A stretch of DNA of 40,988 nt from positions 87,801 to 128,788 of the forward strand of contig JAHEYN010000008.1 of assembly GCA_023251555.1 (NCBI GenBank), given 5' to 3'. This document shows, piece by piece, positions 1-40,988 of the stretch (positions are counted from its first letter, which is position 1; every line of letters starts with the position of its first letter). A model generated the notes under the pieces. That model was not told where the DNA came from. It did no database searches and saw nothing but the letters and a program-made list of their open reading frames with translations. This DNA is from Bacteroidota bacterium. Lineage in GTDB: Bacteria > Bacteroidota > Bacteroidia > AKYH767-A > JAHEYN01. Made by a program: the position numbers and the translations under genes.

Positions 1-432
1 GCAAAAAGCAAAGTGGTGATACTGCTGACAGACGGGGTAAATAATTCCGGCTCTATTGCACCCCTTACCGCCGCAGAGATTGCGAAAACGTTCGGAATCA
101 GGGTGTACACAATCGGAGTGGGTACCCGCGGGTATGCTCCCTACCCCTTTAAAACACCCCTCGGTATCCAGTACCAGAATATGGAAGTACAGATAGACGA
201 AGCCTCTCTGACTGAAATCGCACGCCTCACCGGGGGGAAATATTTCAGAGCCACCAATAATAATAAACTCAAGGAAATCTATAAGGAAATTGATACCCTC
301 GAGAAAACAAAAATAGAAGTTACGGAGTTCAGGAAACATGCGGAAGAATTCCTGCCCATCGCACTGCTTGCCGGACTCATACTGTTTGCAGAAATTATCC
401 TTCGGCTTACCCTTTACAGAAGCATTCCCTGA
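1..432 (+). CDS. batA: BatA, von Willebrand factor A domain membrane protein (5' end outside window)
   Basis: The first base is already inside an open frame, so only the last 143 codons are present. The visible part holds the end of a VWA domain, including the late metal-site motif T-D-G (window bases 28-36), then a hydrophobic segment near the C-terminus (about bases 340-410) followed by a short basic tail. BatA proteins are inner-membrane VWA proteins of the Bat (Bacteroides aerotolerance) operon, thought to act with BatB as a periplasmic or membrane-associated complex. The stop codon shares one base with the batB ATG (TGATG), so the two are translationally coupled. The adjacent second VWA gene and the BatC-D-E order make the call firm. 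The first two MIDAS residues lie outside the window and cannot be checked. Confidence 0.93.
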   Translation, partial: AKSKVVILLTDGVNNSGSIAPLTAAEIAKTFGIRVYTIGVGTRGYAPYPFKTPLGIQYQNMEVQIDEASLTEIARLTGGKYFRATNNNKLKEIYKEIDTLEKTKIEVTEFRKHAEEFLPIALLAGLILFAEIILRLTLYRSIP

Positions 433-1469
433 TGCTCAGAATTGCACATACCGTATTCCTCTATGCACTACTTGCACTACCGGTATTTTCCTGCCTGTTT
501 GTGCTGATGAGGTTATGGAAGAAAAAGGCAATTAAATCATTGTCGGATCCTGATCTTTTTGAGAACCTCTCCCCGGGTTTTTCCCCGGCCAAACAGGTGC
601 TTAAATTTATTCTCGTATGCATTGCCTTTGCTTTCCTTGTCATCGGTATTGCCGACCCTCAGGTCGGAAGCAGGCTGGAGGAAGTAAAACGGAAAGGCAT
701 TGATATCATCATTGCCCTTGATGTTTCCAACAGCATGCAGGCAGAAGATATTAAGCCCAGCCGGCTCGAAAGGGCAAAGCAATCCATATCCAGGCTGGTG
801 GATAAACTTCAGAATGACAGGATCGGCATGATTGTGTTTGCCGGTGAAGCATACACCCAGCTGCCACTCACTACGGATTATGCTGCTGCAAAACTGTTTG
901 CTTCCACAATTGATTGCAACATGATCCCCGCTCAGGGGACCGCCATAGGAGCCGCTATAAACCTGGCCATCAACTCCTTCGGAACCGGAGATAAAAAATA
1001 TAAGGCACTAATCATCATTACCGATGGCGAAAATCATGAAGATGATGCCGCCGGAGCCGCCAGGGATGCCGCATCAAAAGGCATTATAATACATACTATC
1101 GGAATGGGCTCCCCCGAAGGGGCCCCTATCCCTGTTCTCCAGAACAACATCCCCGCCGGGTTCCGCAAAGACCCGGACGGAAATACCATCATCACGAAAC
1201 TTGATGAAACTATGTTGCAGCTTATCGCAGGCACAGCAGGAGGGAAATTCGTAAGAGCCAGCAACAGCGAAGATGGCCTCGAAATAATTCTGAAAGAAAT
1301 TAATAAAATGGAAAAAAAGGAACTCGGCAGCAAGGTCTTTACCGACTACGAAGACCGCTTCCAGTATTTTCTCGGCGCAGCTTTGTTATTTTTGCTTATC
1401 GAAATAATTATATCGGACCGTAAAATACGCTGGCTGTCCGGGACAAAATTATTCGGGGAAAAGAAATGA
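432..1469 (+). CDS. batB: BatB, von Willebrand factor A domain membrane protein
   Basis: A 345-residue protein with hydrophobic segments at about residues 8-27 and 57-74, a VWA domain, and a C-terminal hydrophobic segment near 313-328. The metal-ion-dependent adhesion site is complete: D-x-S-x-S at D97/S99/S101, T170 in a G-T-A-I-G motif, and D198 in T-D-G. VWA domains bind partner proteins through a divalent metal. BatB is the second VWA protein of the Bat operon, linked to oxygen tolerance in Bacteroides fragilis and to stress fitness in other bacteria; its molecular role is not settled. It starts on the last base of batA and overlaps batC by four bases (ATGA), so the genes are cotranscribed. 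Confidence 0.95.
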   Translation: MLRIAHTVFLYALLALPVFSCLFVLMRLWKKKAIKSLSDPDLFENLSPGFSPAKQVLKFILVCIAFAFLVIGIADPQVGSRLEEVKRKGIDIIIALDVSNSMQAEDIKPSRLERAKQSISRLVDKLQNDRIGMIVFAGEAYTQLPLTTDYAAAKLFASTIDCNMIPAQGTAIGAAINLAINSFGTGDKKYKALIIITDGENHEDDAAGAARDAASKGIIIHTIGMGSPEGAPIPVLQNNIPAGFRKDPDGNTIITKLDETMLQLIAGTAGGKFVRASNSEDGLEIILKEINKMEKKELGSKVFTDYEDRFQYFLGAALLFLLIEIIISDRKIRWLSGTKLFGEKK

Positions 1470-2242
1470 AAAACATGACTGCCTTATACCGGATCAAAAT
1501 ACCAGCACTCATAATCGCCTGGCTTGTATGCTTTTGTGCTTCTTCCTCCTTTTCCCAGACAGACAAAAAATATATCAGGGAAGGAAACAGCCAGTATGAA
1601 AAAGGAAAATACAGCGATGCGGAAATAAGCTACCGGAAGTCCCTTGAAAAAAATAAAGACCTCAGTGAAGGCGTTTTTAACCTCGGAGATGCCTTCTATA
1701 AACAGAAAAAATATGATGAATCCGCTGAACAGTTCAGGAATGTAATTGCAAAAACAAAAGATAAGGATCTGCTTGCCAAATCTTGGCATAACCTCGGGAA
1801 CTCCCTGCTGCAGTCGAAAAAATACCAGGAAAGTATTGACGCTTACAAAAATGCCCTGAAAAATCACCCGGATGATAAAGACTCCAGGTACAACCTTGCT
1901 TATGCACAGGCTATGCTGAAACAACAGCAACAGCAGCAAAATCAAAAGCAGGACAATAAAGACAACCAGAAGAAAGATGACAATAAGAACAACGGGGGCA
2001 GGGAGAATAAAAATCAGCAGGAAAAACAGGATCAGCAAAAAGAAAACAATAAAGGACAACAGCAGGATAAGGATAGGGATAAGAATAAAAATGAGCAACA
2101 GCCTGAAAAACCCAATCAGCAGAAAATATCAAAAGAGGATGCTCAGCGGATGCTCGATGCCATGAATAATCAGGAAAAAGAAAAGCAAAAGCAGCTGCAT
2201 AAAAAAGAAGGTGTCAAAATTAAAGTTGAAAAAGACTGGTAA
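1466..2242 (+). CDS. batC: BatC, TPR protein with Q/N/K-rich tail
   Basis: A 258-residue protein with a signal peptide or N-terminal anchor (residues about 9-31, ending S-F-S-Q), then three TPR-like repeats (about residues 33-150) with the usual G-N-x-x-Y and A-x-x-x-Y patterns. From about residue 150 to 220 the sequence is nearly all Q, N, K, D and E, a strongly biased region predicted to be disordered; the last 35 residues are again lysine-rich. BatC is known as a TPR component of the Bat operon that may bridge the VWA proteins. It overlaps batB by four bases and batD by one (TAATG). The long open frame on the opposite strand here is a shadow of the biased codons. Confidence 0.9.
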   Translation: MKNMTALYRIKIPALIIAWLVCFCASSSFSQTDKKYIREGNSQYEKGKYSDAEISYRKSLEKNKDLSEGVFNLGDAFYKQKKYDESAEQFRNVIAKTKDKDLLAKSWHNLGNSLLQSKKYQESIDAYKNALKNHPDDKDSRYNLAYAQAMLKQQQQQQNQKQDNKDNQKKDDNKNNGGRENKNQQEKQDQQKENNKGQQQDKDRDKNKNEQQPEKPNQQKISKEDAQRMLDAMNNQEKEKQKQLHKKEGVKIKVEKDW

Positions 2243-4113
2243 TGTCCGCATCCCGAAATACCTCCCCTTCAGCAACCTGGATATTTCAGGTTGCCGTTTT
2301 TTTTCTTTACTGTAATACCGGAGCGCATGCACAGGACCCCCGCTTTACTGCCAGCGCAGGTAAAACAAAGCTTGTACAGGGAGAACAGTTTGAAGTCACT
2401 TATACGATTGAAGAGCGGGGAAATAATTTCCGGCCCCCTGCCTTCCGTGATTTTAATATCCTGTCGGGACCTAACCAGTCAACAAGTATGCAGTTTATCA
2501 ACGGGAGTATGTCTCAGTCCGTATCATATTCATATGTGCTTCTCGCCTTTAAAGAAGGAACTTTCACACTCCCCCCCGCTTCAATAGAAGTAAACGGGAA
2601 AAAACTTTTTTCCAACTCCCTTGCAATAGAAGTTTCCAAAGGAAACTCCCGTCAAAACCAGGGCAATAATCAAAAAAACCCCAGCACACAGGACGAAGGA
2701 GACCTCAACACACAGATAGGAAATAATCTGCAAATCCGTGTCGCAGTGAATAAAACACATGTGGTAAGAGGAGAAGCCCTGGTTGCTACTTTCAGGCTGG
2801 TAACCAAGGTTAATCTGGTGAATTATGGCATCAGTAAAATGCCCTCCCTTTCAGGCTTCTGGAGCCAGGATATCGAAATGCCCAAACAACTTCAGCTTCA
2901 CCGCGAAACAATTGACGGGGTAACGTATAGCGTGGCAGACATCAGGAAAGTAGTACTCTTTCCCCAGCACAGCGGTACCCTCGAAATAGATCCCATGGAA
3001 GGAGAATTCGTGGTAAGAGCCGAAAAGAAAAGAAAAAGATCGAACGATCTCTTCGACCAGTTTTTTAATGACCCCTTCTTCGGAAATCCATTCGGCGGAT
3101 ACCAGGACGTAAACTTTAAAACATCAAGCAGCCCGCTTAAAATTGTTGTCTCCGACCTGCCCGGAAATGCCCCCCCATCTTTCAAAGGTGCCGTGGGAAA
3201 ATACACGATGGAATCCCATCTTGATAAATCTTCCGTCAAAACCAACGAACCAGTAAGCCTGAAGATAAAAATTTCAGGCAGCGGAAATCTTAAACTCCTT
3301 GAAAATCCACAGATCTTCTTCCCTCCTGATATTGAAAGCTATGACCCCAGGATCTCTGATAATATTTCCGTCTCGGCTGCAGGCGTGAATGGAAGCAGGA
3401 CCTTTGAGTACCTCCTCATACCCAGGCATGCAGGAGATTACAAAATAGCTCCGTTGGGATTTTCTTATTACGACACCGAAAAAAAACAATACCTCACTCT
3501 TACCTCTCCTGAATTTATCCTGAAAGTTGACAAAGGTGACGGAAGTGAATCTCCCGGAATTGTCAATGGCGTGAATAAAGAAGATCTCAAACTGCTTGGA
3601 AAAGATATCCGTTATATTAAAACAGGAATGATCCGGGAAAGACGAAAAGGAGACTTTTTTTATGGGTCCCCCGGCTTCTACGCAGCAATGGCCTCGCCCC
3701 CTGTTATGCTTACGATCTTCCTTCTTGCCTACCGGAAAAACCGGAAACTAAAAAGCAATATGGCAGCACTAAAAAGCAAGTGGGCTAACAGGATCGCCAG
3801 GAAAAGACTGGCTTCTGCGAAAAAATTCCTTGCACAGGATAAGAAAGAGCTTTTTTATGAAGAAATCTCCAAAGCGCTTTGGGGCTACCTGAGCGACCGG
3901 CTTAATATTCCCGTTTCCTCGCTTTCGAAAGAATCTGCCGTTGCCTGGCTGACAGAGAAAAATATTAATCCGGAAATGATAACAAAATTATCCGAAACTA
4001 TTGATGAGTGCGAATTCTCCCGTTTTGCACCGGGGGCCGAATCAGGGATGAATACTATGTACGCAAACACTATCGCACTGATCACAGGTATAGAAACAGG
4101 AATCAACAGTTAG
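2242..4113 (+). CDS. batD: BatD, oxygen tolerance membrane protein
   Basis: A 623-residue protein with a signal peptide (cleavage likely after A-H-A near residue 29), a long periplasmic part made of several beta-sandwich segments (to about 475), one transmembrane helix at about 478-497, and a lysine-rich cytoplasmic tail of about 125 residues. This is the standard BatD architecture. An internal insert around residues 253-290 is rich in F, N, D, P and G (F-F-N-D-P-F-F type), a feature I associate with Bacteroidota BatD proteins. Its position between batC (one-base overlap) and batE (10-base gap) supports the call. BatD probably presents a periplasmic scaffold to the BatA/BatB VWA domains; that role is inferred. 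Confidence 0.93.
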   Translation: MSASRNTSPSATWIFQVAVFFLYCNTGAHAQDPRFTASAGKTKLVQGEQFEVTYTIEERGNNFRPPAFRDFNILSGPNQSTSMQFINGSMSQSVSYSYVLLAFKEGTFTLPPASIEVNGKKLFSNSLAIEVSKGNSRQNQGNNQKNPSTQDEGDLNTQIGNNLQIRVAVNKTHVVRGEALVATFRLVTKVNLVNYGISKMPSLSGFWSQDIEMPKQLQLHRETIDGVTYSVADIRKVVLFPQHSGTLEIDPMEGEFVVRAEKKRKRSNDLFDQFFNDPFFGNPFGGYQDVNFKTSSSPLKIVVSDLPGNAPPSFKGAVGKYTMESHLDKSSVKTNEPVSLKIKISGSGNLKLLENPQIFFPPDIESYDPRISDNISVSAAGVNGSRTFEYLLIPRHAGDYKIAPLGFSYYDTEKKQYLTLTSPEFILKVDKGDGSESPGIVNGVNKEDLKLLGKDIRYIKTGMIRERRKGDFFYGSPGFYAAMASPPVMLTIFLLAYRKNRKLKSNMAALKSKWANRIARKRLASAKKFLAQDKKELFYEEISKALWGYLSDRLNIPVSSLSKESAVAWLTEKNINPEMITKLSETIDECEFSRFAPGAESGMNTMYANTIALITGIETGINS

Positions 4114-4123
4114 CTATTGGGTT

Positions 4124-4885
4124 ATGAAAGCATTAAAAATTATCCTGGTATTATCCCTCCTTCCCCTGTTTCAGCGGGCCTCGGCAGAGGATATAAATAT
4201 CCTTTTCCGAAAAGGAAATGACTTTTATAAAAAACAGGAATACGACAGCGCAGTTAAATCTTACGGGCAGATTCTTGCGGAAGGATACGAAACACCGGAA
4301 GTATACTTTAACATTGGTAATGCCTATTATAGAAAAAATAATATTGTCCGGTCAATCCTGTTTTATGAAAGGGCAAAAAAATTGTCTTCAGGTGATGAAG
4401 ATATTCATTTTAACCTCCGCCTCGCAAATCTTAATGTGATCGATAAAATTGAAAGTATCCCGCAATTGTTTTATAAACGATGGTGGACCGGTTTTATGTC
4501 TGTTGTGTCTGCAGATGGATGGGCTCTGCTTTCTGTTACAGCATGCCTGCTTGCAGCAATATCTGCCATCTTCTTTGCCCTTTCTGTTTCCCCGCCCTCA
4601 AAGCGCTTTTTTTTCTTCTCGGGAATTCTCCTGCTCTTTATTGTAGCTCTCTCCTGGATATGTGCACAAAACATGCACAATGAGTTGGTACTGAACAAAC
4701 AGGCCGTCATTGTCTCCCCGAGCGTTTATGTAAAAAGCTCCCCCGACATCAAGGGAACCGATCTCTTTATCCTCCACGAAGGAGTGAAGGTAGATGTGAT
4801 CGATCAGGTTGGTGATTGGCAGAAAATAAAACTGGGCAACGGTAATGAAGGGTGGGCAGAAGCAAATGCGATGGAAGCAATATGA
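4124..4885 (+). CDS. batE: BatE, TPR and SH3-like membrane protein
   Basis: A 253-residue protein: signal peptide (about 1-21, ending R-A-S-A), TPR-like repeats (about 25-105), two transmembrane helices (about 127-150 and 160-185), then a bacterial SH3-like domain (about 190-250) with the pattern V-x-x-V-Y-V-K-S-S-P and a closing G-N-E-G-W-A. TPR, two helices and SH3b in this order match BatE. It lies 10 bases after batD and is the last bat gene of the unit. SH3b domains usually bind peptidoglycan or peptides, which suggests the Bat complex touches the cell wall; that is inference. Confidence 0.9.
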   Translation: MKALKIILVLSLLPLFQRASAEDINILFRKGNDFYKKQEYDSAVKSYGQILAEGYETPEVYFNIGNAYYRKNNIVRSILFYERAKKLSSGDEDIHFNLRLANLNVIDKIESIPQLFYKRWWTGFMSVVSADGWALLSVTACLLAAISAIFFALSVSPPSKRFFFFSGILLLFIVALSWICAQNMHNELVLNKQAVIVSPSVYVKSSPDIKGTDLFILHEGVKVDVIDQVGDWQKIKLGNGNEGWAEANAMEAI

Positions 4886-4900
4886 ATATTTGCACACACC

Positions 4901-5395
4901 ATGACTAAAGTGGGGCTTTTGTCCGATACCCATGGGTTCCTTGATCCCCGCCTGGAGGAACATTTTAAAAATTGTGACGAGATCTGGCATGCCGGAGACT
5001 TCGGAAACATCAGCATCTCTCAGCAGTTATCAGCACTCAAGCCACTCAGGGGAGTGTATGGTAATATTGACGGGCAGGATATACGTAAAATCCACCCGCT
5101 TCACCTCCGCTTCAACTGCGAAGAACTACAAGTCTGGATTACGCACATAGGCGGGTTCCCGGGAAAATATCATCCATCTGTCCGCCGGGAACTTCAAAAC
5201 AATCCCCCCGGACTTTTCATCTGCGGCCATTCACACATCCTGAAGATTATCCACGATAAACAATTTAACCTGATCCATATCAACCCGGGAGCGGCTGGCA
5301 AAGAAGGCTTCCACCAGGTACGTACCGCCGTCAGGTTTGCCGTGGAAAAAACGAAAATACGGGATCTGGAAATTATTGAACTTGGCACAAGATAA
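4901..5395 (+). CDS. YfcE/MJ0936-type metallophosphoesterase
   Basis: A 164-residue calcineurin-like phosphoesterase with all the metal-site motifs in order: D9-x-H11, G-D33, G-N55-x-D57, H82 and G-H110-x-H112. This short form matches the YfcE/MJ0936 family of manganese- or nickel-dependent phosphodiesterases, which act on cyclic or bis-aryl phosphates in vitro; the natural substrate is generally unknown. It begins 15 bases after batE on the same strand and probably rides on the bat transcript, although a functional link to aerotolerance is not shown. There is no signal peptide, so it should be cytoplasmic. Confidence 0.92.
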   Translation: MTKVGLLSDTHGFLDPRLEEHFKNCDEIWHAGDFGNISISQQLSALKPLRGVYGNIDGQDIRKIHPLHLRFNCEELQVWITHIGGFPGKYHPSVRRELQNNPPGLFICGHSHILKIIHDKQFNLIHINPGAAGKEGFHQVRTAVRFAVEKTKIRDLEIIELGTR

Positions 5396-5411
5396 GTACC
5401 AGGATGTAAAA

Positions 5412-5443
5412 TTTGCACAATTCAAATATATGTCCTATCCTTG
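5412..5443 (+). promoter_or_regulatory. possible Bacteroidota-type promoter for rho
   Basis: TTTG at 5412-5415 is followed after 20 bases by TATCCTTG at 5436-5443, one mismatch from the Bacteroidota -7 consensus TAnnTTTG. If used, the rho leader would be about 200 bases, long enough for autoregulation. The leader holds a weak hairpin (GCCCT 5458-5462 paired with AGGGC 5473-5477). Nothing closer to the rho ATG matches better. This is a pattern match only. Confidence 0.3.
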
Positions 5444-5653
5444 CATCGGAAACCCCTGCCCTGTTTTACTGAAGGGCCAAAAAATCAGCAAATTATTGTT
5501 TATCATATTTTTCTCTCCCGTTCTTTTGTAGTTACCTGCTGCATATTCTAAAGAAAAAATTTTATAAAACAAACTTCTTCCCTTTCCCGTGTTACTTATT
5601 CCAGCGTACATTAATTATTATATTAATTTAAATCAAACTAAACCTGTTTCTCT

Positions 5654-7267
5654 ATGTATGACATTTTAGAGCTGAATGAAAAACTCGTTTCCGAGTTAAA
5701 AGATATTGCCCGTGAACTGAATGTTCCGGATTATGAAAACCTGCGCAAACAGGATCTCATTTATAAAATTCTTGATGCCCAGGCAGCAAATCCTGAACTC
5801 GTGAAAGAAAAAAAACAATCAGCTTCCCACACCCGCCAGGCTGATGTGCCTTCTAATTATTCCGCAGAAGACAATAAACCGAAACGGAAAAGAATCAGCC
5901 CCAAAGGAGATGAGCCCGCAGAAAGTTCCTCCCCCGCCCCCTCCCCTCTGCCTCCCTTCGAATCAATAGACCAGTCCGCAGACATAACAGAACCCGCAGC
6001 CCGTCTGTTTACTTATGAAAAAGAAACTCCCGCTCCGGCTGCGCCACCAGACTCCCCTTCAGAACCCAAGGATCTTTTCCCGGAAAGCTACGAACCGGAA
6101 ATGGCAAGATATGACAGGAAACCCAAAATTCCGGCCGACAATGGCTATGACTTCGACAACCTGATTATGAGCGAAGGCGTGCTCGAAATTATGCCAGATG
6201 GCTACGGCTTTATGCGCTCTTCCGACTATAACTACCTCAGCTCTCCTGATGATATCTACCTTTCCCAGTCCCAGGTGAAACTCTTCGGGCTTAAAACCGG
6301 CGATACTGTTAAAGGTGCAATACGGCCCCCAAGAGAAGGAGAAAAATATTATCCCCTCGTAAAAGTTGATCTTATCAACGGACAGGAGCCCGCCGTTGTT
6401 CGTGACCGCGTACCTTTTGAACACCTGACTCCCCTCTTCCCCTTCGAAAAGATAAACCTTGTGGGGAAAAATACCACTCTCTCTACAAGAATTATTGACA
6501 TGTTCACCCCTATCGGGAAAGGACAGCGCGGACTTATCGTCGCTCAGCCTAAAACAGGTAAAACCGTGCTGCTTAAAGATATTGCCAATGCAATAGCGGC
6601 AAATCACCCCGAAATATACCTGATTATCTTGCTCATTGACGAACGGCCTGAAGAGGTTACAGATATGGCACGCAATGTAAAAGCCGAAGTGATCTCCTCC
6701 ACCTTCGACGAACCCGCAGAGCGCCATGTAAAAATCACCAATATCGTACTTGAAAAAGCTAAAAGAATGGTGGAATGCGGGCATGACGTTGTAATTCTGC
6801 TCGACTCTATCACACGCCTCGCACGGGCTTTCAATACCGTCGCCCCCACTTCAGGAAAAGTACTCTCCGGAGGCGTTGACTCTAACGCCCTTCATAAGCC
6901 CAAACGCTTTTTCGGGTCAGCAAGAAAAATTGAAAAAGGAGGATCTCTTACTATCCTTGCTACCGCACTGATAGACACAGGATCTAAAATGGATGAGGTT
7001 ATCTTTGAAGAATTCAAAGGAACCGGTAACATGGAGCTCCAGCTGGACAGGAAGCTTTCAAACAAAAGAATCTATCCCGCTATTGATATCGTTGCCTCAA
7101 GCACAAGAAGAGATGACCTGCTGCTGGAGAAGGATATTCTTCAGAAAATATGGATACTCCGTAACCACCTCGCTGATATGAATCCCCTTGAAGCGATGCA
7201 GTTTTTGCTTGAAAGAATGAAAGGAACCAAAACAAATGAAGAGTTCCTGATTTCTATGAACGGATAA
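5654..7267 (+). CDS. rho: transcription termination factor Rho with disordered insert
   Basis: A 537-residue Rho, against about 420 for Escherichia coli. Residues 1-45 are the Rho_N helical domain. Residues about 47-165 are an extra region rich in P, S, E, K and D with little hydrophobic content, so probably disordered. The cold-shock RNA-binding domain follows (about 172-245), then the RecA-like ATPase: Walker A near 298-305 (Q-P-K-T-G-K-T-V), a D-E-R-P-E-E motif at 329-334, and Walker B near 379-384 (V-V-I-L-L-D). The C-terminus ends [10 protein letters not shown], as usual. Rho is a hexameric RNA helicase that ends transcription. A comparable insert in Bacteroides thetaiotaomicron Rho has been reported to drive phase separation. 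The gene stands alone, convergent with the asparaginase gene 15 bases away. Confidence 0.98.
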
Positions 7268-7282
7268 AAAACCTCTCTGGCC

Positions 7283-8230
7283 TCAATCCTGATATATGGC
7301 CGTGTTTATTTTCCCGTCCTCCCGGACAAACCCCCGGTACATGCCGCTTGTATTGAAGACAAGCGCAATTTTACCTGCAGCATCCACACCAATAACCCCC
7401 CCCTGGCCGCCTGCATCTCTTAATTTCTTCATCACTACCTCGTTGCAGGCAGTATCCAGGCTCACCTTCCCGTACTGCATCTGCGCAGCTATATCATAAG
7501 CCGCTACAGCCCTTATGAAATACTCTCCGTGCCCTGTACAGGATATCGCACAGGTCTTATTGCTGGCATAGGTACCCGCCCCTATAATGGGTGAATCCCC
7601 TATCCTGCCATACTTCTTATTGGTCATACCCCCGGTAGATGTTGCAGCAGCAAGGTTTCCATGTTGATCGAGCGCTACAGCACCGACAGTGCCAAATTTA
7701 TCATCACTGAATTCAAGGCTGAAAGGATTAATGTTATCTCCCTGCACCGCTCCTGCATTTTTCACCGCCTCAAGCTGCTTCAGTCTCGCATCATTATAAA
7801 AATAGGAAGCCGGTACCATTTCAATACCATGCTCCCCCGCAAACAACTCCGCACCCTCGCTGCTTAACATCACATGACGAGAATGCTCCATGACTTTACG
7901 TGCAGCAGTAATTGGATTCTTTACCAGATGCAAACCGGCTACGGAACCTGCCTTTAAGGTGCTTCCATCCATGATGGCTGCATCCATCTCCTGACGGCCG
8001 TCACTGGTATAAACAGAACCCCTCCCGGCATTGAACAGAGGGCAATCCTCCATCGCCATCACAACCTGCTCCACGGCATCAACGCTGCTGCCCCCGCTGC
8101 TTAAAATATTATAACCCCGCAGCAATGCCTCCGCAAGAGCCTCTTTATATTCACACTCCCTCTGCACACTCATTTTTCCTCTGACAATAGAGCCTGCTCC
8201 CCCGTGTATAATCAGCACAAATGAAGCCAT
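7283..8230 (-). CDS. isoaspartyl peptidase / L-asparaginase (Ntn hydrolase)
   Basis: A 315-residue plant-type asparaginase of the threonine-aspartase family. The proenzyme is cut before the nucleophile threonine, here T181 in F-G-T-V-G-A-V-A-L-D, giving alpha and beta subunits. The following T-S-T-G-G-M-T-N-K and R-I-G-D-S-P-I-I-G-A-G motifs are family hallmarks of the substrate pocket. The N-terminal I-H-G-G-A-G motif is also present. These enzymes hydrolyse beta-aspartyl dipeptides and asparagine. Many Bacteroidota homologues are exported, but this one starts directly at the mature-type sequence with no signal peptide, so it is predicted cytoplasmic. It is divergent from the methyltransferase gene with only 28 bases between starts, so their promoters must overlap or lie inside the genes. 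Confidence 0.95.
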   Translation of the reverse strand: MASFVLIIHGGAGSIVRGKMSVQRECEYKEALAEALLRGYNILSSGGSSVDAVEQVVMAMEDCPLFNAGRGSVYTSDGRQEMDAAIMDGSTLKAGSVAGLHLVKNPITAARKVMEHSRHVMLSSEGAELFAGEHGIEMVPASYFYNDARLKQLEAVKNAGAVQGDNINPFSLEFSDDKFGTVGAVALDQHGNLAAATSTGGMTNKKYGRIGDSPIIGAGTYASNKTCAISCTGHGEYFIRAVAAYDIAAQMQYGKVSLDTACNEVVMKKLRDAGGQGGVIGVDAAGKIALVFNTSGMYRGFVREDGKINTAIYQD

Positions 8231-8258
8231 CCGTTTAAGTATTAAGTATTATTTTAGC

Positions 8259-9047
8259 ATGATGAAACAACTCTCTTTTCTTTTCAAATATATTAAATAT
8301 ATCGTCCGCGCCCAAGGCAGGAAAGCTGCAGGGAATCAGTTTACAGCAAATCTCTTTACCAACATTCTGAAGGACCGGAAACAATATCCTGCATACAGCG
8401 TTATTGATGAATCCCGCACAAATTTTCTGACTTCTGAAGAATATCTTGATGTCATTGATTACGGAGCCGGCCCTGTTTCCGGAATGAAAAAAAAACGGGC
8501 AGTTAAAGCTATCGCCTTGAGTTCAGGAAAATCTATGAAATATACCCGCCTTCTGTTTCGCCTGGTCCATTTCTTCCGCCCTGCCAATATTATTGAACTG
8601 GGAACTTCTCTCGGCATAACAACTATAGCTTTTGCAGAAGCAAATCCATCTGCCAGCATTACAACCCTGGAAGGATGCCCTGCAACAGGCAGCCTGGCAA
8701 AGGCAAACTTTGAAACCCATAACCATAACAATATTCGCCTGATTACCGGACGCTTCGATGAAACTTTGCCGGAAATCCTCAAAACCGCACCCCGGCTTGA
8801 TTTGGTATTCTTCGACGGCAATCACAGAAAAGATCCTACCATCAGGTATTTTAACCTGTGCCTTCCCTTTGCCCATGAGAATTCAGTTTTTATTTTTGAT
8901 GACATCCACTGGTCAAAGGAAATGGAAGATGCCTGGAATATAATCAGGAACACACCCTCTGTTTCTCTTACTGTTGATTTGTTTTTCCTGGGACTGGTAT
9001 TCTTCAGAAAAGACCTTCCCTCTCAATCCCTCATCCTGCGTTTTTAG
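8259..9047 (+). CDS. class I SAM-dependent methyltransferase (O-methyltransferase-like)
   Basis: A 262-residue protein with a Rossmann methyltransferase core from about residue 105: motif I I-E-L-G-T-S-L-G-I-T-T (SAM binding), an acidic residue in T-L-E-G at the end of strand 2, and D-L-V-F-F-D-G-N-H at strand 4, as in the Methyltransf_24/O-methyltransferase group. The first 100 residues are basic and helical. The substrate is not predictable from sequence; small phenolic or polyprenyl substrates are typical for the wider family. An ABC ATPase gene starts 12 bases downstream, so they are probably cotranscribed. A second ATG lies at 8262, so the start may be one codon later. Confidence 0.82.
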   Translation: MMKQLSFLFKYIKYIVRAQGRKAAGNQFTANLFTNILKDRKQYPAYSVIDESRTNFLTSEEYLDVIDYGAGPVSGMKKKRAVKAIALSSGKSMKYTRLLFRLVHFFRPANIIELGTSLGITTIAFAEANPSASITTLEGCPATGSLAKANFETHNHNNIRLITGRFDETLPEILKTAPRLDLVFFDGNHRKDPTIRYFNLCLPFAHENSVFIFDDIHWSKEMEDAWNIIRNTPSVSLTVDLFFLGLVFFRKDLPSQSLILRF

Positions 9048-9059
9048 TAACTTTACCTT

Positions 9060-9782
9060 ATGCCGTCTGCACAAATGGAACATCCCGTAATTGAATTGAA
9101 AGCTATTTCAAGGATATACCGCATAGGCAATGTATCTATACCAGCCCTGCATTCCATATCCCTTAATATTCAGAAAAACGAGTATGTGGCACTGATGGGA
9201 CCTTCCGGGTCAGGTAAATCAACACTCATGAATATTATCGGGTGCCTTGACCCCCCCTCCTCAGGAGCATATCTCCTGAATGGAATACCTGTGGAAGAAA
9301 TGAACGATAATGAACTTGCAGAGATAAGAAACAAACAGATAGGATTTGTTTTCCAGACTTTTAACCTTTTACCTCGCTACACTGCCCTTGATAATGTAGC
9401 TTTGCCTCTCGTATATGCAGGATGGAATAAACAAAAACGCGAAGAAAAAGCAAAAGAAATGCTTATTCAGGTAGGCCTTGGAAACAGGATCTCCCATAAG
9501 CCTAATGAACTTTCAGGCGGACAAAAACAAAGGGTGGCTATTGCAAGAGCCGTAATCAATAACCCTTCCATGCTTCTTGCAGACGAGCCCACCGGGAACC
9601 TTGACTCTAAAACCTCCATCGAGATTATGGAACTTCTCGGAAAAATTCACCGGAAAGGGAATACCATCATACTGGTGACGCATGAAGAAGAAATTGCCAG
9701 GTACGCCCACAGGATTATTAGGCTTAAAGACGGCCTGGTAGACTCAGATACGATAAACACATCCGTTACAATCATTGACTGA
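9060..9782 (+). CDS. LolD/MacB-type ABC transporter ATPase
   Basis: A 240-residue ATPase with Walker [10 protein letters not shown] (47-55), Q-loop near Q99, signature L-S-G-G-Q-K-Q (151-157), Walker B L-L-A-D-E-P with the D-loop L-D-S (172-183) and H-loop histidine H208 in V-T-H-E-E-E. The closeness to lipoprotein-release (LolD), MacB and FtsE-like ATPases is clear from [10 protein letters not shown] and D-E-P-T-G-N-L-D. No permease gene is next to it, so the partner must be encoded elsewhere. Roles in lipoprotein release or MacB-type efflux are both possible. It sits 12 bases after the methyltransferase and 3 bases before the cobalamin adenosyltransferase. Confidence 0.9.
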
Positions 9783-9785
9783 ACC

Positions 9786-10337
9786 ATGATAAAAATATAT
9801 ACCAAAACAGGTGACAAAGGAACAACCGGCCTCATAGGAGGCACAAGGGTCGCCAAACACCATCTGCGGATTGAAGCTTATGGAACTATTGATGAACTGA
9901 ATTCATGGGTAGGACTGCTGAGAGATCAGAAAATTTCTGCTTCTGATAAAAAAATCCTCGTTTCTATACAAGACAGGCTCTTTACAATAGGATCGGCACT
10001 TGCTTCTGACCCGGAAAAATCCAAGATGAAAATTCCTGAAATCAAAGACCCGGACGTCACGCTGCTGGAAAAAGAAATAGATAAAATAAATAATGCCGTC
10101 CCGGAAATGCGCTCATTTATTCTTCCTGGCGGACACCCTTTTGTTTCATATTGTCATATAACCCGCTGTATATGCAGAAGGGCAGAACGAAGAGTGACGG
10201 CATTGTCTGATAAAAGTTTTGTCAACCCCATTATCATCATTTACCTTAACCGGCTTTCAGATTATCTTTTTATGTTTTCCAGGAAATTTTCTCATTCACA
10301 TAATATCCCTGAAATCCCCTGGACCCCCATAATGTAA
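9786..10337 (+). CDS. PduO-type ATP:cob(I)alamin adenosyltransferase
   Basis: A 183-residue protein of the PduO/MMAB family, which transfers the adenosyl group of ATP to cob(I)alamin to make adenosylcobalamin. The N-terminal ATP-binding motif Y-T-K-T-G-D-K-G-T-T-G-L is intact, as are G-T-I-D-E-L-N-S, the R-R-A-E-R helix and the late Y-L-N-R-L-S-D-Y-L motif. The helix before R-R-A-E-R reads H-P-F-V-S-Y-C-H-I-T-R-C-I-C instead of the commoner alanine-rich version, a modest divergence. It follows the ABC ATPase by three bases, so translation is probably coupled. A strong hairpin terminator lies 36 bases after the stop. The host enzyme using the cofactor (for example methylmalonyl-CoA mutase) is not in the window. 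Confidence 0.93.
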   Translation: MIKIYTKTGDKGTTGLIGGTRVAKHHLRIEAYGTIDELNSWVGLLRDQKISASDKKILVSIQDRLFTIGSALASDPEKSKMKIPEIKDPDVTLLEKEIDKINNAVPEMRSFILPGGHPFVSYCHITRCICRRAERRVTALSDKSFVNPIIIIYLNRLSDYLFMFSRKFSHSHNIPEIPWTPIM

Positions 10338-10373
10338 TTCTGATTTTTGTTATTTTTTACACTAAACTTATAC

Positions 10374-10404
10374 AATAAAACCCTTTACAGTAAAGGGTTT
10401 TATT
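10374..10404 (+). terminator. intrinsic terminator after the cobalamin adenosyltransferase gene
   Basis: A perfect 14-base inverted repeat, 10374-10387 paired with 10391-10404, with a three-base loop (CAG). The core is CCCTTTA/TAAAGGG flanked by A-rich and T-rich arms, so the right arm itself supplies the U tract. It ends the methyltransferase-ABC-PduO unit. Confidence 0.75.
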
Positions 10405-10432
10405 TAACTTAAAAATATTTTGCCGGAACCGT

Positions 10433-10462
10433 TTTCGTTTCCGAAATATTTTTATATTTTTG
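10433..10462 (+). promoter_or_regulatory. Bacteroidota-type promoter for the DUF2795 gene
   Basis: TATTTTTG at 10455-10462 is an exact match to the -7 consensus TAnnTTTG. A TTTC at 10433-10436 lies 18 bases upstream, one mismatch from the -33 TTTG. The predicted transcript would start near 10467, leaving about 48 bases of A-rich leader without a Shine-Dalgarno sequence before the ATG at 10515. Confidence 0.5.
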
Positions 10463-10514
10463 CACGCCTTCAAAAACATCCTCAACCAAAAACTGAGCTC
10501 AAAAATTTAAAAAT

Positions 10515-10736
10515 ATGTACTGGACTCTCGAATTAGCTTCCCATCTGGAAGATGCCCCGTGGCCAGCCACAAAAGATGAACTCATTGATTATGCTATCAG
10601 GTCCGGAGCCCCCATGGAAGTAATAGAAAACCTGCAGGAACTCGAAAATGAGGGAGAACCCTATGAAAGCATCGAAGAAATATGGCCAGATTACCCTACA
10701 AAAGAAGATTTCTTCTTTAATGAGGATGAATATTAA
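10515..10736 (+). CDS. DUF2795 small acidic protein
   Basis: A 73-residue acidic protein starting M-Y-W-T-L-E-L-A-S-H-L-E-D-A-P-W-P-A-T-K and ending in D/E/F/Y-rich sequence. The pattern L-A-S-x-L-x-D-A-P-W-P-A-T-K-D-E-L-I-D is, from memory, that of the DUF2795 proteins found very widely in Bacteroidota; its function is unknown. In other phyla DUF2795 domains are short helical units, and DNA or RNA interaction has been suggested but is not shown here. It is a single-gene unit: its own promoter-like element lies upstream and a terminator follows 22 bases after the stop. The high conservation I remember for this family suggests a core role. Confidence 0.85.
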   Translation: MYWTLELASHLEDAPWPATKDELIDYAIRSGAPMEVIENLQELENEGEPYESIEEIWPDYPTKEDFFFNEDEY

Positions 10737-10758
10737 ATTTATCAGAAAGCCCATAAAA

Positions 10759-10787
10759 AAAGCTCCGTGAAATCTTCCCGGAGCTTT
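10759..10787. terminator. bidirectional intrinsic terminator between DUF2795 gene and gldN
   Basis: AAAGCTCCG at 10759-10767 pairs with CGGAGCTTT at 10779-10787 around an 11-base loop. An A run precedes it (10755-10760) and a T-rich run follows (10785-10794), so it works in both directions. It separates the convergent DUF2795 and gldN genes. Confidence 0.82.
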
Positions 10788-10809
10788 CTTTTTTCATAAC
10801 AAAACTTGT

Positions 10810-11658
10810 TTAAAATTCCCAGACATCATGTTCAAGAGTAACAATATCGTCTTTTATTCTCTGGGCTTCAAGCAAAGCATCCAGCGGGTTTGTTTTATAA
10901 CTCGCGATTGTTCTGTCGTAAACGTTTGACTGCTTAACTATATAGCTGCTGAACATACGCTTAAAGAAAATATCGTCAAATGTCCTTCTTTCCGCATCAT
11001 TGAACCTGTTAAAGACTTCAGCATTGACAAATATCTTCCTCGCCTCCGGAAAATAAACCCAGTAAAGCGCATCCGGCCCGACAAACTCGCCCGTTTCCTC
11101 ACTGAACTTCTTGATAACGGGAGCAATGCCTATAATCCGAACGTCCATAACAGATCTCTGTTTGTCAAAGAACCAGTCCTCTTTTAACTTAAATTGGTAC
11201 ACGTTATCTCTTTTCAGAGCCTCAGTAACAACTTTCTTAGACCACTCAAGAGTAGTAGGATCCTGCACGTCCAGGGTATCGGTTCTCGCACCAATAGCTG
11301 CTACCTCTGCCTGGGTGAGCGGAAATGTAAACTCATCGTCACCCGCATGCTGTTCACTCTTGTATGCTGTTAATGTTCCTTCCAAGGCGGCATCATGAAT
11401 AACGTCCATAAGATTGCGCCTGTCCTTAATCGTTTTACTCGCAGGGAATTTAAATGGAAGATTAAGTTTTTCGTTCAGGTCAATAACTCTCCATATTCTG
11501 GAACTCCACATTACGTCTGCTTCACGGAGATGGCAGTATGGAATGACTTTCCTTGTCGGAACATGCTCCTTTACATATACTCCATCCAACACATTCTGTG
11601 CAAGTGCCAGTGAAGCACCTGAACAAAATACCAGGGCAATTACTAACTGTTTCTTCAT
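10810..11658 (-). CDS. gldN: GldN/PorN, periplasmic T9SS ring protein
   Basis: A 282-residue secreted protein with a signal peptide (cleavage after A-L-A, residues 18-20). The mature N-terminus, with V-L-D-G-V-Y-V-K-E-H-V-P-T-R-K-V-I-P-Y, and the following D-V-M-W-S-S-R-I-W-R-V-I-D-L-N-E-K-L-N motif are typical of GldN/PorN. In the type IX secretion system PorN and the lipoprotein PorK form large rings beneath the outer membrane, linked to the PorL/PorM motor. It is the last gene of gldKLMN, 19 bases after gldM. Its start has an unusually strong Shine-Dalgarno sequence for this phylum. A terminator lies just downstream. Confidence 0.95.
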   Translation of the reverse strand: MKKQLVIALVFCSGASLALAQNVLDGVYVKEHVPTRKVIPYCHLREADVMWSSRIWRVIDLNEKLNLPFKFPASKTIKDRRNLMDVIHDAALEGTLTAYKSEQHAGDDEFTFPLTQAEVAAIGARTDTLDVQDPTTLEWSKKVVTEALKRDNVYQFKLKEDWFFDKQRSVMDVRIIGIAPVIKKFSEETGEFVGPDALYWVYFPEARKIFVNAEVFNRFNDAERRTFDDIFFKRMFSSYIVKQSNVYDRTIASYKTNPLDALLEAQRIKDDIVTLEHDVWEF

Positions 11659-11666
11659 GACTCAGT

Positions 11667-11676
11667 CCTCCTCCTT
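11667..11676 (-). promoter_or_regulatory. strong Shine-Dalgarno sequence of gldN
   Basis: On the minus strand AAGGAGGAGG ends eight bases before the gldN ATG, containing two overlapping GGAGG cores (the nearer at 11671-11667). Bacteroidota genes rarely use such sites, because the 16S rRNA tail is held by ribosomal proteins. The other starts checked here are A/T-rich, so this site stands out and fixes the start at 11658. Confidence 0.8.
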
Positions 11677-11677
11677 T

Positions 11678-13294
11678 TTAGTTTATAACGAAACTTACCG
11701 GGCTCAATGTTCTTGTGTCTCCCCCGGGACCAATTGCTTTTATGTTCTCAAAATAAACCTTATCAGCAAGCCTTAATTTTCCAAACATCCCAAGCATTTC
11801 AGAAGAAAAACTATTACTCCTTGAGCTGCTGAACATTGGTTCCCGCCCTTTGCCGGCAATGGTCATGTCAAAGGAAATAACTTTGAAATTTACTCCTTCA
11901 AATTCAAAATTTTCCATCTCGGCAACGATCCCAACCTGGGCACTTAAAATAGCTTTCCCGATCGGTCCGCCTTTCTTGGTCGCAATCTTAGCAACAGGGT
12001 TGGGAAGTTTCTTGACACGGAATTTAAACTGTCCCATATTTTGTTTCTTCCCCGGCTCAGTTTCTGCGGAAACACTGATCGTTGCATCCCCTTCCGTCAT
12101 TACATTGGCAGTATATTTACCACGGCTGCCGCTAAGTGAACCTGATGAAATAGAAGGAAATATTTTTTCTGCTGCAAACCCGGAAACAGAAACAGAAATA
12201 GGATTGGGAATCCCTATATAAAGCACGTTCATTTTCTCAGGAGAAACTACTGCACTTGGCTTTGCAGAAAGATATTCGGCTTTAAAAGGATATGATTTTA
12301 CTGTTCCATCAGGACTTTTAACATTAATCAGACCTCCCCATTTCTGAGGGCCTTCCGTTGTTGGTTTTACGATATATTTACCGACACCCCGTTCGACAGT
12401 AATTGAATCTGCTTTGCCTATCATTTCATGTTTAACAGAATCCACCTGCCCTATCAGTATCTGGGGATTCTGTGTAGTGCTGAATGCCGCAACAAAAACA
12501 TCTGCCTCATACTCCTGCCCTATAACCACATAGCTGCTCTTGGGAATCACCTTTGCAGCAAGTGTATCAAACTTAAAGTCACGTGCACTTATTTGCGAAT
12601 ACAGGAAGTTGATAGCATCAGCTTCGGCATTCCTGACATCACTCTGAAGTTTTGAAAGATTCGTAATAACCGGTGCCAATGGGAAATGGCCAAAGAAATG
12701 GGTTTCCCAGGTATATTTGATTCCTTCCTTATCCAGTGCAGGATCCTTGGTCTCAAGGCCAAGATTGATCTTAGCCGGGATATGCGTTTTCTGCTCTACT
12801 TCTTTTAAAATAGCTCCTATTTTTGATTTATATTCATTAATCTTGTTCTTAAGTTCCCGGGCTTTCCCGCTGGAACCATCAGAACTGCTGCCAATCATTA
12901 TCTCAGCAGGTATGTTGTTTTCATCTTTTGATTCAACATACTCAAGTGTAATGGTATCCTGTTTCTGCTTGGAAAGATTATCCGCCCTGCCCATAATTTC
13001 CTTTTTCAAATCTTCGATGTATTTCTCCATTTCATCAGAGAGCCTCTTTATGGTCAGCGCTTTTACCCTGTAATCTCTCACTTTTCCGGGATTTTGCTTC
13101 TCCTGGAACTCAAAATCCGAATAGGTTTGCTTATTCTTCTTGTTAAGATTTTCAGTAGTAACTTCCAGGCCTTCATTAATAAGAACAAACGCAAGAACTA
13201 TCTCTTTTGAAATATTCAAAGCCAGCAGCGCAGTAAGCACGAGGTACATCATACCGATCATCTTCTGCCGTGGTGATAAATTATTACCTGCCAT
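11678..13294 (-). CDS. gldM: GldM/PorM, T9SS motor shaft protein
   Basis: A 538-residue inner-membrane protein: short cytoplasmic N-terminus (M-A-G-N-N-L-S-P-R-Q-K), one transmembrane helix (about 13-36), a helical region (about 40-215), then beta domains to the C-terminus. GldM is the stator/shaft subunit that spans the periplasm as a dimer and, with GldL, forms the proton-driven motor of T9SS and gliding. R9 lies at the position of the conserved arginine reported to pair with the membrane glutamate of GldL in Flavobacterium. The length is close to known GldM proteins (about 510-520). It lies 51 bases after gldL and 19 before gldN. Confidence 0.96.
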   Translation of the reverse strand: MAGNNLSPRQKMIGMMYLVLTALLALNISKEIVLAFVLINEGLEVTTENLNKKNKQTYSDFEFQEKQNPGKVRDYRVKALTIKRLSDEMEKYIEDLKKEIMGRADNLSKQKQDTITLEYVESKDENNIPAEIMIGSSSDGSSGKARELKNKINEYKSKIGAILKEVEQKTHIPAKINLGLETKDPALDKEGIKYTWETHFFGHFPLAPVITNLSKLQSDVRNAEADAINFLYSQISARDFKFDTLAAKVIPKSSYVVIGQEYEADVFVAAFSTTQNPQILIGQVDSVKHEMIGKADSITVERGVGKYIVKPTTEGPQKWGGLINVKSPDGTVKSYPFKAEYLSAKPSAVVSPEKMNVLYIGIPNPISVSVSGFAAEKIFPSISSGSLSGSRGKYTANVMTEGDATISVSAETEPGKKQNMGQFKFRVKKLPNPVAKIATKKGGPIGKAILSAQVGIVAEMENFEFEGVNFKVISFDMTIAGKGREPMFSSSRSNSFSSEMLGMFGKLRLADKVYFENIKAIGPGGDTRTLSPVSFVIN

Positions 13295-13345
13295 ATAATT
13301 TTAGTCTTTAACCTTTTAAAAATAACAACTCATGCACTGCTGTAA

Positions 13346-14167
13346 TCAACGGTTCATGTTCATTGCAGAAAGCATATTGCCATAAATAGTATTTAAGGCA
13401 GCCAGGTTTTTCGCAAGCGAAGAGATCTGGTCTTTATACTTCTTGGTGTCTTCCATAGAAGCGTTAAGGTTCCCCATCATTTCATTAATACCTTCATACA
13501 ATTTAGCAGTGGATTTCAACTGCGTATTGGCATCCTGCAGCTGCAACTCATAAACAGCATTTAATGCAGACAGGTTTTTAGAAGCAGAAGTCATCTGGTC
13601 ATTATAATTCTGGGCAGACGATTTCATCTGCTCATTGGAACTCTTAATATCTTCACTCAAAGAAGAAAGGTCACTCATAGAGCGGGATGCTTTCTGGTAT
13701 GAATGAGAGAGTTCGCTCACGGATTCAGTTGCGCTTTTAACGCTGCTTACATACTCATTAGTGGCAACGGATGCATTTGATAAATCAGCGAGTTTAGAGG
13801 TGGTTTCCCCCAGGCTCTTTAAGCCTTTTCCAACACTATCCAAAAGTTCGGGACCAATTTTTGCCTCTTCAAGCATTTTATCTAACTCCTCCACAGGGGT
13901 GCCCCTTTTCTCCCCTTCTTCTCCGGGAAGTCCTGCCAGCTCAGGATATACAAGAGACCAATCCACCTCTTCGTGAATAGGTTCAAACGCTGAGAAGAAG
14001 AATATGACAGCTTCCGTTCCCAACCCTACCGTGAGCATGACACCAGCCCCGGGCCAGTGTTGAATTTTAAACAAAGCACCAACAATTACAACTGAAGCTC
14101 CCCAGCCATAAAGTTTGGCCATAAATTTTTTCCATTGCTTACTGGATGTCAATTCTTCTAAATTCAT
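13346..14167 (-). CDS. gldL: GldL/PorL, T9SS motor membrane protein
   Basis: A 273-residue protein with two transmembrane helices near the N-terminus (about 19-35 and 42-62) joined by a short loop containing K-I-Q-H-W-P-G-A-G, which is diagnostic for GldL/PorL. E52 in the second helix matches the conserved membrane glutamate implicated in proton coupling. The rest (about 85-273) is cytoplasmic, S/A/N/K-rich and predicted to be a coiled coil, with two near-repeats of S-L-A/S-K-N-L-A/S-A-L-N-x-V/I-Y. GldL forms a ring around the GldM dimer and powers secretion. Gaps to gldK (63 bases) and gldM (51) are short, consistent with an operon. Confidence 0.96.
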   Translation of the reverse strand: MNLEELTSSKQWKKFMAKLYGWGASVVIVGALFKIQHWPGAGVMLTVGLGTEAVIFFFSAFEPIHEEVDWSLVYPELAGLPGEEGEKRGTPVEELDKMLEEAKIGPELLDSVGKGLKSLGETTSKLADLSNASVATNEYVSSVKSATESVSELSHSYQKASRSMSDLSSLSEDIKSSNEQMKSSAQNYNDQMTSASKNLSALNAVYELQLQDANTQLKSTAKLYEGINEMMGNLNASMEDTKKYKDQISSLAKNLAALNTIYGNMLSAMNMNR

Positions 14168-14230
14168 AATTTACGTGGTTTTTAGTGTTAAAGAATAATT
14201 ATTTTGATTGATAGAGAAATTACGAGGTTG

Positions 14231-15499
14231 TCAATAGTCTGCTTTGTCCCTTCCAAGGAAACTCATTACACAACGGAATCCAATGTAACATTTAGCAGTA
14301 TCCTGGTACTCGTATGCACGGGTTCCTGTTTGTAAATAATGAGCGATGTCCTTCCAGGATCCGCCACGGATAGTCTTTCTTTTAAGGGAAGGCGGATCAT
14401 TCTCTTTGGCGTCATAAACATAGTCCGGGTTCAGGTCATGGGTAAAATTATATGCTGCCTCATCGTAGGCATTGGAAGTCCATTCGGCAACATTCCCCGC
14501 CATGCAATACAATCCATAGTCATTGGGCCAGTATGAAGTAGCTTTAACTGTATAGAAACCTCCATCATCCATATAGTTACCTCTGAGAGGTTTAAAGTTC
14601 CCGAGAAAACAGCCCCGGCTGTTACGAATATACGGACCTCCCCACGGGAAAGGGGAAAGCTGCTGACCACCCCTGGCTGCATACTCCCACTCGGATTCAT
14701 ACGGCAGGCGAAAGTCCTGAACATACGTTTCTCCTCCATCAGCAAGATATTCGTTCATGAGTTCCGATCTCCATACGCAAAATGCTCTGGCCTGCCTCCA
14801 CGTAATACCCACAACAGGATAATCATCATATGCAGGATGCCAGAAGTACATATTGGTCATGGGATCGTTGAAAGAATATGTAAAATCATGTATCCATGCG
14901 AGAGTATCGGGATAAGTATTAATGGTATCACTCTTAATAAATACAGACCTGTCTTTCATTCCCTGCTCCCTGTTGGATTTTTTTGCAGCTTCTTTAAGAT
15001 CAATCCAGTAGTACAGGAAATTCATTTTCCTGGAATCAATTTCTTTTCTCTTATAATACCGCTCTGTTTCAGGAATAAATAACTCAGCGAGGGTTTCCAC
15101 GTTAGCCTCATCATCCCATTTTATTTTGGTACTCCAGTTAATCCTCTCATCGTATTCCCCCTCACTTTCAAGGTGATCGCCACCCAACAGCCTGTGGGCA
15201 AGAGAGTCCCGCACCCAGTAAACAAACTGACGGTATTCATTATTTGTAATCTCAGTATCATCCATATAAAAAGCATGTATGGATACGGATTTACCCTGTG
15301 CAACAACAGCATAAGGTGCATCCTGGTCGCTTGGGCCCTGTACCATATAGCCGGAAGGAATGTAAACCATCCCATAAGGATCTGCCTGGAACCATTTCTC
15401 CCTGCCCTGAACACCAACAAGCTGTCCTTTATTGCCACCCCCGCAGCCACCAAGAGCAAGGAGCATCAACAGAAAGGAATAACCCAATAGCTTTTTCAT
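14231..15499 (-). CDS. gldK: GldK/PorK, T9SS outer-membrane lipoprotein
   Basis: From the start chosen here the protein has 422 residues and begins M-K-K with a lipoprotein signal peptide; the lipobox is L-G-G-C with C19 as the lipidated residue. The open frame extends upstream to 15604, but that start would put 35 extra residues before the signal, and a Shine-Dalgarno site precedes 15499. The body is a formylglycine-generating-enzyme (FGE/SUMF1) fold, with C-terminal motifs A-G-N-V-A-E-W, I-R-G-G-S-W and I-G-F-R-C-V. In GldK/PorK this fold is structural: with GldN it makes the periplasmic ring. It is 148 bases after the porP-like gene. Confidence 0.95.
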   Translation of the reverse strand: MKKLLGYSFLLMLLALGGCGGGNKGQLVGVQGREKWFQADPYGMVYIPSGYMVQGPSDQDAPYAVVAQGKSVSIHAFYMDDTEITNNEYRQFVYWVRDSLAHRLLGGDHLESEGEYDERINWSTKIKWDDEANVETLAELFIPETERYYKRKEIDSRKMNFLYYWIDLKEAAKKSNREQGMKDRSVFIKSDTINTYPDTLAWIHDFTYSFNDPMTNMYFWHPAYDDYPVVGITWRQARAFCVWRSELMNEYLADGGETYVQDFRLPYESEWEYAARGGQQLSPFPWGGPYIRNSRGCFLGNFKPLRGNYMDDGGFYTVKATSYWPNDYGLYCMAGNVAEWTSNAYDEAAYNFTHDLNPDYVYDAKENDPPSLKRKTIRGGSWKDIAHYLQTGTRAYEYQDTAKCYIGFRCVMSFLGRDKADY

Positions 15500-15502
15500 A
15501 TT

Positions 15503-15509
15503 ACCTCCC
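15503..15509 (-). promoter_or_regulatory. strong Shine-Dalgarno sequence of gldK
   Basis: The minus strand reads GGGAGGT, with GGAGG ending four bases before the ATG at 15499. It complements the standard 16S anti-Shine-Dalgarno tail and decides the gldK start over the upstream ATG at 15604. Confidence 0.8.
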
Positions 15510-15547
15510 TTATTATTGATATTTGATTTACAATAAAACTTTAAACC

Positions 15548-15570
15548 AAAAAAACAGATCCCTTTATCTG
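15548..15570 (-). terminator. weak hairpin with U tract between porP-like gene and gldK
   Basis: On the minus strand CAGAT (15570-15566 complement) and ATCTG (15559-15555 complement) form a five-base stem with a six-base loop, followed by a run of seven T. It is a weak intrinsic terminator or attenuator that could reduce read-through from the porP-like gene into gldK. The stem is short, so this may be chance. Confidence 0.28.
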
Positions 15571-15647
15571 CAATTCCCATTCCCAACTGTTTATTAAATA
15601 ACATAAACGTACCCTGGTTTATTATTGTTACAAGAATTAATAAATGA

Positions 15648-16559
15648 TTACAGGAACCGCACGTTCATATTTCGCGGAAGTGGTTTGGCTGAAGTTGTCT
15701 TAAAGCAGTAGCCGAGCATGATTTCGTGTGTTCCGCTGCTGTATCCTCTTATTGCAGAGGTTGTAATGTCGTATGAGTAACCGAACTTGAAATTACCGGA
15801 ATTAGCTCCTACCATAGCAACAATAGCATCAGTGAATCGATATGAAAGGCCACCCCAGAACCTGTTATCATATAAAAGATTGCAATTTATATCAAAAATG
15901 GTAGCCGAAGCGTCGGATTTTATCCATGCGGAAGGCATTATTGCGAGAGAAGACGTGATATCTTTTTTATACCCGCCGATAATATAATAATGCCTTGCCA
16001 TTTTATAATTTATAGAACCGTATTTCAGATCACCTTCTGCAAGATGAGAGGCAGACAATCCAAAATATAAATCCGTTGTATTATAATAGGCTCCGAAAGT
16101 AAAATCAGGAGCAGTAGCGCTTACCGCAGCAGGTATAGATTTATCATTTGCAACGGGGTCAGTTGCCACCCAATTACCATTGATTGACTTTTGTAATATA
16201 CCTGCATCTATTCCGAGACCAAGCTTACCGGGGCCGAGGTCTGTACGGTAAGCATAGGCAATTCTTGCACCCAGGGATTTTTCGAATCCAAGCTGATCGT
16301 ATCCTATGGTAACACCAAAACCACCATGAGCAGCAATAACCGGCCCTTCCACCGAAATCAAGCCGGTTTTGGGAGCACCCTCAAAGCCAACCCATTGATT
16401 TCTGCCCAGCAGGGTGATGCAAGTAGCATCGTTAGACCCGGCATAAGCAGGATTAACAGAAAGGCGGTTGTACATGTTCTGACTGAACTGGGCATCCTGC
16501 TGTGCATGGAGGGCACAACCAAAACCCAGAAGTACAGACAATAAGTAATAATTTTTCAT
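15648..16559 (-). CDS. porP: PorP/SprF-family T9SS outer-membrane protein
   Basis: A 303-residue protein from the start chosen here (M-K-N-Y-Y), which gives a clean signal peptide with cleavage after H-A near residue 19; an upstream in-frame ATG at 16613 would add 18 residues ahead of the signal. The mature start Q-D-A-Q-F-S-Q-N-M-Y-N-R-L-S-V-N-P-A-Y-A-G-S is the hallmark of the PorP/SprF family, and the rest is a run of amphipathic beta strands as in a 14-strand barrel. These proteins sit in the outer membrane with the T9SS. SprF-type members help secrete or attach cargo with type B C-terminal domains. The order porP-porK-porL-porM-porN matches Porphyromonas gingivalis. Confidence 0.93.
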   Translation of the reverse strand: MKNYYLLSVLLGFGCALHAQQDAQFSQNMYNRLSVNPAYAGSNDATCITLLGRNQWVGFEGAPKTGLISVEGPVIAAHGGFGVTIGYDQLGFEKSLGARIAYAYRTDLGPGKLGLGIDAGILQKSINGNWVATDPVANDKSIPAAVSATAPDFTFGAYYNTTDLYFGLSASHLAEGDLKYGSINYKMARHYYIIGGYKKDITSSLAIMPSAWIKSDASATIFDINCNLLYDNRFWGGLSYRFTDAIVAMVGANSGNFKFGYSYDITTSAIRGYSSGTHEIMLGYCFKTTSAKPLPRNMNVRFL

Positions 16560-16683
16560 TTTTATCTTCTTCCTAAATAATATAGTTTGCAAGACGAAGC
16601 GTAAAATAAACAAGAATTTTCCTCATATACAAATTTTGTCTTTTTAGCTTTATATTCAAGTTTTTGAGAGCGTCCGAATACTT

Positions 16684-17859
16684 TCAACTCAGCTTCTGAA
16701 ACGCCTGCCACCACCTCTCGGGCATTTCTTCTTTACAGGCCAGCATGTAATCATTATATGAGCATGGGATAATATGATTCCTCTGCATTTTAACCTTGCT
16801 GTCAGGATAGGGCACCTCCATCCACCATCTTTCGGTCTTTTTGCTTTTATAAAAAATAATCTCATGCCCTGTATCTTTTATAAACACCCTGTATTTAACA
16901 AAGCCTTTTTTACTGCCAACAGGGGAGTCTTTCCTGCGGCTATACACACCATCAATGAAATACCATATCATCTGAGCTGCAAGATGAGCTGTCCGGCCAT
17001 TTTGATCAAGAGAAGGATTGGTTTCATAAATGCCGAAAGAAGAAACTTTATCGCTTATCCCTGCATAACGGGCAATCTGGCACGCTTCCTCACCGTAAAA
17101 CCCGTTGGGGGAAGCATTATTATTGCCGGGCGCATCCGAGGCCCTGACTGCAGAGATATCAAACGTAATCATATCAGCACTTCTTACAATTGGTTCTACT
17201 TCTGCAATATCCTGCCTCACCTGGCCAAGCCTGTAAGCATCAAAATACAATTTCTCCATCAGTGCAATGGATCCCTGCCCGACAAAATATGTCTGGTACC
17301 CGATATTACTGAAGTTAAAAAGATAGTTCGGCTGGTGAAGGATAATCTTCCCGACAAAATTCCGGGAGCAGATATTTTCAGAGGCCTCTCCGAGGTCAAA
17401 TGAAGAGTCAACACTTACTATATTTACTATATTCCCGGAATTTTTATAAGAGAGGTATTGGGCGAAGGAGAGATCCTGGCTGCCGCCGATAATAACAGGT
17501 ATTACCTGCCTGTCTATCAATTCACCGCATACTTCGGACAAAGCAGTATATGTATCTTTCAGACTATGACCCGGCATGATGTTGCCAATATCTGCAACTT
17601 TATATTTGTGATCGAGGCACGACAAACGGTATAATTTATTCCGTATAAAATCTGCCGCCTCTCCTGTTCCCTTGTTCAGAACGGCACCTCTTTCTTCAGG
17701 CACTCCTATAATGGCAACAGACTTATCCTCAAGGGAGGGGAGTTTGCCTTCCTCCCTGTATGTGTCAAGAACTTTTCCAAACACATCTCCTTTAGCGCCA
17801 AAATCATAATCAACTATTGAGCTGTTAACAGGTCGAAGAAAAATACTTATATCTGACAT
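16684..17859 (-). CDS. arginase-fold protein with degraded metal site (often labelled formimidoylglutamase)
   Basis: A 391-residue protein of the ureohydrolase (arginase/agmatinase/formimidoylglutamase) fold, recognisable from I-G-V-P-E-E-R-G-A near 52, V-I-I-G-G near 122-126, and the strand motifs below. The catalytic di-manganese site is not conserved. The G-G-D/G-H motif is G-G-S-Q-D (125-129), so the histidine is Q128. The D-A-H-x-D motif is D151-S-S-F-D155, losing the histidine. The S-x-D-x-D motif is T-F-D234-I-S236, losing the second aspartate. Three of six ligands are gone. I recall close relatives in other Bacteroidota next to topA and gldK with the same G-G-S-Q-D-L motif, so this looks like a conserved non-canonical family, not decay. 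It lies 38 bases after topA. A hydrolase label should be treated as doubtful. Confidence 0.85.
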   Translation of the reverse strand: MSDISIFLRPVNSSIVDYDFGAKGDVFGKVLDTYREEGKLPSLEDKSVAIIGVPEERGAVLNKGTGEAADFIRNKLYRLSCLDHKYKVADIGNIMPGHSLKDTYTALSEVCGELIDRQVIPVIIGGSQDLSFAQYLSYKNSGNIVNIVSVDSSFDLGEASENICSRNFVGKIILHQPNYLFNFSNIGYQTYFVGQGSIALMEKLYFDAYRLGQVRQDIAEVEPIVRSADMITFDISAVRASDAPGNNNASPNGFYGEEACQIARYAGISDKVSSFGIYETNPSLDQNGRTAHLAAQMIWYFIDGVYSRRKDSPVGSKKGFVKYRVFIKDTGHEIIFYKSKKTERWWMEVPYPDSKVKMQRNHIIPCSYNDYMLACKEEMPERWWQAFQKLS

Positions 17860-17897
17860 ATTCCCTAAAGTAATTATGATTTAAAGACAGTTTTGTT

Positions 17898-20399
17898 TTA
17901 TTTTTTAGGGAATCGCCGCTTAGTTGTTTTTGTATTTTTTGCCAATTCAAGACATTCCTCAATTGTAAGCGACTCCGGGGTTTTTCCCTGAGGAATCTTC
18001 ACATTTTTCTTTCCCACAACGATATAAGGCCCCCACCTACCCTTAAGTATTTTCACATCGGTGTTAGTCTCAAAAGTTTTTATTACATTTTCCTGGGCTG
18101 CTTTTGCTTTATCTTCAATTATTTTAATTGCATCCGGTAACTCAATAGTAAAGGGGTCATGGTCATTTTTAATAGAATAAAACGAACCTTTATGTTTAAC
18201 ATAAGGTCCGAACCGCCCCATCCCGATAATCACATCATCTTCTCCGAGCTTACCAATAGTTCTCGGAAGTTTAGGGGTTTTAATTACCTCAATTGCCCTT
18301 TCAAGAGATAAGGAATAAGGGTCATCGTCTTTCTTAAGCGAGTAAAATAAATTTTTATGCTTCACATAAGGTCCAAAGCGTCCTATGGCAATAACCACAT
18401 CCTCGTCTTCATAGCTTCCTGCAACCCGTGGAAGGCGGAACAGGTCAAGGGCTTGTTCCAGCGTAATCGTATCTATCCTTTGATCTTTTCTGAGACTTGC
18501 AAAGCGGGGTTTTTCTTTCTCTTCTGTGGCACCCATCTGTACAACCGGCCCATACCTTGCGATCTTCACATAAACCGGCAGCCCGGAAGCGGGATCATTA
18601 CCGAGCAATCTTTCACCTGTTGCGCGCTCTGAGGTTTTGCTGGTTGTTTCCACATTCTTATGAAAAGGGCCGTAAAACAATTTTATCATTTCGGTCCATA
18701 CTTTTTGCCCTGCGGCAATTTCATCAAATTCCTCCTCTACTTTTGCGGTAAAATTATAATCAAGTATATTCTGAAAATTATGTACCAGAAAGTCATTGAC
18801 CACGCAACCAACATCCGTAGGAAATAATTTCGCCTTCTCCACTCCTGTGATTTCAGACAATTCCTTATGGAGGATTTCTTCATCCTTGAGAGTTGCAGTA
18901 TGATATATCCGTTCTTTTCCCGGGCGGTTCTCTTTTACCACATACCCGCGTTTCTGAATAGTAGAGATTGTAGGAGCATAAGTGGAGGGGCGTCCAATAC
19001 CAAGGGCTTCAAGTTTTTTTACCAAACTTGCTTCTGTATACCTGGGAGGGGCTTGTGAAAACTTTTCTGTGGCGGAGATTTCAGAGAGATTCAGCTTCTG
19101 GTCCCGGGAGAAAGCAGGGAGAAGCCTTTCCTTAATTTCATTTTGTTCCGAATCTTCGTCATCAGAAGATTCCATATACACCTTAAGATATCCGTCAAAA
19201 AGAATCACCTCTCCCGATGCTATGAGTTCGTCGGGCGTTTTTGTATTGGCAATATTTACTATTGTTTTCTCGATATCAGCATCTGCCATCTGGGAGGCAA
19301 TGGTTCGCTTCCATATCAGATCATACAAGCGGTTTTCATTATCATCGGCGGAATCAGCGGATCTTTTATCGAGATATGCCGGCCTGATTGCCTCGTGTGC
19401 TTCCTGGGCACCGGCAGTTTTTGTTTTATACTGCCTTGTATGCACATAACGGCTGCCAAAGGTTGATGTAATCTCTTCAGTAGCAGCGCTAACGGCTGTT
19501 TCAGACAGGTTAACGGAATCTGTCCGCATATATGTAATTTTCCCGGACTCATAGAGCCTTTGGGCCAGTAACATCGTTTTAGAAACGGAAAATCCAAGTT
19601 TCCTGCTGGCCTCCTGCTGAAGCGTTGAGGTAGTAAAAGGGGCTGAAGGAGAACGTCTGCTTGGCTTTTTTTCGATGGCCTTTACAAAAAACTCGGCCCC
19701 TTTCAGTTTTTCAAGCAATGTCTGGGCGTCTTCTTTGTTACTGAGACGCTGGGGCAGTTCTGCTTTAAATGTAACCGGGACTCCCGATTCGGTAGTAGCA
19801 TTAAAATAAGCTACTACTTTATAATTAGACACTGAATTAAAAGCATCTATTTCTCTTTCTCTTTCAACAATCAGCCGGACCGCAACAGACTGTACCCGGC
19901 CGGCGGAAAGCGGGGATTTCATACTTATTTTTCTCCATAATATGGGAGAGATTTCAAACCCCACAAGCCGGTCGAGTACTCTCCTGGCCTGTTGTGCATT
20001 TACAAGATTATAGTTAATGCTGCGCGGATTAGCAACAGCTTCGGTAATTGCCTTTTTAGTAATCTCATGGAAAACGATTCTTTTGGTTTTCTTTTCGTTA
20101 AGTTTCAGTGCTTCGGAAAGGTGCCATGAGATCGCTTCTCCCTCTCGGTCTTCATCAGTTGCAAGCCATACTGTATCCGATTGTTTGGCAATTTTTTTGA
20201 GCTCGTCCACAATCTTTTTTTTCTCTGCCGGTATTTCATAGACCGGGGCAAAGTTGTTTTCTACATCCACTGACAGGTCTCCATGAGCAAGATCACGGAT
20301 ATGGCCAAAGCAGGATTTAACCGTATAATCAGCACCAAGAAAACCCTCAATTGTTTTCCCTTTTGCCGGGGACTCCACTATCACCAGATTTTTTACCAT
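17898..20399 (-). CDS. topA: DNA topoisomerase I (type IA)
   Basis: An 833-residue type IA topoisomerase, which relaxes negative supercoils by single-strand passage. The Toprim domain opens the protein (L-V-I-V-E-S-P-A-K-G-K-T at 5-16), with acidic metal ligands D82, D84 and E86 in T-D-E-D-R-E-G-E. The catalytic tyrosine is Y290 in G-K-I-T-Y-M-R-T-D-S. Instead of C-terminal zinc fingers there are three or so repeats of the F-G-P-Y-V-K-H-K type (from about residue 670 on), the C-terminal repeat domain common in Bacteroidota and other TopA proteins, ending in a basic tail (T-K-R-R-F-P-K-K). It lies between gldD (103 bases) and the arginase-like gene (38 bases). Confidence 0.98.
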   Translation of the reverse strand: MVKNLVIVESPAKGKTIEGFLGADYTVKSCFGHIRDLAHGDLSVDVENNFAPVYEIPAEKKKIVDELKKIAKQSDTVWLATDEDREGEAISWHLSEALKLNEKKTKRIVFHEITKKAITEAVANPRSINYNLVNAQQARRVLDRLVGFEISPILWRKISMKSPLSAGRVQSVAVRLIVEREREIDAFNSVSNYKVVAYFNATTESGVPVTFKAELPQRLSNKEDAQTLLEKLKGAEFFVKAIEKKPSRRSPSAPFTTSTLQQEASRKLGFSVSKTMLLAQRLYESGKITYMRTDSVNLSETAVSAATEEITSTFGSRYVHTRQYKTKTAGAQEAHEAIRPAYLDKRSADSADDNENRLYDLIWKRTIASQMADADIEKTIVNIANTKTPDELIASGEVILFDGYLKVYMESSDDEDSEQNEIKERLLPAFSRDQKLNLSEISATEKFSQAPPRYTEASLVKKLEALGIGRPSTYAPTISTIQKRGYVVKENRPGKERIYHTATLKDEEILHKELSEITGVEKAKLFPTDVGCVVNDFLVHNFQNILDYNFTAKVEEEFDEIAAGQKVWTEMIKLFYGPFHKNVETTSKTSERATGERLLGNDPASGLPVYVKIARYGPVVQMGATEEKEKPRFASLRKDQRIDTITLEQALDLFRLPRVAGSYEDEDVVIAIGRFGPYVKHKNLFYSLKKDDDPYSLSLERAIEVIKTPKLPRTIGKLGEDDVIIGMGRFGPYVKHKGSFYSIKNDHDPFTIELPDAIKIIEDKAKAAQENVIKTFETNTDVKILKGRWGPYIVVGKKNVKIPQGKTPESLTIEECLELAKNTKTTKRRFPKK

Positions 20400-20502
20400 A
20401 CACTAATTATTATCCTGTTTTTTTACTCAAACGAACTTCCGGGAGGGCACAAAGGAAAAAAATAAAATTCCTTACTTCCAAATTTTAAATTTTGCGGACA
20501 CA

Positions 20503-21153
20503 CTAATACTTCCACCGGAAGGTATCAATAAAACGGTCTATATCCTTATTAATAAATTCAGCCACGGGAGCAATAGAATCAGCATTAGGAGTCACATTAA
20601 AGTACAGGGAACCCCGGATAAAATTATGAAGTGTATCTGTGAGGTAAAATTGTACTGAAGAGGCAGTATTCCCCTTTATGTCATACATCAGTCCGAATAT
20701 ACCATTCCGCGTTACAAAAGGACGTTCATTTATTTCTTCAGCCTTTATAGTATGTTTCATTGCAAGCGTTCTTGAGTCTTCGGTCAGGCTCCGGAGTTTA
20801 TTATTTGCGAGAGACTTATAACTAAGGTGCAGGGTAGCTTTAAACGAAGGGAACTCAATGTTTATCCAGCATGGTTCGGCACCCGGATCAGGATCATTAA
20901 CAGGGATCGCATAGTCAGGATACTGAAAGACAAAAGGGCAACCTGTATTGTAATCGGAATACTTTTTAGCAGGAAAATCTATGCGGAAAAAACCTCTGGG
21001 CTTAGGCGTATATTCATTTGTACAGGCGCAAAAGAAAGAAAGGAAAATAAAAAACAGCAAATTATTCCGAAAATGAGTAATTCCCCGTTCAGGTAGAAAC
21101 CATTTGCTTTGTACCCGGGAAAAGGAGGGAACAAAAAAATTTAAATTATCCAC
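20503..21153 (-). CDS. gldD: GldD gliding motility lipoprotein
   Basis: The motif T-N-E-Y-T-P-K-P-R-G-F-F-R-I-D-F-P directly after a hydrophobic stretch with F-C-A-C is the hallmark of GldD, a lipoprotein needed for gliding and T9SS function in Flavobacterium johnsoniae. The lipidated cysteine would be the second of C-A-C. The start is uncertain because no ATG lies in frame between the gldE stop and the signal. I give the GTG at 21153, just after the gldE stop, but this leaves about 25 residues ahead of the signal. An ATT at 21081 would give an ideal 19-residue lipoprotein signal. An in-frame ATG at 21222 overlaps gldE by 68 bases. Mature length (about 170 residues) fits the family. Confidence 0.88.
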   Translation of the reverse strand: MDNLNFFVPSFSRVQSKWFLPERGITHFRNNLLFFIFLSFFCACTNEYTPKPRGFFRIDFPAKKYSDYNTGCPFVFQYPDYAIPVNDPDPGAEPCWINIEFPSFKATLHLSYKSLANNKLRSLTEDSRTLAMKHTIKAEEINERPFVTRNGIFGLMYDIKGNTASSVQFYLTDTLHNFIRGSLYFNVTPNADSIAPVAEFINKDIDRFIDTFRWKY

Positions 21154-21154
21154 C

Positions 21155-22504
21155 CTATTTAAGAATTGTGTCGGCAATTGTAACTTTAATTCTGTTAATC
21201 TTTTTTTTATCTGCTGATTCAACTATAAAGCAATATTTATCAAAATACACCTTTTCATTTTTCTCAGGAATTTTCCCGGCAATTTCCAGCACCATTCCAG
21301 CAAGGGTATCAGCTTCTCCATGAACCGAATCAAATATTTTCCTGTCTATCTCAAGTATGCGGCAAAAGTCGTTCAGCAGCGTTTTACCTTCAAAAACATA
21401 TGTTCTGTCATCAAGCTTTGAATACAATAATTCATCATCATCGAACTCATCGTGAATTTCACCTACAATTTCCTCAAGCACATCTTCAAGGGTAACGATG
21501 CCGGAAGAGCCACCATACTCATCCACCACAATTGCCATATGGCTTTTCATTTGCTGAAATTCCTTCAGGAGATCATTGATTTTTTTGCTTTCAGGTACAA
21601 AGTATGGCTGCCTCAGCAATGACTGCCAGTTAAAATCATCTCCCTTATCAATGTGAGCCAGGACATCTTTTACATGGAGGATACCCAGCACCCTGTCAAA
21701 ATTATTCTCATATACAGGCATGCGCGAATATCCTGATTCCATTATCCTGTTAAGCACTTCCTTAAAGGTCATGCGGCTTTCCATGGCAACCACATCGCTT
21801 CTTGACTTCATAATCTGCCGGACATCTGTATTAGAGAACCTTACTATTCCTTTAAGAATTTTCTTTTCTTCTTCAGGAGTGTTTTTATCCGAAGTAAGAT
21901 CAATGGCGTGCGACAACTCATCAACTGAAACATTATAAGTATGCTTTTTAAGCCTTTTATCAATTACATTAGAGGACATTATCAGGAATGTACTCAGGGG
22001 CGAAAAAAGCTTATTAAAAAAAAGTATAGGGAAAGCCATAACAGAAGCCAGTTTCAGAGGATTTTTCGAAGCATACACTTTAGGTATTACTTCTCCAAGA
22101 AGAACAATCACAAAAGTGATGGCAATAACCTGGATAAATACACCAAGAACCGGGGAAGATGAGAAATCAAAAACCTGGTATGAAAGGATTGAAGTAATAA
22201 TCACAATTGCAATGTTTACAAAATTATTAGCTATCAGCAGTGTTGCGAGGAGCAGTTTGGGATTTGCCAGCAAACTGACAATTGCAGTGGTAGTATTACT
22301 CCCTGATTTTCTCAAATCATTCAATTGTTTTGGGGAGAGGGAGAAAAAGGCCACTTCCGATCCTGAGAATAAGGCGGACAAAAATAAAAGAACTGCGATA
22401 CTTATCACTCCAAGCAACACATTCAGGGAAAGAGGCTGAGCAAAAATATCAGCAACCAATTTCGGGAATAGAGAGCAATTCAGATATAGAAGGGTGGGTA
22501 CCAA
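21155..22504 (-). CDS. gldE: GldE, CNNM/CorC-family CBS-domain membrane protein
   Basis: A 449-residue protein with an N-terminal DUF21/CNNM transmembrane domain (helices at about 27-50, 75-105 and 112-140, with [10 protein letters not shown]), a CBS pair (about 215-340, with S-R-M-P-V-Y and the closing [16 protein letters not shown] motif), and a C-terminal CorC/HlyC domain (about 355-440). It is thus a relative of magnesium/cobalt exporters. In Flavobacterium gldE sits next to gldD and can suppress loss of its partner when overproduced, so the two act together. The start is TTG at 22504; no ATG is available before the first helix. It is 2 bases from the putative gldD GTG and downstream of a strong terminator. 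Confidence 0.93.
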
Positions 22505-22542
22505 TGGTAATATCTATTTTCAACAAGACTGCCATATAACAA

Positions 22543-22572
22543 AAAGCAGCCGGGTTGAGGCCCGGCTGCTTT
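22543..22572 (-). terminator. intrinsic terminator between ssb and gldE
   Basis: A perfect 12-base inverted repeat: 22543-22554 pairs with 22561-22572 around a six-base loop; the core is GCAGCCGGG/CCCGGCTGC. On the minus strand a T run (five T) follows the stem, so it should end the ssb transcript 36 bases after its stop. gldE, starting 39 bases later, then needs its own promoter or regulated read-through. Confidence 0.8.
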
Positions 22573-22607
22573 CATAAGCAAACTTCATTGCAGAGGGAAC
22601 ATTTCCG

Positions 22608-23033
22608 TCAGAAAGGAAGATCATCAGTAGGGGCATCCGGTGCCGAGGGCATAGATGGTTCAGCTGATTCAACAGATACATCTGCGCCGGGGGAATCGCT
22701 GCCTTTCCGCCCAAGGATGGTAAGTGAGTCACCAATGATTTCAGTGATATACTTCTTATTCCCATCTTTATCTTCCCATGAGCGGGTTTTTATTTTTCCC
22801 TCCACGCATACAAGGCTTCCTTTCTTAAGGTATTTCTCAGCAAACTCAGCGGTTTTTCTCCAGACCACAATATTGTGCCATTCAGTCTGGTCAACTTTTG
22901 AGCCGTCTTTATTCTTATAAGAATCGTTGGTTGCGAGAGGGAATTTAGCAATAGCCACTCCGCTTTCCAGGTAACGCACTTCGGGATCTTTCCCGATGTT
23001 ACCAATCAAAATCACTTTGTTTAATCCTGACAT
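22608..23033 (-). CDS. ssb: single-stranded DNA-binding protein
   Basis: A 141-residue SSB. The OB fold fills residues 1-105 (N-K-V-I-L-I-G-N-I-G-K-D-P-E-V-R-Y, then W-H-N-I-V-V-W and a V-E-G-K-I-K-T-R-S-W strand). A short S/P/D/A-rich linker leads to the acidic tip D-D-L-P-F, which docks SSB partners such as DNA repair and replication enzymes. The protein forms tetramers on single-stranded DNA. It has its own consensus promoter upstream and a strong terminator downstream, so it is probably a separate transcript from mutY and gldE, although the order mutY-ssb-gldE-gldD is one I recall from other Bacteroidota. Confidence 0.97.
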   Translation of the reverse strand: MSGLNKVILIGNIGKDPEVRYLESGVAIAKFPLATNDSYKNKDGSKVDQTEWHNIVVWRKTAEFAEKYLKKGSLVCVEGKIKTRSWEDKDGNKKYITEIIGDSLTILGRKGSDSPGADVSVESAEPSMPSAPDAPTDDLPF

Positions 23034-23091
23034 AATTTTAAGATTTTAAAAAGTTAATAAAAAATTGTTATGATCCCCAAAAGAGGGAGAG

Positions 23092-23122
23092 CAAAAGTAA
23101 CACAATTATTTTAATTCACAAT
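23092..23122 (-). promoter_or_regulatory. Bacteroidota-type promoter for ssb
   Basis: On the minus strand TACTTTTG (plus-strand CAAAAGTA at 23092-23099) matches the -7 consensus TAnnTTTG exactly. ATTG (plus-strand CAAT 23119-23122) lies 19 bases upstream, one mismatch from the -33 TTTG. The transcript would start near 23087, giving about a 54-base leader before the ssb ATG at 23033. Confidence 0.58.
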
Positions 23123-23141
23123 ACAGGCATGAGTCTTGTAT

Positions 23142-24221
23142 TTATTCATACAAGTAATCCTTAAGGTAATGCTGTATAAGTCTGGGTAACACATATTGTT
23201 TAAGAGTATTAATCCCGGCCACGGTATATTCTCCCGGAAAGTTTTCAAAAAATACCGGGTGACCTGAGTTCAGTCTAAAAAAACGGGCGTATATTGTCTG
23301 GTGGGTCAAATGGTGTTTATACACCTTACTAACAGCGACAATACGTAACTTATGATTGCGGCCTAAAGACTTCAGCAATGGGGAGTTCAAAATTGTTTTT
23401 TTTGAATAATTTTTATTGTCTTCGGCAAGTGGGAAATCATAAAGATGCTGCCATATATCTCTGCCGGTTCTTTTTCTTATAAGAACGCTGCCATTATGCT
23501 CTATTACAAAATAATTGAAGAACCGTTCAGCAGGAATTATCTTTTTGACTTTTACAGGGTAGCGGTCCACCTGCCCGTTCCGAAATGCCACACATTGCTT
23601 TTTCAGCGGGCAGTTCACGCAATCCGGATTCATTGGCTTGCAGTGCAGGGCTCCGAATTCCATAATAGCCTGGTTGTAAATACCAGGGCGATTTTTATCC
23701 ATCAGGGCAAGCGCTTTCTTATAATAGACTTTTTTCCCTTCCGGGCTATCGGCAGGTATTTCTATACCACAATACCTCGAAACAACACGGAACACGTTTC
23801 CATCCACTACGGGACAGGCTTCTTCAAAAACAAAAGAAGCTATAGCGGAAGCGGTATATTCTCCTATGCCCTTCAGTTGCATCAGTCCATCTTTACTTCC
23901 GGGAAACAGCCCCCTGTGCGAGGCAACGATTTCTCTGGCGGTGAAATGGAGATTTCTTGCACGGGAGTAATACCCGAGTCCTTCCCACAATTTAAGGACA
24001 TCCTCTTCCCTGGCAGAGGCAAGATCAAAAACTGTGGGGAAACGGGCGACAAACCTGTTGTAATACGGCAAGCCCTGATCAACACGGGTCTGCTGTAAAA
24101 TAATCTCAGACAACCATACCAGATAAGGATTACTGGTGTTTCTCCAGGGAAGGTCCCTCTTATTAATTTCGTACCAGCCGATAAGAGTTTTTGAAAAGTT
24201 TATCCCTTTTTTAGTAACCAA
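23142..24221 (-). CDS. mutY: A/G-specific adenine DNA glycosylase MutY
   Basis: A 359-residue MutY, which removes adenine mispaired with 8-oxoguanine. The catalytic glutamate is E39 in W-L-S-E-I-I-L-Q-Q-T. The helix-hairpin-helix is near 115-125 (L-K-G-I-G-E-Y-T-A), with catalytic D140 in V-V-D-G-N-V. The 4Fe-4S loop is complete: C194-x6-C201-x2-C204-x5-C210. The C-terminal part (about 225-350) is the Nudix-like domain that reads 8-oxoguanine. No ATG is available; TTG at 24221 puts the start at the expected distance before the W-Y-x-x-N-K-R-D-L-P-W-R motif. It is divergent from the HU-like gene, with 86 bases between. Confidence 0.97.
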   Translation of the reverse strand: MVTKKGINFSKTLIGWYEINKRDLPWRNTSNPYLVWLSEIILQQTRVDQGLPYYNRFVARFPTVFDLASAREEDVLKLWEGLGYYSRARNLHFTAREIVASHRGLFPGSKDGLMQLKGIGEYTASAIASFVFEEACPVVDGNVFRVVSRYCGIEIPADSPEGKKVYYKKALALMDKNRPGIYNQAIMEFGALHCKPMNPDCVNCPLKKQCVAFRNGQVDRYPVKVKKIIPAERFFNYFVIEHNGSVLIRKRTGRDIWQHLYDFPLAEDNKNYSKKTILNSPLLKSLGRNHKLRIVAVSKVYKHHLTHQTIYARFFRLNSGHPVFFENFPGEYTVAGINTLKQYVLPRLIQHYLKDYLYE

Positions 24222-24307
24222 CTTAACAATAACTGTGTTTAAGTAATAAAACCCTGTGCAAATTTCAAAAAAATAATTTACTTCGCCCCCGATAAAACCA
24301 ATATACT

Positions 24308-24598
24308 ATGACAAAAGCACAGGTTGTTTCCGAAATCGTATCTAAAACGGGCATAGAGAAAATGGTAGTAATAGAAGCGGTAGAGGCCTTTTTAAGCGTA
24401 ATCAAAAAATCTCTTGCCAAACGCGGGAACGTATACCTCAGGGGGTTCGGAAGTTTCATAGTAAAAAAGCGAGCCCGCAAACTTGGCCGAAACATATCCA
24501 AGAATACTGCCATTATTATCCCGGAGCATTATATTCCTGCCTTTAAGCCTTCCAAGCAGTTTATTTCCAGTATAAAAAACGGGAACTATACGGCCTGA
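24308..24598 (+). CDS. HU/IHF-family DNA-binding protein
   Basis: A 96-residue HU-family protein, which bends and packages DNA as a dimer. It opens M-T-K-A-Q-V-V-S-E-I-V-S-K-T-G and keeps the central R-G-F-G-S-F turn (about 45-50). The DNA-binding arm includes R-K-L-G-R-N-I-S-K-N-T, replacing the usual R-N-P-x-T-G-E with R-N-I-S-K-N-T. The proline at the intercalating tip is thus missing, as in some Bacteroidota HU-like proteins. The C-terminus ends in P-A-F-K-P-S-K-Q-F. It is the first gene of a plus-strand set with the TPR protein, the bS22-like protein and RNase G. Confidence 0.94.
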   Translation: MTKAQVVSEIVSKTGIEKMVVIEAVEAFLSVIKKSLAKRGNVYLRGFGSFIVKKRARKLGRNISKNTAIIIPEHYIPAFKPSKQFISSIKNGNYTA

Positions 24599-24636
24599 TT
24601 TCCCGGCATTATTATTTTCTGTTCAATCCTAATTTC

Positions 24637-25455
24637 ATGAATCTTTCCGCAAAGCAAATTACAGTTATTCTGCTGGGCTGTATCATTGTATCTGTCCTTT
24701 ATTTACTTCCCGTAAAAAATCATCATCCTGATCATGACAAGGCCAAAGAGGAAAAAGGTTTCTCAATAGATCAAATGCTGCAAAAAGAAAAGTCTCTGTT
24801 ATCCCATTCTCTGCAAGGAGAAGTGAATGCGCTTGAAGCGAGACTAAATGGCGAAGGCGGGTCAGGCCTTGCAGATTCTCTTGCATTATTATGGGAAATG
24901 CTGGGAAAGCCTGTGATTTCTGCATATTACAATGAGTTATCTGCAATAAAAAGTAATACTCTGAATAAATGGATAAAAGCAGGAGAGAACTATTTTGAAG
25001 TTTTCAGGACTGATACCAATATACTTATTCAGCAATTTTCGGTAAGTAAAGCCATTGATTGTTATAAGAAAGCATTAGAAATTAATCCTGACGATGCTGA
25101 TGCAAAATCAGGATTAGGAATATGTTATGCCGAGGGCACACCCACCCCTATGGAGGGAATAAAACTGCTCAGAGAAGTTGCCGGGAAGTATCCGGAGCAT
25201 GAACAAACCCAGTTAGCTCTGGGGATTTTATCCATGCGTTCAGGGCAATACCAAAAGGCTGTTGAGCGTTTTGAAAAAGTGCTAAAGGTAAATTCAAAAA
25301 ATTTTGATGTATATTTGCGCCTTGCTGAAGCCCTTTATAAAAACGGGGAAAAAGAAAAAGCGATTAATTGCCTGAGAACATATAAAAATATACGACCTGA
25401 TTCTGCAGGCCGCCAGGAAACGGAAAAAATGATACAATACATTATTAACAACTAA
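24637..25455 (+). CDS. membrane-anchored TPR protein
   Basis: A 272-residue protein with one N-terminal hydrophobic helix (about 8-25, probably an uncleaved anchor). A charged helical linker follows (26-100), then three or four TPR repeats (about 120-265), recognisable by A-I-D-C-Y-K-K-A-L-E-I-N-P-D-D-A-D-A and Q-K-A-V-E-R-F-E-K-V-L-K-V. TPR repeats bind peptides or partner proteins. No enzymatic domain is visible. It lies 38 bases after the HU-like gene and 13 before the bS22-like gene. I recall a TPR gene in this HU-to-RNase G slot in many Bacteroidota, but its function is unknown. Confidence 0.85.
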   Translation: MNLSAKQITVILLGCIIVSVLYLLPVKNHHPDHDKAKEEKGFSIDQMLQKEKSLLSHSLQGEVNALEARLNGEGGSGLADSLALLWEMLGKPVISAYYNELSAIKSNTLNKWIKAGENYFEVFRTDTNILIQQFSVSKAIDCYKKALEINPDDADAKSGLGICYAEGTPTPMEGIKLLREVAGKYPEHEQTQLALGILSMRSGQYQKAVERFEKVLKVNSKNFDVYLRLAEALYKNGEKEKAINCLRTYKNIRPDSAGRQETEKMIQYIINN

Positions 25456-25468
25456 GAAAATCTATCCC

Positions 25469-25564
25469 ATGCCAAGCGGAAAAAAAAGGAAAAGACACAA
25501 GATGGCCACGCATAAACGTAAGAAGCGTTTAAGGAAAAATCGCCATAAAAAGAAAAACAGATAG
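25469..25564 (+). CDS. 31-residue basic protein resembling ribosomal bS22/mS38 (COX24/AURKAIP1 family)
   Basis: A 31-codon gene starting M-P-S-G-K-K-R-K-R-H-K-M and containing K-R-K-K-R-L-R-K-N-R-H-K-K-K; 21 of 31 residues are K, R or H. The K-K-x-x-K-H/R-K-x-x-R-L-R-K pattern resembles the COX24/AURKAIP1 domain, whose members include mitochondrial small-subunit protein mS38 and the tiny mycobacterial bS22. I recall nearly identical proteins annotated in Bacteroidota as AURKAIP1/COX24-domain proteins. It is probably a ribosomal small-subunit component binding 16S rRNA. It starts 13 bases after the TPR gene. A small hairpin with a T-rich tail overlaps its stop codon. Confidence 0.82.
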   Translation: MPSGKKRKRHKMATHKRKKRLRKNRHKKKNR

Positions 25565-25583
25565 CCGGGTCCCGGTTATTTTT
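25563..25583 (+). terminator. hairpin with U tract at the end of the bS22-like gene
   Basis: AGCCGG at 25563-25568 pairs with CCGGTT at 25572-25577 (one G-U pair) around a three-base loop, followed by ATTTTT. It overlaps the stop codon and could end or reduce transcription before RNase G. The stem is short, so it may only attenuate. Confidence 0.42.
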
Positions 25584-25642
25584 ACAAACACAGGGATTAT
25601 TCCTTATAAAGGACTTCTTCAATCCCTTTTTGAAAATCAGTT

Positions 25643-27196
25643 GTGGTTAAAGATTTAGTCATTAGCTCTTCCCCGGAAGAGGTTACTATTGGCCTGCTTG
25701 AGGACAGGCAACTTGCGGAATTACATACCGACAAGAAAGGGAACAATTTTGCCGTGGGGGATATCTACCTGGGCAAAATCAAGAAAATAGTCCCATCTCT
25801 CAATGCAGCATTTGTAGATGTGGGGCACGAAAAAGATGCTTTCCTGCATTATTTTGATTTAGGCCCTCAAATCCGGTCTGCATTAAAATACACCAAATCT
25901 GCGCTCTCTACAAATCCCTCAGAAGCTTTGCTCAATAACTTTCATTTGGAGAAAGACATTGACAAGGCGGGTAAAATTTCAGGAGTACTCACATCCAACC
26001 AGTGGATACTTGTCCAGATTGCCAAAGAGCCTATTTCCACCAAAGGTCCGAGGATAACTTCAGAACTGGCGCTGGCCGGGAGGGACATGGTGCTGACACC
26101 ATTTGCGAATCATATTTCCATTTCTCAAAAAATAAACAGTGAGGAAGAGCGCTCACGCTTAAAAAGACTTGTTCAAAGCATTAAACCAAAAAATTTCGGT
26201 GTCATTATACGGACGGCGGCAGACGGAAAGAAAGTAGCTGATTTGGACAAGGACATGCGGGATCTTGTAGGAAAATGGGAGACACTCCACAAAGAACTCC
26301 GCAATGCCAGACCGCCACAGAAGGTACTCGGTGAGATGAGCAGGGCATCAACCATACTGAGGGATATTCTGAGCCCCGACTTCCAAAACATCCATGTTAA
26401 TGACCAGGTTCTCTACGACGAGATAAAAAATTACATACGGGCTATTGTACCCGAGAAAGAAGAAATTGTAAAGTTATATAAAGGGAAAGTTCCCATTTTT
26501 GAGAATTTTGGTGTTGATAAGCAGATTAAGACCTTATTTGGCAAAACAGTTACTATTACAAGCGGGGCATACCTAATCATTGAGCATACCGAAGCTCTTC
26601 ATGTCATTGATGTAAACAGCGGCACCCGGACCAAACAGGGCGACGACCAGGAAGAAAATGCCCTACAGGTGAATCTTGATGCTGCAAAGGAAGTAGCGCG
26701 CCAGCTCAGACTAAGGGACATCGGGGGTATTATCGTGGTGGACTTCATTGACATGCACAAGGCTACCAACAGGAAGCTTCTTTTTGACAAGATCAGAGAG
26801 GAGATGAGCCGGGATCGGGCTAAACACAATATACTTCCGCCGAGTAAATTCGGTCTTATACAGATTACCCGCCAGAGGGTAAGACCTGAAACGAAGATCG
26901 CCATTTCCGAAAAATGTCCTGCATGCGGAGGATCGGGAGAAATAAAGCCAAGCATTCTTTTAATTGACGAGATAGAGAACAATCTTCAGTACCTGCTAAG
27001 GGAGCAGAATGAAAAAAGCGTAACCCTTTGTGTGCATCCGTTCATAGAAGCGTACCTGACAAAGGGCTTATTCAGCTCCATAAAGAAAAAGTGGAGGACC
27101 AAATTCAAAAAGAAGATTGACATCAGACCTGTTTCTTCCTATCATTTCACGGAATACCATTTTCTGAATCAGGAGGAGGAAGAAATAAAACTTTAA
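25643..27196 (+). CDS. rng: ribonuclease E/G family, RNase G
   Basis: A 517-residue endoribonuclease. Residues 35-125 hold the S1-like RNA-binding domain (G-D-I-Y-L-G-K-I-K-K, then A-A-F-V-D-V-G-x-E-K-D-A-F-L-H). The catalytic aspartates are D323 (V-I-D-V-N-S-G) and D367 (I-I-V-V-D-F-I-D-M). The zinc-link is C425-P-A-C428. There is no long C-terminal scaffold, so it is RNase G-like, not RNase E-like. It cuts single-stranded RNA with a preference for 5'-monophosphate ends and matures rRNA. The start is GTG at 25643, giving the N-terminus V-K-D-L-V-I-S-S-S-P typical of Bacteroidota members. Confidence 0.97.
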   Translation: MVKDLVISSSPEEVTIGLLEDRQLAELHTDKKGNNFAVGDIYLGKIKKIVPSLNAAFVDVGHEKDAFLHYFDLGPQIRSALKYTKSALSTNPSEALLNNFHLEKDIDKAGKISGVLTSNQWILVQIAKEPISTKGPRITSELALAGRDMVLTPFANHISISQKINSEEERSRLKRLVQSIKPKNFGVIIRTAADGKKVADLDKDMRDLVGKWETLHKELRNARPPQKVLGEMSRASTILRDILSPDFQNIHVNDQVLYDEIKNYIRAIVPEKEEIVKLYKGKVPIFENFGVDKQIKTLFGKTVTITSGAYLIIEHTEALHVIDVNSGTRTKQGDDQEENALQVNLDAAKEVARQLRLRDIGGIIVVDFIDMHKATNRKLLFDKIREEMSRDRAKHNILPPSKFGLIQITRQRVRPETKIAISEKCPACGGSGEIKPSILLIDEIENNLQYLLREQNEKSVTLCVHPFIEAYLTKGLFSSIKKKWRTKFKKKIDIRPVSSYHFTEYHFLNQEEEEIKL

Positions 27197-27210
27197 AGTT
27201 CCACGATTAT

Positions 27211-27293
27211 ACCGGTTCGGTACCGGTCAGTGCAGGAAGAATAAGAGCTCAGTATAGCAGTTATGAGAAAAGATGTCGTATTATACTTTTCTC
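27211..27293. repeat. two inverted repeats in the gap after RNase G
   Basis: ACCGGT occurs at 27211-27216 and again at 27222-27227, five bases apart; each copy is itself a palindrome, so they can pair as a six-base stem. Further on, GAGAAAAG (27265-27272) pairs with CTTTTCTC (27286-27293) across 13 bases. Neither has a T run after it. They may be transcript-end structures or an operator for the dehydrogenase gene; nothing else is seen in this 173-base gap. Confidence 0.35.
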
Positions 27294-27369
27294 TGTTACA
27301 AACTTTAAAAATTCATTGCAGGTATTTTAAAAATATCTTTACTTTTATTGCAATTATGCAAGAGGTCTA

Positions 27370-28053
27370 ATGAACATTATTGTTACCGGTGGCAGTTCGG
27401 GGATAGGGCGGGAAGTTGTGCTGCTGCTTTCAAAGGATAAGAAAAACAAAATCTTTACTCTCTCACGCAGAGATTTTTTGATTCCCCCGGGAATACAAAA
27501 CATCAGGTCCCTGAGGTTTGATCTTGAAAAAGGAGATTTTCAGAAACAGCTGCTGCCTGAAACAAAAAAGCATTTTGATTCGGTAGATGTTCTAATCAAT
27601 AATGCGGGGATGCTGATTAATAAACCTTTTGCCGGCATACAAGAGGATGAGTGGCAAAGCATTATCAACATCAATCTTCTTGCTCCGGTACGGCTCATCA
27701 GGTTATTATTGCCCTACATGGGGAAAAAATCCAGATCGCACATTCTCAACATAGGCAGCATAGGCGGGATACAGGGAAGCATAAAGTACAAAGGACTGTC
27801 GGCATACAGTACCAGCAAGGGCGCTTTATCCGTCCTTACAGAATGTCTTGCGGAGGAATTCAATGACAGGAACATAGCAGTCAACTGTCTCGCATTAGGA
27901 GCAGTACAAACGGAGATGCTTGCAAAAGCATTCCCGGGATACAGTGCCCAGACAGATGCAAAAACGATAGCGGAATTTATTTCAAACTTTGCCACGAGCG
28001 GCCACTTATACATGAACGGAAAGGTCATTCCTGTTTCCATGTCCAATCCTTAG
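27370..28053 (+). CDS. short-chain dehydrogenase/reductase
   Basis: A 227-residue classical SDR. The cofactor loop T-G-G-S-S-G-I-G is at residues 6-13, N-N-A-G at 77-80, catalytic S130 in I-G-S-I-G-G, and Y146-x-x-x-K150. The residues after strand 2 (T-L-S-R-R) put arginines near the cofactor phosphate, suggesting NADP(H). The substrate is not predictable. The protein lacks the long C-terminal extension of fatty-acid reductases but keeps N-L-L-A-P-V-R-L and the L-G-A-V-Q-T-E-M segment. It precedes a peptide transporter by 57 bases; no functional link is evident. Confidence 0.92.
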   Translation: MNIIVTGGSSGIGREVVLLLSKDKKNKIFTLSRRDFLIPPGIQNIRSLRFDLEKGDFQKQLLPETKKHFDSVDVLINNAGMLINKPFAGIQEDEWQSIININLLAPVRLIRLLLPYMGKKSRSHILNIGSIGGIQGSIKYKGLSAYSTSKGALSVLTECLAEEFNDRNIAVNCLALGAVQTEMLAKAFPGYSAQTDAKTIAEFISNFATSGHLYMNGKVIPVSMSNP

Positions 28054-28110
28054 CTTCCGTATTTCCAAAATCATTACTTTAGCAACCGGACTATTTTTCC
28101 CGTTTCAATT

Positions 28111-29757
28111 ATGAAAAACAACCCATCCTCCGGCCGGGGCAATAAATTACCTTCGAGTATTCCGTATATCGTGGGCAACGAAGCTGCGGAGAGATTCAGT
28201 TTTTACGGGATGAAAGCAATACTCACCACCTACCTTGCAAGTACTTTTTACAGTACCGTAACGGACCCGAGGGCAATGGCCAACGAAAAAACACACCTGT
28301 TCATATCCCTCACCTACCTGACGCCGCTGATCGGGGGCGTAGTAGCAGACTGGTTTACCGGTAAGTACCGTGTTATACTGTATGTATCGCTCATGTACTG
28401 TGTAGGGCATGCCTGTCTTGCGGCATTTGAGAGCAACCTGAACGGGTTCATGCTGGGCTTGTTATTCATTGCCATTGGTGCGGGTGGAATTAAGCCGTGC
28501 GTATCGGCAAATGTAGGCGACCAGTTTACAAAAGACAACCAGGGCCTGATAAGCAAGGCTTTTGATCTTTTTTACTTCAGTATTAATTTCGGATCCTTCT
28601 TCTCCACCCTGCTTATCCCGGTGCTGTTAAAGCACTATGGGCCGGCTGTTGCATTCGGGGTTCCCGGAATACTGATGGGCGCTGCTACTCTCATATTCTG
28701 GCTTGGCCGGAAGAAATACATCAAAGCCCCGCCTTCGGGTTTTAAGAATGAAGAGTTCTACAATATCAACTTTTACTGCCTGCTGAACAGCAGGACGGAT
28801 TCAGGCAACAGAGAGTTTGTTGTCAGGAACCCTGTAATCCTGATGTCGCCTATCGCGCTTGGATTTGTGGCATTCCTTATCACTCTTATGATCAATTCCG
28901 ACCTCATCAATAACCCGTTTGTGCTCCTTTTACCGATTTCAGGTATGCTGATATTTTTTCTTATAATAGGAATCTCATCTCTTGTAAAAAGAATAAAAGG
29001 AGAAAATTTTTATGACACCGCCCAAAGGAAATATAATCTCTCACAGATAGAAGCCGTCAAATCGGTATGGAGGGTTTTGGGTGTATTTGCATTTATCCCA
29101 TTTTTCTGGGGGTTGTATGATCAGAATGGATCGGAGTGGGTGTTGCAGGCCGCAGACAGTCACATGAACTTAAACACAGATTTACGTTTCTGGATTTTCA
29201 ATTATGACTGGCTGAACATTACATGGCTTCCGGAGCAGATACAGGCGATTAATCCCATTCTCATCCTTGTTTTTATTCCGTTATTTTCGCTTGTTATATA
29301 TCCTCTCATTGAAAAGCTTGGCATTCGTGTTACATCGCTCAGGAAAATAGGGGCCGGTTTCGTGCTTACCGCTGTCTCCTTCATTCTCATTGCCTATGTA
29401 CAGCGACGGCTTGACCAGGGAATCCCAACAAGCATTATGTGGCAGATCCTGGCCTATGTTGTAATAACAGCAGCGGAGATTCTTATCTCCATCACCGGGC
29501 TTGAATATGCATACAAGATGGCTCCCAGGACGATGAAATCGGTACTCATGTCATTCTGGCTGCTGACGGTATCTCTTGGCAATATGCTTGTAACCCTGAT
29601 TAATAACAACAAGGCACACGGCGGATTCTTTTCAAATCTTGAGGGAGCACGATATTACTGGTTTTTCCTGGGGTTGATTTCTGTTATTACAATTATATAC
29701 TTCATTACTTCAGCATTTATAAAAGAAAAGGCCATATTTGAAACAGAAGGTGAATAA
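28111..29757 (+). CDS. POT family proton-coupled peptide transporter
   Basis: A 548-residue membrane protein with about 12-14 helices. It carries the POT/PTR2 hallmarks: E-x-x-E-R on helix 1 (E-A-A-E-R-F-S-F-Y-G-M), used in proton coupling, G-A-G-G-I-K-P-C-V-S-A-N-V-G-D-Q-F on helix 4, and F-Y-F-S-I-N-F-G-S-F (PTR2 signature). These carriers import di- and tripeptides with protons. An insert around residues 205-245 between the two six-helix halves is hydrophilic, as in other bacterial POTs. It is followed after seven bases by a thioredoxin-like gene, so the two are probably cotranscribed. Confidence 0.96.
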   Translation: MKNNPSSGRGNKLPSSIPYIVGNEAAERFSFYGMKAILTTYLASTFYSTVTDPRAMANEKTHLFISLTYLTPLIGGVVADWFTGKYRVILYVSLMYCVGHACLAAFESNLNGFMLGLLFIAIGAGGIKPCVSANVGDQFTKDNQGLISKAFDLFYFSINFGSFFSTLLIPVLLKHYGPAVAFGVPGILMGAATLIFWLGRKKYIKAPPSGFKNEEFYNINFYCLLNSRTDSGNREFVVRNPVILMSPIALGFVAFLITLMINSDLINNPFVLLLPISGMLIFFLIIGISSLVKRIKGENFYDTAQRKYNLSQIEAVKSVWRVLGVFAFIPFFWGLYDQNGSEWVLQAADSHMNLNTDLRFWIFNYDWLNITWLPEQIQAINPILILVFIPLFSLVIYPLIEKLGIRVTSLRKIGAGFVLTAVSFILIAYVQRRLDQGIPTSIMWQILAYVVITAAEILISITGLEYAYKMAPRTMKSVLMSFWLLTVSLGNMLVTLINNNKAHGGFFSNLEGARYYWFFLGLISVITIIYFITSAFIKEKAIFETEGE

Positions 29758-29764
29758 CTGAGCT

Positions 29765-30307
29765 ATGACATCGAAAAAAAAACTGCTGCTGCTTGGAAGC
29801 GCCCTTATCCTGCTTACTTCATTTGTTACCTGGCAGAGCAAGAAGGGAAATAAAGAAGACGGGGAAATCCAATGGGTAAGTTTTGAAGAAGCGGTAAGGC
29901 TAAACGAAAAAAATCCCCGGAAAATATTCATTGATCTTTACACAAACTGGTGCGGGTGGTGTAAGCGGATGGACGCAACCACTTTCAGGGATTCGTCCAT
30001 TGTTCATTACATGAACGAAAAATTTTATGCCGTAAAATTCAATGCAGAGACCCGGGACACCATCACATTCAGGGGGAAAAAGTTCCTGTATAACTCCCAG
30101 TACCGGGTTAATGAATTTGCCTTATCCCTGATGAGCGGGAAGATTGCAGGTTATCCCACATCCATATACATGGATGAGAAGTATAACATCCTGACGACGA
30201 TATCAAGTTACCTTAAACCCGATCAGTTGAATCCTGTCCTGAAATATTTCGGAGAGAACACCTACCAGAAAACGAGCTGGGAGGAATTTCAGAAAAGCCA
30301 GCAATAA
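29765..30307 (+). CDS. thioredoxin-like envelope protein (C-G-W-C)
   Basis: A 180-residue protein with an N-terminal signal or anchor (residues about 6-23), then a thioredoxin fold with the redox motif C63-G-W-C66 in the context F-I-D-L-Y-T-N-W-C-G-W-C-K-R-M-D. The cis-proline loop is G-Y-P-T-S (near residue 140). The motif and the A-T-T-F-x-D-x-x-I/V pattern after it place it with the thioredoxin_7/DUF255-related group. It probably acts on disulfides in the periplasm. It follows the peptide transporter by seven bases. The next gene, on the other strand 208 bases away, is also a thioredoxin-fold protein. Confidence 0.88.
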   Translation: MTSKKKLLLLGSALILLTSFVTWQSKKGNKEDGEIQWVSFEEAVRLNEKNPRKIFIDLYTNWCGWCKRMDATTFRDSSIVHYMNEKFYAVKFNAETRDTITFRGKKFLYNSQYRVNEFALSLMSGKIAGYPTSIYMDEKYNILTTISSYLKPDQLNPVLKYFGENTYQKTSWEEFQKSQQ

Positions 30308-30515
30308 GCAGGAATAGCGATAAACAGATAAACTAAATCTGTCTGCCTTACAAGTAAACTAGGCTATTTCAAATTGACGACTTCTCTTTTCTCACAGACA
30401 CCTATCAACAAGGGATCAACACAAAAAATGTGACATAAAACGATTGTACCTGATCAGGCCGGCTGAAAGAAAAAGTTTATACAGCACCCGGAGTTTTAAG
30501 AATCGTTTTTCCCGG

Positions 30516-32537
30516 TTACCAATCTTCTGAAATTAATTTCAGTGCATCTTCTGTGGTTGTTACCGGTGGCATACAGGTATTATTCCTGCACACATAAATA
30601 AGACTCTGGTTTTTTACGGGTTTACCCCTGAGCAGTGGAATTGTAGTTGTTTCCCGGCATCCTGCGAGCAGCACGCCTGGCAGAAATTTTTCACGGAGCA
30701 CTGCCATCACCGCATCAGCATTTTTACCGGTTACCACCACCTGGCAGAGCGGAAAACTTTTCAAAAGCAGCAAGCGGGCCCATCCGGAATACCACTGGGG
30801 AAATTGCTTTATTGAAGGTTCCAGCTGTTGCAGCATACGATTCGAAACAGATATATAATTTTCTTCTTGGTAATAAATTCCGAGAATAAGGAAATTCTTT
30901 GCCATGGAAGAGTTGGAAGAAGGGATGACATTATCCTGCACTTCCATATTTTTTGCAAAGAGTTGTTCCCCCGTACGGGGAGTGAACCAGCACATGCCAG
31001 ACTTTTTATCATAGAAATGTTCAAGCACATAATCCGCAAGTTGTTTTGAGACAGCCAGCCAGGATTCCTCAGAAGTACATTGGTAGAGGGCGATAAAAGC
31101 TTCTATCGTGAAACAATAGTCTTCCAGAAAACCGGGGATAAAACTCCCCGACAATGCTTTTGCAGATTCTGGCGATGGTGCTGAATGCAGAAGGCTTCCG
31201 TCTTCCCGGACCAGGTGGTGCAAAATAAAACCGGCTGCTGTTTGTGCACGCTGCAGAAAGCGGTGTTCGCCAAAGGCTGAAAATGCATCTGCAAGGGCTT
31301 TGACCGTAATGGCATTCCAGGAGGTAAGCACCTTGGTATCTGTAGCCGGGGGTATGCGCCTGATTCTTTCAGAGATAAGTTTTTCCCTGCACTTTTTTAG
31401 CCGGCTGAGCATTAAAGAATCAGCAGCATCCATGTTTTCATTTCTAAAAAGAATATAATTTCCGTTTTCCCAGTAACCCCCGCTGTTAACAGAGTAATAC
31501 GCCGAGAATATTTTAAAGTCTTCTCCCAGCAATTGTTCCAGGTCTTCTTTCTTCCAGACATAATACTTCCCTTCTTCTCCTTCACTATCCGCGTCAATGG
31601 CAGAATAAAATCCGCCCGACGGGGCGCTCATATCTTTTTCGAGAAAATCAATTGTTTCATAAACTACCTGTTTGTAGAGCGTTTCCCCCGTTGCCCGGAA
31701 AGCATCTGAGTAAAGGCTCAGCAGTTGTGCATTATCATAGAGCATCTTTTCAAAGTGGGGTACTTTCCATCTGCTGTCAGTAGAGTAACGGGCAAACCCG
31801 CCTCCAAGCTGGTCATAAATACCGCCCATGGCCATTTTACGGAGCGTGAGGCGAACCTGTGCAAGGCTTTCGTCATCACTGGCTGCATATCCATAATGAA
31901 GCAGGAACTGCCATACGGAAGGCATCGGGAATTTAGGGCTGCGGTCAAGACCTCCGTGTATGCGGTCAAAACTTTTTTTTATTTCTGCGGCCGCTTCTGT
32001 TGCCAGCGTCACGTTCATATCTTCATGCACGGGAGTTTTGATAATATGTTCCATTCTCTTCACACCGGCGGTAAGTTCTTCAGCGTATTTATAAAGCCTG
32101 TCCGGATTTTCCAGGAAGAGCGTATGTATACCGAGAAGAACCTCCTTCCATTTCTGAGGGGGAAAATAAGTTCCTCCATATACCGGGCGGCCGTCGGGAA
32201 GGGTAATACAATTCAGGGGCCAGCCTCCACTCCCATTCATAAGCTGGACCGCATTCATATACACCTGGTCAATGTCGGGTCGTTCTTCCCGGTCGACTTT
32301 CACTGAAACAAAGCAGTCGTTCATGACCCGGGCGATGTCTTCGTTTTCGAACGATTGTTTTTCCATCACGTGGCACCAGTGGCAGGACGAGTATCCGATG
32401 CTCAGGATCACAAGCTTATTTTCTTCCCGGGCTTTTGCAAAAGCTTTATTGCACCAGGGATACCAGTTCACGGGATTGTGAGCGTGCTGCAGCAGGTAAG
32501 GGCTGGATTCGTGAGCAAGAAAATTATTATACTTCAT
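30516..32537 (-). CDS. DUF255 thioredoxin-domain protein (YyaL/SPATA20 family)
   Basis: A 673-residue protein. It opens with the DUF255 thioredoxin domain: N[20 protein letters not shown] at residues 5-25, then S-C52-H-W-C55-H-V-M-E, and E-E-R-P-D-I-D near 78-84. A long alpha/alpha-barrel like those of N-acylglucosamine 2-epimerases fills about 180-600. The YyaL/SPATA20 family is widespread in all domains of life, and its biochemical role is not established. It has no signal peptide. Its start overlaps the M20 peptidase stop by four bases (ATGA), so the two form an operon. The long frames on the other strand are shadows. Confidence 0.94.
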
Positions 32538-33931
32538 GCGGATACGCCGGGATGCTTATCCTTTTTCTGCAATTCAGAAAAATAAAAATAAAACCAGGGT
32601 ATTGTTTCGATGGCTTTCAGGTAATTAAAGACTCCGAAGTGTTCATTGGGAGAGTGAAAATCATCTGTATCCAGGCCGAAGCCCATGAGCACGGATTTAA
32701 GCCCGAGTTCTTTTTCGAATAATGCCACGATGGGTATGCTCCCCCCGCTCCTGGAGGGGATGGGTTTCTTCCCGAAGGTTTTTTCCATCGCCATGCCAGC
32801 CGCCATGAAAGCCAGGGAGGTGGAAGGTGTAACCACAGGATTCCCGCCATGATGTGCTCTCACCTGCACAGTTACACCCGGGGGTGCTATAGACTCAAAA
32901 TGTTTCTTAAACAGGGAGGTTATTTTATCAGAGGACTGGTCCGGGACCAGCCTCATTGAAATTTTTGCAAATGCCTTAGAGGGCAGGACTGTCTTGGAGC
33001 CCTCGCCGGTATAGCCCCCCCAAATCCCATTGACATCCAGGGTAGGGCGTATGGAAGCCCGCTCGGGAGTGGTGTAGCCATCCTCTCCCCTGACATCCCT
33101 GATGCCGAGCTCTTGCTTATATGCCCCGGTATTGAAAGGAGCTTCCGCCATAGCCTTCCTTTCTTCCGGGATCAACTCACAGACATCGTCATAGAACCCG
33201 GGAATAGTAATGCGACTGTGTTTATCTTTTAAAGAAGCTATCATTTCACAAAGTGCATTAATGGGATTTGCCACAGCCCCCCCGAACACACCGGAGTGCA
33301 GGTCCCTATTTGGTCCTGTGACTTCCACCTCCACGTAACTCAACCCCCTCAGGCCCACAGTAACCGAGGGAATATCATTTGCTATGATAGCCGTATCGGA
33401 GATAAGAATAATATCTGCCGAGAGTTTCTGTCTGTTGGCTCTAACAAAATCGCCGAGATTAGACGACCCCACCTCTTCTTCACCTTCGATGAGAAATTTC
33501 ACGTTACAGGGAAGTTCTCCGTGCTTCATCATCAGCTCAAAAGCTTTGATATGTGCATATATCTGCCCCTTATCATCACATGCTCCACGGGCATATATTT
33601 TTTCATCCCGGATAACAGGTTCAAAGGGGGGGGAAGACCAGAGTTCAAGGGGGTCCGGAGGCTGCACATCATAGTGCCCGTATACCAAAATAACAGGGAG
33701 AGAAGGGTTAATGATCTTTTCTCCGTACACTACGGGATGTCCTTGCGTGGAGCAGATTTCCGTTTTATCCGCTCCTGCCTCTTTCAGTTTTTGCTCTATA
33801 AACGCTGCTGCTTTCCGAACATCGCTTGAATATTTTGAATCAGCGCTCACGGAAGGAATGCGCAGCAACTCCATCAGTTCATCAAGGAAACGTTCCCTGT
33901 TTACCCCTATGGCATTTACGGTACTCTGCAT
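32534..33931 (-). CDS. M20-family dipeptidase (CNDP-like)
   Basis: A 465-residue zinc peptidase of family M20. The metal and catalytic residues are all visible: H86-x-D88 (Y-G-H-Y-D-V-Q), D119 in A-C-D-D-K-G-Q, E151/E152 in E-G-E-E-E-V-G-S, and the late histidine in D-D-F-H-S-P-N-E. The bridging lid domain (about 200-370) includes the L-H-S-G-V-F-G-G motif of carnosine dipeptidase-like enzymes. It probably cleaves dipeptides in the cytoplasm. A consensus -7 element lies 24 bases before the start on this strand. The nearby POT transporter could supply its substrates; that link is inferred. Confidence 0.95.
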
Positions 33932-33940
33932 AAAATCTTT

Positions 33941-33948
33941 TAATTTTG
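33941..33948 (+). promoter_or_regulatory. candidate -7 element for the CHU_C-domain gene
   Basis: TAATTTTG matches TAnnTTTG exactly. Transcription would begin near 33953, 45 bases before the ATG at 33998. I see no good -33 TTTG at the right spacing. It lies next to the opposing element at 33955-33962. Confidence 0.35.
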
Positions 33949-33954
33949 TTATGA

Positions 33955-33962
33955 CAAATATA
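33955..33962 (-). promoter_or_regulatory. candidate -7 element for the M20 peptidase operon
   Basis: The minus strand reads TATATTTG, an exact TAnnTTTG match, placing the transcript start near 33950, about 19 bases before the peptidase ATG at 33931. No clear -33 element is seen. It faces the plus-strand element at 33941-33948. Confidence 0.4.
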
Positions 33963-33997
33963 ATTGTTTGCAGCCTAAGTCATAAGTTCGAGAGTTT

Positions 33998-35623
33998 ATG
34001 CGGTATTTCCGGAATTTCTTCTTTCTTCTTTTATTTTCTGTTTCATATTCCGGGCAGGCACAGCCGGAGCAGGACTGTATTAATGCCATTCCCATCTGCC
34101 AGAACAGCTATTCCCAAAACAACTCTTACTCAGGCATCGGCAACGGGGGTAATGAGATAAACAACTCCACATCATGTCTTGGGGCAGGCGAACTTAACTC
34201 AGTATGGTATACTCTCACAGTACAATCGGCCGGCAACCTCAGTTTTGTTATTACGCCCAACACTCCCAGCGATGATTACGACTGGGCGGTGTACAACCTG
34301 AGCAATGCGGCCTGTGCCGATATTTTCTCCAATCCGGCCCTCGAGGTAAGCTGTAACTACTCTGCCTTCCCTGGTTCCACGGGACCTGACGGAGGCTCCG
34401 GCTTCAGTTCCCAGGGGGCGGGGGGTACGCCATACAATGCTGTGATTCCTGTAACAGCAGGAGAAACATACGCAGTACTGATCAACAACAATTCCAATTC
34501 TGCTGCCGGTTATACCATTGACTTCGGAGCATCCACAGCTCAGGTATTTGATAATATTCCTCCCGTTATGAACTCCGTGCAGATTCCCGTTGCGTGCGGG
34601 GCGACACAACTCCAGGTAACCTTTTCAGAGAATATCCTCTGCAACACAGTGCAACCCACAGATTTTACCGTTTCAGGCCCGGGGGGAAGTTACCCGGTTA
34701 CATCTGCAGCTTCGGCGCTTTGCTCTTCAGGAAGTCCCTATGACAACGCCTTTACCATTTCTGTCGGAAGCCCCCTGAACATGAGCGGCAGCTATTATGT
34801 TATCCTTCAGGGGAGTGTAACCGACCTTTGCGGCAATGCGGCGCTGCCAGACTCAATACCTTTCATTATTATTTCCCCCATAACAGTTTCATTATCTTCT
34901 GATAGCGCCTGCGAGGGGAACCCCACAACCATTACTGCAACAGCCGGGGGCAATACAGGCCCTTACACCTATCTTTATTCCGGCCCCGGGGGCCTTGCGG
35001 CAGCGTCCAACCCGGCCATCTATACTTATCCTTCGGCGGGAACATACGCATACACCCTCCTGGTAACTGACGGGAACGGTTGTTCAGTTATTACCGCAGA
35101 TTCCGTACTTGTAAATTCCCTTCCGGCGGCAGGTTTTACGTATTCAGCAAATGGCAATGAAGTAAGCTTTGTCAACACCTCTTCCGGTGCTGTATCTTAC
35201 ACCTGGAACTTTGGCGGGAATGACACCAGCAGCGTAAAAGATCCCACGCATTATTTTTTTGACAGTACCCTGTATATAGTGCAACTTATTGCTGAAAGTG
35301 CCGATGGATGCAGGGATACCCTATCCGATACAATTATCATTGTTCCGTTCACTGTTTTCATCCCGGATGCCTTTTCCCCGAACGGGGACGGGAAGAACGA
35401 GGTCTTTTACGTTTATGGGCAGGGTATCTACCATTTCAGAATGAGAATATTCAACCGGTGGGGAGAGGAATTGCTTTACACCGAAGATGTTGACAAGGGC
35501 TGGGACGGAAAAAGCAAGGGCGGCAGTCCGCTTGGAGAAGACGTTTATACTTATTATGTTACCATGGAAAATTATGAAGGGGTGAAATGTGAAAAGAAGG
35601 GAACCGTTACTCTGTTGAGGTAA
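33998..35623 (+). CDS. secreted protein with PKD and type B (CHU_C) C-terminal domain
   Basis: A 541-residue exported protein with a signal peptide (1-21, ending Y-S-G-Q-A). The N-terminal beta domain (about 22-190) has cysteines and the D-C-I-N-A-I-P-I-C-Q-N pattern common in Bacteroidota surface proteins. Ig-like segments follow (about 190-370), then a PKD-type domain (about 375-455; Y-T-W-N-F-G-G-N-D). The C-terminal domain (about 455-541) begins F-S-P-N-G-D-G-K-N-E and carries I-F-N-R-W-G-E and G-W-D-G-K, the gliding motility-associated CHU_C or type B T9SS signal. Such cargo is exported by T9SS, typically with a SprF/PorP-family partner. It is strongly enriched in G, S, T, N and has few lysines until the CTD. 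Confidence 0.93.
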   Translation: MRYFRNFFFLLLFSVSYSGQAQPEQDCINAIPICQNSYSQNNSYSGIGNGGNEINNSTSCLGAGELNSVWYTLTVQSAGNLSFVITPNTPSDDYDWAVYNLSNAACADIFSNPALEVSCNYSAFPGSTGPDGGSGFSSQGAGGTPYNAVIPVTAGETYAVLINNNSNSAAGYTIDFGASTAQVFDNIPPVMNSVQIPVACGATQLQVTFSENILCNTVQPTDFTVSGPGGSYPVTSAASALCSSGSPYDNAFTISVGSPLNMSGSYYVILQGSVTDLCGNAALPDSIPFIIISPITVSLSSDSACEGNPTTITATAGGNTGPYTYLYSGPGGLAAASNPAIYTYPSAGTYAYTLLVTDGNGCSVITADSVLVNSLPAAGFTYSANGNEVSFVNTSSGAVSYTWNFGGNDTSSVKDPTHYFFDSTLYIVQLIAESADGCRDTLSDTIIIVPFTVFIPDAFSPNGDGKNEVFYVYGQGIYHFRMRIFNRWGEELLYTEDVDKGWDGKSKGGSPLGEDVYTYYVTMENYEGVKCEKKGTVTLLR

Positions 35624-35744
35624 TACAGCATAGTTTCCAAGATAAATGTCCGGAACCCGGAATCATTAACACTACACCCGGCGACACAAGTCATGGCCTG
35701 CAAAGGGAAACCTTCCGGCGGGCATAAAATCAAATTTTTATTTA

Positions 35745-35752
35745 TATTTTTG
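35745..35752 (+). promoter_or_regulatory. candidate -7 element for the SpoIIE-type phosphatase gene
   Basis: TATTTTTG is an exact TAnnTTTG match. Transcription would start near 35757, downstream of the ATG at 35693 but 35 bases before the ATG at 35792, so it supports the later start. No good -33 TTTG is visible. Confidence 0.45.
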
Positions 35753-35791
35753 GTTTGCTGCAACAGCAGTTTTATTACTGCTTCCCCGGAA

Positions 35792-37555
35792 ATGATAATT
35801 ACCGACCTTACCAAAATAGGATTCAAGAAGATTGCCGTCGGCTTTCTGCTGATTCTTTTAATTGCGCTGCTGAACGCGGTGCTGAGTTCTTATATCATCC
35901 AGAAAAACAAGGTGACAATAACCAGGCTTACCAATGTGGTAAACCCCTACGTGGAAACTCTGGAGCAATTTAATCTGCTCGTTACGGAATCCAAAATGTA
36001 TGCCACCAACTGGGTTTACCTGCAGCGGAGCGAGAACGATAAAAAGAATCTCTCGGGGCTGCATGAGGAAGGGTATCCTTCGCTCAAACAGAAGCTGAAC
36101 GGATTTCTTCCCCATCTGCGGAAGCAGGATGACAGCGACAGCCTGAAAGTAATCTTCAAAAAGTTTGAAGACCTGCTGCAGATTGAAAAAGGCGTGATGG
36201 AATTGCTCGCCACTTTTGATGATTATGAAAATCCCAAGAAAAAATTCAGCGCCGAAGATATTATTGAAAGCGAAGTCCTCCCGAGGACGGAAGAAGTCAT
36301 GACAGGGCTGAAGGCAATCATCAAAAAGAATCAGGAAGAGGCCCGGCTCATGCGGAACCGGATGATCGATTCCTTTCACAGGCTGATTACGGGAGTTTTT
36401 ATAATGTCGGCTGTCCTCTTCATTGTAGTGCTTATGGCTTCGGTTTTTGTTTCGAAATCAATTAAAGAGCCGGTGCTTAAAATGAAGGACCTCGTGCTTA
36501 AACTGGGACAGGGAGAGGTACCCCCGGAGAATCTCCGGGTAACGGAAGACCTTATCGGACAGATGGTTTCCTCCGTTAATGTACTCCGTGAAAATTTTGC
36601 CCGGACTTCCCTGTTTGCAAAAGAAATCGGGAAAGAGAATTTCACCGCAGAGTTTGCTCCCCTCAGTGAAAAAGACGCTCTCGGCAATGCATTGATTAGC
36701 ATGCGTGACAGCCTCAGGCTATACTCCGAAAATATGGAGCAGAAAGTTGCCGAGCGCACCCGTGAGGTTATGGATAAAAATGCGAAACTCGAGATGGCTT
36801 ATAAAGAGATCCGGGAAAGCATACAATACGCGAAACGCATACAGGAGGCCATTTTACCCGCCTCGGAACAGGTGTTTGACGTGTTCAGTAATTCGTTTAT
36901 CTATTATAAGCCAAAAGATATCGTAAGCGGGGATTTCTACTGGTTTGCGAAAAAAGGAGATGAAGCGCTGATAGCTGCGGTGGACTGCACAGGCCACGGG
37001 GTACCGGGTGCACTGATGACGGTAATCGGGAATTCTCTGCTGAACCAGATTGTCAACCTGGGCAATGTTACTGCTCCCGCCGAAATCCTCAGGCAACTCG
37101 ATGAAAGGGTACTCGCCACCATGCGCCAGAGAGGTACTGTGGACACCAATGACGGAATGGATATTTCTCTCTGCCGGTATAATATAAAAACAAAAGAACT
37201 CACCTTTGCCGGCGCCAACCGTTCAGTCTACGTCTTCAACGGGTCATGGAAAGAGATTAAAGGAAACAAATTTCCTATCGGGAGTTTCCAGTACGAAAAA
37301 GAAAAACAATTTTCGGAACACGTCATACAGGTTAATAAAAATGATACCGTCTATCTTTTCTCAGATGGTTTTCAGGATCAGTTCGGGGGAGATGACGGGA
37401 AGAAATACATGATCACCCGTTTCAGGGATCTCCTCACACAGATTCAGCCCCTGCCCATGAAAGAGCAGCTCGCGAAACTGGATGATTCTATCACCTCCTG
37501 GAAAGGATCTTATGAGCAGACAGATGATATTCTTGTGATGGGCTTTCGTTTCTGA
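35792..37555 (+). CDS. membrane-bound SpoIIE-type PP2C phosphatase with HAMP domain
   Basis: From the start chosen here, 587 residues. The first helix (about 12-36) and second helix (about 200-225) enclose a helical periplasmic sensor (about 40-200). A HAMP-like linker follows (about 226-290), then a coiled coil near 320-350, and a SpoIIE phosphatase domain (about 355-585). Its metal motifs are present: V-S-G-D-F-Y-W-F, D-C-T-G-H-G-V-P-G-A-L-M and F-S-D-G-F-Q-D-Q. Such enzymes remove phosphate from serine/threonine of target proteins in response to envelope signals. An in-frame ATG at 35693 would add 33 residues, but a promoter element lies after it. The TPR and PorE-like genes follow closely (20 and 6 bases). 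Confidence 0.92.
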   Translation: MIITDLTKIGFKKIAVGFLLILLIALLNAVLSSYIIQKNKVTITRLTNVVNPYVETLEQFNLLVTESKMYATNWVYLQRSENDKKNLSGLHEEGYPSLKQKLNGFLPHLRKQDDSDSLKVIFKKFEDLLQIEKGVMELLATFDDYENPKKKFSAEDIIESEVLPRTEEVMTGLKAIIKKNQEEARLMRNRMIDSFHRLITGVFIMSAVLFIVVLMASVFVSKSIKEPVLKMKDLVLKLGQGEVPPENLRVTEDLIGQMVSSVNVLRENFARTSLFAKEIGKENFTAEFAPLSEKDALGNALISMRDSLRLYSENMEQKVAERTREVMDKNAKLEMAYKEIRESIQYAKRIQEAILPASEQVFDVFSNSFIYYKPKDIVSGDFYWFAKKGDEALIAAVDCTGHGVPGALMTVIGNSLLNQIVNLGNVTAPAEILRQLDERVLATMRQRGTVDTNDGMDISLCRYNIKTKELTFAGANRSVYVFNGSWKEIKGNKFPIGSFQYEKEKQFSEHVIQVNKNDTVYLFSDGFQDQFGGDDGKKYMITRFRDLLTQIQPLPMKEQLAKLDDSITSWKGSYEQTDDILVMGFRF

Positions 37556-37575
37556 AAAAATTTTACATTTGCAGC

Positions 37576-38607
37576 ATGAGAAAAAAGATATTGCTTCTTG
37601 CTTTCCTGTCAGCCCCTGCAGCCTTTTCGTTTGCCCAGGATGCCGCGAATAACCCCGAGGCGGAACTGCGGTATAATGACGGAGTTGCAAAGTACGAGAG
37701 CAAGGACTATGACGGTGCCATTGCTCAGTTCGACGAGGTGATAAAGCTCAACCCTTCGTTCGACAAAGCATACTACAACAGGGGCATTGCGAAGATGGAC
37801 AAAAAAGATTACAAAGGTGCCATTGAGGATTTTTCAAGCACCATTCATATCAATCCATCTTTCTCCAAAGCGTACTTCAGCAGGGGATTCCTTAAATATA
37901 CGCTGCAGGACAAGGAAGGAGCACTTGCCGATTTCTCCCGTTCTGCAGAACTTGACCCTTCTTACGCCCAGTCATTTTATTACAGGGGAGAAATTAAATT
38001 TACCCAGGGCGACTACCAGGGAGCTGCGCAAGACTTTACAAAAGCCATTGCTGCAAAACCAGACTACGCCTATGCATACAATGATCGCGGAAGTGCGAAA
38101 AAAATGGCCGGGGATTACAAAGGTGCCATTGCCGATTATACCAGGGCAACCCAGATAGATCCCAAGCTGGCATTTGCATTTAACAATCTCGGCTCTGCAA
38201 AGAAAAAAGCCGGGGATCTTAGAGGGGCCATCGCCGCTTTTGGTTTTGCGATACAAATCAATCCGGAAAATTATATGGCGTACAATAACCGCGGAAGCGC
38301 CAGGTTTGAATTACAGGAATATAAAGATGCCATCACTGACTTTGACCAGGCCATCAAGCTTAACCCGCGCTATGCGTACGCCTATAACAACCGTGGGACA
38401 GCCAGGTACAAACTGGACGATTTCAAGGGCGCAGTCAACGATTTCAACGATGCAATCCGCCTGAACTCAAGCTATGGGTATGCATACCTCAACCGCGGGA
38501 TAGTACGCGAACTTATGAGAAATCCAGATGCCGCGTGCAACGACTGGGAAACTGCAAAATCCCTTGGGATAAGCGTTGCCGACACCTATTTACAGGGCTG
38601 TGAATAA
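37576..38607 (+). CDS. secreted TPR-repeat protein
   Basis: A 343-residue protein with a signal peptide (1-20, ending F-S-F-A) and nine consecutive 34-residue TPR repeats (about 29-335). They show a very regular pattern: A-Y-x-N-R-G, D-Y-K-G-A-I-x-D-F/Y and A-I-x-L/I-N/D-P. TPR solenoids hold partner proteins; here the partner is presumably in the periplasm. The regularity and the repeated D-Y-x-G-A-I element suggest recent internal duplication. It sits between the phosphatase and the PorE-like gene, 20 and 6 bases away, probably as one operon. A TPR domain also opens the PorE-like protein next door, so the two may interact. Confidence 0.93.
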   Translation: MRKKILLLAFLSAPAAFSFAQDAANNPEAELRYNDGVAKYESKDYDGAIAQFDEVIKLNPSFDKAYYNRGIAKMDKKDYKGAIEDFSSTIHINPSFSKAYFSRGFLKYTLQDKEGALADFSRSAELDPSYAQSFYYRGEIKFTQGDYQGAAQDFTKAIAAKPDYAYAYNDRGSAKKMAGDYKGAIADYTRATQIDPKLAFAFNNLGSAKKKAGDLRGAIAAFGFAIQINPENYMAYNNRGSARFELQEYKDAITDFDQAIKLNPRYAYAYNNRGTARYKLDDFKGAVNDFNDAIRLNSSYGYAYLNRGIVRELMRNPDAACNDWETAKSLGISVADTYLQGCE

Positions 38608-38613
38608 CAAAAT

Positions 38614-40677
38614 ATGATACAACGCTTATATAGCTTATTTGTTTTTTCTGTTGCCTTCGCAACAATAGTGAAAGCCCAGAACGTGGAGTTTGACAAGGAT
38701 AACTTCCCGGACAATAAGGAAGGTGTGAAAGCAGCCATAAAAGAAATCAAAGAAGGGGACAAGTATTATAAACTCGGACCCAGGGCTTACAAATTTGCGC
38801 TGGAGCATTATCTCAAAGCTGCCGACTTCAATTCCAAAAATGCCGAACTGAATTTCAAGGTCGGCGACTGTTATCTTCACACTATCCATAAAGTTCGCGC
38901 CATCCCGTATCTGGAATCGGCCTACAAGTTGAACCGCGACATTGACCCGAAGATTCATTATATGCTCGGGGATGCGTACCACCTCAACCTCCAGTGGGAC
39001 GAAGCGATAAAAGAATATACCACATACAAGAACGGCCTTACCCCCGAAGAGCTAAGGATTCAAACCGACGATATAAAGAAAAAGACAGAAGAGTGCAATA
39101 CCGGCCGGGAACTTGTAAAACACCCCGTGAAAGTTTTTATTGACAATATCGGGGGCATAGTCAATTCCTCTTATGCAGATTACACCCCCGTCATTTCCGC
39201 AGACGAATCCACCATGTTCTTTACCTCAAGAAGAGACAACACCACCGGAGGAGGCAAAGACGAAAATGATTTTGAATACTTTGAAGATATCTACATCACC
39301 TATAAAGAAAACGGCAAATGGGTGAGCCCCGAAAACCCCGGCCCTCCCATCAATACCAATGAAAACGATGCTTCCATCGGGCTTTCGGCCGACGGGCAGA
39401 AGCTTTTCATCTACAAAGGCGACAACGGAGGAGATATTTTTGAGTGCGTGCTTAAAGGTAAGTACTGGTCAAAGCCCGAAAGAATGGACAAAGTCATCAA
39501 TACCAAATTCCATGAGTCTGCCGCCTGTTATTCTTTTGACCAGAAGACCCTTTACTTTGTCAGTGATAAACCGGGAGGATACGGGGGGCGGGATATTTAT
39601 ATGACAAAGCTGAACAAAAAAGGGAAAAAATGGGAAGAGCCTGTCAACATGGGAGCTGTGATAAATACCCCCTACGACGAAGAAGGAGTGTTCATGCACC
39701 CTGACGGGAAAACCATGTACTTCAGTTCCAGGGGACACCGGACCATGGGGGGATATGATATATTCAGAACTTTATGGAATGACACCACTCAATCGTGGTC
39801 GGAGCCGGAGAACATAGGCTACCCTGTGAATACCGCCGATGACGATGTGTTCTTTGTTATTTCTGCGAGCGGCAAACATGGTTATTACTCTTCGGTTAAA
39901 AACAACGGTATAGGCGACCAGGATATCTATCTGATTACATTTCTCGGAGCTGAAAAACCAATGGTGCTGAATACCGAAGACAATCTTCTTGCCAGCCTTG
40001 CCGCCCCAACCAGCGAAAAAACCATTGAACCGGTCATCAAGTCCAAAACAAGCCAGCTGACTATCTTCAAGGGCAGGGTTCTGGATGCCCTTACAATGCA
40101 GCCTGTAGAAGCTACTCTTGAGATCACAGATAACCAGAAAAACGAAATCATCTCCTCCTTTGAGTCCAATGCCACCACGGGCAAATACCTCGTATCTCTT
40201 CCTTCAGGAAAAAATTATGGCATTGCCGTGAAAGCGGACAAATATCTTTTCTATTCCGAAAATTTTGACATTCCTGCTTCGGCAGGTTACCAGGAAGTAA
40301 CCAAGGACATCCTTCTGAAACGTATCGAGGTGGGAAGCAAGATTGTGCTCAAAAATATTTTCTTTGACTTCGACAGGGCCACCCTCCGTCCCGAATCCAC
40401 TGCCGAACTTGAAAGGCTGACCAAACTGCTGAATGACAATTCCGGACTCAAGATTGAAATTTCAGGACATACGGATAACAAAGGTTCTGCAACATACAAC
40501 CAGAAACTGTCGGAGGATCGGGCCAAAACCGTGGTAGATTATCTGATCCAGCATGGCATCAGCGCATCCCGCCTCCAGTATAAGGGCTACGGATTGTCAC
40601 AACCCATCGCCACTAATGACACTGACGAAGGCCGCCAGCTTAACCGGAGAACGGAATTCAAGATAGTAGCTAAATAA
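38614..40677 (+). CDS. porE: PorE-like OmpA-family protein (TPR, beta-propeller, CarboxypepD_reg, OmpA)
   Basis: A 687-residue exported protein (signal 1-21, ending V-K-A-Q). Domains in order: TPR-like helices (about 30-165); a WD40-like/PD40 propeller (about 180-450) with five repeats of the S-x-D-x-x-x-x-F/Y-F-x-S type plus G-G-x-D-I-Y/F; a carboxypeptidase regulatory-like domain (about 485-565; F-K-G-R-V-L-D-A-L-T); and an OmpA peptidoglycan-binding domain (about 570-687; F-F-D-F-D-R-A-T-L-R, S-G-H-T-D-N, N-R-R-T-E-F). This architecture is the one described for PorE (PG1058) of Porphyromonas gingivalis, a T9SS part. Many other Bacteroidota OmpA proteins share it, so orthology is probable, not certain. 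I see no lipobox. Confidence 0.85.
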   Translation: MIQRLYSLFVFSVAFATIVKAQNVEFDKDNFPDNKEGVKAAIKEIKEGDKYYKLGPRAYKFALEHYLKAADFNSKNAELNFKVGDCYLHTIHKVRAIPYLESAYKLNRDIDPKIHYMLGDAYHLNLQWDEAIKEYTTYKNGLTPEELRIQTDDIKKKTEECNTGRELVKHPVKVFIDNIGGIVNSSYADYTPVISADESTMFFTSRRDNTTGGGKDENDFEYFEDIYITYKENGKWVSPENPGPPINTNENDASIGLSADGQKLFIYKGDNGGDIFECVLKGKYWSKPERMDKVINTKFHESAACYSFDQKTLYFVSDKPGGYGGRDIYMTKLNKKGKKWEEPVNMGAVINTPYDEEGVFMHPDGKTMYFSSRGHRTMGGYDIFRTLWNDTTQSWSEPENIGYPVNTADDDVFFVISASGKHGYYSSVKNNGIGDQDIYLITFLGAEKPMVLNTEDNLLASLAAPTSEKTIEPVIKSKTSQLTIFKGRVLDALTMQPVEATLEITDNQKNEIISSFESNATTGKYLVSLPSGKNYGIAVKADKYLFYSENFDIPASAGYQEVTKDILLKRIEVGSKIVLKNIFFDFDRATLRPESTAELERLTKLLNDNSGLKIEISGHTDNKGSATYNQKLSEDRAKTVVDYLIQHGISASRLQYKGYGLSQPIATNDTDEGRQLNRRTEFKIVAK

Positions 40678-40681
40678 TTCC

Positions 40682-40988
40682 TTAGCTGTTTCCTGCATTC
40701 TTATAATACCCTCCGATATTCCCCCTGCAGTTCTCATTTTCGCACCTGCAGCAGAACGGGAAAGCTATCTTGTATTCCGTAGTATCATAATCACAGGTTA
40801 TTTCCTCTCCCTCCTTTATATCCACGAGGGCAATCACTTTCATTTTCACCGTGTCAACAAGAGCGTTGGGACAGCAGCTGTGATTCAAGAAACGCCACAG
40901 GGAAGAGCAGTCTGACGGATCCGCCGAAAAAGGCTCCAGGTGATTTTTCTCATTTACCTGTATAGAATAACGCGAAGCCTCAGACGCC
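40682..40988 (-). CDS. SET-domain protein (5' end outside window)
   Basis: The frame is open to the right edge, so only the C-terminal part (about 101 codons) is seen. It contains W-R-F-L-N-H-S-C-C-P-N-A, the SET N-H-S-C-x-P-N motif that forms the SAM pocket, then G-E-E-I-T-C-D-Y-D and a post-SET zinc-like C-x-C-x4-C (C-R-C-E-N-E-N-C). SET proteins are protein-lysine methyltransferases, common in eukaryotes and present in some bacteria. The end lies 4 bases from the PorE-like stop, convergent. Bacterial targets are unknown; host-directed or self-protein methylation are both conceivable. Substrate and start cannot be judged here. Confidence 0.82.
   Translation of the reverse strand, partial: ASEASRYSIQVNEKNHLEPFSADPSDCSSLWRFLNHSCCPNALVDTVKMKVIALVDIKEGEEITCDYDTTEYKIAFPFCCRCENENCRGNIGGYYKNAGNS

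Follow-up and report, generated by a model that had tools for sequence, protein, structure and literature searches.

The T9SS and gliding motility are studied through the known gld, spr and por genes, nearly all of which encode envelope proteins. The gene described here, which we call ARG, shares with PorP/SprF, PorE, GldKLMN and other core or accessory components of T9SS its locus and its distribution among genomes, but it encodes a protein with a cytoplasmic, enzyme-like fold and is absent from the descriptions of the components in the literature searched. Its best sequence and structure matches are with formimidoylglutamase (HutG, TIGR01227; PDB 3m1r, 4mxr/2a0m), which has the same fold. 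Dead ureohydrolase folds are already known. The Trypanosoma brucei arginase-like protein (Hai et al. 2015), as cited in PMC10820115, has lost the binuclear manganese cluster; as far as that citation goes, it resembles ARG in its arginase fold and in the loss of the cluster, and differs from it in being eukaryotic and of unrelated lineage and context. The beta subunit of metformin hydrolase (MefH-beta/MfmB; 8ryi, 8x3g) is a subunit that has the ureohydrolase fold but no catalytic metal centre (PMC11399263), and metformin hydrolase chains were among the best Foldseek matches of ARG. MefH-beta partners an active ureohydrolase subunit, whereas no gene for an active partner lies alongside ARG. The literature searched yielded no dead ureohydrolase tied to T9SS, nor any paper linking an arginase or formimidoylglutamase gene with gldK, T9SS or Flavobacterium.

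In the window, the whole 40,988-nucleotide stretch of DNA that was analysed, ARG is part of a series of genes in the same-strand order gldE, gldD, topA, ARG, porP, gldK, gldL, gldM, gldN:

21155..22504, minus strand: gldE (profile matches)
20503..21222, minus strand: gldD, lipoprotein, upstream of topA (profile matches)
17898..20399, minus strand: topA, directly upstream of ARG with a 38-nt gap (profile matches)
16684..17859, minus strand: ARG, predicted arginase-fold pseudo-ureohydrolase of 391 amino acids (ORF translation, Pfam, AlphaFold model, Foldseek)
16560..16683, minus strand: intergenic region between ARG and porP, 124 nt up to the likely ATG of porP, containing AAATTTG at 16630-16636; putative porP-gldKLMN promoter (motif enrichment)
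15648..16613, minus strand: outer membrane protein of the porP/sprF family, ORF from TTG, likely start ATG at 16559 (profile matches)
14231..15604, minus strand: gldK/porK (586 bits)
13346..14167, minus strand: gldL/porL, motor protein (profile match)
11678..13294, minus strand: gldM/porM, motor protein (profile match)
10810..11658, minus strand: gldN/porN, ring subunit (profile match)

Profile matches of the neighbours confirmed the position between topA and porP-gldKLMN that had been given in the first-pass annotation. ARG is coupled more tightly to topA than to porP. The spacing between topA and ARG is -4 to +15 nt in about half of the relatives, so that the two genes overlap or nearly touch, and the gap between ARG and porP is usually 110-165 nt, a length that recurs. 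Two motifs were enriched in these gaps, AAATTTG (19/60 vs 2.1 expected) and TTTAGC (24/60 vs 2.1 expected); the standard Bacteroidota promoter TAnnTTTG showed no clear enrichment there. Judged by spacing and motifs, ARG is probably transcribed together with topA, and porP-gldKLMN probably has a promoter of its own in the ARG-porP gap. Simple membership of ARG in a porP-gldKLMN operon is weakened by the coupling to topA and by the promoter-like gap.

The ORF starts with ATG, and the N terminus of the protein has nothing resembling a signal peptide. Residues 47-301 match Pfam Arginase (PF00491, E=5.5e-23) with 82.2 bits, above the gathering score of 22, which places ARG in the ureohydrolase superfamily. 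The AlphaFold model has high confidence along its entire length (mean pLDDT 95.2), and the top PDB match of the model in Foldseek is the T. cruzi formiminoglutamase 4mxr (E=3e-18, TM 0.83 by target length). The claim that the ureohydrolase fold is kept was thus borne out, and so was the doubt cast earlier on the label formimidoylglutamase: ARG scores 102.8 bits with the NCBIfam HutG model, below the equivalog cut-off of 229.15, and the label does not apply. ARG differs from formimidoylglutamase also in lacking the H, H and D of the binuclear site, in having a C-terminal extension of about 85 amino acids, and in its context, which is T9SS and not histidine use.

Translation gave the metal-site residues that the first-pass annotation had listed, with three of the six ligands of a catalytic binuclear site (H, DxHxD, DxD). 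D151, D155 and D234 are retained, whereas two His and one Asp are replaced by Q128, S153 and S236. These motifs and two further conserved regions are located as follows:

17476..17478, minus strand: Q128, replacing the first metal-ligand His; Q in 72, H in 13 and N in 7 of 110 family members (alignment)
17395..17409, minus strand: D151-S-S153-F-D155, replacing the canonical DAHxD (alignment)
17182..17196, minus strand: E222-P-x-x-R226, of which E222 and R226 do not vary among 93 members of the family (alignment)
17152..17160, minus strand: D234-I-S236, replacing the canonical DxD (alignment)
16687..16947, minus strand: family-specific C-terminal extension, residues 305-391, with invariant F336, W345 and C366 (alignment, Pfam)

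The family alignment consisted of 110 extracted Bacteroidia homologues, and ligands were counted in 109 of them, one poor fragment being left out. Homologues with full metal ligands, which the first-pass annotation had named as evidence against its own reading, did not appear: all six Mn ligands were present in 0/109 members. The substitutions Q/S/S, for which it had raised the question of fixation, proved not to be fixed. Position 153, in the middle of the former metal site, is Arg or Lys in about half of the members and one of the least conserved positions (rank 324 of 391), and position 236 is mainly Ser, with Gly, Thr, Asn and Ala also found. What holds family-wide is that position 153 is almost never His (1/109), position 236 almost never Asp (2/109), and position 128 more often Gln than His.

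As a control we used 22 related ureohydrolases, two from the genome of the window itself and the others from the same class and phylum. With few exceptions they keep GGGH, DAHxD and DxD. They end near residue 310, with 0-13 residues beyond that position vs about 82 in the ARG family, and the family forms one side of a branch with 100/100 support that separates it from all 22. Comparison of the sequences gives good support to catalytic loss in the ARG family.

The invariant residues of the family (G92, E222, R226, G253, G267, W299, F336, W345 and C366) sit outside the metal motifs. F336, W345 and C366, which are among the most conserved, are all in the C-terminal extension, to which a Pfam search assigned no family. 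In close ARG pairs dN/dS was about 0.02-0.13, indicating strong purifying selection. Taken together, the low rank of position 153, the location of the invariant residues, including those of the extension, and the low dN/dS suggest that selection has moved from the pocket to other surfaces of the protein, and on this ground we infer that ARG acts by binding rather than by catalysis.

Among enzymatic explanations, an ordinary formimidoylglutamase, agmatinase or arginase would agree with the best Pfam, NCBIfam and PDB relatives, all of which are ureohydrolases. We consider it highly improbable and rejected it because the metal ligands are lost family-wide, the HutG score is far under the cut-off and ARG forms a clade apart that has an extension of its own. 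More can be said for a new enzyme whose altered, probably mononuclear metal site would be made up of D151, D155, D234 and Q/H128. All three Asp are retained in 80/109 members (60 of these with Q128, 12 with H128), D151 and D234 each stand near rank 50 for conservation, and the T. cruzi formiminoglutamase, which has Asn at the position of Q128, was deposited with Mn bound. Nevertheless, the pocket drifts at positions 153 and 236, E279 is only moderately conserved, 12 members have at most one canonical ligand left, and the invariant residues belong to none of the metal motifs; we regard such an enzyme as unlikely. The first-pass annotation had offered a regulator, an assembly factor or a new enzyme as possible roles. 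The drifting pocket and the conserved extension favour a non-catalytic binding role, and they do not separate a regulator from a new enzyme.

Homologues of ARG, which make up an orthologous family spanning the class, were found in 114/119 sampled Bacteroidia genomes, most with one full-length copy, at 30-60% identity. With the low dN/dS, this distribution argues that ARG is not a chance ORF. In 65/113 Bacteroidia genomes the gene precedes gldK by no more than 3 kb and shares its strand (topA-ARG-porP-gldKLMN), and in most of the remaining genomes ARG and gldK are on separate contigs. In a sample of 148 Bacteroidales genomes, 136 GldL-positive and 12 GldL-negative, ARG was present in 101/136 of the former vs 0/12 of the latter (p=3.6e-7, with relatedness and MAG incompleteness only partly corrected for). 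Two of the 12 GldL-negative genomes still encode many T9SS cargo proteins, and in these the lack of GldL is probably a gap in the assembly. When only the clear T9SS-negative Bacteroidales were counted, ARG was found in 0/10 (p=5e-6) or, by family, in 0/7 (p=1e-4). In the phylum sample outside Bacteroidia no genome had an extension-bearing member of the ARG family, and none had GldL above the cut-off. In the samples searched, the extension-bearing family is confined to genomes with T9SS. These counts uphold the proposal that a conserved family of ureohydrolase fold, its metal site degraded, is associated with T9SS genes well beyond this genome, and we regard the association, seen both in the neighbourhood and in the absence of ARG where T9SS is absent, as moderately to well supported. 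ARG is not present wherever T9SS is: it is absent from 35/136 GldL-positive Bacteroidales and from genomes G017 and G099. Since about a quarter of the T9SS-positive Bacteroidales are without it, ARG is an accessory and not a core component.

The unlinked copies of ARG had no constant alternative neighbour, and many adjoin housekeeping genes. A minority have T9SS genes nearby. One copy (L218) is located beside murF-gldJ-porP-porU, and at three loci (L110 and L111 of genomes G041 and G078, and L221 of G426) a T9SS type B sorting-domain protein of about 1000-1240 amino acids is encoded directly 3' of ARG on the same strand. Because of these type B and T9SS genes, type A and type B sorting domains were counted in the same 148 Bacteroidales, the type A counts, for which scoring had an upper cap, serving as a first-look proxy; the idea of a link with type B cargo, absent from the predictions of the first-pass annotation, arose from the neighbourhoods and was afterwards put to the test with the genome counts. 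No more than one type B protein was found in 21/35 T9SS-positive genomes without ARG vs 4/101 with ARG (p=7e-12, kinship being only partly corrected for). The association was seen with one genome per family (p=7e-8) and within the middle range of type A counts, as given by the first-look proxy (p=8e-10). The logistic coefficient for ARG presence was 1.18 for type B vs 0.14 for type A, the latter again from proxy counts. The association of ARG with the type B CTD repertoire is strong, with 18 exceptions and with lifestyle as a confounder. It is an association only, as 14 of the 35 T9SS-positive genomes without ARG hold several type B proteins, and a type B role of ARG is tentative. Porphyromonas gingivalis is reported to have a single type B protein, PG1035, bound to PorP (PMC9143113, PMC12618676). 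Exactly one type B CTD protein was likewise found in 21 T9SS-positive Bacteroidales without ARG, which suggests a single conserved type B partner of PorP in those genomes.

A housekeeping or metabolic sensor linked to topA, whose connection with T9SS stems from neighbourhood, ancestry and lifestyle (free-living vs host-associated), would fit the tight coupling to topA, the separate promoter-like region before porP, the ordinary neighbours of several unlinked copies and the concentration of ARG absence in lineages with few type B proteins. This explanation appears doubtful, since ARG is retained in T9SS genomes even where it is unlinked from both topA and gldK, and is found in no T9SS-negative genome of seven families, all of which would be expected to keep topA. 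We prefer to regard ARG as a pseudo-ureohydrolase that serves as a cytoplasmic accessory of T9SS, a scaffold or regulator, perhaps of the PorP/type B branch, and assign to this reading a probability of roughly one half.

According to this preferred reading, a formimidoylglutamase-like ureohydrolase ancestor would have given rise to the ARG pseudoenzyme, which keeps the fold, lacks the binuclear metal site throughout the family and has an added, conserved C-terminal extension. ARG would be a cytoplasmic protein that serves the T9SS/gliding machine by binding, whether as scaffold, assembly factor or regulator, with a contact surface that may consist of the extension and the helices carrying E222, R226, C260 and W299. 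Its partner could be GldL or GldM, on the cytoplasmic side, or could belong to the regulation of T9SS genes. More speculatively, ARG may be of most importance to genomes that use the PorP/SprF-type B cargo branch, because it was lost mainly where only one type B protein remains. The narrower proposal, that ARG is a previously undescribed cytoplasmic T9SS/gliding factor made of a dead ureohydrolase and a new C-terminal domain and needed for the PorP/SprF-type B branch, is one we advance only tentatively.

A single-copy, cytoplasmic protein present in most T9SS-bearing Bacteroidia could be a component or regulator of the machine that has been overlooked, and one likely to be misread as a metabolic enzyme. 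ARG also illustrates clearly how an enzyme fold is reused once its metal site is gone, catalytic-type relatives still exist to compare it with, and its link with type B cargo yields a testable prediction.

Two proteins of the gliding machinery were considered as better correlates and rejected: GldD simply follows T9SS in general, and GldH was found even without T9SS. GldH (TIGR03511) occurred in several GldL-less Bacteroidales, including Bacteroides ihuae, and is therefore not a T9SS marker. The commonest neighbour of the unlinked ARG copies was a divergent gene for an NAD-dependent sugar epimerase/SDR directly upstream (cluster c1, of which one was identified; loci L041, L043, L055, L072-L075, L080, L084, L085, L087, L100, L102, L103 and L108). 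In one genome (G054, contig C1, 921214-922245) the ARG homologue seems to be interrupted, with three matched stretches and two internal TAG codons; the ARG copy of G013, a genome of the same family, is intact.
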